A stretch of DNA of 64,000 nucleotides from Corynebacterium hansenii. GTDB lineage: Bacteria > Actinomycetota > Actinomycetes > Mycobacteriales > Mycobacteriaceae. This document shows positions 1 to 64,000 of this stretch, piece after piece. The stretch covers positions 186,001 to 250,000 of the forward strand of contig NZ_CP047211.1 in NCBI RefSeq assembly GCF_030408795.1. Reading direction: 5' to 3'. The position numbers and the translations under genes were made by a program. The notes beneath the pieces were generated by a model. It saw nothing but the letters and a program-made list of their open reading frames with translations, searched no databases and had not been told where the DNA came from. Each line of letters starts with the position of its first letter. Within the stretch, counting starts at the first letter, position 1.

Positions 1-1
1 G

Positions 2-1123
2 GCGACCGGCGCGCAGGCGGTGCTGTCGAACGCGTACCACCTGTACCTGCAGCCGGGCCCCGACATCGTGGAGGCCGCGGGCGGGCTGACGCGCTTCGAG
101 AATTGGAACGGGCCGACGTTCACCGACTCGGGCGGGTTCCAGGTGATGAGCCTGGGCGTGGGGTTCCGCAAGACCCTGGCCATGGATGTCACGGGGCTGC
201 AGAACGACGACATCGTCGCGCCCGGCAAGGAGCGCAACGCCTTCGTCGACGAGGAGGGCGTCACCTTCCGCAGCCACATCGACGGCAGCTCGCACCGCTT
301 CACCCCCGAGGTGTCCATGGGCATCCAGCACAAGCTCGGCGCCGACATCATCTTCGCGTTCGACGAGCTGACCACGCTGATGAACACCCGCGAGTACCAG
401 GAGTCGTCCGTCGAGCGGACGCACCGGTGGGCGAAGCGCTGCCTCGACGAGCATGATCGGCTGACGCGCGAGCGCAACCAGGTGCCCGGGCTCGTCGGCG
501 ATCTCGCCGAGGGCGAGCTGCCGCGCCAGCAGTTGTTCGGCGTCGTGCAGGGCGCGCAGTACGAGGACCTGCGGCGCCGCGCCGCGCGGGGGTTGGTGCG
601 GCTTTCCGACGACGCCGAAGCGGCCGGGAAGATGGGCTTCGCCGGCTACGGCATCGGCGGTGCGCTGGAGAAGCAGCGCCTGGGCGAGATCTGCCGGTGG
701 GTGACCGACGAGCTGCCCGATGATCGCCCCCGTCACCTGCTGGGGATTTCGGAGCCGGACGACATTTTCGCGGCCGTCGCGGCGGGAGCGGACACGTTTG
801 ACTGCGTCGCGCCGACGCGGCTGGCGCGCCGCGGCGGCGTGTACACGCTCGACGGGAAGATCACGCTGACGAACGCGCGGTTCAAGACCGACTTCGGGCC
901 AATCGACCCGGAGGTGGAGTCGTACACGACGCTGAATTACTCGCGGGCGTACATCCACCACCTGCTCAAGGCGAAGGAGTATCTGGCCGGCACGCTGTGC
1001 ACCATCCACAACGTCCATTTCATGGTGAAGCTGGTGGAGAACATCCGCGCGTCGATCCTGGAGGGGACGTTCGAGGAGTACCGCGACGAATTCCTGGGCC
1101 GGTACTACGCGGGGAAGAAGTGA
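2..1123 (+). CDS. tgt: tRNA-guanine transglycosylase, 5' end outside the window
   Basis: Exchanges guanine 34 of GUN-anticodon tRNAs for a 7-deazaguanine base in queuosine modification. The frame is open from base 2, so the true start lies upstream of the window; the GTG at 20 is internal. Visible hallmarks are FTDSGGFQ with the general-base Asp, GVVQG, the nucleophile region TFDCVAPTR, and a C-terminal NYSRAYIHHLL. Two departures stand out. The zinc site normally CxCxxC just before NYSRAY reads VESYTT, so all three cysteines are gone while the later His (TIHN) remains. The canonical FDECTPYP reads FDELTTLMN. It sits beside a YhhQ-type transporter and gluQ, so the context is queuosine, but the substrate may be queuine or another salvaged base instead of preQ1. 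Family assignment is secure; substrate is inference. Confidence 0.9.
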   Translation, partial: ATGAQAVLSNAYHLYLQPGPDIVEAAGGLTRFENWNGPTFTDSGGFQVMSLGVGFRKTLAMDVTGLQNDDIVAPGKERNAFVDEEGVTFRSHIDGSSHRFTPEVSMGIQHKLGADIIFAFDELTTLMNTREYQESSVERTHRWAKRCLDEHDRLTRERNQVPGLVGDLAEGELPRQQLFGVVQGAQYEDLRRRAARGLVRLSDDAEAAGKMGFAGYGIGGALEKQRLGEICRWVTDELPDDRPRHLLGISEPDDIFAAVAAGADTFDCVAPTRLARRGGVYTLDGKITLTNARFKTDFGPIDPEVESYTTLNYSRAYIHHLLKAKEYLAGTLCTIHNVHFMVKLVENIRASILEGTFEEYRDEFLGRYYAGKK

Positions 1124-1155
1124 GGAAGTAGCGGCCGACGCCACCGGGGCGCGTC

Positions 1156-1201
1156 AGCGGTGATCGGCCGCCACCAGTCGACTTAGCGGTGATCGGCCGC
1201 C
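1156..1201. repeat. 17-nt direct repeat over the yhhQ stop codon
   Basis: AGCGGTGATCGGCCGCC occurs at 1156-1172 and again at 1185-1201. The second copy holds the last codons of the yhhQ-like gene. It looks like a small local duplication with no visible function. Confidence 0.6.
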
Positions 1202-1941
1202 TCGGGCAGGTCGTAGTAGCCCTCGCGCTTTTTCACCCAGGCGATGACGCGGTACGTCAAGGGGAGGATCAGCACTTCCATGCCGGTCTTCCACAGGAAA
1301 CCGACGATGACGAAGTTGATGAAGTCACCCCACGTGGAAATGCCGATCGCTGACGCGGCGATGGAGCAGAAGATCAGGGTGTCGGCGAACTCGCCGACGA
1401 CCGTCGACCCCAGAAGGCGCTTCCACAACGACTTTTCGCCGGTGCGGCGCTTGATGGCCGTCAGCGACCACGCGTTGAGCAACTGGCCGACGAGGTAGCC
1501 GGCCAATCCCGCCAGAACCAGCTGCGGCACGGTGCCCAGGACGGTTTCGAACGCGGCCTGGTTTTCGTAGAAGTCGGCCGGCGGCAATTCGATGGCGATG
1601 AAGAAGCTGGCCATGCCGACCGCGAGGACCGCGAAGCCCGCGTAGACGGCGCGGCGGGTGGCGCGGAAGCCGTATACCTCGGACAACACGTCGCCGATGA
1701 CGTAGCTGAGCGGGAAAAGAAAAAAGGCGCCGTCCGTGACCAGGCCGAACAGCTCGACGCCCTTCGTGGCGGTGATGTTCGAGATCAGCAGGACGCCGGA
1801 GAAGATGCCCACCAGGGTGGGGTACAGCGAGCGCGGCACCGGGACGTGGCGCGGCGCGGGATCGGAGTTCGTGGGCGTGGACGCGGGGGCCGCGGCAGCG
1901 CCCGGCCCAGAACCGTGGGCCGGGGAATCGGAGTTGGTCAT
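1183..1941 (-). CDS. yhhQ: queuosine precursor transporter, YhhQ/VUT family (DUF165)
   Basis: Inner-membrane carrier predicted to import a queuosine precursor (preQ0, preQ1 or queuine depending on the member). The product is 252 aa with about six hydrophobic segments. Family signatures are ISNITATKGVELFG near the N-terminus, the loop GDVLSEVYGF, and GSTVVGEFADTLIFCSIA near the C-terminus. The N-terminal ~45 residues are a Ser/Pro/Ala-rich extension. ATG at 1941 is preferred to an upstream in-frame codon at 1980 because a -10 box (TAGACT, 1955-1950) ends 8 nt before it, so the mRNA is probably leaderless. It converges on tgt, with gluQ 0.8 kb away; together the three look like a salvage route for queuosine, with no biosynthesis gene in view. 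Confidence 0.88.
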   Translation of the reverse strand: MTNSDSPAHGSGPGAAAAPASTPTNSDPAPRHVPVPRSLYPTLVGIFSGVLLISNITATKGVELFGLVTDGAFFLFPLSYVIGDVLSEVYGFRATRRAVYAGFAVLAVGMASFFIAIELPPADFYENQAAFETVLGTVPQLVLAGLAGYLVGQLLNAWSLTAIKRRTGEKSLWKRLLGSTVVGEFADTLIFCSIAASAIGISTWGDFINFVIVGFLWKTGMEVLILPLTYRVIAWVKKREGYYDLPEAADHR

Positions 1942-1949
1942 GGCGGCAG

Positions 1950-1955
1950 AGTCTA
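1950..1955 (-). promoter_or_regulatory. -10 box of yhhQ
   Basis: TAGACT on the minus strand, 8 nt before the ATG at 1941. The spacing implies a leaderless transcript. Confidence 0.5.
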
Positions 1956-2065
1956 ATGTCCCGCCGCCCGGCCACCACATCCTGCGGGGAGTCGGCGCGG
2001 GACCCGTTCCGGGCTGACCCGAACCAGCCGCGCCAACAGCGGCCCCGGCCGATGTGCCCCGGGGC

Positions 2066-2659
2066 CTACTCCGACCCGACGCCGCCGCCGGAGCGGTGGT
2101 TGAACCGCTGGGGCGTCGCCGCGGCGAGCTTCGCCAGTTCGGACTGCGCCTTGTTGAGGATGCCGACGACCTCGTCGATGTCCTTCGGGTGGCGCCCGTC
2201 GAGCAGCCTGTACGCGTCGCCCCACGTGTAATCGGTGGCGACGCAGCGGGCCTGGACCGTCTGCAGCGTTTCGCGCAGCACCGTCACCGCGCCCGACAGC
2301 GCCCGCGGGCTGGGAGTGAAGCCGAGCACGAGCGCGGGCTTTCGCATCAGCGCGCCGCGGCCCATCGGGCGGGAGCACCAGTCGATCGCGTTGGTGATCA
2401 CGGCGGGGGCGGTGTGGTTGTGCTCCGGGGTGATGATGACCAGCCCGTCGGCGTCGTGCACCGCGGCCCGGAGCTCGCGGACGACCTCCGGTTCCTGGCC
2501 GGGAACGTCGAGATCCTCGTCGTAGAACGGCACCTCTCGAAGGCGCTCGAACACGGCGGCCGTGTCGCCCTCCGGGAGGTGGTGGATGAAGGCCTCGGCC
2601 AACTGGCGGTTGGTCGACTCCTTGCGCAGGGACCCGAGGAAAATGACGTAGTTGCTCAT
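2066..2659 (-). CDS. NAD(P)H-dependent FMN reductase
   Basis: Flavodoxin-fold oxidoreductase of 197 aa, typical of the NADPH-dependent FMN reductase family (PF03358). The N-terminal [12 protein letters not shown] is the phosphate-binding loop for flavin, and [18 protein letters not shown] matches the PEYN-x-S-x-P-x-x-LKNAIDW motif that contacts the isoalloxazine ring. Such enzymes use NAD(P)H to reduce FMN or small quinone- or azo-type substrates in the cytosol; the substrate here cannot be read. It has a leaderless-type promoter (TATCGT, 2672-2667) and is divergent from gluQ with about 90 nt between them. A second flavodoxin-like protein lies at 3966. Confidence 0.85.
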
Positions 2660-2666
2660 GTGTCAA

Positions 2667-2672
2667 CGATAC
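2667..2672 (-). promoter_or_regulatory. -10 box of the FMN reductase gene
   Basis: TATCGT on the minus strand, 7 nt before the ATG at 2659. Leaderless arrangement. Confidence 0.5.
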
Positions 2673-2761
2673 CGCCGCACGCGCCCCGCGTGAACTCCGG
2701 ATTTCGGTGCATGGCGGTAACGGGGGCGTCGCAAAGCAAGCCGCCGAATATGGTGGTGACC

Positions 2762-3781
2762 ATGGACGAACCAGCGGGAACCGCCGCGCCGGGGTACGTC
2801 GGCCGATACGCGCCGTCGCCGACCGGCCACCTGCACCTGGGTAACCTGCGCACGGCCGTGATCGCGTGGGCGCGGGCGCGTGCGGCGGGCGGGCGGTTCA
2901 TCGTGCGCATCGAGGACATCGACCGCCAGCGGTCCCGGCCCGAATTCGAGGAGCGGCAGCTCGCCGACCTTGCCGCCATCGGCCTCGACTGGGACGGGGA
3001 GGTCGTGCGGCAGTCCGAGCGCGATGAGCTTTACGACGACGCCCTGCGCCGGCTGCCGACGTTCCCCTGCTTCTGCTCCCGCAAGGACATCCAGCGCGAA
3101 CTCGCCGAAATGGGCGGGGCGCCGCACGGCGTGCCCGGCGCGTACCCCGGGACCTGCCGCGATCTGACTGAGGCCGAGCGCGCCGAGAGGGCCGCCGCGC
3201 TGGTGGCGGAGGGGCGCGGGCCGTCGCTTCGATTGCGCGCCGACGTGCGCGAATGGCGGGCCGACGATGCGCTGCACGGGAACGTGGTCGGCGCGGTCGA
3301 CGACATGGTGCTGCGCCGCGCGGACGGGATGTGGGCGTACAACCTGGCCGTCGTGGTCGATGACGCCGATCAGGGCGTCACCGAGATCGTGCGCGGCGAC
3401 GACCTTTTGACCTCCGCGCCGCGGCAGGCGCACCTGGCGGGGATGCTCGGCGTGCCCGCGCCGACGTACGCCCACGTGCCGCTGGTGCTGAACTCGGAGG
3501 GGCGGAGGCTTGCCAAGCGCGACGGCGACGTGACGCTGCGGGAGATCACGGCGGCGCAGGCGCGGCGGTGGATCCTGGATTCGCTGCGGGGAGGGGCCGG
3601 CGATGGTGTCGGTGTTGGCGCGGGCGGTGATGTCGGAGCGGGGCCCGTTGGAGCAGCCGCGAGCGCTGGCGCTGGCGCGAAGGCCGGCCCGTTCGCCGAG
3701 GTGGACGACATCGCCGATTTGCCCGAGGTGTTCGACCTGATGGCCGTGCCGCGCGACCCGGTCGTGTGGCGCAGCGGCTAA
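2762..3781 (+). CDS. gluQ: glutamyl-Q tRNA(Asp) synthetase
   Basis: Attaches glutamate to the cyclopentene-diol of queuosine at position 34 of tRNA-Asp. It is a truncated class I glutamyl-tRNA synthetase without an anticodon-binding domain; 339 aa against about 300 in E. coli. Evidence: the HIGH-type motif [11 protein letters not shown], the zinc site CFC...YPGTC in the inserted domain, and LAKRDGD in place of KMSKS. A Gly/Ala-rich linker of about 45 residues near the C-terminus (around residues 278-322) accounts for the extra length. ATG 2750 (MVVTMDEP) is an equally possible start; 2762 is chosen because homology begins just after it. GluQ acts only on tRNA that already carries queuosine, so its presence implies the neighbouring tgt and transporter deliver it. 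Confidence 0.93.
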
Positions 3782-3800
3782 CCCACCCCGCCCTGCGGCT

Positions 3801-3864
3801 AACCCACCCCGAGTTGGGCAACCCACCCGCTGTAGTGGGTGGGTTGACCAACTCGGGGTGGGTT
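3801..3864. repeat. palindromic repeat family A, copy 1
   Basis: Long inverted repeat 20 nt after gluQ. Outer arms 3801-3817 and 3848-3864 are perfect 17-mers (AACCCACCCCGAGTTGG and its complement), enclosing a second pair (3819-3826 with 3839-3846). An extra half arm ACCCACCCCG starts at 3781. Related copies lie at 40533 and 58468. It could end gluQ transcription but has no T tract. Confidence 0.85.
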
Positions 3865-3953
3865 TGCGGAGGTGTGACGGTCGGCGAGGCAACCGGCGGA
3901 GGTACGGCGGAGCTACGGCGGGCGCGAAAACGGCGGGCATTCCGCCCCGCCGC

Positions 3954-3959
3954 TAGCCT
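3954..3959 (+). promoter_or_regulatory. -10 box of the flavodoxin-like gene
   Basis: TAGCCT, 6 nt before ATG 3966. Leaderless arrangement. Confidence 0.5.
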
Positions 3960-3965
3960 GGGGCC

Positions 3966-4502
3966 ATGAACGCCACGAACGACTCCGAACCGACCGACGT
4001 CACCGGGGCCGGTGGGCCGGATTCCCGGCCGACGCTGCTGGTTGTGCATCATTCGCCGACGCCGCTGCTGCAGGGCGTGCGCGATGCCGCCCTCGACGGC
4101 GCCCGCCACCCCGACATCGAGGGCGTGAACGTCCGCGTGGTCGAGGCCCTCGAGGCCACGGCAGCCGACGTGCTCGCCGCCGACGCCTACCTGCTGGGCA
4201 CGTCCGCCAACTTCGGTTACATCTCGGGCGCGCTCAAGCATTTCTTCGACTCCACGTTCGCGGAGGTGAACGCGGCGGCGGAGGCGGGGGACATCCCGAA
4301 GGGCCGCCCGGTGTCCTGGTGGATCCGGGGCGGCTACGACGTCACCGGCGCGGCGAAGGCCATCCGCTCGCTGACCACCGGCTTCGGCTGGGAGATCGCG
4401 GCGGAGCCGGTGGAATTCGTCGGCGAACCCGACGAGGCCGTCAAGGAACGGCTGCTGGAACTCGGCGGCACCATGGCGGCCCTGCTGATGGAGGCCCCGT
4501 GA
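3966..4502 (+). CDS. flavodoxin-like / NAD(P)H-dependent oxidoreductase family protein
   Basis: 178-aa cytosolic protein with a flavodoxin-like fold. After a 20-residue disordered N-terminus it has the beta strand TLLVVHHSPTPLL with an FMN-phosphate-type loop, then GTSANFGYISGALKHFFD, which matches the second flavin-contact loop of flavodoxin/FMN_red proteins. The partner and reaction cannot be inferred. The ATG is preceded by TAGCCT at leaderless spacing. The stop codon overlaps the start of the AMP nucleosidase gene (TGATG), so the two are translated from one message. No clear link between flavin chemistry and AMP cleavage is known to me; the pairing may only be operonic. Confidence 0.75.
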   Translation: MNATNDSEPTDVTGAGGPDSRPTLLVVHHSPTPLLQGVRDAALDGARHPDIEGVNVRVVEALEATAADVLAADAYLLGTSANFGYISGALKHFFDSTFAEVNAAAEAGDIPKGRPVSWWIRGGYDVTGAAKAIRSLTTGFGWEIAAEPVEFVGEPDEAVKERLLELGGTMAALLMEAP

Positions 4503-6046
4503 TGAGCGCCCCCTTCGCCACGACCACCGGCGACGGCGACTTCTACGGCGACCCGGCCGCGGCGGTTGACCGGCTGATCGAGATCTACGACGCGAACACG
4601 TCCTACCTGGTCGATTGCTTTGCGACGGCGTGCAGGGACGTGGCCGCGGGAGGAGAGGCGCCCGCACCGGTGACCGCGTGCTACCCCGAACTGCGGTTCA
4701 CGGTCGACGTCGTCGAGGACGTCGATGCGGCGCTGTCGCACGGTTTCGTCGACCGCCCCGGCACGTACGCCACCACCGTCGCGCGGCCGCGCCTTTTCGC
4801 CCGCTACCTGCGCGATCAGATCGCGGACCTGCTGGCCAACCACGGCGGCGAAATCGAGGTCCGGGTGTCGGACACCCCGATCCCGCTGCGGCTGACGCCG
4901 ACGTTCGACGACACCGCCCCCGTCGAGGGCCTGGACGCGGTGGACCTGGCGGTGATCGACCGCGGCTTCACGCCGGTGGACTCGGCGTTCGTCGACGACG
5001 TCATCGCCGACGGCGAGGCGGACTTCCTGTCGCTGCCGGTCAAACCGCTGAGCCTGTTCGCCGCGCCCCGCGTGGACCTCGCGCTGCAGCGGTTGGAGCA
5101 CTACACCGGGTCGAGCGCCGAGCGCATCCAGCGCTTCGTGCTGTTCACCAACTACCAGCTGCACACCGACGTCTTCCTCGAGTACGCGGCGTCGCTGACG
5201 GCGGGCACGGGTGATGGCTCCGAAAAGGGGGATGACTCGATCGAGGGGGCCGGGACGTCGCAAAGCCCCTACACCCACCTGATCTGCCCCGGCGACGTGG
5301 CGTACCCGATCGGCGAGGTGCCGCCCCCGGCGGAGTGCCGCGCGAACGCCTCCTCGGCGCAAATGCCCGCGTACCACCTGGTCCGCGAGGACGGGCTGGG
5401 CGTGAGCATCATCGACATCGGCGTCGGGCCCTCCAACGCCAAGACCATCACCGACTGCCTGGCGGTGCTGCGCCCGCACTGCTGGATGATGGTCGGGCAC
5501 TGCGCCGGCCTCGACGGACGCATGCGCATCGGCGACATGATCCTGGCCAACGGCTACGACCGCGCCGACGGCGTCCTCGACGACCTGGTGCCGCTGGAAA
5601 AGCCCATCCCTCCGATCGCGGAGGTGCAGATGGCGGTGACCGCCGCGCTGCGCCGCGTCTCCGGACTCGACGGCGACGAACTGCGCAAACGACTGCGCAC
5701 CGGCACCGTGCTGTCGACGTCCGACCGCAACTGGGAATGGCGCGCGCAGTCGGACATCTACCGCGAACTGCAGAAATCGACGGCCATCGGCGTGGAAATG
5801 GAATCCGCCACCATCGCCGCCAACGGCTACCGCTTCCGCGTGCCCTACGGCGCGCTGCTCAGCGTGTCCGACATGCCGCTGCACGACCAGCCGAAACTGC
5901 CCAAGGCCGCCCGCGCCTTCTACCAGGCATCGAAGGTCGAGCACCTGATGACGGCCGTGCGCGCCTGCGAGGCGATGTCCGGCAACCCCGGCGAACTGCA
6001 CTCCCGCAAACTGCGCCGCCCCGTCGGCGAAGTCGCGTTCCGGTGA
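4502..6046 (+). CDS. amn: AMP nucleosidase
   Basis: Hydrolyses AMP to adenine and ribose 5-phosphate, part of purine turnover and energy-charge control. The 514-aa protein has the two-domain layout of E. coli Amn (484 aa): an N-terminal regulatory domain (about residues 10-200, including YPELRFTVDV) and a C-terminal nucleoside-phosphorylase-like domain with VGPSNAKTITD, MMVGHCAGLDGRMRIGD and the purine-site region GVEMESATIAANGYR. A short acidic insert (around residues 238-253, GDGSEKGDDSIEG) is unique to this copy. ATG 4502 overlaps the stop of the preceding gene by one base, giving coupling. An exact copy of the recurring 10-mer GTCGCAAAGC lies inside the gene at 5257, in the codons of that insert. 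Confidence 0.94.
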   Translation: MSAPFATTTGDGDFYGDPAAAVDRLIEIYDANTSYLVDCFATACRDVAAGGEAPAPVTACYPELRFTVDVVEDVDAALSHGFVDRPGTYATTVARPRLFARYLRDQIADLLANHGGEIEVRVSDTPIPLRLTPTFDDTAPVEGLDAVDLAVIDRGFTPVDSAFVDDVIADGEADFLSLPVKPLSLFAAPRVDLALQRLEHYTGSSAERIQRFVLFTNYQLHTDVFLEYAASLTAGTGDGSEKGDDSIEGAGTSQSPYTHLICPGDVAYPIGEVPPPAECRANASSAQMPAYHLVREDGLGVSIIDIGVGPSNAKTITDCLAVLRPHCWMMVGHCAGLDGRMRIGDMILANGYDRADGVLDDLVPLEKPIPPIAEVQMAVTAALRRVSGLDGDELRKRLRTGTVLSTSDRNWEWRAQSDIYRELQKSTAIGVEMESATIAANGYRFRVPYGALLSVSDMPLHDQPKLPKAARAFYQASKVEHLMTAVRACEAMSGNPGELHSRKLRRPVGEVAFR

Positions 6047-6118
6047 TTCCGGGTCCGCGACCGCCGACGGGGCGGTGGGGGTCGAGCGGGGCGAGCGGGC
6101 TGAGCGGGGCGAGCGGTT

Positions 6119-7537
6119 TTAGGAGACCGTGACCGCGGCCTTCTCGCCGCCGTCGCCGTTGCCGGACTCGGCGCCGGCGTCGGCCTTCTTCGCCTTCTTG
6201 CGCTCGGCGCGGCGGTCCAGGGCGCCGCAGATCGCCTCGTAGGACTTGTGCCACACCAGCTCCACCGGGCCGCGCGGGAAGCGGCGCAGCCACAGGGCGG
6301 AGAACGCGACCAGGAACGCGGCGATGCCCAGGTAGATCAGCAGCGTCCAGTACGTGAAGTACTGGCCCTGGATCATGCGGGAAGCCCCGAAGCCCCACTC
6401 GTAGAAGACGATGGACGCGATCAGGTTCTGGCCGATGTAGCAGGTCAGCGCCATGCGGCCGACGAGCGACAGCGCGTGGCCCAGCCAACCGGTCGGGCGG
6501 TCCCCGGGGATCTCGCCGGCGTCGATGCGGCGGGTGCGGCGGACGTAGAACTCCGCGACCAGCGCCAGGACGCCGAACGCGACCATCGACGACGTGCCGT
6601 AGCGGGTGATGCCGCCGGTGCCGTCATGGGCGAACAGGCGCAGGCCCCAGTCGATGGGCAGGCCGATGCCGAAGGACAGCAGCATGGTCCACTTGCGCAG
6701 CTTCGCGCCGCGCTCCTCGAAGATGCCGGCGCGGTACAGGTGCGCGCCGACCAGGAACAGGCCGAGGCCCATGATGAACATGACCGGGATTTCGCCGCGG
6801 CCGCCGATGAAGTTGTCCAGGCGGGAGACCACCTGTTCCCAGTAGCCGCCGGCGCCGATGTTGGGGAAGCCGTCGGTGATGACGCCGTCGTCGGTGCCGC
6901 CCAGGCGGCGGAACTCCTCCTCGGTGATGCGGCTGGTCATGCCCGTGTCGCCGCCGGCGTCGCCGCGGGAGTTGACGCCGAGCAGGCGCGGGATGATGTC
7001 CATGCCGCACAGGAGGATCACGTGCGCGGAGATGCCGATGACCATCCAGATCTTCTGCGCCTTCGGGCTCCTGGCCATCACGGCGGCGACGACGAGGCCG
7101 GTGAGGCCGTAGCCCATGAGCACGTCGAACTCGAAGATGAAGATGTAGTTCAGCAGGCCGTCGAGCACCAGCAGGCCCGCGCGCCACGGGTAGCGGCCCG
7201 GCCACGTTTCGCCGCGGCGGATCGCCGACTGGCGCTGGATCTCCAGGCCGATGCCGAACATGATGGTCAGCAGGCCGATGAACTTGCCGTCGGTGACGAG
7301 GTTGAGCGCCTTGTCGATGTACGTGCTCAGCTCGGTCGCCCAGTTCACCGCGATGTCGGTGGCTTCGCCGGCGAGGGGGTTTTCACCCGGTGCGGAGAAT
7401 CCGCGTCCCGCGGACGCGGCGAAGATCCAGATGTTCGTCAGCAGGGTGCCGAGGATCGCGATGCCGCGGAGCACGTCGAGGGCGGGTAGCCGGCGTGTCG
7501 CGGTTGGTGCGGGTGCGGCGGTTGTTGCGCGTTTCAA
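6119..7537 (-). CDS. DUF418 family membrane protein
   Basis: Polytopic membrane protein of 472 aa with about ten hydrophobic segments. It begins with RLPALDVLRGIAILGTLLTNI, the N-terminal signature of DUF418/YeiB proteins, and has the DUF418 block with a conserved Tyr/Gly-rich core (ALTCYIGQNLIASIVFYEWGFG) towards the C-terminus. The last ~40 residues are a charged Lys/Glu/Ala tail. The function of DUF418 proteins is not settled; transport or acyl transfer has been suggested. I place the start at TTG 7537, just before the conserved block and after an AGGA sequence about 8 nt upstream; another TTG at 7573 would add 12 residues. It is alone, convergent with amn and divergent from the copper operon. 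Confidence 0.75.
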   Translation of the reverse strand: MKRATTAAPAPTATRRLPALDVLRGIAILGTLLTNIWIFAASAGRGFSAPGENPLAGEATDIAVNWATELSTYIDKALNLVTDGKFIGLLTIMFGIGLEIQRQSAIRRGETWPGRYPWRAGLLVLDGLLNYIFIFEFDVLMGYGLTGLVVAAVMARSPKAQKIWMVIGISAHVILLCGMDIIPRLLGVNSRGDAGGDTGMTSRITEEEFRRLGGTDDGVITDGFPNIGAGGYWEQVVSRLDNFIGGRGEIPVMFIMGLGLFLVGAHLYRAGIFEERGAKLRKWTMLLSFGIGLPIDWGLRLFAHDGTGGITRYGTSSMVAFGVLALVAEFYVRRTRRIDAGEIPGDRPTGWLGHALSLVGRMALTCYIGQNLIASIVFYEWGFGASRMIQGQYFTYWTLLIYLGIAAFLVAFSALWLRRFPRGPVELVWHKSYEAICGALDRRAERKKAKKADAGAESGNGDGGEKAAVTVS

Positions 7538-7576
7538 TGGTCGTTCCTGTTGGTCGTGATGGCCAAGTTTCAAGTG

Positions 7577-7594
7577 TTACAACGCAGTTGTTAG
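7577..7594. promoter_or_regulatory. imperfect inverted repeat, possible operator
   Basis: TTACAAC-GCA-GTTGTTA lies in the divergent region between the DUF418 gene and the copper operon, about 40 nt before the DUF418 start. It resembles a TetR-type operator, but no regulator is adjacent. Confidence 0.3.
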
Positions 7595-7652
7595 TGGAAA
7601 GTTCCAGGTGTCGGAAAAGTTAAACCGATTATCAGGAAATTCTCGAAACACT

Positions 7653-7693
7653 TACCCGGATGGGGTATATGGACACATACCCGCCGGGGGTAT
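7653..7693. promoter_or_regulatory. two CsoR-type copper operators and -10 of the cop operon
   Basis: Two GC-rich palindromes flanked by TA: TACCCGGATGGGGTA (7653-7667) and ATACCCGCCGGGGGTAT (7677-7693). Both fit the TACCC...GGGTA pattern of CsoR sites. The second overlaps TATATT (7691-7696), a likely -10 box. The CsoR encoded at the end of this operon is the probable ligand-released repressor. Confidence 0.7.
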
Positions 7694-7814
7694 ATTGTGG
7701 CGGTATCCGCCGATCCTTCGGGCGGGTCGGCGGCATGCCGATTCCGCCGCCCGGCCGCGGATCGGGACCCGAATGAGACACGGCCGCGGCACCCGTGGCC
7801 GGGAAGGACACGCC

Positions 7815-8033
7815 ATGAGCTCGACCACCGTCTTCACCGTCGAGGGAATGACCTGCGGCCACTGCGAGGCTTCCGTCAAGGAAGAGGTTTCCGAGGTCGC
7901 CGGAGTCACCGCCGTCGACGTCGACCGCGCCGCCGATCGCGTCACCGTCACCACGGAGGGCGCCGCCGACGTCGACGCGATCATCGCCGCCATCGACGAG
8001 GCGGGCTACTCCGCGCGCCCGGCCGGGGCATGA
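7815..8033 (+). CDS. copZ: copper chaperone CopZ
   Basis: 72-aa heavy-metal-associated domain protein. The Cu(I) site GMTCGHC is at residues 11-17 and the ferredoxin-like fold is complete, ending in [14 protein letters not shown]. CopZ proteins carry Cu(I) in the cytosol and hand it to the CopA ATPase, whose gene follows. It is the first gene behind the CsoR-like operators. Its stop overlaps the next start by ATGA. Confidence 0.93.
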   Translation: MSSTTVFTVEGMTCGHCEASVKEEVSEVAGVTAVDVDRAADRVTVTTEGAADVDAIIAAIDEAGYSARPAGA

Positions 8034-8176
8034 GCGCCGCAGTCCGCCTCGGCGTCTACGCCCTGATCCTCGCGGCCGTTTTCGCCGCAGCATACGTGCT
8101 GGCCGGGGCGCTGGTCCCGGACGGCGTCGTCGAATCGTGGATGGACTCCGCGACGACGAACGTCCACGCGCACTGA
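8030..8176 (+). CDS. small single-span membrane protein between copZ and copA
   Basis: 48-aa protein starting at the ATG that overlaps the copZ stop (ATGA). Residues 5-28 ([22 protein letters not shown]) form one membrane span; the C-terminus ends in HAH after a short polar tail (NVHAH). No family is recognised. The overlap argues that it is translated with copZ, and the terminal His residues would suit weak metal binding or an accessory role at CopA. Function unknown. Confidence 0.65.
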
Positions 8177-8246
8177 TTCCCCGCGCACTGAATTCCAGCG
8201 CCCGACGCCCGGCCGGCGCCGCACCACCACGAAAGAAGTGATTCCG

Positions 8247-10571
8247 ATGTCCACGCCCACGGATGTCCAGGGACGCGAACTGGATCTGGACATCACCGGC
8301 ATGACCTGCGCCTCGTGCGCCAACCGGATCGAGCGCAAGCTCAACAAGCTCGACGGCGTGACGGCCGCGGTCAACTACGCCACCGAACGGGCACACGTCA
8401 CCGTGCCCGCCGATTACGACCCCCAGCAGCTCCTCGACACCGTCGACGCCGCCGGGTATTCGGCCACGCTCCCGCCGCCTCCGCGCGCCGCGGCGGATGA
8501 GGGAGCCGGGGCGGATGAGGCGTCGTCAAGCGACGGAACCGAAACCGCCGCCGACCGTGAGCTGGAGGCCCTGCGCAACCGGGTGATCGGCTCGGTCGCG
8601 CTGGCCGTGCCGGTGATCCTGATCTCGATGTTCCCGGTGCTGCAATTCACCAATTGGCAGTGGCTGGCGCTGACGCTCACCGCGCCCGTGGTGGTGTGGG
8701 CCGGCTGGCCGTTCCACCGGGCGACGTGGAAGAACCTGCGCCACGGCGAGGCGACGATGGACACGCTGATCACCGTCGGCACGGGGTCCGCGTTCCTGTG
8801 GTCGCTGTACGCGCTGTTTTTGGGCACGGCGGGGACGCCGGGGCTCAAGCACGAGTTCACGCTGTCGGTCGCGCCGACCGACGGGGCGGCGAACGTGTAC
8901 CTCGAGGTCGCTGCGGGCGTGATCATGTTCGTGCTGGCCGGGCGGTACTTCGAGAAGCGTTCCAAGCGCCGCGCCGGCGACGCACTGCGGGCGATGCTCG
9001 ACTTGGGCGCCAAGGACGTCCGGGTGCTTGACGACGGCCGCGAACAGCTGGTTCCGGCGTCGTCCCTGAAGGTGGGCGACCGGTTCGTGGTGCGGCCGGG
9101 CGAGAAGATCGCCACCGACGGCCGCGTGGTGGACGGCACGTCCGCCGTGGACGAGTCGATGCTCACCGGCGAATCCGCGCCGGTCGAGGTCGCGGCGGGC
9201 GACGACGTCACGGGTGCGACGGTCAACGCTTCGGGCCGCCTGGTCGTGGAAGCCACGCGCGTCGGCGCCGACACCCAGCTGGCGCAGATGGCGAAGATGG
9301 TCGAGGAAGCGCAGTCCGGCAAGGCCGAGGTGCAGCGCCTGGCGGACCGGATCTCCGGCGTGTTCGTGCCGGTGGTCATCGCGATCGCCGTGGCCACGTT
9401 GGGTGCATGGCTGGGCGCGGGATTCCCGGCGTCGGCGGCGTTCACCGCGGCGGTGGCGGTGCTGATCATCGCGTGCCCGTGCGCCCTGGGCCTGGCGACG
9501 CCGACGGCGCTGCTCGTGGGCACCGGACGTGGCGCGCAGATGGGCGTGCTGCTCAAGGGGCCCGTGGTGCTGGAGTCGACCCGCCGCGTGGACACCGTGG
9601 TGCTGGACAAGACCGGCACCGTCACCAGCGGCGACATGGCGCTGGCGGAGGCGTGGCCCGGCGAGGGCGTCGACCGCGCCGAGCTGCTGCGCCTGGCCGG
9701 GGCCGTCGAATCGGCGTCGGAGCATCCCATCGCGCGTGCCATCGCCGACGGTGCGCGGGCCGAACTGGAGGGGGCGGGGGCGCCGCTGCCTCCCGTCGAG
9801 GGTTTCGAGAACCTTCCGGGCCAGGGCGTTCGCGCCCGCGTCGACGGGGTGGAAGTGACCGTCGGGCGCGGCGTGGGTGAGCTGTCGGAGGATCTGGCGC
9901 GGCGTTTCGATGCCGCCGTCGCCGCCGGCCGCACCGCCGTGACCGTCGCCTGGGATGGTCGGGCACGCGGTGTGCTTGTGGTGTCCGACCGGGTGAAGCC
10001 GACGTCGGCGGCCGCGATCGCCGAACTGCGGGGCCTCGGCCTGGAGCCGGTGCTGCTGACGGGCGACAATGCGGTCGTCGCCCGCCATGTCGCGGAGGAA
10101 GTCGGCATCGATGACGTCCGTGCCGAGGTGATGCCCGCCGACAAGGTCGACGTGGTCAAGTCGCTGCAGGCGGAGGGCCGCGTCGTCGCGATGGTCGGCG
10201 ACGGGGTCAACGACGCCGCCGCCCTGGCGCAGGCCGATCTGGGCCTGGCCATGGGCACCGGCACCGATGCCGCGATCCAGGCGTCGGACGTGACGCTCGT
10301 GCGCGGTGACCTGATGGCCGCCGTCGACGCCGTGCGGTTGGCGCGGCGGACGCTGGGCACCATCAAGGGCAACTTGTTCTGGGCGTTCGCCTACAACGTG
10401 GCGGCCATTCCGCTGGCCGCGCTGGGACTGCTCAACCCGATGCTGGCGGGCGCCGCGATGGCGTTTTCGTCGGTGTTCGTGGTGTCCAACAGCCTACGGC
10501 TCAGGGGCTTCCGCAGCAGGGCCGTCAACGACGGGACCAACGACGGGGCGGGCGCCGGGGAGGTGGCGTAG
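8247..10571 (+). CDS. copA: P1B-type copper-exporting ATPase CopA
   Basis: Pumps Cu(I) out of the cytosol at the cost of ATP. The 774-aa protein has one N-terminal metal-binding domain (GMTCASC, residues 18-24), about eight membrane helices, the actuator motif TGES, the intramembrane CPC site ([11 protein letters not shown]), the phosphorylation motif DKTGT, the SEHPIA nucleotide motif, and [10 protein letters not shown]. That set, including the HP locus, marks the P1B-1 copper class. ATG 8247 is chosen over GTG 8238 because GAAAGAAG lies 8 nt before it. An exact GTCGTCAAGC copy (8522) falls in the Ser-rich linker after the metal domain. csoR follows with no gap. Confidence 0.95.
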
Positions 10572-11009
10572 ATGAACGCGCGATTCGATCTTAAACCCGT
10601 CGGGGAAACCCCGGCCGAGCCGGCCATGGAAAGTGCGAGGGTCAAGGAAGATGAGATGCCGGAGGAGGCGAGCCCGGCCGAGCTGGCCGTCGCCTGTTGT
10701 TCGGACGATGCCGACTGCGGCTGCCACGCCCACCACGGCTACATCAGCGACAAGAAGCGCTACCTCGCCCGCCTCAAGCGGATCGAGGGCCAGGTGCGCG
10801 GCGTGCACAGGATGATCGACGAGGAGAACTACTGCATCGACATCCTCACGCAGATCTCCGCGCTCAACTCGGCGCTGAAGTCGGTGTCCCTGGCGCTGCT
10901 CGAGGACCACATGCGCCACTGCGTCGTGTCCGCCGCGCAGAGCGGCGGAGAGGAACTCGAGGTGAAGCTCCAGGAAGCCGCCGACGCCATCCGCCGCTTG
11001 GCCAAGTAG
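10572..11009 (+). CDS. csoR: copper-sensing repressor CsoR with Cys-rich N-terminal extension
   Basis: Four-helix, DNA-binding Cu(I) sensor of 145 aa. The metal triad is intact: Cys88 (ENYCID), His113 and Cys117 (EDHMRHC), with the same 25- and 4-residue spacing as M. tuberculosis CsoR. The ATG directly abuts the copA stop. Unlike most family members (about 90-120 aa) it has a 55-residue N-terminal extension that contains CCSDDADCGCHAHHGY (residues 42-57), a second possible metal site. If translation began at an internal Met this extension would shrink but the Cys/His run would remain. It probably represses its own operon through the two operators at 7653-7693. Confidence 0.9.
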   Translation: MNARFDLKPVGETPAEPAMESARVKEDEMPEEASPAELAVACCSDDADCGCHAHHGYISDKKRYLARLKRIEGQVRGVHRMIDEENYCIDILTQISALNSALKSVSLALLEDHMRHCVVSAAQSGGEELEVKLQEAADAIRRLAK

Positions 11010-11048
11010 CGCCGCCTCTTTTCGCCGCGCAGTCGATGACCAGGGATT

Positions 11049-11077
11049 TTGTGGAAACTGGACCCCTTGGGTAATCT
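11049..11077 (+). promoter_or_regulatory. sigma-A-type promoter of tRNA-Ser
   Basis: -35 TTGTGG (11049-11054), 17-nt spacer, -10 TAATCT (11072-11077), 7 nt before the tRNA. Confidence 0.65.
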
Positions 11078-11084
11078 TCGACGC

Positions 11085-11172
11085 GGAGGATTCGCCTAGC
11101 GGCCTATGGCGCTCGCCTGGAACGCGAGTTGGGAGCAATCCCTCAGGGGTTCAAATCCCCTATCCTCCGCCA
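11085..11172 (+). tRNA. tRNA-Ser(GGA)
   Basis: Seven-base acceptor stem GGAGGAT/ATCCTCC, discriminator G and encoded CCA. The anticodon loop CTGGAAC between CTCGC and GCGAG gives anticodon GGA, and the long variable arm is that of a class II tRNA. The T arm contains GGTTCAAATCC. It reads UCC/UCU serine codons. Confidence 0.95.
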
Positions 11173-11179
11173 AGGAAAG

Positions 11180-11207
11180 CCCCCTGGTCCCGTGACCAGG
11201 GGGTTTT
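11180..11207 (+). terminator. terminator after tRNA-Ser
   Basis: Perfect 10-bp stem CCCCCTGGTC/GACCAGGGGG, 4-nt loop, then TTTT. Confidence 0.85.
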
Positions 11208-11244
11208 CGCATGCGCCCCTCCCGTGTGTCCCGGCCCGGCCCCG

Positions 11245-12441
11245 TCACTCCTCGTCGGCGACGTCCGGCGTCGGCGCGGCGGCATCCGGGTCCGCCGTGG
11301 GCTCTCGGACGAGCCTGGGGACGATCTTCACCATGATCACCATCGCCACCAGTTCGACCATCGTCTGCGTGACGACGGCCAACGCGGCGATATCCAACCC
11401 CGCCGGCAGTGCGAGCGCCAACGGCAGCACCACGAGGGAATTGCGCGTCACCGCGGAGAACGCGACGGCGCGGATGGCGGGGACGTCCAGGCGGGAGAAC
11501 TTCGCCGTCGCCACGCCCAGGCCCAACGCGATGGGGACATAGGCCGCGTACAACGGCACGAGCCGGGCCAGATCCCCGATCCGCGACGTCACATCGGCGA
11601 TCTGCGAGGCGATCACCAGCGCGAGCGTCGTCATCACCAGCGGCACCATCGCCGCCGCCATGAAACGCTCCACGGCGCGCGCCCCTCGGCGGCGGGGTGC
11701 GTCGCGCCGCGCCGGGTCGTCGTCAAGCGAGCCCGCGCCCCCGACCGCCTGGACGACCGCCGCGGCGGCCAGCGGCACCACGATCAGGAACGTGAACGAC
11801 GTGAGGAACGGCCCCGGATCGAGGAACCCCTCCAACGCCTCGCCCGCGAACAGCTGGCCCGGGCCGACGAACATGAGCAGATAGATCGGCAGCGCCGCCA
11901 TCTGCAGGATCAGCAGGATCGGCGTCGCCGCCAACAGCCGCGTGCGCGCGCCGCCCGCCAAGCCCGTGAACGGGATGACGTAATCGATGCACGGCGCGAG
12001 GAGCACCAGCAGCAGCCCGATGAGCAGGCCGCGGTCATCCGCCACGAATCTGGACAACGCGAACACGACCCAGGGCGTGACCAGGAAATTCACGCCCACG
12101 ATCGCCGCGCCGAAACGAATGTCCCGGAACGCCCGGCCGATGCGCGTCAGCGGCACCGACAGGAACGTCGCGAAAAGCAGCAACGCCAGCGTCGGCGTGA
12201 TCCACCAGGCCAGCATCGCCGGCAGGTCCGGCATGCCGACGCGCTCCGCACCCAGCCCGACGAGCGCCCCCACCGCGATCGCCGCGAAATAAAGCTCCAC
12301 CTGATGGCCATCCCACCACTCGGGCAGCGATCGCCGGTAGCGGGTGGCATGGGAATCGGGGGAGCTGTCCGAACCCGGCGAGTTCCGCGGGGAAGGGCGC
12401 CCGCGCGAGGTCGGATCCGGGGATGTGCCTGGGTCCGTCAT
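11245..12441 (-). CDS. arsenite permease / bile acid:sodium symporter superfamily transporter
   Basis: 398-aa membrane protein with about ten helices of the BART superfamily. Helices in the first half carry LLLVLLAPCIDYVIPFTG, resembling the APC motif with the conserved Cys of ACR3 arsenite effluxers; the second half has FSAVTRNSLVVLPLALALP, the family's second crossing region. This makes arsenite or another oxyanion/organic anion a plausible substrate. No arsR or arsC lies nearby, so an arsenic role is not certain. ATG 12441 is chosen because GGGAGG precedes it by 5 nt; a start 33 nt upstream is possible. The first 50 residues are a polar extension. It stands alone, convergent with the tRNA gene. 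Confidence 0.75.
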   Translation of the reverse strand: MTDPGTSPDPTSRGRPSPRNSPGSDSSPDSHATRYRRSLPEWWDGHQVELYFAAIAVGALVGLGAERVGMPDLPAMLAWWITPTLALLLFATFLSVPLTRIGRAFRDIRFGAAIVGVNFLVTPWVVFALSRFVADDRGLLIGLLLVLLAPCIDYVIPFTGLAGGARTRLLAATPILLILQMAALPIYLLMFVGPGQLFAGEALEGFLDPGPFLTSFTFLIVVPLAAAAVVQAVGGAGSLDDDPARRDAPRRRGARAVERFMAAAMVPLVMTTLALVIASQIADVTSRIGDLARLVPLYAAYVPIALGLGVATAKFSRLDVPAIRAVAFSAVTRNSLVVLPLALALPAGLDIAALAVVTQTMVELVAMVIMVKIVPRLVREPTADPDAAAPTPDVADEE

Positions 12442-12546
12442 GCCGCCTCCCTTCGCGTGGCGGGCCCGCCCCACCGTCGAACGCGGCGGGGCCCATCCCC
12501 ACCGAATCTAGTGAAGGACGGGCCCCGTTGCGGGAAGCGAAGCCGC

Positions 12547-13455
12547 TCAGCGCAGATTGTCCGCCATGATGCGGCCCATGGCGCGCGACCCCTCGAGGGT
12601 CGGGTGCAGCTTCATGTTGTGGTCACTGGTCTGGTCGTAGATGCCGGCGACGTAGCGCTGCGAATCCGGCGCGGCGCAGGTGCCGTGGCCGGCGGTCATC
12701 GACTTGAGGTCGATGAAGCGCATGCCGTGCGCGTCGGCCGCCGAGCGGATCGACGACTGCAGGCCGGTCTCGATGGCGCCGGCGCCCGGCACCATGATCG
12801 GCGACGGGGTGTCCGGCGTGGTGTTGATGACGCAGAAGTTGTCGCCCGCGCCGAACTCCGGGTAGCCGGCCATGACGATCTCCGCGTTGGGGGCGGCCTG
12901 GCGCACGCGGCGCTGCACCTCCGCGATGGTGGCGTGGTAGCCGCTGGGCAGGTTGCCGGCGACGCCCGCGACGTGCGTGCCCGTGTCGACCCACTGGATG
13001 GCGTCGAGGCCGCCGTACATCAGCGCAACCTTGCGCGTCGACGGGCCGAGGTCGCCGTTGTTGACGGCCTTGATCACCGTGTTGGTCAGGTCCAGGTAGG
13101 GGATGCGCCCGGTGCCGTTGCAGGAGTAATCGGCCAGGGAAACGTCGAGAATGCCGGCGGCGACGCGCGGCCAGTTCTCGGGGTCCTGGGGGCAGCCGCC
13201 CGCGCCGGCGACGGGGGCGCGGGAGCCGCTGGTCGGGCCGGTGCCGGCGATGATGTGGCCGGCGGGCAGCGTCGGGTTGGACGAGAAGGAGTCGCCGAAG
13301 ACGACGAGATCCTTGCCCGCCGGGTCGGCGTCGGCGTTCGGGGCGGCGCCGGTGGCGGAGACGGCGAGCAGGCCGGTGGCGAGGGCGGCGGTTGCGGCGA
13401 TGGCTAGGGCGGAACGGTGCATATTTGATATGCGGGCACGGAGCGAGGGCTTCAT
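12547..13455 (-). CDS. secreted SGNH/GDSL-type hydrolase
   Basis: 302-aa protein with an N-terminal signal peptide (basic start, then LAIAATAALATGLLAVSATGA, cleavage near residues 36-42). Block I FGDSFS supplies the nucleophile Ser and block V SDHNMKLHP supplies the catalytic Asp and His, as in esterases/lipases of the SGNH superfamily. Block III, usually GxND with an oxyanion-hole Asn, reads YGGLDA. Two cysteine pairs (GGCPQ/YSCNG and NFCV/GTCA) suggest disulphides and an extracellular place. ATG 13455 is used; ATG 13422 would shorten the n-region but keep the signal peptide. The substrate is unknown; cell-envelope esters or host lipids are reasonable. Confidence 0.82.
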   Translation of the reverse strand: MKPSLRARISNMHRSALAIAATAALATGLLAVSATGAAPNADADPAGKDLVVFGDSFSSNPTLPAGHIIAGTGPTSGSRAPVAGAGGCPQDPENWPRVAAGILDVSLADYSCNGTGRIPYLDLTNTVIKAVNNGDLGPSTRKVALMYGGLDAIQWVDTGTHVAGVAGNLPSGYHATIAEVQRRVRQAAPNAEIVMAGYPEFGAGDNFCVINTTPDTPSPIMVPGAGAIETGLQSSIRSAADAHGMRFIDLKSMTAGHGTCAAPDSQRYVAGIYDQTSDHNMKLHPTLEGSRAMGRIMADNLR

Positions 13456-15393
<1,938 letters not shown>

Positions 15394-15403
15394 CGGGACG
15401 TTC

Positions 15404-16267
15404 GTGGATCTTCCCGAGACTTCTTTTTGGGCGCGCCGCCTCTTCCCGGGGGCGGCGCGCATCGCCGTGCGCCGGGCCGTGTTGCCGGGGCGGCGCCGCA
15501 GGAAGGCGCGGCCGGGCATCCCGGTCAAGGTCGCCGAGTTTTCGCTTTACGACGTCCCGATCGACGACGACGCAGTTCCCGACGTGGTCGATGCCGGGGA
15601 AGCGCGATTCGCCGTCGCCGCCGATGTGGGCGGGGATTGGCGTGATGACGGGCCCGATGGCGGGCGCGACGGCGGACACGGCGGCACCGCGGATGATGCG
15701 CCGCGCCGCGAGATCGCGGCGATGACGGTGAACTTCGGCCGCGTCGATCTGAACCTGCGCACGCCGGGCGGCGATGACGTCCGCGTCGAAATGTTCCTGG
15801 TCGCGTACCCGGATTCCCTGGCGACCCGCTACGGCGGCGACGGGGATGATTCCGGCATCGCCCGCGCCGTCGCGGGTGCGGCGGCGCTGGTCGCGGATGA
15901 TCAGGAAGCTGCCCGGCCGACGCCGGGTTCGGTGATCCCGGAGGCCGTGCGCATCGGCATGGGCGCCGACTTCGACGCGTCGCGGTCGACGACGCCGCAC
16001 CTGTTGTGCGTCGCCCCGTACGTGTGGCCGGACGGCGTGCCCACCATCACCGAGGAGCCGGGCAAGATTTCCGTCCACGGGGACGCGGACGGTTTCCCCG
16101 ACCGCGTCACCGGTCGTTCGCGGTTGACCACGGTCACGCAGCTCGTCCCGATCACCGAGGAAGAGTACGCGCACGCCGACGCCCACGGGGTCGAGTCGCT
16201 GATGCAGTTGCTGGCCGACGTCGACGCCGATCTGAGGGACCTGCGGCGCGCTTCCGTGGCGCGGTGA
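15404..16267 (+). CDS. suppressor-of-fused (SUFU)-like domain protein
   Basis: 287-aa cytosolic protein. After a basic N-terminus (residues 1-45) there is an acidic, Gly/Asp-rich insert (about 80-105), then alternating strands. The end, TTVTQLVPITEEEYAHADAHGVESLM, resembles the C-terminal part of bacterial SUFU-domain proteins (PF05076), in which an L-x-P-I-T-x-x-E segment precedes a helix. The function of bacterial SUFU proteins is largely unknown; several sit in toxin-immunity contexts, but nothing here suggests a toxin. The start is GTG 15404, 10 nt after the aminotransferase stop, without a clear ribosome-binding site, so the N-terminus is uncertain. Confidence 0.5.
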   Translation: MDLPETSFWARRLFPGAARIAVRRAVLPGRRRRKARPGIPVKVAEFSLYDVPIDDDAVPDVVDAGEARFAVAADVGGDWRDDGPDGGRDGGHGGTADDAPRREIAAMTVNFGRVDLNLRTPGGDDVRVEMFLVAYPDSLATRYGGDGDDSGIARAVAGAAALVADDQEAARPTPGSVIPEAVRIGMGADFDASRSTTPHLLCVAPYVWPDGVPTITEEPGKISVHGDADGFPDRVTGRSRLTTVTQLVPITEEEYAHADAHGVESLMQLLADVDADLRDLRRASVAR

Positions 16268-16279
16268 CGCGGGGCTTCC

Positions 16280-16285
16280 TAAGAT
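16280..16285 (+). promoter_or_regulatory. -10 box of the TIGR04222/MNIO operon
   Basis: TAAGAT, 7 nt before an ATG at 16293 that opens an eight-codon ORF coupled to the membrane-protein gene. The start would be leaderless. Confidence 0.55.
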
Positions 16286-16292
16286 CACCGCC

Positions 16293-16316
16293 ATGATTGG
16301 ACGACCGCCGCGATGA
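16293..16316 (+). CDS. leaderless eight-codon upstream ORF
   Basis: ATG 16293 encodes MIGRPPR and stops at TGA 16314-16316. That TGA overlaps the ATG of the next gene (ATGA at 16313-16316). The -10 box TAAGAT would start the mRNA at about this ATG, so ribosomes loading leaderless here would be handed to the membrane-protein start, which has no ribosome-binding site of its own. The peptide is probably only a loading device. Confidence 0.5.
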   Translation: MIGRPPR

Positions 16317-17326
16317 CGAGTTTCGAGTATTTCCTGTTTTATTCGCGTCCCCTGTGGGGCATCGACGGGCCGACCTGGCTGGTGCTCATGGGTGCCGCCT
16401 TCGTGGTGGGCATCGCGGTGTGGCTGGTGGCCGACATCGTGGAGAAGTCCCGCGCGCGCCGGGCGGTGCGCGAGGCGTCGTCGACCCACGTCGGTTGGGC
16501 GCAGCAGACCGCCGCGACGATGGCCCCCGCGTACGCCGCGTACCTGTGCGGCGGCCGTCGCCGCGTCACCGATCTCGCCTTCGCCGAGCTGGCCCTGTCC
16601 GGGGCGGTGCCGCAGATGCAGTACTCCCGGCGGCGGATCATGCTGGCGCCGGAGGTCAAGCAGGGCGCGGGCCAATGGGCGCCGGGCGTTGCCGGGCCGT
16701 CCCAGGGTTTGAGCCCGGTGGCCGTGGCGATGCTCGAGTCGGCGCGCCGTTCGGGGAAGCTGAAGAAGCGTTCCGGTCGCGCGGCGGCCCGCGAGGTCGC
16801 CGCCGTGCGCGCCGAACTCGTCCGGGGCGGACTGGTGAAGCCCGCGCGATTCCGGCCGCACACCGTGATCGCGCTCATCGCCTTCGCGGTGTTCGTGCTG
16901 GTCAACGTCGTGCGCGCGTATATCGCGGCGAGCAACTACCGGCCGGTGAGTTTCATGGTGTTCCTGCTCATCGTCATGATTGCCACGGTGGCCCTCGTGG
17001 CCGCTTCGCGCACCGCCCCGGAGGTCACCGACGTGGAGCTCACCGACCGCGGCCGCCAGGTGCGGGCGGCGCTGGAGAACGAGGTGTCCCGCCTGGGCGA
17101 CACGGTGGCCATGCTGCCGAGCCGGGGCCAGGGGCTCATGATCGTCGCAGTCGGTGGACTGGCCGCGGCGGCGATCGTCCCGCAGGTGCTGGTGCAGTCG
17201 TATTCGTCGATGATGTGGTCGTCGCCGTTCACCGGCGGTGACTCGTCATCGTCGATGTCGGGCTGCGGCGGCTCGTCCTGCGGCAGCGGGTGCGGCGGTG
17301 GCGGCTGCGGCGGGTGCGGCTCCTGA
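16313..17326 (+). CDS. TIGR04222-like membrane protein with Cys-rich C-terminal tail
   Basis: 337-aa membrane protein. Predicted spans lie near residues 22-43, 184-204, 211-231 and 273-294; residues 45-180 form a soluble domain with LCGGRRRVTDLAFAELALSG, the region typical of TIGR04222 proteins of actinobacteria. The tail after residue 308 is Ser/Gly-rich and ends in a run with cysteines at 318, 323, 327, 332 and 335, spaced by Gly and Ser. The stop overlaps the start of the DUF692/MNIO gene (TGATG), and that gene overlaps the next, so all three are made together. Inference: the Cys-rich tail may be modified by the MNIO enzyme, making this a membrane-anchored precursor. The start is fixed by the ATGA overlap with a short upstream ORF. 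Confidence 0.75.
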   Translation: MTSFEYFLFYSRPLWGIDGPTWLVLMGAAFVVGIAVWLVADIVEKSRARRAVREASSTHVGWAQQTAATMAPAYAAYLCGGRRRVTDLAFAELALSGAVPQMQYSRRRIMLAPEVKQGAGQWAPGVAGPSQGLSPVAVAMLESARRSGKLKKRSGRAAAREVAAVRAELVRGGLVKPARFRPHTVIALIAFAVFVLVNVVRAYIAASNYRPVSFMVFLLIVMIATVALVAASRTAPEVTDVELTDRGRQVRAALENEVSRLGDTVAMLPSRGQGLMIVAVGGLAAAAIVPQVLVQSYSSMMWSSPFTGGDSSSSMSGCGGSSCGSGCGGGGCGGCGS

Positions 17327-18297
17327 TGGGGCGTCCGATGGCCCGCGCCGCCCGGGAGTTGTCGGGCCCGACCATCGCGTGGCGCCCGGGCACGGCCGCC
17401 GCGGTGGCGGCCGCGGCCCCCGCCTGGACGGAGGTCGTCGCGGACTCGCTGATCCATGGGGAGCAGTGCGGGACCCACGGCGCGCAAGGCTCCGCCGCGG
17501 AGGGGGCAGGCCGAGCGCGAGGCGGCACCGACCATGAGGGGAAAGGACGACCGCCCGGCGTCGTCGTCCCGCCCGCGCTGGCCGAGCTGATCGACCGCGG
17601 CACGGCGGTGGTGCCGCATGGCCTGCGCCTGTCGTTGGCCTCGGCGGATCCGCGCGACGTGGGCGATCCTTCGGTCCTCGCCCGGACGGCGGAGGCCCTC
17701 GGGTCGCCGTTGGCCAGCGAGCACATCGCCTTCACCAGGGCCGGCGGGATGGACGTGGGCCATCTGGTCGCGCCGCCGCAGACGAGGGAGCAGGTCGCGG
17801 TCATCGCGCGCAATTACCGCGCCGTCGCCGACCGCATTCCGGTGCCCGTGGCGCTGGAGCACGTCTCGGCGATGGTCGACTGGCCGGAGTCGGAGATGGC
17901 GGAGGGCGATTTCGCCGCGGAGGTGTGCGCCGCCACGGGTGCGGGGCTGGTCCTCGACGTGGCCAACGTCTACGCCAACGCGCTCAACCGTGGCCTGGAC
18001 CCGGCCGCCGAGCTGGCACGGTTTCCCGTGGAACCGATCGTCTACGTTCACGTGGCGGGCGGGCACATGCGCGAGGGGCGCTACGTCGATTCGCACGTCG
18101 ATCCGGTGCCGCCGCAGGTGCTGGAGCTGCTGTCCCAGCTGGCGGACCGGTGCCGCTCGGCGGGCCGCGCCGCGCCGCCGACGCTGATCGAGCGCGATGG
18201 CGCGTACCCGTCGCGGGACGTCATGCTCGCCGAGCTCGCGGCGGTCGGGGCCGCGCTTGACGACGCCCACGTTCCCTCCGAAGGAGCCCACGGGTGA
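17326..18297 (+). CDS. DUF692 / MNIO (multinuclear non-haem iron-dependent oxidase) family enzyme
   Basis: 323-aa TIM-barrel protein of the MbnB/BufB family. Ligand-type residues seen in order: His98 (PHGLRLSLAS), Glu132-His133 (SEHIAF), Glu178 (ALEHVS), Asp211 and Asn214 (LDVANVYANA), His242 (VHVAGGH), Asp255 and His257 (DSHVD), Glu289 (LIERD). This matches the two- or three-iron site of characterised members, which oxidise cysteine in ribosomal peptides to oxazolone/thioamide, 5-thiooxazole or related groups. A Gly/Arg-rich insert (residues 45-78) lies early in the barrel. ATG 17326 overlaps the preceding stop by one base. The next gene encodes a small protein in the place of the usual MNIO partner. 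A modifying role on the neighbouring Cys-rich tail is inference. Confidence 0.88.
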   Translation: MGRPMARAARELSGPTIAWRPGTAAAVAAAAPAWTEVVADSLIHGEQCGTHGAQGSAAEGAGRARGGTDHEGKGRPPGVVVPPALAELIDRGTAVVPHGLRLSLASADPRDVGDPSVLARTAEALGSPLASEHIAFTRAGGMDVGHLVAPPQTREQVAVIARNYRAVADRIPVPVALEHVSAMVDWPESEMAEGDFAAEVCAATGAGLVLDVANVYANALNRGLDPAAELARFPVEPIVYVHVAGGHMREGRYVDSHVDPVPPQVLELLSQLADRCRSAGRAAPPTLIERDGAYPSRDVMLAELAAVGAALDDAHVPSEGAHG

Positions 18298-18872
18298 CGT
18301 CCGGCGGGCACGATCGGCTGGCAGCGAGGCAGGCGGCGGTGGCGAGGGCGTTGGCGTCGTCAAGCGAAGAAGCCGCGGGCGAGGCGCTCGACGGTGACCC
18401 GGGGCCCGCGCTGGATGCGGGGCAGGTGGCGTGGTCGAGGACGCAGCTGCGGATCAAGCACGCGGGGGCGATCGCGCGGCGGGCGCCGATGCTGGCCGAG
18501 GCGGTGGCGGCGACCGGGCGCTCGTGGGCGGCGGAGTACGTGGCGTGGGTGGAGGCCCGCGCGGGCGAAAATGGCGGGGGAGCGGCCGGCGGGGACGCTG
18601 CGGCCGATGGAGTAGGAGCCCGCGCGGGCGCAAACGGCGGGGGAGCGGCCGGCGGCGACGCGGACCTCGCGGAAGCGGCGGAGCTTTCCGCGCACCTGTG
18701 CGGGCGGATGAGGGTGCCCGCGGCGGTCGTCGACGAGATGCTGGTGCTGCGCGATCTGGTGGCGGGGCCGTCGCGCGTGCGGGTGCTGCGGGGGTGCGGG
18801 CGGTGGATGATCCGCGTGGGCGGTCGGCGGCGATTCGGCGGCCGGGGATGTTCGAACGCGGCGGGTCGGTGA
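18294..18872 (+). CDS. small partner protein of the MNIO operon (SCO6045-like)
   Basis: 192-aa, Ala/Gly/Arg-rich protein. GTG 18294 overlaps the MNIO stop (GTGA), so the two are coupled. The N-terminal helix pair (RLAARQAAVARAL) followed by QVAWSRTQLRIKHAGAIARRAP and a WAAEYVAW segment resembles the short partner found after DUF692 genes in streptomycetes (SCO6045-like C-terminal domain), which may take the place of the BufC/MbnC partner that binds the precursor. The middle holds two imperfect copies of an ARAGxNGGGAAGGDA segment (around residues 88-124), a repeat-made linker. An exact GTCGTCAAGC lies at 18356. dnaX starts 26 nt downstream. Confidence 0.6.
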   Translation: MTSGGHDRLAARQAAVARALASSSEEAAGEALDGDPGPALDAGQVAWSRTQLRIKHAGAIARRAPMLAEAVAATGRSWAAEYVAWVEARAGENGGGAAGGDAAADGVGARAGANGGGAAGGDADLAEAAELSAHLCGRMRVPAAVVDEMLVLRDLVAGPSRVRVLRGCGRWMIRVGGRRRFGGRGCSNAAGR

Positions 18873-18886
18873 TCCGGGCGGGCCGG

Positions 18887-18892
18887 TAGGCT
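18887..18892 (+). promoter_or_regulatory. -10 box of dnaX
   Basis: TAGGCT, 6 nt before GTG 18899. Leaderless arrangement. Confidence 0.5.
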
Positions 18893-18898
18893 GGGCGC

Positions 18899-21800
18899 GT
18901 GGCTCTGTACAGGAAGTATCGTCCGGCGACGTTTGCCGAGGTCGTGGGGCAGCGGCATGTGACCGACCCCCTTTCCGCGGCCCTGGAATCGCGTGGCGCG
19001 GACGGGGCCCCGGACCGTATCAACCACGCCTACCTGTTCTCCGGGCCGCGCGGTTGCGGCAAGACGTCGTCGGCGCGGATCCTGGCGCGCAGCCTCAACT
19101 GCGTGGAGGGGCCGACGGCGACGCCGTGCGGGAAGTGCGCGTCGTGCGTGGCGCTGGGGCCGGGCGGCCCGGGCAACCTGGACGTGGTGGAGCTGGATGC
19201 GGCGTCGCACAACAGCGTCGACGACATGCGCGATCTGCGGGACAAGGCGATGTACGCGCCGGCGGAGTCGCGGTACCGCATCTTCATCATCGATGAGGCG
19301 CACATGGTCACCAGCCAGGGCTTCAATGCCCTGCTGAAGATCGTGGAGGAGCCGCCGGAGCACCTGATCTTCATTTTCGCCACCACCGAGCCGGAGAAGG
19401 TGCTGACCACCATCCGGTCGCGCACGCACCATTATCCGTTCCGGCTGTTGCCGCCGAATCTGATGCGGGGGCTGCTCGAGCGCATCGTCGGCGAGGAGGG
19501 CGTCGCCGTCGCCGATGACGTGTACCCGCTGGTCGTGCGGGCCGGCGGCGGGTCGCCGCGTGATTCGCTGTCGGTGATGGACCAGCTGTTGGCGGGTGCG
19601 GGGCCGGAGGGCGTGTCGTATGAGCTTGCGGCGGGTTTGCTGGGCGTCACGGATCAGACGTTGCTTGACGACGCCTTGTCCGCTCTGGCCGCGGGGGATC
19701 GCGCCGGGTTGTTCGGCGTGGTGGATCGCGTGGTGCGGTCCGGGCAGGATCCGAAGCGGTTCGCCGAGGATCTGCTGGGGCGCGTCCGCGATCTGCTGGT
19801 GATCGCCGCCGTGCCGAATGCGATGGAAGAGGGACTGGTCGATGCCCCCGAGGATCGCGTCGAGGCGATGCGCGAGCAGGCGACGTCGGTGCCCACGGGG
19901 ACGTTGACGAGGTTCGCCGATGTGCTACAGCGGGGTTTGCCGGACATGTCCGGGGCGACGTCGCCGCGGTTGCTGCTCGAGGTGCTGTGCGCGCGGATGC
20001 TGCTGCCGGCTTCGGAGCAGTCGGTGGAGTCGTTGATCCAGCGCATTGAGGCGCTGGAGCGTGGCGGTGTTGCCGGTGGTGGTCAGCAGGGGCAGCAGGC
20101 CCAGCCGCATCAAAGCCAGCAGCAGAGCCAGCCGCAGCAGGCGGCGCCTGCCGGTGGCCCGGGGGCGATGGGCGGGCCGGGCGGTCCCGGCGATGACCCC
20201 AACCTTTCGCCGTTGCAGCGGGCGCGTTTGGCGAGGCAGGCGCAGAATCCGCAGGCGGCGCCGCCCACGCCGCCGCAGCAAACCGCGCAGCCGGTTCAGC
20301 CCACGCCGGCTCAGCAGCGGCCGGAGCCCGCTCAGTCCGAGCCGCAGCAGTCGGCTGCACAGCCGGAACCGGAGCAACCGACCGCGCAGTCTCAGCCGAC
20401 GCAGCCCACTCAGCCGCAGGTGCCCGCGCAGCAGCAGAATACCGCCGCGCCCGAGGTTCCCGACCAGGAGGAGCAGGCCCGCAAGGCCCGCGAGATGCGT
20501 GAAATCTCGCGGCGCATGCAGGAGCAGGCCCGCGAACAGGAGCGGGCGGAACGCGAGCGCATGGCCAAGGAGCGCGAGGCCGCCGCCCGCGCCGCCGAAG
20601 GCGATGCCGGTTCCGTGGCGCCGCAGCAGGAGGAGTCCGCTCCGGCGCAGCCGGCGGTACGGGCGGACGAGGGGGCGGCGGGGACGTCGTCAAGCGATCA
20701 CTTGCAGGCGCTGCGCGAAGCATGGCCGCAGGTCGTGGAGTACGCGGGCGAGGGCAACATCCCCGTGCGCGTGATGGCGGCGCAGGCGGTGCCGGTCGCG
20801 CTCGACGAGGGCGTGCTGACCATCGGCCACCACACCGGGGCGCTCGCCAATCGCCTCAACGATCCCGGGAACGCCGCCGCGCTCGGTGCCGCCGTGCGGC
20901 GGGTGCAGGGCATTGAGGTGGAGGTGCGCTGTGTCGTCGGCACGGCGCCGCGCGGTGGCGGGGACCGTTCGGGTGCCCGGCCGCGTCAGCACCAGGCGCC
21001 CGCCGGCGAGAGTTCGGAGGGTGCAAAACCTGCGGGGCTGGCCAATGATCGACCTGACTCAACCGTTGGAGATGTCAACGAAGGGCATTCACCTGCGGGA
21101 ATGAGCGGCGGGCACTCCGTTCCGGACGGTAGTGCGCCGGTTTCGGGCTCTGCGCCGGCTGCGGAGTCGGCCCCTGGGGCTGCTGCTGCGCCGGCGCCGG
21201 AGTCTGCTCCCAAAGCCGATGAGGGCCGCCCGGTGCCCGCGTACCGACGAATCCTCGAGCAGCGTCGCCGTGCCCAAGAGGCCGCGCGCCGCAACGCCGA
21301 AACCGGCAGCGGGCCGTCCGGATTGACCGATGCCCGCAACGCCGCAGGCGCTGCGCCGACGCGGGATCAAGCCGGCGATGGCGGGAAGAAGAAGTACGTT
21401 CCGCCGCCGCCCGCGGCCGGGACGCAAGGCGTGACCAAGCGTCGTCACGACGACATCCCGCTTCCTCCCGAGCCGTACGACGACGTCCCCCCGCCTCCCG
21501 ACCCCGACTACGGCGGCTACCCCGACGACGGCGGTTACGCTCCGCCGCCGGACTTCGGTGCTGGTCAGGGCGGTGGCCAAGGCGGTGCTCAATCTGCCGG
21601 ACAGCCCGGTGGGCAACCGGCCGGGCAGTACGGCGGACAGCCTGGCGCGCAGCCCGGGGGTCAGTACGGAGGCCAAGGCGTTGGAGCCCCCGCCGGTCCA
21701 TCTGGCAGCGCTCCGACGGCGCAGACACCGGGGCAACCTCCGGCTTCGGCTCCGGCTCCGGCACCCACCGGGGACCCCGGCGTCGCCGACGACGGCCTCG

Positions 21801-21919
21801 ACGACGAGGAGCGCGAACTCCTCGACGCCGCCCGCACCCCGGGCCAGCTGGACCACCGCGACCAAAAGGAAGTCGTGATGGAACTGCTGGCCAAGGAACT
21901 CGGCGCCAAACCTCTGTAA
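18899..21919 (+). CDS. dnaX: DNA polymerase III subunits gamma/tau
   Basis: Clamp-loader ATPase that links the replicative polymerases and loads the beta clamp. Of 1006 aa, residues 1-370 are the conserved AAA+ part: Walker A GPRGCGKTS (49-57), zinc cysteines 68, 77, 80 and 83, Walker B IIDEAHM, the SRC-like TTIRSRTHHYPF sensor region. Residues about 385-600 are a Gln/Pro linker and a charged Glu/Arg coiled stretch, then a folded domain (about 600-680, HLQALREAWPQVVEYAG), then more than 200 residues of Pro/Gly/Gln repeats (GQ-rich, GGQxGGQ), ending DEERELLDAARTP...LLAKELGAKPL. The linkers make it much longer than E. coli tau (643 aa). GTG start with leaderless promoter. Confidence 0.95.
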   Translation: MALYRKYRPATFAEVVGQRHVTDPLSAALESRGADGAPDRINHAYLFSGPRGCGKTSSARILARSLNCVEGPTATPCGKCASCVALGPGGPGNLDVVELDAASHNSVDDMRDLRDKAMYAPAESRYRIFIIDEAHMVTSQGFNALLKIVEEPPEHLIFIFATTEPEKVLTTIRSRTHHYPFRLLPPNLMRGLLERIVGEEGVAVADDVYPLVVRAGGGSPRDSLSVMDQLLAGAGPEGVSYELAAGLLGVTDQTLLDDALSALAAGDRAGLFGVVDRVVRSGQDPKRFAEDLLGRVRDLLVIAAVPNAMEEGLVDAPEDRVEAMREQATSVPTGTLTRFADVLQRGLPDMSGATSPRLLLEVLCARMLLPASEQSVESLIQRIEALERGGVAGGGQQGQQAQPHQSQQQSQPQQAAPAGGPGAMGGPGGPGDDPNLSPLQRARLARQAQNPQAAPPTPPQQTAQPVQPTPAQQRPEPAQSEPQQSAAQPEPEQPTAQSQPTQPTQPQVPAQQQNTAAPEVPDQEEQARKAREMREISRRMQEQAREQERAERERMAKEREAAARAAEGDAGSVAPQQEESAPAQPAVRADEGAAGTSSSDHLQALREAWPQVVEYAGEGNIPVRVMAAQAVPVALDEGVLTIGHHTGALANRLNDPGNAAALGAAVRRVQGIEVEVRCVVGTAPRGGGDRSGARPRQHQAPAGESSEGAKPAGLANDRPDSTVGDVNEGHSPAGMSGGHSVPDGSAPVSGSAPAAESAPGAAAAPAPESAPKADEGRPVPAYRRILEQRRRAQEAARRNAETGSGPSGLTDARNAAGAAPTRDQAGDGGKKKYVPPPPAAGTQGVTKRRHDDIPLPPEPYDDVPPPPDPDYGGYPDDGGYAPPPDFGAGQGGGQGGAQSAGQPGGQPAGQYGGQPGAQPGGQYGGQGVGAPAGPSGSAPTAQTPGQPPASAPAPAPTGDPGVADDGLDDEERELLDAARTPGQLDHRDQKEVVMELLAKELGAKPL

Positions 21920-22073
21920 GGCAGCGCCGCGCGGCGTCCCCTTCCCGCTCCAATCGCAGGTGCGGGCGGTCTGGTGTGGGGCCGGAACGCCGTAAAGCAA
22001 CCGTCCCCCTTCGCCCAGCGCGAACGCATTCGAAAACCGCCCGCGCCTGCCCGGCGGGATCCGGCGGCGCCGC

Positions 22074-22079
22074 TACAAT
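22074..22079 (+). promoter_or_regulatory. -10 box upstream of ybaB-recR
   Basis: TACAAT 72 nt before the ybaB ATG, in the 232-nt gap after dnaX. No matching -35 is evident. Confidence 0.35.
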
Positions 22080-22151
22080 CGGCGGCTACGTGGGCGAACA
22101 CCGCCCGCACCCGGATCCCCGGCCCCGAATCCCGAAAAGGACGAAAAACAC

Positions 22152-22487
22152 ATGAGCCAGCCCGACATGAACTCCATCCTCGCCCAGGCCCAGCAGATGC
22201 AGGCGCAGCTCGAGGCCGCGCAGGCCGAGATCGTCGCCGCCTCCGTGGTCGGCGAGGCCGGCAATGGGCTGGTGAAGGTCACCATGCGCGGGTCCGGCGA
22301 GGTCTCCGACATCGAGCTGGACCCGAAGGTCGTGGACCCGGAGGACGTCGACGGGCTGCAGGACCTCATCCTCGGCGCGTTCGGCGACGCCACCCAGAAG
22401 GTGCAGCAGCTGGCGGAAGAGAAGATGGGGCCGCTGTCGCAGGGCTTCGGCGCGCTGGGCGACGGCCCGTCCGGCCTGGGATTCTAG
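22152..22487 (+). CDS. ybaB: YbaB/EbfC family nucleoid-associated protein
   Basis: 111-aa DNA-binding protein that forms dimers with a pincer shape. The N-terminal helix [23 protein letters not shown], the strand region [20 protein letters not shown] and the helix [23 protein letters not shown] are all family features. It lies between dnaX and recR, the usual bacterial order, and is separated from recR by 16 nt. It probably acts on chromosome organisation or recombination; the precise role is not established. A GAAAAGGACGA sequence serves as ribosome-binding site. Confidence 0.92.
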
Positions 22488-22503
22488 GACCGGCGCACCG
22501 AAA

Positions 22504-23190
<687 letters not shown>

Positions 23191-23319
23191 GCCGCGTGGC
23201 CGATTGGCCCGCCGCGCTCATCCGGGCGCGGCGGGCCTGCGTCGTTTCGGGGCGGTGTCGGTGCCATGTTTCGCCTCCGCACCGCCGCTGTGATCTGTTT
23301 CGCCGGCCACCTCACTGCT

Positions 23320-23428
23320 GTGGACACCGAATCCGGCGCGACGCAGCCGTCGTCAAGCCAGATGCGCCCGTTCCGTGCAGATACACCTGTTGCAACGGGC
23401 GCATTTGCCTGGAACTGGCGCATCTGCG
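23320..23428. repeat. 109-nt repeat family B, copy 1
   Basis: Begins GTGGACACCGAATCCGGCGC, carries the motif GTCGTCAAGC (23349), and ends with CTGGAACTGGCGCATCTGCG. Inside is an inverted repeat built on GATGCGCCCGTT...AACGGGCGCAT. It is nearly identical to the copy at 23578. Confidence 0.9.
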
Positions 23429-23577
23429 TGGCCCGGGATGAATGGTGGGATGCCGTCCGCCAGGAACTGGCGCATCTGCCGCCGGCGACCTGCTCCCGGC
23501 CCGTGTCGCCGTGGTGCTCCGCCGTTGCTGCCGCTTCACCTTGCCGCGGAATCCTGTTTCGCCGCCCCATCGGATAG

Positions 23578-23686
23578 GTGGACACCGAATCCGGCGCGAC
23601 GCAGCCGTCGCTAAGCCAGATGCGCCCGTTTCGTGCAGGTACGCCCGTTGCAACGGGCGCATCTGCCTGGAACTGGCGCATCTGCG
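23578..23686. repeat. 109-nt repeat family B, copy 2
   Basis: Same order as copy 1, in direct orientation 258 nt further on, with scattered substitutions; GTCGCTAAGC replaces GTCGTCAAGC. The inverted pair is GATGCGCCCGTT and AACGGGCGCATC. Confidence 0.9.
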
Positions 23687-23849
23687 GGTTTGGGGCGACG
23701 AGGGAGGGGGCGGCGTGAGCTGCGTGAGCGGAGTGGGCGGAGGGGTGGGAGGGGCGCCGAGGGTGGCGTGGGCGGAGGGTGGAGCGGTCGCAGCCGCCGA
23801 CGCAGCGGGCACCGCCGCCGCCGGCACCGCCTCCCCACCCCTCACACCG

Positions 23850-24617
23850 CTAAATCTCCTGCCACTCCGGCTTGCACTGGAACGCGTACCGGTAGTACTC
23901 GGCGTTCTCCAGCTGCGACGCCGCCTGCTCGTCCACGATGACGGTCGCGTGCGGGTGATACTGCAGCACCGACGCCGGGCACATCGCCGACACGGGGCCC
24001 TCGCACAGCGCCTCGACGGCCTCGGCCTTGTTGATGCCCGTCGCCAACAGCAGCAGGTGCCGCGCCCGCCCGATGGTCGCGAGGCCCTGGGTCACCACGT
24101 GGTGGGGGACGTCGTCGATGGAGTCGAAGAACCGGGCGTTGTCCGAAATGGTGCGCGGGTGCAGGGTTTTCACGCGGGTGCCGGACGCGAGGGAACTGCC
24201 GGGCTCGTTGAACCCGATGTGCCCGTCGGTGCCGACGCCGAGCAGCTGCACGTCGATGCCGCCCGCCGCGGCGATGGCGCGGTCGTAGTCGGACGCGTGC
24301 TTCGGGTCGAGGCCGTTGGGCGACTGGACCAGGGCGTCCTCGATGTCGATGTGTCCGGTCAGTTCGCGGCGGATGGTCGCGTGGTAGCTCTGCGGGTGGT
24401 CCGGCCCGAGGCCGATGTATTCGTCCAGCAGGAACGCGCGGCATTGGGCGAAGGACAGGCCCTCTTCCCGGTGGCGGCGCACGAGTTCGCGGTACGCGCC
24501 GACGGGCGTGGATCCGGTGGCCAGGCCGAGTGTGGCGCCGCGTTCGACGTAGCGGGCCATGACGTCGGCGGCGAGCAGCCCCACTTCGTCGGGGTCGTCC
24601 AGGATGATGATCTCCAC
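23850..24617 (-). CDS. nagB: glucosamine-6-phosphate deaminase
   Basis: Converts glucosamine 6-phosphate to fructose 6-phosphate and ammonia, the last step of N-acetylglucosamine use. 255 aa, full length for the family. Signatures: [15 protein letters not shown] (phosphate loop), the catalytic Asp in FLLDEYIGL, and [18 protein letters not shown] with the general-base Asp/His region. It starts at GTG 24617, one base after the nagA stop, so translation is coupled. It is the last gene of EIIC-nagA-nagB. Confidence 0.95.
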
Positions 24618-24618
24618 G

Positions 24619-25872
24619 TCAGCGTTCCTTTCGCTCTCCGGCGACGATCACGGTCGGCGGTGTCGGGGCCCCTCCGTCGCGGGGGTCGGGGTTGCCTGCG
24701 GGGGCATCGTCGCAAAGTAGCAAATCGGCTCGCTTGCCGACGGCTATGGCCCCCCGGTCGGCGAATCCCGCTGCTTTCGCCCCGGTCGTGGCGGCCATGC
24801 GGGCGACGGTGGCGGCGTCGATTCCGCGGTGGAGCATGCGCAGGACCTGGTCGTGGATGGTGGAGGTGCCGCCGGCGATGGCGCCGAGGGGGGTGTCCGT
24901 GTTGGGGATGTCGGTGCCGGAGCTTTCGTCCGCGTTGTCCCCGCCGTCGACCTTGAGGCGGGCGACGCCGCCGCGGACGGTGACGGGCAGGGAGCCGAGG
25001 ACGTAGTCGCCGTCGGCCATGCCCGCGGCGGCCATGGCGTCGGAGACCAGCGTGATGCCGTCGGGGCCGGTGGTGGCCCTGACCAGGTCGACCATCGCGT
25101 CGGAAAGGTGGACGCCGTCGGCGATGAGCTCCACGAACGCCTCGCCGCGCGCCGAAGCGGCCATCAGCGCCGCCGCCGCGCCCGGCTTGCGGTGGTGGAT
25201 CGGCGGCATGGCGTTGAACAGGTGGGTCGCGGTTACCGTGAGGCCGAGGTCGTTGGCGGCGTCGATGGCGCGGGCGGTGACGTCGTAGTCGGCGTCGGTG
25301 TGGCCGAACGACGCCACGATGCCGTGTTCGGCGCACACGCGCAGCAGATCATCGATGCGCGCGGTCTCCGGTGCCAGGGTGATGGCGCGGACTTGGCCGC
25401 GGCCGGCGTCGAGGATCATCTCCAGCGCAGCCGGATCGCCGGGCACGATGGCGCGGGGATCCTGGGCGCCGCAGCGGCACGAATTGATGAACGGCCCCTC
25501 GAGGTGGATGCCGTCGATGTGGCCGTCGTCGGCGACGTCGGCGAGGACCTCCACCTGCCGGGCCAAATCCGCCGGCAGAGCGGACACGGTCGACGCGAAC
25601 AGCGTCGTCGTTCCCCACCTGCGGTGATGCGCCGCCGCGGCCGCGCACCCCTCCGCATCGGAGGTCGGGAACCCGTGGCCCACCGCCCCGTGATTGTGGA
25701 CGTCGACGAGCCCCGGCAGGATCAGCGGATCGCCGTCGGCCTCGCCGTCGCCGGGCACGGCCGGGCGGATCTCGGCGATCACGCCGTCGACCCACGCCAC
25801 GAAGGCGTTCGGCAGCACCCCCTCGGGTGTGGCGGCTCGGCCGATGACGTGGCCGTCGTAAAGCGGAGGCAT
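24619..25872 (-). CDS. nagA: N-acetylglucosamine-6-phosphate deacetylase
   Basis: Removes acetate from GlcNAc-6-phosphate. The 417-aa amidohydrolase carries [12 protein letters not shown] (metal-binding His pair), HLEGPFI (metal Glu), [18 protein letters not shown], and the catalytic Asp in [14 protein letters not shown] 25872 lies 5 nt past the EIIC stop and GGGGAAG at the end of the EIIC gene is its ribosome-binding site; this beats longer in-frame starts inside EIIC. A GTCGCAAAGT variant of the recurring 10-mer lies at 24709 in the final coding part. Start of nagB follows after one base. Confidence 0.95.
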
Positions 25873-25876
25873 GCCG

Positions 25877-27346
25877 TTACTTCCCCGAGTCCTTCTCGGC
25901 CGCCGCGTCTCGCTCGACGATGACGGCACGGTCGGCGTCATCCTGGGTCATGCGCGCATGAACCTCGGAAGGATCGGGTTCGTACGCCGCCTGGGCCTGC
26001 TGGGCGGTGCGGTCGAACTTCTCCTTGGTGGTCAGCTCGGACTCGGGCACGATCGGATCCAGCTCCGGATCGCGGCCCGGGGTCTTCAGGTCGAGCTTCA
26101 CGATCATGATGCGGAAGATCGCGTAGTAGATCACCGCGTAGACCAGGCCCGCCACGACGATCGCCCAGGGCTTCTCGGCGATGCCGAGGTTCAGCAGGAA
26201 GTCGATCGCGCCGGCGGAGAAGCCGAAGCCGTCGCGGGCGCCGACCAGGTTCATCACCGCCAGCGAGGAACCCGTGAGCACCGCGTGGGTGACGTACAGC
26301 GGCCACGCCAGGAACATGAACGCGAACTCCAGCGGCTCGGTGATGCCGGTGAGGAACGCCGTCAGGGCCAGCGATACCATCGCGCCGCCGGTCACCTTCT
26401 TCTGGGCCGGCCGCGCGGTGTGGTACATCGCCAGGGCGGCGGCGGGCAGGGCGAACATCATGATGGGGAAGAAGCCGGTCATGAACGCGCCCGCGGTCGG
26501 GTCGCCGGCCAGGAAGCGGGCGATGTCGCCGTGGACGACGCCGGCGTCGCCCTCGAAGGAACCGAGCATGAACCACGGCACGAAGTTGAGCAGGTGGTGC
26601 AGGCCGATCGGGATGAGCAGGCGGTTGACCGTGCCGTAGACGAAGCCGCCGCCGACGGTGTTCTCCGAGATCATGTCGCCGAACCACGTCAGGCCCTGGT
26701 TGAACCACGGGTAGACCAGCACCATCGGGATGGCGATGACCACCGCCGCGAAGCCGACGACGATGGGCACGAAGCGGCGGCCGTTGAAGAAGCCGAGGTA
26801 CTCCGGCAGGCGCTTGCGGTGGTAGCGCTGCCACAGCATCGCCGCCACCAGGCCCATGATCAGGCCTGCGAGGACGCCGTAGTTGATCATCAGCTGGTCG
26901 CCGTTCTGGTCGACCTCGCCTTCCAGCACCATCGGCGACAGCGCCTTGAACACGCCGGTGAGCACCAGGTAGCCGACGACGGCGGCCAGGGCGGTGGAGC
27001 CGTCGGCCTTCTTCGCCCAGCCGATGGACACGCCGACGGCGAACAGCAGCGGCAGGTTGTCGAACAGCGCGCCGCCGCCCGCGGCGAAGATCGCGGCGAG
27101 CCACTTGAGCACGGTGATGCTCTCCCAGCGGCCCAGCATGTCGTCCTGGCCCAGGCGCAGCAGCAGCGCGGCGGCGGGCAGCACGGCGATGGGCAGCATG
27201 AGGCTGCGGCCGAGCTTCTGCAGGTTCTTCATCGCCGCGGACTTCTTCTTGGGCTTTGCGACGGCGGCGGTGCCGGCCGAGCCGGCGTGGTCTGCTCCGG
27301 CGGCGGGCGCCGCGGCGCCCCCGGGTGCGTTGTCGGTGGAGGACAT
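25877..27346 (-). CDS. nagE: PTS EIIC component, N-acetylglucosamine/glucose family
   Basis: Membrane permease that imports a sugar, phosphorylated by EIIB during passage. 489 aa with about ten helices. Signatures of the glucose/GlcNAc class: KLGRSLMLPIAVLPAAALLLRLGQ at the start, GLHHLLNFVPWF, and GITEPLEFAFMFLAWPLYV with the substrate-contact GITEPLEF motif. Unlike most family members there is no fused EIIB or EIIA; the C-terminus is a 70-residue charged tail, and EIIB and EIIA are separate genes on the other strand. ATG 27346 with AGGGACG upstream is chosen over longer frames. Followed by nagA and nagB, so GlcNAc is the likely substrate. Confidence 0.92.
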   Translation of the reverse strand: MSSTDNAPGGAAAPAAGADHAGSAGTAAVAKPKKKSAAMKNLQKLGRSLMLPIAVLPAAALLLRLGQDDMLGRWESITVLKWLAAIFAAGGGALFDNLPLLFAVGVSIGWAKKADGSTALAAVVGYLVLTGVFKALSPMVLEGEVDQNGDQLMINYGVLAGLIMGLVAAMLWQRYHRKRLPEYLGFFNGRRFVPIVVGFAAVVIAIPMVLVYPWFNQGLTWFGDMISENTVGGGFVYGTVNRLLIPIGLHHLLNFVPWFMLGSFEGDAGVVHGDIARFLAGDPTAGAFMTGFFPIMMFALPAAALAMYHTARPAQKKVTGGAMVSLALTAFLTGITEPLEFAFMFLAWPLYVTHAVLTGSSLAVMNLVGARDGFGFSAGAIDFLLNLGIAEKPWAIVVAGLVYAVIYYAIFRIMIVKLDLKTPGRDPELDPIVPESELTTKEKFDRTAQQAQAAYEPDPSEVHARMTQDDADRAVIVERDAAAEKDSGK

Positions 27347-27430
27347 CGTCGTCCCTTTCGATCGGGGCCCGCCGGCCGTGTACCTGCTCCGGAAGGGTCC
27401 GTGGGTTTGCTTTCCCGACCATTCTATCGC

Positions 27431-27446
27431 ACTGGTCATGACCAAC
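27431..27446. promoter_or_regulatory. DasR/NagR-type operator between the divergent pts genes
   Basis: ACTGGTCATGACCAAC matches the dre consensus (ACTGGTCTAGACCANN) with a central GGTCATGACC palindrome. It lies 85 nt before the EIIC start and 165 nt before EIIB, so it can control both directions. The GntR-family regulator at 28447 is the likely binder. Confidence 0.75.
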
Positions 27447-27610
27447 CATGACAACTTAGTCACAATTTCCCCTATTCCGCGCGTCACATGGGTACCGTGG
27501 GTTGTGACGCACGAAACGTGACGCACGAAAACCGCGTGGGCCATGGGCGGTCCGGTGCCGCCGCGCACCCGTTCGCCGGGAGGGTCCGCCGAAACCGCAG
27601 GAGGAACACC

Positions 27611-27847
27611 ATGGCCAAGATCAACGTCGACGGCATCGTCGCCGGACTGGGCGGCGCTGGGAACATCGACGAAATCGAGGGTTGCATCACCCGGCTCCGG
27701 ACGGTCGTCGACGATCCGTCTCTGGTGGACAAGGACGCGCTGGCGGCGGCCGGCGCGATGGGCGTCGTCGAAGCCGGCGACGTGGTGCAGGTCGTGGTCG
27801 GCCCCGAAGCGGAGTTGATCGCGGAGGACATCGAGGACCTTCTGTGA
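27611..27847 (+). CDS. stand-alone PTS EIIB domain (GlcNAc/glucose family)
   Basis: 78-aa phosphocarrier. The phospho-acceptor Cys25 is in EIEGCITRLRTVVDD, the typical motif of glucose-family EIIB domains (CxTRLR). GGCGGCGCTG... codes a Gly-rich loop before it. It is divergent from the EIIC gene and its stop overlaps the EIIA start (GTGA), so EIIB and EIIA are translated together. Preceded by CAGGAGGAA, a good ribosome-binding site. It passes phosphate from EIIA to the sugar held by EIIC. Confidence 0.92.
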   Translation: MAKINVDGIVAGLGGAGNIDEIEGCITRLRTVVDDPSLVDKDALAAAGAMGVVEAGDVVQVVVGPEAELIAEDIEDLL

Positions 27848-28296
27848 CCGCCGTCTTCTCGCCCATCGCAGGCGACGTGGCGGCGCTGGCGGACGTACCC
27901 GACGAGGTCTTCGCCTCCGGCATGGTCGGCGCGGGCGTGGCGGTGGCGCCGACGGGGGAGGGCGTCATCGAGGTGGTGGCGCCCGTGGCGGGCAAGATCA
28001 TGCGGATCATGCCGCACGCGCTGGTCATCATGACCCCGGAGAACCGCGGCGTGCTCGTCCACGTCGGCATCGACACGGTGCACATGAAGGGGGAGGGGTT
28101 CACCGTCCACGCGGAGAAGAAGGATCGCGTGGAGGTCGGGGACGTGCTCATCACGGCCGACGTCACGGCCATCCGCGCCGCGGGCCACGACCCGATCTGC
28201 CCCGTGGTGATCATGGAGTCCGCCGCCGACGACATCCACGACGCCCTCGATCCCGGCACGCGCGTCGCCGCGGGGGAAGCGCTCTACAGGGCCTGA
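27844..28296 (+). CDS. PTS EIIA domain, Crr type
   Basis: 150-aa phosphocarrier of the glucose family. His73 in VLVHVGIDTVHMKGEGF is the phosphorylated residue and His58 (IMPHAL) is the second active-site His. The N-terminus VFSPIAGDVAALADVPDEVFA and the C-terminal PVVIMES are also family features. GTG 27844 overlaps the EIIB stop. In many bacteria this domain is fused to EIIC; here all three domains are separate genes over a divergent promoter. Confidence 0.94.
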   Translation: MTAVFSPIAGDVAALADVPDEVFASGMVGAGVAVAPTGEGVIEVVAPVAGKIMRIMPHALVIMTPENRGVLVHVGIDTVHMKGEGFTVHAEKKDRVEVGDVLITADVTAIRAAGHDPICPVVIMESAADDIHDALDPGTRVAAGEALYRA

Positions 28297-28372
28297 CGCC
28301 TCTTTCGCTTTGCGACGGCCCGGCCCCCGCCGGGTCCGCCGGCGTGTGCGGGTGCGCCGCGATGCCGCGTTC

Positions 28373-28382
28373 GGGGGGGGGG
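28373..28382. repeat. run of ten G
   Basis: Homopolymer of ten G in the gap between the EIIA gene and the convergent GntR gene. Such runs slip easily; no reading frame depends on it. Confidence 0.8.
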
Positions 28383-28446
28383 ATCTCCGGCGCGCCGAGG
28401 GTTCGCGCCGGTTCCGCGCGGGTTCTTCCCCGATCCGTTGCGCCGC

Positions 28447-29253
28447 CTACCCGTCGCGCAGATGCATGCGCAGGGTGTACCGGTCGGGCCGGTAGGTGGA
28501 GGTGCACACCTCGACGGGGCGGCCGCGGCTGTAGGACATGCGGCGGATGCGCAGGACCGGCTGGCCGGCGTCGATGCCCAGGGCGCGGCCGATGTCGGCG
28601 GTGGCCGGCGCCGCGGTGCAGACCTGTTCGGCTTCGTCGACGGGGACGTCGTACTCCGACGTCAGTATCGAGTACACCGACTTGTGCACCGCCCGCTCCA
28701 GCAGGTCGGGCGCCAGTTCGGCGTTGTACCAGGCGTCGTCGACCGAATACGGCAGCCCGTCGCCGAGGCGCACGCGCGCCAGGTGCAGATGCGGGCCGTC
28801 GCCCAGGAATTGGGCGACCGAGTCCGGGGGCTCCGCTTTCTCGGAGATGAGGATCATCGCCGACGGTTCGGCGCCCTTCTGCTTCATCTCGGCGGTGAAG
28901 CTGGCCAGGTGCAGGTCGGAACGCAGCGGCCGGTGGGCGACGAACGTCCCCTTGCCGCGGAAGCTTTCGACGGTGCCGTCGGCGACCATGTCGCTGATGG
29001 CGCGGCGGACGGTGATGCGGCTGACGCCGAACACCTCTTCCAGCACGCGTTCGCTGGGCAGGGAGTCGCCGGGGCGGAGGTCATCGTGGCAGACCTCGGT
29101 GAGGATCGCCTTGAGCTGGGCGTGCTTGGGCGTCGGCCCGTGTTCGATGCTGTGGCGCGACAGGAGGGCGAGTGTGCGCTGTTCGGCGGAAGCGCCGTCG
29201 GAGGGGGTTTCCGTCGAACCGTGCGCCGGTGTTGGGTCGGCGGAAGAGTTCAT
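28447..29253 (-). CDS. nagR: GntR/HutC family regulator, DasR/NagR-like
   Basis: 268-aa transcription regulator. After a 38-residue disordered start it has the GntR winged helix LRPGDSLPSERVLEEVFGVSRITVRRAISDM (about 60-92) with the wing GKGTFVA, then a UTRA effector domain ending in SRGRPVEVCTSTYRPDRYTLRMHL. That layout and the nearby GlcNAc genes fit DasR/NagR, which releases DNA on binding glucosamine 6-phosphate or GlcNAc 6-phosphate. dre-like sites lie in its own promoter (29268) and in the pts/nag promoter (27431). It converges on the EIIA gene. Confidence 0.88.
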   Translation of the reverse strand: MNSSADPTPAHGSTETPSDGASAEQRTLALLSRHSIEHGPTPKHAQLKAILTEVCHDDLRPGDSLPSERVLEEVFGVSRITVRRAISDMVADGTVESFRGKGTFVAHRPLRSDLHLASFTAEMKQKGAEPSAMILISEKAEPPDSVAQFLGDGPHLHLARVRLGDGLPYSVDDAWYNAELAPDLLERAVHKSVYSILTSEYDVPVDEAEQVCTAAPATADIGRALGIDAGQPVLRIRRMSYSRGRPVEVCTSTYRPDRYTLRMHLRDG

Positions 29254-29267
29254 GCCTCCATTGTACG

Positions 29268-29283
29268 ACTGGTAATGACAAGT
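29268..29283. promoter_or_regulatory. degenerate DasR/NagR-type site upstream of the regulator gene
   Basis: ACTGGTAATGACAAGT, 15 nt before the start of the GntR gene. The left half matches the dre half-site ACTGGT exactly, the right half imperfectly. Autoregulation is likely. Confidence 0.5.
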
Positions 29284-29601
29284 GGCCCGCCAGTTAATGA
29301 GGATTACGTCTCATTTGCCGGGAAATCCGGTTCGCCGTTGGCCCCGCAGTCGCCCATATGCGCAGGGAACGGGCGGATTTCGGTGCGATCGCGGCGAACG
29401 GGAATGAGGTTCGGCCCCGCCCCCGATGGCGATGCCCATCATGACCAGTTCGCGTGATGTCGCCGACCCACTGCCGCCGCGCCCGTCCTCCGGCCGATTG
29501 CTGCCGTACCCGCCGAACGGTGACAGCCGCGCTCGTTCCCGCACCCTCACCCGGAGGCGCGGCGGCTCACCCGGCCCGGGCTTTCACCCGTGCTCGGGCG
29601 C
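29284..29601. other. intergenic region upstream of the GntR gene
   Basis: About 320 nt between the GntR start and the end of gatD. Apart from a possible half-site (ACTGGTCATGATGG on the minus strand, 29434-29447) I see no gene, hairpin or repeat. Confidence 0.4.
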
Positions 29602-30432
29602 CTACCGCTCGCTCTTCGGCCGCGGCTTCGACGCGATGCGCTCGGCGCGCAGGCGGCCGATGACCGGCAGCTCCAGCGGCTCGAGCTCCGACACCGAGAT
29701 GCCCATCGCCCGGGCCAGCAACAGGTCCGCCAGCTCCGGGTTGCGCGCCAGCACGGGCCCGTGCAGGTACGTGGCCACGATGCTGCCCTGCACCGCGCCT
29801 TCCTCGCCGCCGGTCGGGGTTTCGGCGACCTCGGGCTTGACGACGTCCGCGCCCCCGCTCCCGCCCGCGCGCACCGGACCCGGCGCGCGGCCCGGTTCGG
29901 GCTGGCGCTCCGGGCCCGCGTTGCCCACGCCGCGGATGACCCGTCCCAGGGGGCGCGCGTCGGCCCCCAGAGTCGTGCGGCCCATGTGATTCTCGAATCC
30001 GGTGAGCGTGGAGGACAGCTCGTCGGAAAGCGGTGCGGTGCGGATCTCGCCGATCGCGCGGGTCTCCAGGGACGTCGTGGTGCAGTCGAGCAGGCCGAGG
30101 CCCGCGACCTCCCGCCCGCCCGCGCGGAACGACTCGCCGAGGACCTGGAATCCGGCGCAGATGGCCAGGATCGGGCGGCCCGCGGCGGCGGCGCGCACCA
30201 GGCCGCCGTCCTTCGCCAGATGCTCGGCGGCGATGGTCTGCGCGACGTCCTCGCCGCCGCCGATGGTGTAGATGTCCAGGCCCTCCGGCACGGGCTGCCC
30301 CAGCTTGACGGGCGTCACCTCGGCGTCGAAACCGCGGCGGCGGGCGCGCTCGCGCAGCACCAGGGCGTTGCCGTCGTCGCCGTACGTGCCCAGCACGTCG
30401 GGGAGGATCAGGCCGATGTTCAGGTCAGTCAT
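29602..30432 (-). CDS. gatD: lipid II isoglutaminyl synthase, glutaminase subunit GatD
   Basis: CobB/CobQ-like glutamine amidotransferase of 276 aa. It supplies ammonia to MurT, which amidates D-Glu of the peptidoglycan stem peptide. The nucleophile Cys92 is in PILAICAGFQVLGES and the catalytic His is in ATYLHGPVLARNPELAD. Between ENHMGRT and the His there is a low-complexity Pro/Gly/Glu insert (about 180-215) not usual in the family. Its start overlaps the end of murT by 8 nt, so the two subunits are made together, as in staphylococci and mycobacteria. Confidence 0.93.
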   Translation of the reverse strand: MTDLNIGLILPDVLGTYGDDGNALVLRERARRRGFDAEVTPVKLGQPVPEGLDIYTIGGGEDVAQTIAAEHLAKDGGLVRAAAAGRPILAICAGFQVLGESFRAGGREVAGLGLLDCTTTSLETRAIGEIRTAPLSDELSSTLTGFENHMGRTTLGADARPLGRVIRGVGNAGPERQPEPGRAPGPVRAGGSGGADVVKPEVAETPTGGEEGAVQGSIVATYLHGPVLARNPELADLLLARAMGISVSELEPLELPVIGRLRAERIASKPRPKSER

Positions 30433-31714
30433 TGGAGCCTCGCTCGGTGCCTCGTTCGATGGCCTTCTTCAGGTCGCGGAAAGCGGTGTAATTCGCCAGC
30501 ACCTCCACCCGGCCCGGCGGGCAGGCGGCGATGGCCTCCATCGGGTCGTGCAGCAGCTCGTGCTCGATGCCCGCGTAGAGCAGGCGCACGGCCAAGTCGG
30601 TGCCGCGCTCGCCGGAGGCCTTGACGGACAGGCCGCCGAAGTTCTCGAACACCACGTCCCACAGCCACGACAGGTCCTCGCCGTCGGCCACGTGGCCGTT
30701 GACGGCGATGACCACGCCGTCGGCATCGCGGTCGACCATCGACAGCGCCTCCTGCCAGCCGGCGGGGTTCTTCGCCAGCAGCATGCGCACCTCGTGGTCG
30801 CCCACGCGCATGGTGGAATATCGGCCCGCGACGTTGTCCACGCCCTCGGTGGCGGTGGCCGCGACGGCGGCGTCCGCGCCCAGCTCGACGGCCGCGGCGG
30901 TGGCCAGCGTGGCGTTGCCCCGGTTGGCGCCGCCCGGCAGGGTCAGATTCAGCGGGAGGGTGGAGCCGTACGGCGTGACGATTCCCTCGGGCGTGATCGC
31001 CCATGTCGGCTCGGGCCGGCGGAACTTCCCGCCGCCCGGCAGGTCCTTCACCGCGTACCAGTCGTCGCCGTCGCGGATGATCGGACCGCCCGTGCGCGGG
31101 CAGCTGGTGGCGTCGTTGGTCCAGCCGCCGCCGGCGGACACCCACACCACGTTCCGCGCATCCCACGCGGCGGAGGCGATCAGCGGGTCATCGCAGTTCG
31201 CCACGACCGTCGCCTGCGGGTTCGCGTTGACCGCGTCGCGCAGGGAACGCTCGATCTTGTTGATCTCCCCCACCCGGTCGAGCTGATCGCGCGACAGGTT
31301 CAGCAGCACCAGCACCCGCGGCTTCAGATCCGCGGAAATGTGCGCGACGTGCAGCTCGTCGACCTCCAGGACCAGGGTGTCCGCGTGCGGCGAGGCCATC
31401 AGCGCCGAAATGACGCCGGCGTCCATGTTGTCGCCGCCCTCGTTGGTGGCCACCCCGTCGCCCGCGGCGCGCATCGCCGCGGCGAGCATGCGGGTCGTCG
31501 TGGACTTTCCGTTCGTGCCGGTGATGATCGCCGCCGGTCGCCCGCCGCCGAGTTGCCCCAGGATGCGGGGGTCGAGCTTCTGGGCGATCAGCCCGCCGAT
31601 CATTCCGCCGGAGCCGCGGCCGGTACGCCGCGAGGCCCACGTCGCCGCCTTGGCCACGGCGGTCGCGAAGCGCGACCGCGGGCTCATGCGGCTGGTTCTG
31701 CTGCTCTTGGTCAT
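30425..31714 (-). CDS. murT: lipid II isoglutaminyl synthase, ligase subunit MurT
   Basis: 429-aa Mur-ligase-like ATPase. P-loop TGTNGKSTTTRM (65-76), NEGGDNMDAGVISAL, EVDELHVAHI, and LNLSRDQLDRVGEI match MurT, and the C-terminal domain has the Asp-containing YAGIEHEL. S. aureus MurT has a four-Cys zinc ribbon; here only SCPRTG remains in that region with an earlier lone Cys, so the ribbon is incomplete. ATG 31714 is preceded by TAGAAT at 6 nt, a leaderless arrangement. Pairs with gatD to amidate lipid II D-Glu. Confidence 0.93.
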   Translation of the reverse strand: MTKSSRTSRMSPRSRFATAVAKAATWASRRTGRGSGGMIGGLIAQKLDPRILGQLGGGRPAAIITGTNGKSTTTRMLAAAMRAAGDGVATNEGGDNMDAGVISALMASPHADTLVLEVDELHVAHISADLKPRVLVLLNLSRDQLDRVGEINKIERSLRDAVNANPQATVVANCDDPLIASAAWDARNVVWVSAGGGWTNDATSCPRTGGPIIRDGDDWYAVKDLPGGGKFRRPEPTWAITPEGIVTPYGSTLPLNLTLPGGANRGNATLATAAAVELGADAAVAATATEGVDNVAGRYSTMRVGDHEVRMLLAKNPAGWQEALSMVDRDADGVVIAVNGHVADGEDLSWLWDVVFENFGGLSVKASGERGTDLAVRLLYAGIEHELLHDPMEAIAACPPGRVEVLANYTAFRDLKKAIERGTERGSND

Positions 31715-31720
31715 GGGGGC

Positions 31721-31726
31721 ATTCTA
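31721..31726 (-). promoter_or_regulatory. -10 box of murT-gatD
   Basis: TAGAAT on the minus strand, 6 nt before ATG 31714. Leaderless arrangement. Confidence 0.55.
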
Positions 31727-31755
31727 GGCCCTCGCCGGGCGCGAACCGGTGCGGT

Positions 31756-32847
31756 TCACATCTCGTCGAGCAGGCGCAGGAAAGCGGTGTCGCTGACCAG
31801 CGGGATCTCCTTGCGGTGCGCGTGCATCGCCTTGCCCACGAGCTCCTCCGGAGTGACGTCCGCGGGCCGGTTGCACACCAGCACCGAGGTCTCCCGGGTG
31901 ACCTTCTCCGAATACGCCAGACCGGCGGCGACGCCCGCGCCGATGATGTCGTCGGCGGGCGAGGCGAGCTCCGGCGCGATGGCGAATTCCATGCCCGCCT
32001 TCAGCTTCCCGCCCGGCCGGTACTTGCCCGGGTTCGCGGTCGGCCGCGGGGCCTCCATCGCATCGACGCGCACGCTCGAGCGCTGCAGGCCGACGTGGTC
32101 GGCCCGGAGCTCCTCGGTGGGCCAGGTGGCGAAGCCGCCGCGCTCGCGTTGCGCCCGCCACAGCTCCACGAGCAACTCGACGTCGCCCATGGTCCGCTCG
32201 CGCTCCGGCACCCCGATGTTCTCCACGCTGGCCACCGGCGACGGCGCATCCAGGCCATACGCCCGGGCCACGCCGCGCAGGCGGGTGTCCGGCAGCTCAA
32301 CCGACTGGCGCCGCGCGGTCACCAGGGTGTCCGTCACCGCCGCCGGCGCGGGGATGCGGCCCGCGCGGACCCGGCCACGGCCACGGCCCCGCCGCCCGCG
32401 ATTGGCGCGGTTGGCGTGGCGACGGGCGCGCTTGGCCTCCTCCACGATGAAACCCCAGGTCCGCGGCAGATCATGCGTCACCAGCTCCCGGCCGTCGAGG
32501 AACTCGCCGACCGTGCCCAGCACCGTGCCGAACCGCGGCGCGCCCTCCAGGTCATCCGGCTCCAGCCCATGCAGGTGCACCGGGCCCGGATCCTCCCCGA
32601 TGGTGAAGACCCCGTGCCACGTGCGCCCGATCTCCCCGTCCGCCGAAAACTCCGCCAAACCCAGCGACACCATCCGCGCCGACTTCGGGTGGATGCCCGT
32701 CGACTTCACCACCGCGGCGACGTACGGGCACGCCGAATCGGCGCCCCCCTCCACGGAGGACGCCGAATCTGCGGTGGCCGGCGGGGCACCCGCGACGCGG
32801 TCGTCGTCAAGCGGGGCACCGGCCTCCCCGGACGGAGAGCGGTCCAT
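31756..32847 (-). CDS. DnaQ-like exonuclease-fold protein with BRCT domain, catalytic residues missing
   Basis: 363-aa protein in the position of the 'DNA polymerase III epsilon' gene that lies next to leuA in corynebacteria and mycobacteria. The exonuclease-like domain spans about residues 40-250, but motif I, normally DxETTG, reads VVKSTG (residues 46-51), so both metal-binding acids are lost. Motif Exo II region reads LVTHDLPRTWGF. A basic Arg/Gly stretch (about 140-165) splits the domain. The end, from about 285 (GMEFAIAPELASP...), looks like a BRCT domain. It is probably a non-catalytic DNA- or protein-binding factor. Start ATG 32847 lies just after the leuA stop. Confidence 0.75.
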   Translation of the reverse strand: MDRSPSGEAGAPLDDDRVAGAPPATADSASSVEGGADSACPYVAAVVKSTGIHPKSARMVSLGLAEFSADGEIGRTWHGVFTIGEDPGPVHLHGLEPDDLEGAPRFGTVLGTVGEFLDGRELVTHDLPRTWGFIVEEAKRARRHANRANRGRRGRGRGRVRAGRIPAPAAVTDTLVTARRQSVELPDTRLRGVARAYGLDAPSPVASVENIGVPERERTMGDVELLVELWRAQRERGGFATWPTEELRADHVGLQRSSVRVDAMEAPRPTANPGKYRPGGKLKAGMEFAIAPELASPADDIIGAGVAAGLAYSEKVTRETSVLVCNRPADVTPEELVGKAMHAHRKEIPLVSDTAFLRLLDEM

Positions 32848-34794
<1,947 letters not shown>

Positions 34795-34816
34795 TCAAAG
34801 GGGGCTGGCCGGCACG

Positions 34817-34836
34817 AAAAAATCCCGCGACGGGGA
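34817..34836 (-). terminator. leuA attenuator terminator
   Basis: On the minus strand CCCG-TCG-CGGG is followed by A and six T. It lies 10 nt past the leader-peptide stop and 145 nt before leuA. Flanking GGGCCGGCT and GCCGGCC segments could pair alternatively as an antiterminator. Confidence 0.7.
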
Positions 34837-34845
34837 GCCGGCCCT

Positions 34846-34893
34846 TTAAAGTCGAGCCCCGCCGCGGCACAGAAGGAGGAGTGCACGCTGCAT
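34846..34893 (-). CDS. leuL: leuA leader peptide
   Basis: Fifteen-residue leader MQRALLLLCRGGARL, with four Leu codons in a row (CTC CTC CTT CTG) and one more at the end. Its ATG lies 7 nt after a -10 box (TAGGCT), so it would be translated from the very 5' end of the mRNA. Ribosome stalling at the Leu run when charged tRNA-Leu is scarce would change pairing and let RNA polymerase pass the attenuator just downstream. A leader of this kind is known for leuA of C. glutamicum. Confidence 0.85.
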   Translation of the reverse strand: MQRALLLLCRGGARL

Positions 34894-34900
34894 GTGATGC

Positions 34901-34906
34901 AGCCTA
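34901..34906 (-). promoter_or_regulatory. -10 box of the leuL-leuA transcript
   Basis: TAGGCT on the minus strand, 7 nt before the leader-peptide ATG. Confidence 0.6.
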
Positions 34907-35002
34907 CACCGGGCCGCGGGCGTCCCCAACACGAACGTTCCGGCGGGGGGGATCGGCGGTCGCTTTGCTTTGCGACGCCCGTGCCCGTGCCATCCTGGGT
35001 GC

Positions 35003-36394
35003 GTGTCCAGGATTCGGGGTCGCGGTGCAGCGGCGCAAGGCTTTCCGTGGGTCGCCGTGGCGGGGTGGTACGCGGTCACCCGCGTGGTCGTCGTCGCGGT
35101 GCTGGCCATCGCCGTCGCGGTGGATCTGCGGGGGCAGGAGGCGTCGGCCGGGGCGGGTGCCGTGAGTGGGGCCGGTGCGGTTGCCGGAGCGGGGACGTTT
35201 GCCGGGGTGTGGACGCCCGCCGGGATGGGCGAGGTCGCGCGGGAGACGTGGGATCGCCTCAATGCATGGGACGCCCAGTGGATGCGGGACATCGCCGAAC
35301 GCGGTTACTTCGGGCTCGGGGAGGTCGACGGCGACCCCGGGCATTGGCGGTCGCTGGCCTTCTTCCCCCTGATGCCGTACCTGATCCGGGCGGTGTCGTT
35401 CGTGACGTTCCTGCCCGCCGATTGGGCGGGCGCCCTGATTTCGCTGGTGGCCGGTGTGGCCTTCGCGTTCGCGGCGGCCGCCCTCGCCGGACGGATGGGT
35501 GCGCCGCGCCGGGCGATGGTCCTGGCGTCTGTGGCGGTGACGACCGCTCCCATGGCCGTCGTCATGCTCATGCCCTATACGGAGGCCCTGTTCCTGGCGC
35601 TGGCGGGGTGGGGGTTGGTGGCGGTCGTCGACAAGCGATGGGGCCGCGCCGCAGTGCTGTTCCTGTTGGCGGGGCTGACCCGGTCGACGGCGTTGGGGCT
35701 GTTCCTCGTGCTGGCCGTCGCCGTGCTGGCCGGTGACCGCCGCAACCCGCGGGCGTGGGCGGCCGTCGCCGTGGCGCCGGTGGGGTGGGCGGCGTATCTG
35801 GCGTGGTCGTCGGCGCGGTTGAGCGACGCCGGCGGGTACTTCGGCGCGCAGGCCCGCGGCTGGAACTCCGAGGTCGACGGCGGGGCCGCGACGCTGCGGT
35901 GGTTGTGGCGGAGCTTCTTCGAATCGCGCGAAACCGGGTATTTCGTGTCCGCCGCCGTGATCGTCGCGGTGGCGGCGACCCTGGCGTGGGCGTTCGCGGA
36001 GTGGGCGGTGGCGAGGATCCTGGCGTGGCGCGCGGGGCAGCGCGGCGGCGCGGGGGAGCGTGGCGATGCGGGGGAGCGCGACGAGGTGGTCGATCCCGCG
36101 CCGTCCGCCGTGGGTGACCGGACTTACTCGGCCGCGGCGTTCGTCGACCGGTGGGGAGCCTGCTGGCCGGTGCTGGTGTTCTCGTGTCTGGCGGTCGGGC
36201 AGGTGCTGGTCAGCGACGGATTGATGCATTCGAGGCCGCGCCTGTTCCTGTCGGGGGTGTTGGTGCTGCTCGTGTTCGCGGCGCCGTTGGCGAGGATGCG
36301 CGCGTTCGCCCGGGCCTGGGTGCTCGCGGCGTGGGTGCTGGGTTCGGCGTGGGTCGGGGCGTACATGCTGGTGCCCTTCCCGTGGGCGATCTGA
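35003..36394 (+). CDS. PIG-V-like membrane mannosyltransferase-family protein
   Basis: 463-aa polytopic membrane protein with nine or more hydrophobic segments. The loop after the first span has WDRLNAWDAQWMRDIAERGY and then LAFFPLMPYLIRAV, matching the WD-x-x-W...RGY and FFPxxP features of PIG-V-like (GPI mannosyltransferase 2) proteins, which use polyprenyl-phosphate sugars on the outer face of the membrane. In actinobacteria these probably mannosylate envelope lipids or proteins; the acceptor is unknown. GTG 35003 is the preferred start, since the upstream frame runs over the 10-mer GCTTTGCGAC (34967); the choice is uncertain. It is divergent from the leuA leader. Confidence 0.75.
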   Translation: MSRIRGRGAAAQGFPWVAVAGWYAVTRVVVVAVLAIAVAVDLRGQEASAGAGAVSGAGAVAGAGTFAGVWTPAGMGEVARETWDRLNAWDAQWMRDIAERGYFGLGEVDGDPGHWRSLAFFPLMPYLIRAVSFVTFLPADWAGALISLVAGVAFAFAAAALAGRMGAPRRAMVLASVAVTTAPMAVVMLMPYTEALFLALAGWGLVAVVDKRWGRAAVLFLLAGLTRSTALGLFLVLAVAVLAGDRRNPRAWAAVAVAPVGWAAYLAWSSARLSDAGGYFGAQARGWNSEVDGGAATLRWLWRSFFESRETGYFVSAAVIVAVAATLAWAFAEWAVARILAWRAGQRGGAGERGDAGERDEVVDPAPSAVGDRTYSAAAFVDRWGACWPVLVFSCLAVGQVLVSDGLMHSRPRLFLSGVLVLLVFAAPLARMRAFARAWVLAAWVLGSAWVGAYMLVPFPWAI

Positions 36395-36506
36395 CGGCGT
36401 CCGCCACCTGCCGCCTGCCCACATGGCCGTCCGCGGCCGCACACTCGCCGCCACACTGGGCGGAAAGACGAGGGGAGAAAGCGGCGGGCGTGCGCGCCGG
36501 GCGGGG

Positions 36507-37352
36507 CTACACGCTCTTGCGCGACAGGGCCACGGTCGACGCGATCATCGCCACCAGCGCCGCACCCATCCATACCCACTGCGAGCCCTGCGTCTGGAAC
36601 TTCTCGCCCAGCACCGCATACCCCAGCGCGAACGCGACCACCGGCTCCGCGCACGTCATCGCCGGCAACGAATTCCGCAGCGCCCCCGCATTGAACGACG
36701 CCTGCTGCACCGCCACGCCCACCAACGCCAAGGCGAGCAGCGACCACAGCTCCCACGAGCGGACGAACTCCCCCAAGTCGCCGTGCACCCAAATGTCCAC
36801 GACGGCCTTCGACAACACGGCGACGAAGCCGTACAACCAGCCCGTCGCCAATCCCAGAACCAGCGCCTTCTCCGACCTGAGCAGAGTGCCCGCCGCGTGG
36901 TACATCACCGCGAACACCACCGCGCCGATGGCCAGCGCCGGAATCCAGCGCGCCAGCGGCGGCTGCGGATCGCCCGGCAATGGCCGCCCCAACATCACCA
37001 GCACCGCCACGGCGACGGTCAGCAGCACCGCCCACGCCGTCTCCGACTTCGAAATCCGCCGCCCCGCGATCCTTGCCGCCAACGGCAACGTGAACATCAG
37101 CGACATCACCAACAGCGGCTGCACCAGCAGCAACGTGCCAAAGGCCAGCGCGCCGATCTGCAGGCCATACCCCGCCAACGCCAGCAGCACCCCGGCCCAC
37201 CACATCGGCCGCGAAACCACCGACCACACGCCGGACATGGTCCCGGCGTCGTCGGGAAGCTCATCGGCGAGGCGGTGGCGGATGACGGTCCCCCACGCGA
37301 TCGACAACGCCGAGCCGAGGCCCAACATGATCGCGAGGACTTGATTGTGCAC
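36507..37352 (-). CDS. DMT superfamily (EamA-like) transporter
   Basis: 281-aa membrane protein with nine to ten helices. The N-terminus GLGSALSIAWGTVIRHRLADEL and the internal repeat of two five-helix halves (the second from MYHAAGTLLRSEKALVLGLATG) fit drug/metabolite transporters; NSLPAMTCAEPVVAFALGYAVLGE is the typical E-x-P-V...LGE segment of EamA helices. Substrate unknown. GTG 37352 is the start. It is convergent with the PIG-V-like gene and divergent from lysC. A homologue lies near leuA/lysC in other corynebacteria as I remember it. Confidence 0.8.
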   Translation of the reverse strand: MHNQVLAIMLGLGSALSIAWGTVIRHRLADELPDDAGTMSGVWSVVSRPMWWAGVLLALAGYGLQIGALAFGTLLLVQPLLVMSLMFTLPLAARIAGRRISKSETAWAVLLTVAVAVLVMLGRPLPGDPQPPLARWIPALAIGAVVFAVMYHAAGTLLRSEKALVLGLATGWLYGFVAVLSKAVVDIWVHGDLGEFVRSWELWSLLALALVGVAVQQASFNAGALRNSLPAMTCAEPVVAFALGYAVLGEKFQTQGSQWVWMGAALVAMIASTVALSRKSV

Positions 37353-37585
37353 GACGCCAGATTACCCGCACGCGGTCGTCGCAAAGCGGGAGCGGCGACC
37401 GACGCGCCGCCCGCCGCGCCCGACGGCCCCCGAAGCCCCGCCCGACCGCGCAAAACTCGGGACGCAGCGGCGGCGGCCCCTGTTGTATCGTTTACGGGAA
37501 ACCCGAGTGCGTTCACGCACGGAGGTGACCGCCCGGGCGGATTGCGCACGGGCTGACGGACGAACAGGTCTGGAGGACGCCGACC

Positions 37586-40057
<2,472 letters not shown>

Positions 40058-40167
40058 TTCCGTGGCCGGGCTCCGCGGAGCCGGCGGGCCCAGCGGTGTT
40101 CAGCTGGGCCCGAGAACGAGCGTGACTCGATCGGGGCCGAAAGCGAGTGCGGCCTGACAAAAGGAGA

Positions 40168-40206
40168 GGCGGGGTTGCCGGGATTGTCCCGGCGGCCCCG
40201 CCTTTC
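40168..40206 (+). terminator. strong hairpin after asd
   Basis: Seventeen-base-pair stem (AGGCGGGGTTGCCGGGA at 40168-40184 with 40188-40204, two G-U pairs), TTG loop, ending CTTTC. A smaller hairpin GGGCCCAGC/GCTGGGCCC lies before it at 40086-40111. Either or both end the lysC-asd transcript. Confidence 0.8.
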
Positions 40207-40532
40207 GACATGTGCGGCGGCTGAATATGTGGCGGCTGACCCGCCACATCAGGCGCACGGCACCCAGTGGGGCACGCGCGCACGGCACCCAGTGGGCACA
40301 AGCGCACGTCACTAATGGGCAATCGATTTCGCCACGCGGCATTCCATTCACCGCCCGGCGCCGGAGTTGCACGGAGAGGGGTCGCAGGTTGCTTGGAGTT
40401 AGGCGCAAACTGCAGCCACTGACCAAGTGAACGTCGATAAAAGGCCAGGTGACGGAATCGAGTGGCTGCGTTTTCGCGCTAGCGTCGCCCATGCGGGCTC
40501 CATCGCCACCCGTGTGCCGCCCCCTGGCCTAA

Positions 40533-40594
40533 ACCCACCCCGAATGCGCAGGCCCACCCGCTGTAACAGGTGGGTCTGCACATTCGGGGTGGGT
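40533..40594. repeat. palindromic repeat family A, copy 2
   Basis: Arms ACCCACCCCGAATG (40533-40546) and CATTCGGGGTGGGT (40581-40594) with an inner pair GCAGGCCCACCC / GGTGGGTCTGC and loop CTGTAACA. Same layout as the copies at 3801 and 58468, and closest to the latter. Confidence 0.85.
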
Positions 40595-40784
40595 CTGCCA
40601 CGGCGGTTGCGCAGGCCGGCCCGATTCGGGGTGGGTTAGCCGATTCGGCACGGGCGGTCGCGGTGGCGGGGACAGCTCAACCGCCGCGGAAGACGATCGC
40701 AATGCCACGGGCCGACCTCAAGGCCGCAGAAGCCGCTCGAAACGCCGCGAGCCGATCGCAGCGCAACGTCGCGGGACGCGAAAC

Positions 40785-41384
40785 CTAAATCGCGGCGAGG
40801 TGTCGTTTGCCAGGCTCGTCGTCCTCGTCGGCGGCGCCATCGCCCTTGCCCTCGGTCGCGGCGACGAGGTCCTGGCGGGCGCGGGCCACGCGGGAGCGGA
40901 TGGTGCCCACGCGCACGCCGGCGATGTCGGCGGCTTCCTTGTAGGTGTAGCCGAGCACCTGGGTCAGGATCAGCGCTTCACGACGGTCCTGGTCCAGCGA
41001 TTCCATGAGCACCCGCGCGTCGACCAGTTCGGCCCAGGACGTGCCCGTGGACGATGCCTGGGTGGCGTCCTCCCATGCCACCGCGGACTTGCGGGGCCGG
41101 GCCATGTCGTGGCGCACGGAGTCGACCCACGCGCGGCGGGCGAGCGACAGCAGCCACGTGCGGGCGGAGGACCGGCCGGCGAAACGGGGCAGCGCGGACA
41201 TGACGCGGAGGTACGTCTCCTGCGTCAGATCGTCGGCGACGTCGGTGTTGGCCAGGTGGGCCAGAAGGCGCCAAACGTCCTGCTGGGTGGCGCGAATGAA
41301 CTCGGTCAGCGCCGCGCGGTCACCGCGGCCCGCTTTCAGGGCCAGGGCGGTGACGCGGTCGTCTTCGCGCTGCCGATCAGTCAT
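40785..41384 (-). CDS. sigC: ECF-type RNA polymerase sigma factor (SigC-like)
   Basis: 199-aa group 4 sigma factor. Region 2 spans DRAALTEFIRATQQDVWRLLAHL...DDLTQETYLRVMSALPRF (about 20-72), and region 4 is LDQDRREALILTQVLGYTYKEAADIAGVRVGTIRSRVARARQDL (about 135-178). It sits beside katA in the position of C. glutamicum sigC (cg0309), a factor tied to respiratory-chain stress; no anti-sigma gene is adjacent. ATG 41384 is chosen because TATGGT lies 6 nt before it (leaderless); a GTG-type start further up would add 20 residues of poor sequence. Its promoter is divergent from katA. Confidence 0.88.
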   Translation of the reverse strand: MTDRQREDDRVTALALKAGRGDRAALTEFIRATQQDVWRLLAHLANTDVADDLTQETYLRVMSALPRFAGRSSARTWLLSLARRAWVDSVRHDMARPRKSAVAWEDATQASSTGTSWAELVDARVLMESLDQDRREALILTQVLGYTYKEAADIAGVRVGTIRSRVARARQDLVAATEGKGDGAADEDDEPGKRHLAAI

Positions 41385-41390
41385 GAAGAC

Positions 41391-41396
41391 ACCATA
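41391..41396 (-). promoter_or_regulatory. -10 box of the ECF sigma gene
   Basis: TATGGT on the minus strand, 6 nt before ATG 41384. Confidence 0.5.
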
Positions 41397-41456
41397 GCAA
41401 GGCGACTCATGCGGGGGTGCATTCGATAAGCCCAACCCCAACAATACGGGGCTATA

Positions 41457-41485
41457 GATAGCGCGAGACTGATAAGTCCGCTATC
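41457..41485. promoter_or_regulatory. inverted repeat upstream of katA, possible operator
   Basis: GATAGCG (41457-41463) and CGCTATC (41479-41485) form a perfect 7-nt inverted repeat 15 nt apart, at an AT-rich spot; TATCAT (41482) within it could be a -10 box. OxyR sites contain ATAG/CTAT elements, but the spacing here is not the standard one. Lies 155 nt before katA. Confidence 0.45.
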
Positions 41486-41639
41486 ATCGGAACCACCGCC
41501 GGGAAGCACTGCCGGAAAGCCCCGCCCCAGGGCTCCGACTCGGCGAACCGGCCCCACATGGGCGTCGCAAAGCAAGGCCGCGGACCACCCGCCGCCGACC
41601 GCGCAGAGGACGCCCCAGGATCACCAAGGAGCACCACTC

Positions 41640-43139
41640 ATGACCTCCAGCAAGGACATCGCCGACCAGGGCCTGGACACGGGCACCTCCAACGGCCCGA
41701 CCACCCGCCTCAACGGCGCCCCCGTCTCCTCCGAACAGCACTCCGTGACCACCGGCCCCCAGGGCGGCGTGCAGATCCACGACGTGCACCTCATCGAGAA
41801 GCTGTCCCACTTCAACCGCGAGCGCATCCCCGAGCGCGTCGTCCACGCCAAGGGCGGCGGCGCCTTCGGCGAGCTGACCATCACCGGCGACGTCTCCCGC
41901 TACACCAAGGCCGGCCTGTTCCAGCCCGGCGCCGTGACCCCGATGCTGGCCCGCTTTTCGACGGTCGCCGGCGAGCAGGGTTCGCCCGACGGGTGGCGCG
42001 ACGTCCGCGGATTCGCGTTGAAGTTCTACACCGACGAGGGCATCTACGACCTGGTCGGCAACAACACCCCCGTGTTCTTCATCCGCGACGGCATCAAGTT
42101 CCCCGATTTCATCCACTCCCAGAAGCGCCTGCCCGACACCGGCCTGCGCGACGCCAACATGCAGTGGGACTTCTGGACTTCCTCGCCGGAGTCCGCCCAC
42201 CAGGTCACCTACCTGATGGGCGACCGCGGCATCCCGAAGACCTGGCGCAACATGGACGGCTTCGGCTCGCACACCTACCAGTGGATCAACGAAGCCGGCG
42301 AGCGCTTCTGGGTGAAGTACCACTTCAAGACCCGCCAGGGCTGGGACTTCCTCACCGACGCCGAGGCCGAGGAACTCGTCGGCCGCGACACCGACCACTC
42401 CCGCAAGGACCTCTTCGACGCCATCGAGCGCGGCGACTACCCGACGTGGGACGTCAAGGTGCAGATCATGCCCTTCGACGAGGCCGCCGGGTACCGCTGG
42501 AACCCGTTCGACCTGACCAAGACCTGGTCACAGAAGGACTACCCGCTCATCGACGTCGGACACTTCACCCTGAACGAGAACCCGCGCAACTTCTTCGCGC
42601 AGATCGAGCAGGCCGCGTTCGCACCGTCGAACCTGGTCGAGGGCATCGGCTTCTCGCCCGACAAGATGCTGCTGGCCCGCGCCTTCGCCTACGCCGACGC
42701 GCACCGCTACCGCCTGGGCGCCAACTCCGACCAGCTGCCCGTCAACTGCCCGACGGTGCAGGTCAACTCCTTCGCGCAGGACGGTGCCGCCACCCACCGT
42801 TTCGCCGACCCGAAGCTGCCCGTCCACGGCTCCAACGCCGCCGGCCGCGGTTCCCAGGAGTCGGGTGACCACGGCGACCTCGGTCTGTGGGCCTCGGAGG
42901 GCGAGGAGCCGTTCCGCGGCGCGTACGTGGAGCACCCGGAGGACGACGACTTCATCCAGGCGGGCATCCTGGTCCGCGAGGTCCTCGATGACGCCGCCCG
43001 CGACCGCCTGGCCGGCAACATCGCCCGCGCCATGGCCGGCGTGACCCCGGAGGTCGAGGAGCGCGTCTACGCCTACTGGACCAACGTCGACGAGTGGCTC
43101 GGCGCGGAGGTGCGCAAGCGCTTCACCGCCGCCAAGTAG
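41640..43139 (+). CDS. katA: catalase, haem-containing monofunctional
   Basis: Breaks down hydrogen peroxide. 499 aa, the small-subunit clade. Active-site His in [15 protein letters not shown], the Asn in [11 protein letters not shown], and the haem-iron ligand Tyr in [20 protein letters not shown]-type region [18 protein letters not shown] is also present. ATG 41640 has a CAAGGAGC ribosome-binding site. The first 17 residues are polar. It lies next to the ECF sigma factor gene, as in C. glutamicum; an inverted repeat upstream may bind a peroxide regulator. Confidence 0.97.
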
Positions 43140-43172
43140 GCGTAACCGCTGCGCCGCGCACCTGCGGCACGG

Positions 43173-43230
43173 AAAACCCGCCCCGGGGCGACCGCGAACC
43201 AATGGTTCGGCGGTGGCCCGGGGCGGGTTT
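43173..43230 (+). terminator. terminator after katA
   Basis: AAAACCCGCCCCGGG (43173-43187... ) pairs with CCCGGGGCGGGTTT (43217-43230) around a GC-rich centre. The AAAACCC start and GGGTTT end make it usable on both strands. It also closes the small-protein operon coming from the right. Confidence 0.75.
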
Positions 43231-43286
43231 CGGTCGTCGGCGGGAAGAGGGGAGGACTCGCCCCGCCGGACGCGATCGGCCCGGTT

Positions 43287-43922
43287 TTACGCGAAGAAGA
43301 GCTTCGGGAAAAGCCGGGAAGCCGGAGACTCGGCGGGCTCCGCCGGAGTGGCGGCCACGGCGTCCTCGGCGGCCTCGGCCGGGGTCGCGGCCTGAGCAGC
43401 CTCGGCCGGAGTGGCGGCTTCCGCCGGCTTGGCGGCTTCGGCAGCCTCGGCCGGGGTGGCGGCCTGAGCGGCCTCGGCGGCCTCAGCCGGGGCGGCGGCC
43501 TGGGCGGCCTGGGTGGCCGCAGCGGCCTCGGACGGCTTGGCGGCGTCCGCGCCCTCGGCGGGCTTGGACGCCCCGGTGTTCTCCGCGGTCTCCGCGGCGT
43601 TGCCGCCGGAAGTCTCGGGGGTGGCCGGGGTCTCGGGCTTGGGGGTCTCGGGCTTCGGAACGTCGATCGAGTCGGTGACGATGCCGTTGCCCGTGTTGAC
43701 GTCGGTGATGTCCGACACGTGGGTGGAGTTGTCGTCCTTGGTGTGGACGTCCAGGAAGTCCTCGCCGAACGGGAGGTTGATGTCACCGAACGTCGAGCCG
43801 AGATTCACGTCGCCGCCGCCGATGCGCTCGAGGGCGGGGAAAGGGGATTCGACGACGATGTAGGGGCCATCCGGGATCGCGTCGACGACCTGGGCGATGG
43901 CGGAAATGGTGGCGGCGTCCAT
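43287..43922 (-). CDS. small protein with conserved N-domain and Ala/Glu/Pro repeat tail, unknown function
   Basis: 211 aa. Residues 1-80 are about 70 percent identical to the 85-aa protein encoded just upstream at 44175-44432; shared blocks include DGPYIVVESPFPALE, DVNLGSTFGDIN and PFGEDFLDVHT with STHVSDI. After residue 85 the tail is Pro/Glu/Ala-rich: PKPETPKPETPATPE, then about a dozen turns of a PAEAAEAA-type repeat, ending in PASRLFPKLFFA. No signal peptide or transmembrane helix is visible, and no family is recognised. The tail resembles low-complexity spacers of envelope-associated proteins; the C-terminal LFPKLFFA is hydrophobic. Role unknown. Confidence 0.7.
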   Translation of the reverse strand: MDAATISAIAQVVDAIPDGPYIVVESPFPALERIGGGDVNLGSTFGDINLPFGEDFLDVHTKDDNSTHVSDITDVNTGNGIVTDSIDVPKPETPKPETPATPETSGGNAAETAENTGASKPAEGADAAKPSEAAAATQAAQAAAPAEAAEAAQAATPAEAAEAAKPAEAATPAEAAQAATPAEAAEDAVAATPAEPAESPASRLFPKLFFA

Positions 43923-44174
43923 TAGGCGCTTCCTTCTGAATGCTGCAGCTGTGCGTATGACGGGGCGGACGCGACCGGCGTGGGGCCGGTCGCGCGGGCG
44001 ATGGGGGGAAACCCCGTGCAGGCAGAACGCTCACTTGGAACGCGGTGGCAACGTGGCCGAAAGCGGCCCCGGAACGCCGTGGCATTCCGGGGCCGCCGCC
44101 TGGACGGGGATTCCCGTGCGTGCGAGCTGAGCTCGCGGGTGGCTCGAATCGGTGATTCGAGCCGGAGGCCGTTA
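43923..44174. other. spacer between the two paralogous small-protein genes
   Basis: 252 nt with two hairpins: GGCTCGAATC/GATTCGAGCC (44141-44163) and GGCCCCGGAA/TTCCGGGGCC (44065-44094), and the self-complementary GCGAGCTGAGCTCGC (44122). They could end or dampen transcription after the first gene. Confidence 0.6.
44141..44163 (-). terminator. hairpin 12 nt past the first small-protein gene
   Basis: Perfect 10-bp stem GGCTCGAATC/GATTCGAGCC with a GGT loop. No T tract follows, so it may stabilise or partly terminate the mRNA. Confidence 0.5.
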
Positions 44175-44432
44175 CTAGCCCTTGGTGGCGACGCCGTTGC
44201 CCGCGTTGATGTCCAGGATGTCGGAAACGTGGGTGGAGTGGTCATCCTCGGTGTGGACGTCGAGGAAGTCCTCGCCGAACGGCATGTTGATGTCACCGAA
44301 GGTGGAACCCAGGTTGACGTCGCGGCCGGCGATCTGCTCCAGGGCCGGGAACGGGGTCTCGAAGGTGATGTACGGACCGGTCGGCGCGGCGGCGACGACC
44401 TCGGCGATGGCGGAAATGGTGTTGGCGTCCAT
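44175..44432 (-). CDS. 85-aa small protein, paralogue of the product at 43287
   Basis: First of two tandem paralogues. Shares DVNLGSTFGDIN, PFGEDFLDVHT and STHVSDI with the 211-aa neighbour but ends soon after, at NAGNGVATKG, without the Ala/Glu/Pro tail. An amphipathic N-terminus (MDANTISAIAEVVAAAP) is followed by acidic sequence rich in Asp. No signal peptide, no recognised family. ATG 44432 is preceded by AGGGGAG (a good ribosome-binding site, 5-6 nt away). A 664-nt region upstream with candidate GlxR and DtxR sites suggests strong, regulated expression. Porin, storage and surface roles are all open. Confidence 0.72.
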   Translation of the reverse strand: MDANTISAIAEVVAAAPTGPYITFETPFPALEQIAGRDVNLGSTFGDINMPFGEDFLDVHTEDDHSTHVSDILDINAGNGVATKG

Positions 44433-44767
44433 GTGAACGACTCCCCTTTGTGTCTGAGTGCGAAGTGGTGGCTGAGAACCTTTGCGCTTGGCGCGCGGGT
44501 GGTCGACCCCCTGAGGTCTCCCTGAATCTCTCGCGGTAGACACTAAGACCGTTCTTGGCTTTGCGCAATCGTTATCTCCGCCTTCGAACTTGCCGAAAAC
44601 GCCCCAAACGTAAGGGGTTATGGCGTTTATTGACGTATCCCTAAAAGCGCTGCGTGCCAGTTGTTTACGAGTTGTTTACCTTCACCATCGGGAAGGTAAC
44701 GACGTTAGCTCTTTCTAATTTTGGCACTGCCAGCGGAAACGATTGTGTAACGACTTTCTCGCAGGCA

Positions 44768-44777
44768 AGGCTAGCCT
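44768..44777. promoter_or_regulatory. DtxR-box-like palindrome
   Basis: AGGCTAGCCT is self-complementary and matches the core of DtxR boxes (TTAGGTTAGCCTAACCTAA), but its flanks match poorly. Confidence 0.3.
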
Positions 44778-44862
44778 CATTATCGAGGTGAACGAGATGT
44801 TTCGGGGTTCGCCCCGGCCAAACTTCGATCGCCGGATCCGGTCGTCCCGTTACGCGCGTTAA

Positions 44863-44878
44863 TGTGAGCTAACACACA
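44863..44878. promoter_or_regulatory. GlxR (CRP) binding site candidate
   Basis: TGTGAGCTAACACACA fits TGTGANNTANNTCACA with one mismatch. It lies 431 nt before the small-protein start. The CRP/GlxR gene is in this window (62708). Confidence 0.6.
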
Positions 44879-45000
44879 TCCCGGCGGCTCGGGGAAAGGG
44901 TTAACATGCCCCCGTCCGGGGGTATTTCCGAATTATGTGTAACGCACAGGTGACGGGCGTTCACGGGCCGGTCCCTCCCCGCGCCCCCGAAAACGCGGAA

Positions 45001-45035
45001 GGGCCCCTCTCCCCGGCAACGGGGAAGAGGGGCCC
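45001..45035 (-). terminator. terminator of the Mrp operon
   Basis: Stem GGGCCCCTCTCCCC/GGGGAAGAGGGGCCC with a GGCAAC loop, about 60 nt past the mrpG stop. Confidence 0.7.
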
Positions 45036-45096
45036 GGTGAGCGTCGTAAAGCGGACGCGCGCCGCGGATCTGAGCCGGGACGCGGGACGGCGACGC

Positions 45097-45438
45097 TCAG
45101 CGCCGATCCGAGTGGTCCTCCGACGACCCGTCCCGCGAGCCGAGCACGGCCCGCCCGAGGACCTCCGACGCGACGGTGGCCACGATCAGCAGCGCCACCA
45201 CCGCCAGCAGGGCGCTTAGCACCTTGCCCACCGTCAGCGTCCCCTGATCGAACTCCAGGATCAGATTGCCCGCCACCAGCAGCGGCACGCCGACCATCAC
45301 GCCGGCGGACAGCTGGTTCAGGCGCGACAGGGCGTCCGGCGCGCGCCACATCGCGACCGCCGCCCCCAGCAGGTACGCCGACCCGCCGACTACGGCGAAG
45401 GTGAACAGGATCGCGGTGATCACGGTTCCGATGGCCAT
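45097..45438 (-). CDS. mrpG: Na+/H+ antiporter subunit G
   Basis: 113-aa membrane protein with three helices, the MnhG/PhaG type: GSAYLLGAAVAMWRAPDALSRLNQLS is the usual helix-loop with its ALSRLN motif. Final gene of the seven-subunit Mrp complex that exchanges Na+ for H+ across the membrane. Its ATG follows the mrpF stop by 3 nt. The charged end DGSSEDHSDRR is cytosolic. Confidence 0.92.
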   Translation of the reverse strand: MAIGTVITAILFTFAVVGGSAYLLGAAVAMWRAPDALSRLNQLSAGVMVGVPLLVAGNLILEFDQGTLTVGKVLSALLAVVALLIVATVASEVLGRAVLGSRDGSSEDHSDRR

Positions 45439-45441
45439 GTC

Positions 45442-45717
45442 CTACCTCCTTCCCCGCGAAATCACGCGTGACAGGCCCACGGTCGACAGGATGCCCAGCA
45501 GGCCCGCCAACATGGCGATGTCGAACGTGATGGCCGTTTCGCGGAACAGCGCGGTGGTCAGGAACACGCCGACCATCGAGAAGAACGCGACGTCCGACAT
45601 CACCGCGCGCGAGACGTTGCCCTTCACGCGGAACACCAGGATCACGGTGATCAGGAAAGCCACGGAGCACAGGGCGACGCCGATGCCTCCGACTGCGTGC
45701 ACGAGGGTTTCACTCAT
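45442..45717 (-). CDS. mrpF: Na+/H+ antiporter subunit F
   Basis: 91-aa protein with three helices of the MnhF type: VALCSVAFLITVILVFRVKGNVSRAVMSDVAFFSMVGVF. ATG 45717 overlaps the end of mrpE by a few bases, giving coupling; longer frames upstream belong to mrpE. Part of the Mrp complex. Confidence 0.92.
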   Translation of the reverse strand: MSETLVHAVGGIGVALCSVAFLITVILVFRVKGNVSRAVMSDVAFFSMVGVFLTTALFRETAITFDIAMLAGLLGILSTVGLSRVISRGRR

Positions 45718-46348
45718 GGTCCGCCTCCTTCGCGGGCGTGCGGCGCCGGTCGGCCGCCGCGCCGGCGTCCGGGTCCGTGTCCGGGTCGCCGCTGTCGTGC
45801 GTGACGACGTCCACCGTGGGGTCATCCGCCCCGCCCCTGTGGTCCGCCGTCTGTTCCGGGATGACGTCTTCCTCCATCGGATCGTCGACGACCCTGATGC
45901 CGTCGGGCAGATCGGGCAGCCCGTCGCGCGTTTCGGCGGCCGTGCCGACGCGCGCGCCCGGGTCCGCGTGCATGGTCGCGTCGTAGCCCTCGAACACGAA
46001 CGCCCGCGGCCGCGGCAGGTCGCGGACCCGCGGGGCCATGCGCTCCTCCATGTCGTAGAGGGCGTCGTACGCGGCTTCCAGGTCCTCGCCGAACATGACG
46101 TGGACGATGAACATGCGCCCGCCGCCCTCCAGCGACCTGGTGCCGCACACCAGGGTGCCCGGCGTCATGGTGATGGACGCGGACAGGCCGACGATCTCGT
46201 TGTCGGTGGTGATGCGCAGCGGCATGCCGATCAGGATCGGCTTCTGCTTCTGCCGGGGCCGCACGGCGTCCACGAGCACGTCGGTGGCCGCCGAGATGAC
46301 CTGGCCGACCAGCCACGCCGAATAGAGGGGTATGTGCAGGAAGCTCAT
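45710..46348 (-). CDS. mrpE: Na+/H+ antiporter subunit E
   Basis: 212-aa MnhE-type subunit. The family core is LIGMPLRITTDNEIVGLSASITMTPGTLVCG followed by FIVHVMFG. The last 90 residues form a long acidic Asp/Glu-rich tail that most MrpE proteins lack. Its start overlaps the mrpD stop (ATG-A). Required for a working Mrp complex; individual role not settled. Confidence 0.92.
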   Translation of the reverse strand: MSFLHIPLYSAWLVGQVISAATDVLVDAVRPRQKQKPILIGMPLRITTDNEIVGLSASITMTPGTLVCGTRSLEGGGRMFIVHVMFGEDLEAAYDALYDMEERMAPRVRDLPRPRAFVFEGYDATMHADPGARVGTAAETRDGLPDLPDGIRVVDDPMEEDVIPEQTADHRGGADDPTVDVVTHDSGDPDTDPDAGAAADRRRTPAKEADHE

Positions 46349-47904
46349 CGGGTCGCCCCTTCCCGGACGTTGTCGAGGTTGCCGAAGGAAATCGCCTCGG
46401 ACGGGTTGCCCAGCGCGGCGTCGACGTAGGCGGGCACGTCGACCAGCGCATCGCCGGCCGCGCCCGTCCAGCCCGCGACCACGCCGGCGAAGACGAACAT
46501 GAGAGAGCTCGCCACCGCCAGGAACGCGGAGGGGGCCACCAGGCCGCCGCGGACGTGGAGGTCATCGTCGATGCCCTGCATCGGCCGGCCCCAGAACACG
46601 CCCCGCCAAACGCGGATCATGGCCAGCATGGCGCCCAGCGACGCCAGCACGATGACCGCGATGACCACGACCGAGCGCGCGTCGCCCGAGGACGCCGCCG
46701 CGAAGACGACGCCGACCTTGCCCCACACCCCGGAGAACGGCGGGAAGCCGACGATGGAGAACGCCATCGCCGCGAAGACCCACGCCACGAGCTGATCCCT
46801 GCGGGCCAGGCCGGACAGGCGCGAAAGAGTCCCGGTACCGTACGTCTCCTCGATCGCGCCGGAGGCCAGCACCAGCGAACCGACGGTGACCATGTGGTGC
46901 AGCGCGTAGAAGATGCCGGCGGCCAGCACCGCGGGCGCGTCGCCGTCGGTGAACGCCAGCACCACCAGGATGAACGGCATGCCGTTGACCATCTGGTACG
47001 CCAGCACGCGGCGCATCGTCGTCTCGGCGATGCCCGCGTAGGCGCCGATCATCATCGACACCGCCATCAGCGCGATGATCGGCCAGTGCCACGACGGCTC
47101 CATGTCCACGATGACCACGTACACGCGGAACAGCATGTACACGGCGACCTTGGTGTGCACCGCCGAGAAGATCGCCATCACCGCGGGCGACGTCGACGGG
47201 TAGGTCCGCGGCAGCCACGTGTGCGTGGGCACCAGGCCCGCCTTCACGCTCAGCGCGATGACCACCAGGCCCAGCGCCACCGCGCCCGGGCCGCCGCCGG
47301 AGGCCATGCCGGCCAGCAGCGCGATGTTCACCGAGCCGACCGAACCGTAGACCAGGGTGACGCCGACCAGCAGGACCGTCGACGTCATCAGGTTGACCAG
47401 CACGAAGGAGCGGCCGGCTGCGAGGCGGTGCCACGTGCCCGTCACGGCGATGAGGCCGTACGACGGCAGCAGCATCACCTCCATGAACACGAAGAAGTTG
47501 AACAGGTCGGCGGTGAGGAACGCCCCCGCCATGCCCGACAGCATCATCAGCGTCAGGGCGGGGAAGAAGCGCGACTTGTTCTCGCCGACGGCCTGGGCGA
47601 ACCAGGAGCCGGCGAAGACCACCAGCGCGGCGACGCCGAGCATGAGCAGCGAGAACGAGTCCGCGACGAAGGGGATGGACACGCCGCCGGGGAACGCGCC
47701 GACGTTGTGGCCGATCGGCCCGGATTCCATCACCCGGTACAGCAGCGCGAACGCCACCGCGGCCATGCCCGCCGGCGTGGCCAGGGACAGCGCCACCCGC
47801 GCGGGCGCCCACGGCAGCACCGCGGCGATGGCCGCGAGCAGCAGCGGGAAGATGGCCAGCAGCGGCAGCAGGGCGGAGATGGTCTCCGCGGACATGCCGG
47901 TCAT
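46345..47904 (-). CDS. mrpD: Na+/H+ antiporter subunit D
   Basis: 519-aa proton-pumping-type subunit homologous to Nuo L/M/N. Fourteen or so helices; GAFLTADLFNFFVFMEVMLLPSYGLIA with the conserved Glu, and the helix with LVPTHTWLPRTYPSTSPAVMAIFSAVHTKVAVYML with the broken-helix Lys/His. Its start overlaps the mrpC stop (ATGA). One of the two antiporter-like channels of the complex. Confidence 0.95.
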   Translation of the reverse strand: MTGMSAETISALLPLLAIFPLLLAAIAAVLPWAPARVALSLATPAGMAAVAFALLYRVMESGPIGHNVGAFPGGVSIPFVADSFSLLMLGVAALVVFAGSWFAQAVGENKSRFFPALTLMMLSGMAGAFLTADLFNFFVFMEVMLLPSYGLIAVTGTWHRLAAGRSFVLVNLMTSTVLLVGVTLVYGSVGSVNIALLAGMASGGGPGAVALGLVVIALSVKAGLVPTHTWLPRTYPSTSPAVMAIFSAVHTKVAVYMLFRVYVVIVDMEPSWHWPIIALMAVSMMIGAYAGIAETTMRRVLAYQMVNGMPFILVVLAFTDGDAPAVLAAGIFYALHHMVTVGSLVLASGAIEETYGTGTLSRLSGLARRDQLVAWVFAAMAFSIVGFPPFSGVWGKVGVVFAAASSGDARSVVVIAVIVLASLGAMLAMIRVWRGVFWGRPMQGIDDDLHVRGGLVAPSAFLAVASSLMFVFAGVVAGWTGAAGDALVDVPAYVDAALGNPSEAISFGNLDNVREGATR

Positions 47905-48347
47905 CAGCGATCACCGTCCTGGGGGTCCTCGGGCGGGTAGTTCTCGTGGCGGATCGAACCGACCCCGGAGCCGGCGTCGGCCGGGCGGCGGCGCCGGGCC
48001 CCGCGGCCCGCGGTGGACAGTTGCGCGTTGGCCTCCCGGTCCTCCTGGATGCGGGTGTCGTCGTCGCGGCCCAGCGCCGACATGGCCAGCATGAAGGCGG
48101 TCACCGCCATGGTGATGACGATGGCCGTGAGCACGAACGCCTGCGGCAGCGGGTCGGCCGCCGTATCCGCGTCCGCGCGGGCCATCAGCGGCTCCTGCCG
48201 CCAGGCGCCGACGCCGGTGGACAGGATGATCAGGTTGGCGGCGTGCGAGATGAACGTCATCCCGATGATGATGCGCACCATGCCGCGCTGCAGCACCAGG
48301 TAGGCGCCGCCGCCGGCCAGCACGGCCGCGATGAGGGCGATGATCAT
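47904..48347 (-). CDS. mrpC: Na+/H+ antiporter subunit C
   Basis: 147-aa homologue of NuoK. Three helices: IIALIAAVLAGGGAYLVL, MVRIIIGMTFISHAANLIIL with the conserved His/Asn, and QAFVLTAIVITMAVTAFMLAMSALG. The last 45 residues are a polar, basic tail that other MrpC proteins lack. ATG 48347 overlaps the mrpA stop. Confidence 0.93.
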   Translation of the reverse strand: MIIALIAAVLAGGGAYLVLQRGMVRIIIGMTFISHAANLIILSTGVGAWRQEPLMARADADTAADPLPQAFVLTAIVITMAVTAFMLAMSALGRDDDTRIQEDREANAQLSTAGRGARRRRPADAGSGVGSIRHENYPPEDPQDGDR

Positions 48348-51283
48348 GCCCGCACCTCCTCGTCGTCGGTGGAACCGTGATTCGCGCCGCCGGCGGGTGC
48401 CGGGGCGGGGTCGGGGGAGTCCGCCCGATCGGGATTCTGCAGCGGCGGGACGTTCAGGCCGGTGCGATTGGTGACCTTCGGCCCGAGCTCGTCGTCCGTC
48501 TTCGGGGAGCCGGGGCGGGTCGGGCCGCCCAGGTGGTTCAGCGCCGTGGCCACGATGCCCAGCACCGCCAGGTACACGCCGACGTCGAAGATCAATGCCG
48601 TCGTCAGGTGCTGCCCGGCGACGGTGCCGTGCAGCGGCGCCAGGAAGGAGCCCTCCAGGTAACCGACGAAGCCGATGGCGATGGCCACGATCACGCCGAA
48701 GCCGCTGAGCAGGTACGGGACGTTGCGCTTGGTCAGCGGGCGGTCGTCCGGGTGGGACAGGTACATGAGCATCAGCGACGACGCGCCGATCAGCGCGGCG
48801 TTGAAGCCGCCGCCCGGCTCGTTGCCGCCGCGGAACAGGACGATGACGGACAGGCCGAACAGCAGCGGCGTCATCCACTTGGTCAGCTTGCGCAGCGGCA
48901 GCGAATTCAGCCCCGGCTGCGGCAGCGGCCCCGGCCGTCCCGGGTGGTGCTGCCAGCGCGGCATCGAGGCCACCACGGCGGCCGTCGCGATGCCCGCCAT
49001 GCCCAGCACCGCGAGCTCGCCCAAAGTATCGAAGGCGCGGAACTCGACGAGGATCGTGTTGACGACGTTGTTCTCGCCGGTGATCTTCGGGCCCTCCTCG
49101 AGGTACCACTGGGCGATCTCCGGCTTGCCGCGCCGGCCCGTGAGGGTCCACACCGCACCGAACGTCGCCAGCCCCACGCCGACGGCGACGACCGCCGCGA
49201 CGATGCGGCGGGCGCGGCCGGTGGGGGAGAAGGCGCGCGGCTGGTGGCGCAGCACCAGCATCATCAGCACGACGGTGAGGATCTCCACCAGGAACTGCGT
49301 CATGGCTACGTCGGGGGCGCCGAGCAGCAGCACCTGCAGGGTCACGCCCGTGCCGGTGACGCCCAGCAGCACCGCGGCCTGCAGGCGGTTGCGGGCCTGC
49401 ATGGTCGCGATGACGCCGATGACCACGACCACCAGCGGGATCAGGTCCATCCAGGAGTCGATGCCGTCGACCTTGTCGGGCAGCTCCATGCCGCCGAGGC
49501 CGGGCGCGATCAGGATCGCCGCGGCGTAGACCACGATGACCGACAGCATGGGCAGCAGGTGGCGGGTGGGCGCGTGGGAATCGGAGATGGCCGCGAAGAC
49601 GCGGCCCAGGCGCGCGCCGGCGCGGGTGCCGAACGCCAGCGCCTCGACGCCGGTGAAGGGGAACAGCTTGCGGTCGGCGAGGGCGGCGTTCATCCGCTTG
49701 CGCACCAGCACCAGCAGCACGCCGGCGACGAGCACGCCCACAGAGATGAGCAGCGGCACGTTGATCCCGTGCCACAGCTTCAGGTGGGTGGCGTGGTAGT
49801 CGCCGCCGAGAACGGTGCGGGCGACCGCGTCGAGGGACCCGTCGAGAAGCGGGCCGACGAAGAAGGCCAGCGGCAGCGACAGCACGCCGGGGACGGCGGC
49901 CGGCAGCCACAGGGCGACGGGGGCCTCGCGGACCTCGGAAACGTCGCGGGGGCCGTCGACGAACGCGCCGAAGATCAGGCGCGCCGAGTACGTGAACGTC
50001 GCGATCGCGCCGATGGTCGCCGCGGCCAGCAGGATGACCACGCCGGCGTCGGCCAGCGGCGCCTCGGTGAACGCCTCGAGCATGCCTTCCTTGGACAGGA
50101 AGCCCAGCGTCGGCGGGATCGCGGCCATCGACGCCGAACCGATGACCATCGACCCGAAGGTCCACGGCATGCGGCGCCACAGCGGGCCCAGGCGGCGGAT
50201 GTCGCGGGTGCCGGCCTGATGGTCGACGGTGCCCGCGAGCATGAACAGCGAGGACTTGAACAGGGCGTGCGCCAGGGTGTGGACCACCGCGGCGACGATG
50301 GCGAAGTGGGTGCCCACGCCGATGGTCGCGACGATCCAGCCGAGCTGGGACACCGTCGAGTAGGCGACCAGGCGCTTGAGGTCCGTCTGCTGGATGGCGA
50401 ACACTGCCGCCGCGACGGCGGTGGACATGCCCACGACGATCAGCAGGATCTGCCATGCCTGCACGTGGGCGAAGGCCGTCGAAAAGCGCAGGAGCAGGTA
50501 AATGCCGGCCTTGACCACCGCAGCTGCGTGCAGGAAGGCGGACACCGGCGTCGCCGCCGCCATGGCCTCCGGCAGCCAGGCCTGGAACGGCAGCTGGGCG
50601 GCCTTGGTGAACGCGCCGAGCGCCACCAGCACCGCGACCGTCGTGGTCAGTCCGGTGTTGGCGCCCGGGCCGGTGCCCCACACCTCGTGGGCCAGCAGCT
50701 CGGTCAGGTTGGTGGTGCCCGTCGCCCATACGGCGACGCCCAGCGCGGCGAGCAGCAGCAGGCCGCCGGTGAACGTCAGCAGCAGGGTGCGGATCGACCC
50801 CGCCTCGCCGCTGGAGCCGGATCGGGCGATGAGCAGGAAGGACGCCATGGACACCAGCTCCCAGCCGATGAACAGCAGCACCACGTCGTCGGCGAGGACG
50901 AGCAGCAGCACGGCCAGCATGAACGACGTCATGAGGACGTAGAAGCTCATGGTGCCGCCCTTCGGCGGCAGGTACGCGGTCGAGTACACGAATACCGCGG
51001 AACCGATCACCAGCGCGAGCAGGGCGAACACGAGGGATAGCGGGTCGAGGCGGAGCGCGAAGTCCACCCCGGTTCCGCCTGGCAGCAGCGCACCGGCCCA
51101 CGTCATCCCCCACGTGACCGCATCCCCGTCGAGGACGCCGCCGGCCAGCCGCGCCAGCTGGACGATCGCGGCGACGAAAAACGCCACGATCGGCCAGCCG
51201 GCGTGCCTGCCGAGCACTTTCACGAATAAGGGGGTGAGGGCCAGCGCCACCGCAACCAGGGCGGGGACGCTGATCAATGTCAC
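48344..51283 (-). CDS. mrpA: Na+/H+ antiporter subunit A with fused B domain
   Basis: 979-aa subunit with about 25 helices. The NuoL-like part includes the helix with WELVSMASFLLIARSGS and the proton-channel region FLHAAAVVKAGIYLLLRF with its Lys. C-terminally there is an MrpB domain (PF04039 type): LFRGGNEPGGGFNAALIGA followed by GHQLTT-type sequence (AGQHLTTALIFDVGVYLAVLG). Actinobacterial Mrp operons usually carry this A-B fusion. GTG 51283 is the start. First gene of the operon mrpABCDEFG, in which all starts overlap or nearly touch, so the whole complex is made as one unit. Likely role: Na+ and alkali tolerance, pH balance. Confidence 0.95.
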   Translation of the reverse strand: MTLISVPALVAVALALTPLFVKVLGRHAGWPIVAFFVAAIVQLARLAGGVLDGDAVTWGMTWAGALLPGGTGVDFALRLDPLSLVFALLALVIGSAVFVYSTAYLPPKGGTMSFYVLMTSFMLAVLLLVLADDVVLLFIGWELVSMASFLLIARSGSSGEAGSIRTLLLTFTGGLLLLAALGVAVWATGTTNLTELLAHEVWGTGPGANTGLTTTVAVLVALGAFTKAAQLPFQAWLPEAMAAATPVSAFLHAAAVVKAGIYLLLRFSTAFAHVQAWQILLIVVGMSTAVAAAVFAIQQTDLKRLVAYSTVSQLGWIVATIGVGTHFAIVAAVVHTLAHALFKSSLFMLAGTVDHQAGTRDIRRLGPLWRRMPWTFGSMVIGSASMAAIPPTLGFLSKEGMLEAFTEAPLADAGVVILLAAATIGAIATFTYSARLIFGAFVDGPRDVSEVREAPVALWLPAAVPGVLSLPLAFFVGPLLDGSLDAVARTVLGGDYHATHLKLWHGINVPLLISVGVLVAGVLLVLVRKRMNAALADRKLFPFTGVEALAFGTRAGARLGRVFAAISDSHAPTRHLLPMLSVIVVYAAAILIAPGLGGMELPDKVDGIDSWMDLIPLVVVVIGVIATMQARNRLQAAVLLGVTGTGVTLQVLLLGAPDVAMTQFLVEILTVVLMMLVLRHQPRAFSPTGRARRIVAAVVAVGVGLATFGAVWTLTGRRGKPEIAQWYLEEGPKITGENNVVNTILVEFRAFDTLGELAVLGMAGIATAAVVASMPRWQHHPGRPGPLPQPGLNSLPLRKLTKWMTPLLFGLSVIVLFRGGNEPGGGFNAALIGASSLMLMYLSHPDDRPLTKRNVPYLLSGFGVIVAIAIGFVGYLEGSFLAPLHGTVAGQHLTTALIFDVGVYLAVLGIVATALNHLGGPTRPGSPKTDDELGPKVTNRTGLNVPPLQNPDRADSPDPAPAPAGGANHGSTDDEEVRA

Positions 51284-51547
51284 GACAGGGTCGCCTTCCT
51301 GTTTGCGTATCGGGGGCAGATCCGGCGGCGCGGGGCCGCGCGGATCTGGTAAATGGCCGAATTCCAGCTTAGCAACCGGGGTGGATGCGGTTTAGGCGGC
51401 GAAAGCTGCGCAGCGCCCCGTTCTCCTATATCTCGGGCCGCGGCTTTGCGACGCTCACGTGGGTGCCCCCACGGTCGATGCGTCGATGGCGGCGGGCCCG
51501 TCCGCCGCGCCCCGGCGTAGCACCGACGAAATCGCAGGTGCGGGCGT

Positions 51548-51553
51548 TACCGT
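51548..51553 (+). promoter_or_regulatory. -10 box of the YhgE-like gene
   Basis: TACCGT, 7 nt before ATG 51561. Leaderless arrangement. Confidence 0.45.
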
Positions 51554-51560
51554 GAGGGGC

Positions 51561-53192
51561 ATGGCTTCCCGGAAAGGCGGAATCCGCCGCACGCTGCTGT
51601 CCCTGCTCCTCGTTCTGCCGCTGATCGCCGGCGCGGCGTATCTCGGCTGGTCCGGGACCGGACTGTCGTCCGCGTGGACTGCCGACGGGGCGGAGGAGGG
51701 GTCCGTCCCCGGGCCGGTGCCCGGCATCGACGTCGCCAAGGTGCAGGAGGCGCGCCGGGCGATCGGCGAGGCGAACACGCAGGCGGGCTTCCTCAAATCG
51801 GGAATGAAGCAGGCCACCGACGGCATCGGCGACCTGAAGGGCGGCGGCACCGAGCTGGTCGAGGGCACCGGCGGGGTCCGCAAGGGCGCGTCCGATCTGG
51901 CCACCGGGATGAAGGAGCTGCAGGCCGGCACCGGGCGGCTGGGTGCCGGAGCGAAGGACATCGCCGAGGGCGCCGGGGCCATCGCCGACGGAATGGGGCT
52001 GCTCAACGTGGCCATCGGCCAGGTGGAGACGTCGATCGGCCCGGCGAAGGAGTCGCTGCGCGCGGCCGGCGACGGCGATGCGGTGGCCAACCTGGAGGCC
52101 CTGGAGCGCCAGCTCGGCGCCATCGATTTCGAGGCCATCTCGGGTCAGGCCGAGAAGTTCCGCAAGGGCGCCGACGACCTGTCGTACCAGCTCAACACAC
52201 CCGGCGCCCCGTACCGCGACGGCGTGTACAACGCCACCGTCGGCGCCGACCGGCTGCGCACCGCGACGGCGGATCTGGACGAGGGCGCCAAGAAGCTCGA
52301 CGGCGGGCTGAAGCAGCTCGACGACGGCGCCGGGCGGCTCGATGGCATGGCCACGGCGACCGTCGACAAGGTGGGGGCGGCGCAGCGCGCGATGCCCGTG
52401 CCCTCCCGCGAGCAGCTGGCCGCGGCGGGGCTGGCAGGCGGGGAAGGCTCCGAGGATGCGGCCGGCGACGCGACGCTCGCGCCGACCCTGGCGTTCATGG
52501 TGTCCGCCCTGGTCATGCTGGCCGCGTCCGCGTTGTGGCTGATCTCCGTGCCGCGGCGGGGCGTAAAGGGGGCGGGAGAGGGGACCGATCGCCGCGGCCG
52601 GTGGTCCCGCGTGATGCCGAACGGCGCGTTCGCGGGTGCGCTGGTCGGCATCGTGGCCATCGGTTCGCTGGTGCTGTTCATCATGGCCGAGGGCATGGAT
52701 CTGCTGCGCGGGACGGCCGGCGTGCTCGTGCTCGCGCTCGCCGCGTTGGCGGCGACGGCGGTGTCGCGGGCGGTGCTCGCGGTGTTCGGCGGGCCGTGGG
52801 GCCGAGCGGTGATCCTCGCCGGGATGCTCGTGCAGGTCGGCGTCATCGGGTGGGTGTGGCGCAGCGCGGCGGCGCAGGCGTCCGGCGGCGAGGAGATGGC
52901 CGCCGCCTGGGGCGTGGTCTCCGCGTTGATGCCGCTGCACCATCCCACTGCGGCGTTGACGGCGCTGGGCAACGCCGGCTCGACGGTGATGTGGGGGACG
53001 TCGGCGGGCGTGCTGCTGGCGCTGGTGGTCATCGGCGCGATCATCGGCCGCTTCGGCGAAGGCCGCCGGAAGGCCCCGGCGGTTGCCGTGGCCTCGACCT
53101 CATCCGGCACGACCTCATCCGACACGACCGCCGCGCCGGCCGCGGACCCGACCACAGAGGCCCCGGATGGCACGGCGGATGGCGGGAAATAG
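51561..53192 (+). CDS. YhgE/Pip-like membrane protein with apolar heptad repeats
   Basis: 543 aa. A first membrane span (LLSLLLVLPLIAGAAYLGW, about 15-35) is followed by a 250-residue outer or periplasmic-side domain made of Gly-rich, helix-type repeats such as LKGGGTELVEGTGGVRKGA and DLDEGAKKLDGGLKQLDDGAG, seen in YhgE/Pip/EsaA proteins. Then five to six spans (from about 315) form the membrane part, and a low-complexity Ser/Thr/Pro tail ends it. This layout is that of phage-infection-protein/ABC-2-like membrane factors linked to ESX/type VII systems or lipid export; no such genes lie here. ATG 51561 chosen because TACCGT lies 7 nt before it; upstream in-frame starts are possible. Divergent from mrpA. 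Confidence 0.7.
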   Translation: MASRKGGIRRTLLSLLLVLPLIAGAAYLGWSGTGLSSAWTADGAEEGSVPGPVPGIDVAKVQEARRAIGEANTQAGFLKSGMKQATDGIGDLKGGGTELVEGTGGVRKGASDLATGMKELQAGTGRLGAGAKDIAEGAGAIADGMGLLNVAIGQVETSIGPAKESLRAAGDGDAVANLEALERQLGAIDFEAISGQAEKFRKGADDLSYQLNTPGAPYRDGVYNATVGADRLRTATADLDEGAKKLDGGLKQLDDGAGRLDGMATATVDKVGAAQRAMPVPSREQLAAAGLAGGEGSEDAAGDATLAPTLAFMVSALVMLAASALWLISVPRRGVKGAGEGTDRRGRWSRVMPNGAFAGALVGIVAIGSLVLFIMAEGMDLLRGTAGVLVLALAALAATAVSRAVLAVFGGPWGRAVILAGMLVQVGVIGWVWRSAAAQASGGEEMAAAWGVVSALMPLHHPTAALTALGNAGSTVMWGTSAGVLLALVVIGAIIGRFGEGRRKAPAVAVASTSSGTTSSDTTAAPAADPTTEAPDGTADGGK

Positions 53193-53225
53193 AAAACCGC
53201 CGCCTGCTTTCGCAGGTCGGCGGTT
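53193..53225. terminator. terminator between the YhgE-like gene and tRNA-Pro
   Basis: AAAACCGCCGCCTGC...GCAGG-T-CGGCGGTTT, stem with TTTC loop; A tract on one side and T tract on the other let it work in both directions. Confidence 0.8.
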
Positions 53226-53231
53226 TCCGAC

Positions 53232-53308
<77 letters not shown>

Positions 53309-53518
53309 GAAAAGAAAGTCGCACCGCGCCCGGGCCGCGATCGCGGTCCAGCGGCGTGCGCTGCAACGTCGACAACTCTAGACCCCCGCCGTCGGAAAAG
53401 GCAAAACGGCAGATCGGGGGGTTATTCGGGCCGATGGGTGGGGCGATGCGGAGGTCCGCCCGCCCGAGCCGCCGCCCGGGCCACGCGCCCCGAGCCGCCC
53501 GCCTGAGCCGCAGCCCGG

Positions 53519-54523
53519 TTAGTCCCGCGGCACGACCTCGATCAGCGTCGCCGACGGCGGGCAGAACAGCCGCACCGGCGCGTACGGCGACGTGCCCAGG
53601 CCGTTGGAGACGTGCAGCCACGTCCGCTCGGTCCACCGCGACAGGCCCGACGCGCGCGACCGGTCGATGCCGCAGTTGGTCACGATCGCCCGCTCGAACG
53701 GCAGGCACACCTGGCCGCCGTGCGTGTGGCCGGACATGACCAGGTCGTAGCCGTCCTCGGCGAAACGGTCGAGCACGTGCGGCTCGGGGGAGTGGGACAG
53801 GCCGATCGCCAGGTCCGCGTCGGCGTTCGGCGGGCCCGCCACCAGGTCGTAGTCGTCGAGTTCGTGGTGCGGGTCGTCGACGCCGGTGACGGCCAGGCGC
53901 ACGCCGCCGGCGACGAACTCCAGGCGCCGGTGCGTCGCGTCGCGCCACCCGTGCTCGATGAACGCCGCGCGCATGCCCTCCCACGGCAGCTTCTCGGTGG
54001 AGGGGCGGCGCTTTTTGCCGGTCAGGTAGCGCAGCGGATTCAGCGGCTTCGGCCCGAAGTAGTCGTTGGTGCCGAACACGAACACGCCCGGCCGATTCAG
54101 CAGCGGGCCCAGGGCCGTCAGGACGCCGGGCACGGCATCCGCGCCGCCGAGGTTGTCGCCGGTGTTGACCACCAGGTCCGGCTCCAGCGCGTCCAGCCCG
54201 GCGATCCAGCGCTGCTTCTTCCGCTGCGATCGGGTCATGTGGAAGTCGGTGACGTGCAGGATCCGCATCGGGGCATGCCCCGCGGGCAGGGCGGGCACCC
54301 GCACGCGCTTGACGCGGAACGCCTTCAGCTCGATCTGGTTGGCGTACAGGAACGTCGCCGCCCCCGCCAGCCCCAGGCCCCCGACGATTGCGCCGGCGAC
54401 CTTGGCCGCTTGCTTCACGACGCCGGCCGCCCCCGCCGATTTCTCCCTTCCGCCGGATGCGCCGGCGAGGGCGGAGAGGGCGGGCAAGGTGCGTCGGAAA
54501 GCGGAGTCGGTGTTATGAGCCAC
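53519..54523 (-). CDS. membrane-anchored metallophosphoesterase (YkuE/YaeI type)
   Basis: 334-aa binuclear-metal phosphoesterase. After a membrane-anchor helix (AAKVAGAIVGGLGLAGAATFLYA, about 40-62) come the motifs HVTDFHM, VNTGDNLGG, FGTNDYFGP (in place of GNHD), LSHSPE and SGHTHGGQV. Such enzymes hydrolyse phosphoester bonds at the outer membrane leaflet; the substrate is unknown. The gene precedes class A PBP, as rv3683 precedes ponA2 in M. tuberculosis. GTG 54523 is chosen because TAGCGT lies 7 nt before it; two more GTG codons sit at 54529 and 54532. Confidence 0.85.
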   Translation of the reverse strand: MAHNTDSAFRRTLPALSALAGASGGREKSAGAAGVVKQAAKVAGAIVGGLGLAGAATFLYANQIELKAFRVKRVRVPALPAGHAPMRILHVTDFHMTRSQRKKQRWIAGLDALEPDLVVNTGDNLGGADAVPGVLTALGPLLNRPGVFVFGTNDYFGPKPLNPLRYLTGKKRRPSTEKLPWEGMRAAFIEHGWRDATHRRLEFVAGGVRLAVTGVDDPHHELDDYDLVAGPPNADADLAIGLSHSPEPHVLDRFAEDGYDLVMSGHTHGGQVCLPFERAIVTNCGIDRSRASGLSRWTERTWLHVSNGLGTSPYAPVRLFCPPSATLIEVVPRD

Positions 54524-54530
54524 GGCCACC

Positions 54531-54536
54531 ACGCTA
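54531..54536 (-). promoter_or_regulatory. -10 box of the metallophosphoesterase gene
   Basis: TAGCGT on the minus strand, 7 nt before GTG 54523. Confidence 0.5.
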
Positions 54537-54600
54537 CAGTCCCGCGCCCCCGCCACGGACGTCGTCTCGCCATGCGGCGCACGCGCGGGGGAATGCTGCG

Positions 54601-54606
54601 TAGAGT
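54601..54606 (+). promoter_or_regulatory. -10 box of the YqeY-like gene
   Basis: TAGAGT, 7 nt before ATG 54614. Leaderless arrangement. Confidence 0.55.
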
Positions 54607-54613
54607 TTTTGCC

Positions 54614-55075
54614 ATGAGCGAACTCAAGGCAACCATCATCTCCGACATGACCGCCGCCATGAAGGCCCGCGACAAGGACACCGTCGGCGCACTGCGCATG
54701 CTCAAGGCCGCGATCCAGACCGAGGAGGTCTCCGGATCCAAGCACGAGCTGACGGACGCGGAAGTGCTGAAGGTCATCGAGCGGGAAATCAAGAAGCGCC
54801 GCGAGTCCGCCGAGATGTACGCCGAGAACGGCCGCCAGGAGCTGGCGGACAACGAGCTCGCGGAGGCCGAGGTCTTCGCCCGCTACCAGCCGAAGCAGCT
54901 TGACGACGACGAGCTCGCCGCACTGGTCGACGGCGCCGTCGCCGAGGTGTGCGGGGATGAGCCGGCGTCGATGAAGCAGATGGGGCAGATCATGAAGGCG
55001 GCGCAGGCCAAGGCCGCCGGCCGCGTCGACGGCAAGCGCCTGTCCGGCGCCGTGAAGGAACGGCTGCAGGGCTAA
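54614..55075 (+). CDS. yqeY: GatB/YqeY domain protein
   Basis: 153-aa helical protein related to the C-terminal domain of the amidotransferase GatB. LKATIISDMTAAMKARDKDTVGALRMLKAAIQ at the start, IEREIKKRRESAEMYAENGRQELADNELAEAEVFARYQPKQL in the middle, and the tail domain MKQMGQIMKAAQAKAAGRVDGKRLSGAVKERL. This part of GatB binds tRNA; free YqeY proteins may do the same, but their role is unknown. It is divergent from the metallophosphoesterase gene and convergent with the PBP gene. Confidence 0.9.
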   Translation: MSELKATIISDMTAAMKARDKDTVGALRMLKAAIQTEEVSGSKHELTDAEVLKVIEREIKKRRESAEMYAENGRQELADNELAEAEVFARYQPKQLDDDELAALVDGAVAEVCGDEPASMKQMGQIMKAAQAKAAGRVDGKRLSGAVKERLQG

Positions 55076-55189
55076 GCGCGCCACCGGGCCCGGGCACAGC
55101 CGTCGTCCGGTGCAGCCCACCTGGAGCGGGCACCGCCTGCGTGCGGTGCGCGCCATCGTGCCCGGGCACAGCCGTCGTGCGGTGCGCCG

Positions 55190-57571
55190 CTACCGCGGCA
55201 GCGGGATGCGCCCGAAGCCCGGGATGTCGATCGAATCCGGCAGGCGGGGGCCGCCGCCACCGCCACCGCCGCCGGGGCCACCGGGCGAGGGGCGCGGCGG
55301 GGGCGGACGCCTGGTCCCATCCGACACCTCCATGGTGACGGTGCCGCCGTCGAGAAGCAGGCCCGGCACCCGCACGCCCGTGACCGTGCCGCGCGGCCGG
55401 CCCGTCTGCGACGCGATCACCGAGTCGACCTTGTAGCCGGCCTCCTCGAGGACCTTGCGGGCATCGGCCTCCTGCATTCCCACCACCTGCGGCAACGACG
55501 CCTTCGCGGTGCCCGCCGCGTACTCGGGGTCCATCTCCGGCAGCACCTTGCCGCCGTGGTCCTCGATGATCGGCGCGATGCCCGAGAACCACGTGCGCGC
55601 CGGCTCGCGGCCGCCGTACAGGTCGCCGTACCCGCACTGGCGCAGCGGCGAGGAGCACAGCTGCGTGACCACCGGGGAATCGTTGTAGGCGTAGACCGCC
55701 GCGGCGAGGCCCTTGGTGAAGCCCAGGAACGCCGCCGACTGGTTCGACTCCGTGGTGCCCGTCTTCGCGGCCACCGGGCCGTCCCAGTTCACCGACTTCG
55801 CGGCGTCCTCGGCGGTGCCGTTGACCGTGTCGGCCGACAGCGCCTGCGCCATCGCGTGGGCGACGCCCGGGTCGACGGCCTTCTCGCAGGCCGGGCGGTC
55901 GATCTGGACGGGGTTGCCGTCGCGGTCGGTGATCTCCTCGATCGGGTTCGGCTCGCACCACATGCCGTCCGACGCCAGCGTCGCGCCGACGTTGGACAGC
56001 TCCACCGCGTTGACCGGCGTCGGGCCGAGCACGAAGGACCCCAGGGTGTTCTCCGAGACGTACTGCGCCACCGACGATTCGCCGTCGAAGCTGCCCGGCT
56101 GGGTGTAGGAGCGCATGCCCAGGCGCACCGCCATGTCCACGACGCCGTCGACGCCGACCTGCTCGCTCATGGCCACGAACGGGGTGTTCGGCGACTTCGC
56201 CAGCGCCTCGCGCAGCGTCATGTTCGGCGGGAAGTTGCCGGTGTTCTCCACGCAGTACATGCCCGCCGGACAGCCGGCCGCGCCGCCGGAGCCCAGGCCC
56301 GACGCCTCGTAGCGGCGGGGGACCGGCAGCGAGGTGTCGATGCCCATGCCCTTCTCCACCGCGGCGGTGGCGGCGAAGATCTTGAAGATCGACCCCGCGC
56401 CGTTGCCCACGGGCGTGAACGGCTGCGGCTGCACCGTCTGCATCGCGTCGGCGTCGAGGCCGTAGACGCGGGACGACGCCATCGACAGCACGCGGCGGGA
56501 GTCGGTGCCCGGCTCGATGATGCTCATGACCTCGGCGACGCCACCGGCGGTGGGGGAGGCGTGCTCGCGCAGCGCACGCTGGGTGTTCTCCTGCGCGGCG
56601 GGGTCGAGGGTGGTGCGGATGGTGTAGCCGCCGCGCGCGAGCTTCTTGCGGTCCAGGCCGTGGTCGGCGAGGTAGGAGATGACGTAGTCGCAGAAGAAGC
56701 CGCGGTCGCCGGCGGCGATGCAGCCCTGCGGCAGGCGGTTGGGTTCGGGCAGGACGCCGAGGTCGGTGGCGATGGCGTCGTTGGCCTGCGCGCGGGTGAT
56801 GGCGCCGGTGTCGGCCATCGCGCGGAGGACGTCGTTGCGCCGGCCCATCGCGCCGTCCGGGTTGGTGTAGGGGTTCAGGCCCGAAGTCTGCTGCACCAGG
56901 CCGGCGAGCAGGGCCGACTGCGGGATGTTGAGGTCCTTCGCCGGGATGCCGAAGTAGGTTTGCGCGGCGTTTTCCACGCCGAAGGCGCCGTTGCCGAAGG
57001 GGACGATGTTGAGGTACCCGGTGAGCACCTCTTCCTTGGTCAGCCCGTCTTCGAGGTCCTGGGCGATGCGGATCTCGCGCAGCTTGCGGCCGTAGTCGGC
57101 GGCGGTGGCGGCGCGGCGCTCCGCTTCGGTTTCGGCTTCGACGAGCAGCGTGTAGTTCTTGATCAGCTGCTGCTCGATGGTCGACGCGCCCTGGCGCACG
57201 GAGCCGGAGGTGAAGTTGGCCAGCGCGGCGCGGAGGGTGCCCTGCCAGTCGACGCCGGAGTGCTCCCAGAAGCGGCGGTCCTCGATGGAGACGATGGCGT
57301 CCTTCATGTTCCGCGAGATCTGCGACTGGTCCACGGAGGTGCGGCGCTGCTCGTAAAGCCAGGCCATCGGTTCGCCCTTGGCGTCGGTGATGGTGGTGAT
57401 TTCGGGGGCTTCGCCGCCGATGACGGAGCGGGACGACATGGCCAGATCGTCGGCGGTGCGCGCCATCAGGTAGCCGCCGCCACCGACGATGGGGAACAAC
57501 GCGGCGGCGACCATCAGCCCGGCGAGCGCCACGGCCACGGCGAGCTTCAGCAGATTTCGTCCCACGTTCAC
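55190..57571 (-). CDS. pbp1: class A penicillin-binding protein with PASTA domain (PonA2-like)
   Basis: Bifunctional murein synthase of 793 aa. One membrane span near the start (LLKLAVAVALAGLMVAAALFPIVG), then the glycosyltransferase domain with the Glu in VSIEDRRFWEHSGVDW and GASTIEQQLIKN, then the transpeptidase domain with GAGSIFKIF (SxxK), KSPNTPF (SxN) and VAAKTGTTES (KTG). A C-terminal PASTA domain starts at LPQVVGMQEADARKVLEEAG. The last 60 residues are Pro/Gly-rich. GTG 57571 is used because TAGGGT lies 7 nt before it. Gene order with whiB and the ArsA pair matches ponA2-whiB4-rv3680 of M. tuberculosis. Confidence 0.95.
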   Translation of the reverse strand: MNVGRNLLKLAVAVALAGLMVAAALFPIVGGGGYLMARTADDLAMSSRSVIGGEAPEITTITDAKGEPMAWLYEQRRTSVDQSQISRNMKDAIVSIEDRRFWEHSGVDWQGTLRAALANFTSGSVRQGASTIEQQLIKNYTLLVEAETEAERRAATAADYGRKLREIRIAQDLEDGLTKEEVLTGYLNIVPFGNGAFGVENAAQTYFGIPAKDLNIPQSALLAGLVQQTSGLNPYTNPDGAMGRRNDVLRAMADTGAITRAQANDAIATDLGVLPEPNRLPQGCIAAGDRGFFCDYVISYLADHGLDRKKLARGGYTIRTTLDPAAQENTQRALREHASPTAGGVAEVMSIIEPGTDSRRVLSMASSRVYGLDADAMQTVQPQPFTPVGNGAGSIFKIFAATAAVEKGMGIDTSLPVPRRYEASGLGSGGAAGCPAGMYCVENTGNFPPNMTLREALAKSPNTPFVAMSEQVGVDGVVDMAVRLGMRSYTQPGSFDGESSVAQYVSENTLGSFVLGPTPVNAVELSNVGATLASDGMWCEPNPIEEITDRDGNPVQIDRPACEKAVDPGVAHAMAQALSADTVNGTAEDAAKSVNWDGPVAAKTGTTESNQSAAFLGFTKGLAAAVYAYNDSPVVTQLCSSPLRQCGYGDLYGGREPARTWFSGIAPIIEDHGGKVLPEMDPEYAAGTAKASLPQVVGMQEADARKVLEEAGYKVDSVIASQTGRPRGTVTGVRVPGLLLDGGTVTMEVSDGTRRPPPPRPSPGGPGGGGGGGGPRLPDSIDIPGFGRIPLPR

Positions 57572-57578
57572 GCCGTCA

Positions 57579-57584
57579 ACCCTA
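57579..57584 (-). promoter_or_regulatory. -10 box of the PBP gene
   Basis: TAGGGT on the minus strand, 7 nt before GTG 57571. Confidence 0.5.
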
Positions 57585-57842
57585 ATGGGAGGGGCCCGCT
57601 CGCGGAATTCCCGTTCCTCCCGCGAAGCGTTCGTCCCCGCCTGTGCGCCCCGCGTCGGCGTCCCGTTTCGCGGGTTGCTTTGCGACGCCCGCCGCCATCC
57701 CATGAGACCGCATCGCCGGAGCGGTGGCGATTTCGGCATTGTTTTCCGAAGTGTTACATGGTGGGGGTGTCAACGTTTACCCCCGCTGGATACGTCTGTA
57801 AACGGTACGACCTGCCGCTATGTGTCACGGTCACCCCCGGAA

Positions 57843-57858
57843 TGTGACCTAGGTGACA
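57843..57858. promoter_or_regulatory. GlxR (CRP) binding site candidate upstream of whiB
   Basis: TGTGACCTAGGTGACA fits TGTGANNTANNTCACA with one mismatch. It lies 216 nt before the whiB start. Confidence 0.5.
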
Positions 57859-58058
57859 TTGCAGAAATTGTGTGAATAGACTTACAACAACAAATCAGCA
57901 CGGAATCAGCGCCGGGGACCTTCCCGGGCTGGTAGAGGAAGCGCCGGGCAGGCAGCACCACGCGCCGGGCGTCACCGCCGCACCGTCCCGACATGCGGGA
58001 TGTGCAACGAATCCCCGCCGTTTGTCGCGGGGACCGCGACATGCCGAAGGAGGCCATG

Positions 58059-58439
58059 ATGACCGCCACTATCCCCGACCGGAACCGATCCGCCCGTGTG
58101 GCCGATCTCGTGGAGGAACGCGAAGACGCCGCCGAGAGTTTCCGGGATCGCCAGGAATGGGTCACCCGCGCCAAGTGCCGCGACATCGACCCCGACGAAT
58201 TGTTCGTCCGCGGCGCCGCGCAGCGCCAGGCAGCCGTCATCTGCCGTCACTGCCCCGTCGTTCTGCAGTGCCGCGCCGATGCCCTGGACAACCGCGTCGA
58301 GTTCGGCGTGTGGGGTGGCCTGACCGAGCGTCAGCGCCGCGCCATGCTCCGCGAGCATCCGGAGGTGACCAGCTGGGCCGATTTCTACGCTTCGCAGGTT
58401 GCCGCGCAGAAGGTCGCGCAGAAGGCCCGCCGCGCGTAG
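58059..58439 (+). CDS. whcA: WhiB-family iron-sulphur regulator (WhiB4/WhcA-like)
   Basis: 126-aa redox-responsive transcription factor. Four cluster-binding cysteines: 40 (RAKCRDI), 62, 65 (VICRHCPV) and 71 (LQCRADAL), then the turn GVWGGLTERQRRAM and a short basic tail. Gene position between a PBP and the ArsA pair matches M. tuberculosis whiB4 (rv3681c) and C. glutamicum whcA, both tied to oxidative stress. AGGAGG at 58048-58053 puts the start at ATG 58059 (spacing 5); ATG 58056 is possible, and ATG 58041 is too early for that site. The palindromic repeat A follows 28 nt after the stop. Confidence 0.93.
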   Translation: MTATIPDRNRSARVADLVEEREDAAESFRDRQEWVTRAKCRDIDPDELFVRGAAQRQAAVICRHCPVVLQCRADALDNRVEFGVWGGLTERQRRAMLREHPEVTSWADFYASQVAAQKVAQKARRA

Positions 58440-58467
58440 TTCCGCCGCGCTTGGCTCCGCCCGCCAA

Positions 58468-58529
58468 CCCACCCCGAATGCGCAGACCCACCCGTTGCAG
58501 CGGGTGGGTCTGCGCATTCGGGGTGGGTC
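58468..58529. repeat. palindromic repeat family A, copy 3
   Basis: The cleanest copy: 28-nt arms (58468-58495 and 58502-58529) are perfectly complementary around the loop TTGCAG. Arms start ACCCACCCCGAATGCGCAGA. Lies between the convergent whiB and ArsA genes, so it could stop transcription from both sides. Confidence 0.92.
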
Positions 58530-58547
58530 TACGTCAAGGTGCGGCGG

Positions 58548-59795
58548 CTAATCCAGGGCGGGGAGAATTCGCTCCGCCAGCCCGCGCAGATCGGCGAGGC
58601 TGGTCACGCCGCCGCGCGTCGACGGCACATGCGTCAGCGGCACATCGGGGAAGCGGCGGACGAAGCGCTTGATCTGCTTCTCCTCCGCGCCGGCCAGCGC
58701 GACGCGGGATTCGTGGATCAGTCGCATCGCGGCAATTGCGTCGACTGCGCCCTCCGCGTCGCCCGTGCCTTCCTCATCGCCCCGGTCACCGGCATCCGGG
58801 TCGAGATCCATCCGATCCTCATCTCCCCGGTCGAGAGCAACCCCGCCGACGGCATCCCAGTCCAAGTCACGGTCGCGGAGCGCGTCGGGCACCTGGTGGG
58901 TGCGGTTGACCACGACCCCGGTGACGGGCAGTCCCTGCGATCCGAGCGATTCCGCGAAGGACCGCGCCTCGCGCAGCGCCTCCGCCGTCGGCGCGGTGAC
59001 CACCAGGAATTCGCCGGATTCGTCCAGGCGCCGGCGCATCGACCGCGACCTCTCCAGCATCGAATCGGCGACCGGCCGCAGGCCCCGCGCGAACGCCGCC
59101 GCCTGCGCCAGGGTTTCGCTGCCGACGATCTGCCCCAGCAGCATGACGCCGGTGCCGACCAGCGCCGATGACGACGTCAGCAGCCTCATCAGCGGGTGGA
59201 GCACCAGGCGCCGCACGCGGTCGGCGGAGTCGAGGAAGTCCAGGGCGGACAGCGCGGGCGGGGTGTCCACGACGATCGCGTCCCATTCGCCGGAGTCATG
59301 CAGCTTCGCCAGCAGGTCCATGGCCAGGTAGTCGTGCAGGCCTCCGAAGCTGCGGGCGACGGTGGCGGTGATGCGGTTGTCCACGAGTTCCGGCGCCCCG
59401 GCCTCGGCGAGCAGCGCCCCGAAGCGGGCGTCCTGGTCGAGCATCAGGGCGTGCAGGCCGTCCTGTCCGGCGACGGGCTGCGGGGTGATGCCCAGGTCGG
59501 CGAGTCCGAGCGCCTGCGCCAGGCGTTTCGCGGGGTCGATGGTCATCACGACGGTGCGCAGCCCCGATTCGGCCAGCCCCACGGCCAGGGCGGCGGCGGA
59601 GGTGGTCTTGCCGACGCCCCCGGACCCCACCATCACGATCACCCGCGGCTCGCCCCGGCCGTTTTCGCCACGACGATTCTCGCCCTGACCGGCGCCGCCC
59701 CAACCGTTTTCGTCCCGGCCGTTCCCGCCCGGCTCCGGCGCGCCCCCGGCGCCGTCTCCTGCGGTCCCCGCGTTCATTTCCGCCGAGTCACTCAT
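58548..59795 (-). CDS. ArsA/GET3-family ATPase, second of a pair (Rv3680-like)
   Basis: 415-aa soluble P-loop ATPase. After a 50-residue Gly/Asn/Glu-rich start it has VMVGSGGVGKTTSAAALAVGL (P-loop), TIDPAKRLAQALG, and the switch II VVDTPPALSALDFLDS. An acidic Asp/Glu-rich insert lies near residues 320-345. The homologues rv3679-rv3680 form a paired ATPase whose mycobacterial members protect against glycerol-derived toxic metabolites and envelope stress; they lack arsenic-binding cysteines, as here. Its start overlaps the stop of the first ATPase gene by 8 nt. It converges on whiB. Confidence 0.88.
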   Translation of the reverse strand: MSDSAEMNAGTAGDGAGGAPEPGGNGRDENGWGGAGQGENRRGENGRGEPRVIVMVGSGGVGKTTSAAALAVGLAESGLRTVVMTIDPAKRLAQALGLADLGITPQPVAGQDGLHALMLDQDARFGALLAEAGAPELVDNRITATVARSFGGLHDYLAMDLLAKLHDSGEWDAIVVDTPPALSALDFLDSADRVRRLVLHPLMRLLTSSSALVGTGVMLLGQIVGSETLAQAAAFARGLRPVADSMLERSRSMRRRLDESGEFLVVTAPTAEALREARSFAESLGSQGLPVTGVVVNRTHQVPDALRDRDLDWDAVGGVALDRGDEDRMDLDPDAGDRGDEEGTGDAEGAVDAIAAMRLIHESRVALAGAEEKQIKRFVRRFPDVPLTHVPSTRGGVTSLADLRGLAERILPALD

Positions 59796-60861
59796 CGCGC
59801 TCCTCCCGATGATCGAGGCCGCCGAGGAGCCCGGCGACGTCGTAAAGCCCCTCGATGCGCACGCCGCCCGGCAGTGCCGGCACGCGCGTGACTGGCCCGC
59901 GCCACGCGCCCGCGAGGTCGGCCTGCGAGCTGCGCTGCACGCGCGCCCGGGCGGCGACGTCGTCGAGTTCGTCGAGCAATGCGGTGGTCAGCGCGTCTTC
60001 ACTTGACGACGGCCCGCCGCCCCCGCGAGCGGCCAGCCGGCGGCCCACGGCGGTGACGTCGGCGTGGTCGAGGGACAGCGCGGCATCGCAGAGGGCGTCG
60101 TCGAGGATGCGGTTGACCACCACCGAACCCAGCGGCAGGTCGGCCTCGGCGAGCTCGTCGAGCGATTCCAGCGACTCGCGCACCGGCAGCGGTTCGGCCA
60201 GCGCCACCATGTGCACCCGCGTCGACCCGGACCGCAGGAACGCGGCGGTGTCGGCGGCCTGGCGGTGGATCGGCCCGGATGTGGCGATGTCCCCGAGCGC
60301 GCGGGTGACGTCGAGGAACCGCACCACCCGGCCCGTCGGCGGGGCGTCCACGACGACGGCGGACCACCCGCCGCGCCGCGCCTCCGCCACGATGAACCCG
60401 GACAACAGCACGTCCCGCAGGCCCGGGGCGATGGTCGTGGCGAACTCGGTGACCCCGAGCCTGCGCGCCGCCGCGATGGCCAGCGAAGAGCCGACGTTGG
60501 AGGACAGGTAATCCTCGAGCACCGTCTCGGCGTCCAGGGAGCAGGCGTGGACTTCGCCGCCGCCCGCCGCCGAGGCGACCTTCTCCGGCATCCGCGGGAA
60601 TTCGCCCAGGCCCAGCGTCGCCGCGATCGACGGCCGGCCCTCGACCTCCACGAGCAGCACGCGCCCGCCGCCGGCGGCCAGCCGCAGCGCCAGCGCACCG
60701 GCGATGGTCGACTTCCCGGTGCCGCCCTTGCCCGTGATCACGTGCACCGCGGCCGCCCCGGGCTCCGCGGACGAAGAAGGCGCGGACGAAGAAGGCGGGG
60801 ACGGCCGAAAGCCGTCCCCCGCACCTGATCCCGAGCCCGCCCGGGCGCCGTCGTCGCTCAC
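59788..60861 (-). CDS. ArsA/GET3-family ATPase, first of a pair (Rv3679-like)
   Basis: 357-aa P-loop ATPase: HVITGKGGTGKSTIAGALALRLAA (P-loop), LLVEVEGRPSIAATLGLG, and switch II VVDAPPTGRVVRFLDVTRALG. It starts with 35 residues rich in Ser/Gly/Pro and has no metalloid cysteines. GTG 60861 lies 7 nt after TATCGT, a leaderless arrangement. The promoter is divergent from the DUF4177-RidA pair. With the overlapping second gene it probably forms a heterodimer; the mycobacterial pair is known from genetics, the role here is inferred from order and sequence type. Confidence 0.88.
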   Translation of the reverse strand: MSDDGARAGSGSGAGDGFRPSPPSSSAPSSSAEPGAAAVHVITGKGGTGKSTIAGALALRLAAGGGRVLLVEVEGRPSIAATLGLGEFPRMPEKVASAAGGGEVHACSLDAETVLEDYLSSNVGSSLAIAAARRLGVTEFATTIAPGLRDVLLSGFIVAEARRGGWSAVVVDAPPTGRVVRFLDVTRALGDIATSGPIHRQAADTAAFLRSGSTRVHMVALAEPLPVRESLESLDELAEADLPLGSVVVNRILDDALCDAALSLDHADVTAVGRRLAARGGGGPSSSEDALTTALLDELDDVAARARVQRSSQADLAGAWRGPVTRVPALPGGVRIEGLYDVAGLLGGLDHREERDE

Positions 60862-60868
60862 CCCATCA

Positions 60869-60874
60869 ACGATA
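60869..60874 (-). promoter_or_regulatory. -10 box of the ArsA-like pair
   Basis: TATCGT on the minus strand, 7 nt before GTG 60861. Faces the -10 at 60890. Confidence 0.55.
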
Positions 60875-60889
60875 GACGGGGCGGGCGGT

Positions 60890-60895
60890 TACTGT
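60890..60895 (+). promoter_or_regulatory. -10 box of the DUF4177 gene
   Basis: TACTGT, 6 nt before ATG 60902. Together with the box at 60869 this is a 40-nt divergent promoter with two leaderless messages. Confidence 0.55.
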
Positions 60896-60901
60896 GTGAG
60901 C

Positions 60902-61063
60902 ATGAGCACAACTTGGGAATACGCCACCGTTCCGCTTCTGACCCACGCCACGAAGCAGATCCTCGACACCTGGGGCGAGGACGGTTGGGAGCTCGTCACC
61001 GTCCTTCCCGGGCCCACCGGCGAACAGCACGTCGCCTACCTCAAGCGCCAGAAGGGGCAGTAG
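60902..61063 (+). CDS. DUF4177 family small protein
   Basis: 53-aa protein: TTWEYATVPLLTHATKQILDTWGEDGWELVTVLPG, the usual DUF4177 pattern of a strand-helix-strand with DGWELV. It ends EQHVAYLKRQKGQ. Function unknown. ATG 60902 lies 6 nt after TACTGT (leaderless). The ridA gene follows 2 nt after its stop. Neighbours of the same type occur between rv3678c and rv3679 homologues in many actinobacteria. Confidence 0.9.
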   Translation: MSTTWEYATVPLLTHATKQILDTWGEDGWELVTVLPGPTGEQHVAYLKRQKGQ

Positions 61064-61065
61064 CC

Positions 61066-61557
61066 ATGACCGTCTCCGATCGCCTCCGCGAACTGGGCAT
61101 CGAATTGCCCGCCGTCGCCGCACCCGTCGCCGACTACGTGCCGGCCGTGCGCGTCGGCGACCTCGTGTACACCTCCGGCCAGCTGCCCTTCGTCGACGGT
61201 GAGCTCGACGCCGTGGGCAAGGTCCGCGAGATTTCCGCCGCCGGCCACTCCGACACCCACGGCTCCGTCGGGCCGGAGGACGCCAAGGCCGCCGCGCGCA
61301 TCTGCGCGCTCAACGCCCTGGCCGCCATCGACGACCTGGTGGGCATCGACAACGTCGAGCGCATCGTCAAGGTCACCGGCTTCGTCGCCTCCGACCCCGG
61401 CTTCACCGGCCAGCCCGGCGTCCTCAATGGCGCATCCGAGCTGTTCGGCGAGGTCTTCGGCGATGCCGGGCGCCACGCCCGCTCCGCCGTCGGCGTCAAC
61501 CAGCTGCCGCTGAACGCCCCCGTCGAGGTCGAGGTCATCGCGCAGGTGCGCTCCTGA
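61066..61557 (+). CDS. ridA: RidA family protein (YjgF/Rv3678c-like)
   Basis: 163-aa trimer-forming protein, the longer YjgF type. GDLVYTSGQLPFVDGEL near the start, an Ala-rich helix with ALAAIDDLVGIDNVERIVKVTGFVAS, and VNQLPLNAPVEVEVIAQV at the end. Classical RidA proteins use a conserved Arg to hydrolyse reactive enamine/imine intermediates; here the equivalent region reads SAVGVNQLPLNAPVEVE, with no Arg at that place, so it may be a non-classical member. ATG 61066 with GGGGCAG before it. Coupled to DUF4177; order matches rv3678c. Confidence 0.88.
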   Translation: MTVSDRLRELGIELPAVAAPVADYVPAVRVGDLVYTSGQLPFVDGELDAVGKVREISAAGHSDTHGSVGPEDAKAAARICALNALAAIDDLVGIDNVERIVKVTGFVASDPGFTGQPGVLNGASELFGEVFGDAGRHARSAVGVNQLPLNAPVEVEVIAQVRS

Positions 61558-61680
61558 CCTCGGGCACGACTCCGGCCCGGGGTCCGGCCCTGGCGCCGGT
61601 CCCGGCTCCGACACCGCCCGCCCCACCGGCCCGCCGCCGCGTGGGGCGGGCGCTTCACCTGGCACGTGGCCGGGCATGCG

Positions 61681-61747
61681 GCCGGGTGGGGGACCGGGCA
61701 TGTGGCCGGGCATGCAACCGAGTACGCCGCCGGGTGGGGGACCGGGC
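61681..61747. repeat. 19-nt direct repeat upstream of the MBL gene
   Basis: GCCGGGTGGGGGACCGGGC at 61681-61699 and 61729-61747, within a 240-nt GC-rich spacer between ridA and the MBL-fold gene. Several shorter CCGGGCATG copies surround it. Confidence 0.75.
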
Positions 61748-61787
61748 GTGTGATGCGGTCGGCGGCGAAACCCCCGGCCGCGGCACG

Positions 61788-61793
61788 TAGGAT
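61788..61793 (+). promoter_or_regulatory. -10 box of the MBL-fold hydrolase gene
   Basis: TAGGAT, 7 nt before ATG 61801. Leaderless arrangement. Confidence 0.6.
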
Positions 61794-61800
61794 GGTGGGC

Positions 61801-62613
61801 ATGGAGCATCCCGCTTACAGCCAACTGCGTCCCATCACCGAGTCGGTCGGCGTCGTCCTGTGCCCCAACCCCAGCTACAGCTCGCTGGAGGGCACGAACG
61901 CCTACGTCATCAGGGCGGAGGGCGACGAGCGCAGCATCGTCGTCGACCCCGGGCCGGAGGACGAGGGGCACCTCAACGTCCTCCACCGGTTCGCGGGCGA
62001 CGTCGCGCTGATCCTGCTGACCCACCGCCACGAAGACCACTCCGACGGCGCCCACCGTTTCCGCCAGCTCACCGGGGCCCCGGTGCGGGCCTTCGACGAG
62101 CGCTACTGCTCCAGCGACGCGGAGCCGCTGAAGGACGGCGAGCGCATCGTGCTCGATGGCATCACGCCGCAGGTCGAGGTCGTGTCGACGCCGGGCCACA
62201 CCGCCGATTCCGTCTGTTTCTTCGTCCACACCGGCGACGGCGGCGACGAGGACGTCGAGGGCATCATGACCGGCGACACCATCGCCGGCCGCCACACCAC
62301 CATGATTTCCGAGACCGACGGCGACCTCGGCGAGTACATCAAGACCCTCCACCTGCTCCAGGATCGCGGCGACGGGGTGCGACTGCTGCCGGGGCACGGC
62401 GAGGATCTGCCGGACATCACGGTCATGACCAAGAAGTACATCGAGCGCCGCGAGCAGCGCCTGACCCAGGTCAAGGAGGCGCTGGAGAAGCTGGGCGAGG
62501 ACGCCACCGTGGGGCAGATCGTCGACGAGATCTACACCGACGTCGACCCGGTGCTGCGCCATGCGGCCGAACAGTCGACGCGCGTGACCATGCGCTACCT
62601 CGAGGCGCAGTAG
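61801..62613 (+). CDS. MBL-fold metallo-hydrolase (Rv3677c-like)
   Basis: 270-aa metallo-beta-lactamase-fold protein. Metal motif THRHEDHSDGA (HxHxDH), VSTPGHTADSVCFFV, TGDTIAGRHTT and LLPGHGED provide the other ligands. The C-terminal helical part (YIERREQRLTQVKEALEKLG) is as in the LACTB2/RNase-like subfamily, which has endoribonuclease or glyoxalase-type members; the substrate is unknown. ATG 61801 is 7 nt after TAGGAT. Same order as rv3677c next to crp (rv3676). Confidence 0.88.
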   Translation: MEHPAYSQLRPITESVGVVLCPNPSYSSLEGTNAYVIRAEGDERSIVVDPGPEDEGHLNVLHRFAGDVALILLTHRHEDHSDGAHRFRQLTGAPVRAFDERYCSSDAEPLKDGERIVLDGITPQVEVVSTPGHTADSVCFFVHTGDGGDEDVEGIMTGDTIAGRHTTMISETDGDLGEYIKTLHLLQDRGDGVRLLPGHGEDLPDITVMTKKYIERREQRLTQVKEALEKLGEDATVGQIVDEIYTDVDPVLRHAAEQSTRVTMRYLEAQ

Positions 62614-62645
62614 CCCGCGCCCTTCCCTTTTGCTTTGCGACGCGG

Positions 62646-62677
62646 AAAGCGCCGTCCCCGTGGGGGGACGGCGCTTT
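62646..62677. terminator. bidirectional terminator between the MBL gene and glxR
   Basis: AAAGCGCCGTCCCC (62646-62659) and GGGGACGGCGCTTT (62664-62677) form a 14-bp perfect stem with a GTGG loop. A tract and T tract serve both directions. Confidence 0.9.
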
Positions 62678-62707
62678 GTCCGTTTCGGGCGGGGCGAACC
62701 GCCGGCG

Positions 62708-63397
62708 CTATCGGGCGCGGCGGGCGAGGCGCTCGGTGTCGCAGATGACCACGGACTTGCCCTCCAGTCGGATCCAGCCGCGGTGGGCGAATTCGGCGAG
62801 GGCCTTGTTCACGGTCTCTCGGGAGGCGCCGACCAGCTGGGCGATTTCCTCCTGCGTCAGGTCGTGGGTGACGCGGAGGTTGGCGCCTTCCTGGGTGCCG
62901 AAGCGGTTGGCCAGCTGCAGCAGCGCCTTGGCCACGCGGCCGGGAACGTCGGTGAAGATGAGGTCGGCCAGCGAGTTGTTGGTGCGGCGGAGGCGGCGGG
63001 CCAGCATGCGCAGCAGCTGGGCGGAGATGTCCGGGTGGTCGTCGATCCACTGGTGCAGCAGGTCGGAGTTCATCGACGCCGCGGTGACCTCGGTGACGCA
63101 GACGGCCGACGACGTGCGCGGGCCGGGGTCGAAGATGGACAGCTCGCCGAACATGTCGGAGGGGCCCATGATGGTGAGCAGGTTCTCGCGGCCGTCGGAG
63201 GAATGGCGCGCGAGCTTCACCTTGCCGTCGATGATGATGTACAGGCGGTCGCCCGGCTCACCCTCGTTGAAGATGGTGGTGCCCCGGGGGAAGCGGACGG
63301 TTTCCAGCTCGGTGAGCAGGGCCTGGACCGCCTCCGGGTCGACTCCCTGGAATACTCCGGCGCGGGAGAGGATCTCCTGTACGTCGTCCACGGTCAT
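62708..63397 (-). CDS. glxR: CRP/FNR family regulator GlxR
   Basis: 229-aa cAMP-binding global regulator. Cyclic-nucleotide domain with [36 protein letters not shown], where GELS and the Arg-Thr-Ser-Ser contact cAMP, then a helix-turn-helix [27 protein letters not shown] 63397 with an AGGAGA site; upstream in-frame codons give an unlikely extension. Size and order (next to nth) match C. glutamicum glxR and M. tuberculosis crp (rv3676). It controls carbon use, respiration and more. Two TGTGACGRATCCCAC sites lie upstream. Confidence 0.95.
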
Positions 63398-63500
63398 GTT
63401 CTCCTGTCCTGTCGCGTGCCAGAGCGCGGCGTGGTGATTGAGGATCGGGCGAGCCTCGTCCGGGCGCGCCGCTGTTGGGCGGCGTCTGGCCGCACTTCTT

Positions 63501-63516
63501 TGTGACGAATCCCACT
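63501..63516. promoter_or_regulatory. GlxR-like site upstream of glxR, copy 1
   Basis: TGTGACGAATCCCACT; first half TGTGA is exact, second half is CCAC instead of TCACA. Lies 104 nt before the glxR start and repeats at 63592. Confidence 0.4.
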
Positions 63517-63591
63517 CTAGATGAATATCCTCTTTCATGGGGAAACGCCGCGTGGGAAAATCGGCGGATTCTCTGCGCAACCTCTGGATTA

Positions 63592-63607
63592 TGTGACGGA
63601 TCCCACG
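63592..63607. promoter_or_regulatory. GlxR-like site upstream of glxR, copy 2
   Basis: TGTGACGGATCCCACG, one base different from copy 1 in the first 15, 91 nt away. The spacing is close to nine helical turns. Confidence 0.4.
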
Positions 63608-63686
63608 GCATGGGACCTCGGGGGCGGCGGTCCGGGCCGTCGTGAAGCATGTCGGCGAAGGCGGGGGACGGATCCGCGCCGGTCGC

Positions 63687-63692
63687 TAGGAT
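63687..63692 (+). promoter_or_regulatory. -10 box of nth
   Basis: TAGGAT, 7 nt before ATG 63700. Leaderless arrangement. Confidence 0.6.
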
Positions 63693-63699
63693 GTGCCCC

Positions 63700-64000
63700 A
63701 TGCCCGCAAACCCAGTGCCCGTGCCGCAGCCGACCCGACCCACGGGGACGCTGACCGGCACGCGGCGCCGCAAGCCGGGGACGCACCCTGCGGCGAAGGG
63801 GAAGGAAACGCGGCTGGGGATGGTGCGCCGCGCCCGCCGCGTCAACCGGACGCTGGCCGTCGGCTACCCGGACGCGCATTGCGAGCTCGATTTCACCGAC
63901 CCGTACGAGCTGACGGTGGCGACGATCCTGTCGGCGCAGTGCACGGACGTGCGGGTCAACATGGTCACGCCCGCGCTGTTCGCGGCATTCCCCGATGCGC
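63700..64000 (+). CDS. nth: endonuclease III, 3' end outside the window
   Basis: DNA glycosylase/AP lyase for oxidised pyrimidines. The visible 100 residues hold a 40-residue basic, Pro/Thr-rich N-terminal extension, then [58 protein letters not shown], of which [17 protein letters not shown] is the typical start of the Nth helical core. The helix-hairpin-helix and the iron-sulphur cluster lie beyond the window. ATG 63700 is 7 nt after TAGGAT; ATG 63691 is in frame but inside the promoter. Order matches rv3674c. Confidence 0.9.

Follow-up and report, generated by a model that had tools for sequence, protein, structure and literature searches.

The MNIO and the small partner protein encoded by three overlapping genes of Corynebacterium hansenii probably oxidize the Cys-Gly steps of a C-terminal tail that is anchored in the membrane. 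The genes occupy positions 16313-18872 (+ strand) of the window, that is, the whole stretch of 64,000 nucleotides that was analyzed, and, read as ORFs, they encode a TIGR04222 membrane protein, an MNIO (DUF692) enzyme, and a small third protein (Table 1). By family assignments, the trio is a divergent Corynebacterium member of a published MNIO/TIGR04222 group, and it is real and conserved. According to Antoine et al. (2025; PMC12452194), among more than 1,000 signal-less Cys proteins encoded ahead of MNIO genes, 40% are TIGR04222 proteins. From genome surveys, subsets of them with Cys tails were proposed there to be substrates of the MNIOs, and the partners were assigned to PME-type 2. The original prediction had presented the locus as a candidate new system. 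That novelty is lost because the same proposal of Cys-tailed TIGR04222, MNIO, and PME-type 2 partner is found in Antoine et al. 2025 (PMC12452194). A literature search on TIGR04222 with and without MNIO, covering titles and the openings of abstracts, found no experiment on such a protein.

Table 1. Features of the trio and its neighborhood in the window
Feature	Positions	Strand	Basis
SUFU-domain protein, upstream neighbor; membership in the system not shown	15404..16267	+	PF05076 33.2 bits
TIGR04222 membrane protein, 337 aa; putative modification substrate	16313..17326	+	TIGR04222 62.2 bits and four hydrophobic segments
C-terminal tail (residues 318-337); five Cys, Gly after each	17264..17323	+	translation; alignment of 39 proteins
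MNIO (DUF692/PF05114) enzyme, 323 aa counted from the ATG that overlaps the preceding stop	17326..18297	+	PF05114 194 bits; metal-site residues
Divergent PME-type 2 partner protein, 192 aa; predicted helical domain and three strands	18294..18872	+	
dnaX, downstream neighbor, outside the system	18899..21919	+	PF13177/PF12169
P-type ATPase with HMA domain; 5.7 kb upstream of the TIGR04222 gene	8238-10571		Pfam

The overlapping stops and starts of the trio, the five tail Cys residues, and the eight MNIO residues of the original prediction were all found in place when the ORFs and residues were checked. The TIGR04222 and MNIO genes share one base (TGATG), and the MNIO and third genes share four (GTGA). 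The MNIO may start at the ATG (323 aa) or at an upstream GTG (335 aa). Since the gene order and the Cys tail recur in relatives, the arrangement in the window is more than chance. MNIO genes were found in 4 of the 242 genomes of the window's genus. In three of them (G000, G714, and G704), the trio sits between a SUFU-domain gene and dnaX, and in G704 and G714, as in the window, dnaX lies directly 3′ of the gene for the partner. In the fourth genome (G010), a distant MNIO is accompanied by a partner-like ORF, with no TIGR04222 match. Among the 80 named MNIO loci, the SUFU-domain gene was found at L189 alone.

The second protein matches PF05114 at 194.1 bits (cut-off 25) and has the metal-site residues H98, H133, E178, D211, N214, H242, D255, H257, and E289. 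Eight of these nine are present in all 80 relatives, and H98 is present in 79, the remaining sequence having a gap. Substitution of N175, D242, or H244 inactivates HvfB, whose product was followed at 302 nm (PMC13419390), and my mapping via an alignment with 3BWW places the equivalents of these residues in the window MNIO at N214, D255, and H257. The window enzyme is a predicted iron enzyme of the MNIO family whose metal-site residues are intact. The named subfamilies BufB and HvfB were rejected for it because its scores against the NCBIfam equivalogs are far below the cut-offs (138.1 of 310 bits for NF050167 and 119.2 of 360 bits for NF003818).

A plain sequence search with the third protein yielded just five proteins, all at least 59% identical, so a profile and a fold comparison were needed. 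The profile, built from 35 ORFs, gave a profile match of 95%, the predicted structure is closest to TglI, and the protein is very divergent, with 14.4 bits by HMM. It is encoded directly after the MNIO, as PME-type 2 partners are, and its predicted fold combines a DUF2063/TglI-like helical domain with a whole or cut RRE-type domain; a Pfam scan of this protein gave no family at E <= 1 and no DUF2063. A partner gene lies directly 3′ of the MNIO gene at 75 of the 80 named loci, 35 of which were used in building the profile while 40 are independent of it. The five named loci with no partner are four of Tsukamurella and L252, where the sequence ends 120 bp past the MNIO gene. The PME-type 2 example B of Antoine et al. 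(PMC12452194) is a protein of 158 aa from Micromonospora matsumotoense, and the ORF after the MNIO gene at L191, a locus of this species, also has 158 aa; the two were matched by species and length. From the profile and the modeled fold, the third gene is predicted to encode a divergent PME-type 2 partner.

The first protein matches NCBIfam TIGR04222 at 62.2 bits (cut-off 43). Its Cys residues are found at positions 79, 318, 323, 327, 332, and 335; the last five fall within the final 20 residues, and all five precede Gly. The C-terminal G-C-G is invariant in the alignment of 39 proteins. Three orthologues with 56-67% identity, including those of C. freneyi and Corynebacterium sp. NPDC060344, have four tail Cys residues each and end with CGGCGS; P0013 (220 aa) was excluded from these orthologue tails since it diverges ahead of the tail. 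The same grammar is found in the 98 Cys tails encoded next to an MNIO. Of their 447 Cys residues, 361 precede Gly, against 222 +- 9 expected when the non-Cys letters are shuffled within each tail. The spacing between Cys residues has a mode of 6 and a CV of 0.35, against 0.74 +- 0.03 under random placement, and 74 of the 98 tails have a CGG ending. Such regularity suggests that the tails behave as a modified motif array rather than as loosely composed sequence.

Do Cys tails and MNIO genes go together? I used an order-level sample of 249 genomes, 86 of which have an MNIO and 107 a TIGR04222 match at E <= 0.001. From 153 places entered (150 of the order and 3 of the same genus), two were dropped, G296 with a frame that is not open and G262, which has an MNIO and runs off the contig; this gave 151 TIGR04222 proteins in 97 genomes. 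The counts leave out 11 of the 107 order genomes, which have weak TIGR04222 matches and no MNIO, and the 13 weaker ones of the 17 genomes of the window's genus that matched TIGR04222. A protein with at least two Cys residues in its last 45 aa was said to have a Cys tail, and an MNIO was called near when it lay on the same strand at a distance of up to 6 kb. Cys tails are present in 98 of the 107 proteins with an MNIO near, in 9 of the 28 with an MNIO elsewhere in the genome, and in 2 of the 16 in MNIO-less genomes; per genome, the counts are 79 of 81 versus 2 of 16. By these raw counts, the survey supports the view that Cys tails closely follow the MNIO gene across the order. The exceptions are nine MNIO-adjacent TIGR04222 proteins with fewer than two tail Cys residues and two MNIO-less genomes of one genus with two tail Cys residues each. 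Tail Cys residues are also absent from the three TIGR04222-like proteins read in MNIO-less genomes of the window's genus (G139, G088, and G092). A Cys-tailed TIGR04222 protein is encoded at 72 of the 80 named MNIO loci. Of the other eight, five have a contig end no more than 160 bp upstream of their match, two (L227 and L241) carry a TIGR04222 in an odd frame, and one (L228) has no match.

More distant relatives of the phylum are consistent with this distribution. I examined 26 of the 56 listed places, 20 of which are in MNIO-less genomes; L277 (no stop) and L296 (internal stop) were then set aside. All 18 remaining proteins, with frames of 548-838 aa, lack Cys in the last 45 residues and have Gly-rich ends. 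The Cys tail resembles a Gly/Ser tail that may have gained Cys-Gly steps where an MNIO is present.

Shared descent has to be weighed against this result, and it was assessed with a tree built from the 151 domains. This tree yields one supported independent contrast for an MNIO near and two for an MNIO in the genome; 10 and 4, respectively, are obtained when all branches are used regardless of support. Over 200 random pairings, the mean number of supported contrasts in which the tail agrees is 0.6 (near) and 1.7 (in the genome), and supported contrasts in the opposite direction occurred in 3 of the 200 pairings for an MNIO near and in none for an MNIO in the genome. The phylum-wide sample contributed few extra contrasts. 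One or two supported contrasts cannot reach significance, so the association of tail and MNIO could partly be descent. Thus, the co-variation check proposed along with the original prediction is favorable in raw counts and is not significant after correction for the tree. That the association is mostly shared descent, with one ancestral operon inherited and the Cys tails being a lineage trait and not an MNIO requirement, is nonetheless improbable. The MNIO-less genomes span seven genus codes, and tails with at least two Cys residues are found in just one of the seven. In genus g20, a second TIGR04222 copy lies far away from the MNIO, and in all 11 cases it lacks tail Cys.

Two further explanations were considered. 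The tail Cys residues may stay thiols, binding metal or forming disulfides, while the MNIO modifies another, unannotated peptide and the TIGR04222 protein is a membrane accessory. Four Streptomyces-like loci where the TIGR04222 protein encoded no more than 3 kb from the MNIO is Cys-free, the Streptomyces-like MNIO loci G420 and G585 with no TIGR04222 match, and the nine Cys tails away from an MNIO would all fit this explanation. On the other hand, the tail Cys residues track the MNIO across the order, the Cys-Gly spacing is highly regular, and the overlapping genes of the window leave no intergenic space for another precursor; I regard unmodified thiols as rather unlikely. It is very unlikely that the MNIO acts on the tail by non-Cys or release chemistry, such as backbone cleavage, and frees a Cys-rich peptide. 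Characterized MNIOs do catalyze diverse reactions, among them carbon excision and C-N cleavage (PMC13097082), and the invariant terminal G-C-G could mark a processed end. Yet conservation tracks the Cys residues and not a cleavage site, and there is no protease or exporter among the Pfam-named neighbors in the window.

The four hydrophobic segments of the TIGR04222 protein lie at about residues 21-43, 184-206, 212-232, and 273-293. Loop 1 has 25 K+R and 8 D+E, and by the positive-inside count the large loops would be inside, with the tail alone outside. The charge pattern thus favors a tail outside and a loop 1 inside in the window protein; the tails of MNIO-associated TIGR04222 proteins are also described as probably outside by Antoine et al. 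(PMC12452194). Across the family, the fourth segment is borderline: its KD median is 1.56 across 39 proteins, with 17 of 39 at KD >= 1.6, against 36-39 of the 39 for the other three segments. In the window protein it is more hydrophobic than in the family (KD 2.24).

Besides the exceptions among the tails, a further point runs against oxidation of the tail by the MNIO. The tail is predicted to be outside, while the MNIO and the partner are assumed to be cytosolic, which raises a problem of timing. A weakly hydrophobic fourth segment may leave room for modification of the tail in the cytosol ahead of late insertion.

Under oxidation of the Cys-Gly steps, the predicted PME-type 2 partner would present the tail to the MNIO in the cytosol, and the MNIO would act on the Cys-Gly steps before the last segment inserts. 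The weakly hydrophobic last segment would then insert and carry the tail outside. The likely product would be a row of Cys-derived heterocycles, of 5-thiooxazole or oxazolone/thioamide type, tethered to the membrane. A thiooxazole would lower the mass by about 4 Da per Cys. The type of product is less sure: 5-thiooxazole is reported for PME-type 1 systems (PMC13097082), and the predicted partner in the window is of type 2. The tethered row may bind a soft metal, for example copper. More tentatively, as a possibility rather than the expected outcome, the protein may be a never-released RiPP, in which each Cys-Gly step is heterocyclized in the cytosol and the late insertion of the segment displays an evenly spaced metal-binding array outside as a tethered metallophore.

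Metal binding by the modified tail is plausible, and redox sensing is another candidate role named in the original prediction. A copper link by way of the neighboring P-type ATPase was considered separately and was rejected as evidence, since this neighbor is not kept even within the species. The putative metal ATPase is syntenic upstream of the trio in G704 and is absent from the 12 kb upstream stretch of G714, which is of the same species as the window; copper is thus unsupported by gene context. No P-type ATPase was found at the 80 named MNIO loci, a weak search because the flanks extend no further than 6 kb from the MNIO while the window ATPase ends 6.7 kb from it, so that a window-like placement would just be missed. 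The hint drawn earlier from a copper operon is not supported, nor is the claim of novelty. What stands of that interpretation is the tail as the likely MNIO substrate, the third gene as the partner, and a substrate fixed in a membrane protein.

Should the tail prove to be the substrate, the chemistry of MNIOs would reach beyond small peptides to a permanently anchored part of a protein, and cells would have a metal ligand or sensor of their own, fixed in the membrane. Matches to TIGR04222 are frequent in the order, with 107 of the 249 genomes having one. Together with the co-variation and the Cys-Gly grammar, the small size of the Corynebacterium trio opens the published hypothesis to a direct test.

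The trio can be compared with four kinds of known system. DUF2207 membrane proteins, which are among the distant TIGR04222 matches of the phylum, are represented here by L285 only, in which PF20990 (DUF2207_C, residues 308-539) and TIGR04222 (residues 311-496) cover the same stretch. This protein has a Gly/Ser-rich C-terminus like that of the window protein. In contrast, it has no tail Cys and a large extra N-terminal domain, and its genome has no MNIO. TglHI modifies a carrier peptide, and none was seen at the window trio. The window MNIO matches TglHI of Pseudomonas syringae (8hi7, 8hci) at E 3.1e-13, and the model of the window partner is nearest to TglI.

Captophorins and bufferins are 5-thiooxazole copper peptides from PME-type 1 MNIO systems (PMC13097082). 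They resemble the window system in having an MNIO, a partner, and repeated Cys-Gly steps, EGKCG in their case (PMC13097082) and CGG or CGS in the window. However, they are made from peptide precursors, the majority of which bear Sec signal peptides (PMC12452194), whereas in the window the tail forms the C-terminus of an integral membrane protein. Their partner is of PME-type 1 (DUF2063), in contrast to the predicted PME-type 2 partner of the window, in which the Pfam scan found no DUF2063.

The closest relatives are the proteins grouped by Antoine et al. (PMC12452194), whose main text does not contain the string Corynebacteri-. The same three families are present, the TIGR04222 gene lies ahead of the MNIO gene, and the tail is rich in Gly/Ser and contains Cys. 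The window protein has both marks of the group, a C-terminal Gly/Ser tail with Cys and a gene directly before the MNIO. The window partner differs from that group in being very divergent. While large periplasmic domains are described by Antoine et al. (PMC12452194), the charge pattern of the window protein suggests large loops inside and the tail alone outside.

In the window MNIO, some 30 residues (59–88 of the 335-aa reading) form a low-complexity insert. The enzyme of G704, a genome of the same genus, has no match to this insert, and the matched rest is 87% identical. The partner gene contains a duplicated Gly/Ala-rich stretch, whose length differs among close relatives (partners of 192, 176, 171, 164, and 162 aa). 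It was also found that 11 loci (L194, L209, L214, L218, L238, L245, L247, L248, L253, L256, and L263) have a reduced partner of 60–67 residues, which consists of the first part only and keeps its position after the MNIO.

Upstream of the trio, the SUFU-domain gene is syntenic across all three trio-bearing Corynebacterium genomes. The heavy-metal P-type ATPase gene was found upstream in G704, and was not found in the 12 kb stretch upstream in G714, which is of the same species as the window. The genus also has the MNIO of G010, for whose locus (L173) no TIGR04222 match was found.

Features of the window and of two other loci
Feature	Location	Strand	Remarks
Heavy-metal P-type ATPase	window 8238-10571		with HMA domain
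SUFU-domain protein	window 15404-16267		directly upstream of trio
MNIO insert	window 17464-17553
Duplicated stretch of partner gene	window 18567-18674
MNIO of G010	L173:7885-8895	-	same genus as window; about 40% identical
Partner-like ORF of G010	L173:7572-7835	-	87 aa; after MNIO; partner HMM E 7.9e-4
Distant TIGR04222 match	L285:571-2400		the protein checked

Four loci of Streptomyces-like genomes (L298–L301; G521, G553, G574, and G636) have a TIGR04222 protein at most 3 kb from the MNIO, without any Cys tail. Upstream of the MNIO, most of them, and also L302, share by eye a short stretch that reads TSNVALK in one frame and PQMLL or PQMFL in another.

Cys is absent from the Gly-rich tails of the distant TIGR04222 matches (18 of the 18 read; L279–L295 and L297), many of which end in GGGGSW. 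In the one protein checked (L285), Pfam DUF2207_C and TIGR04222 cover the same stretch, and these distant matches look like DUF2207 proteins.
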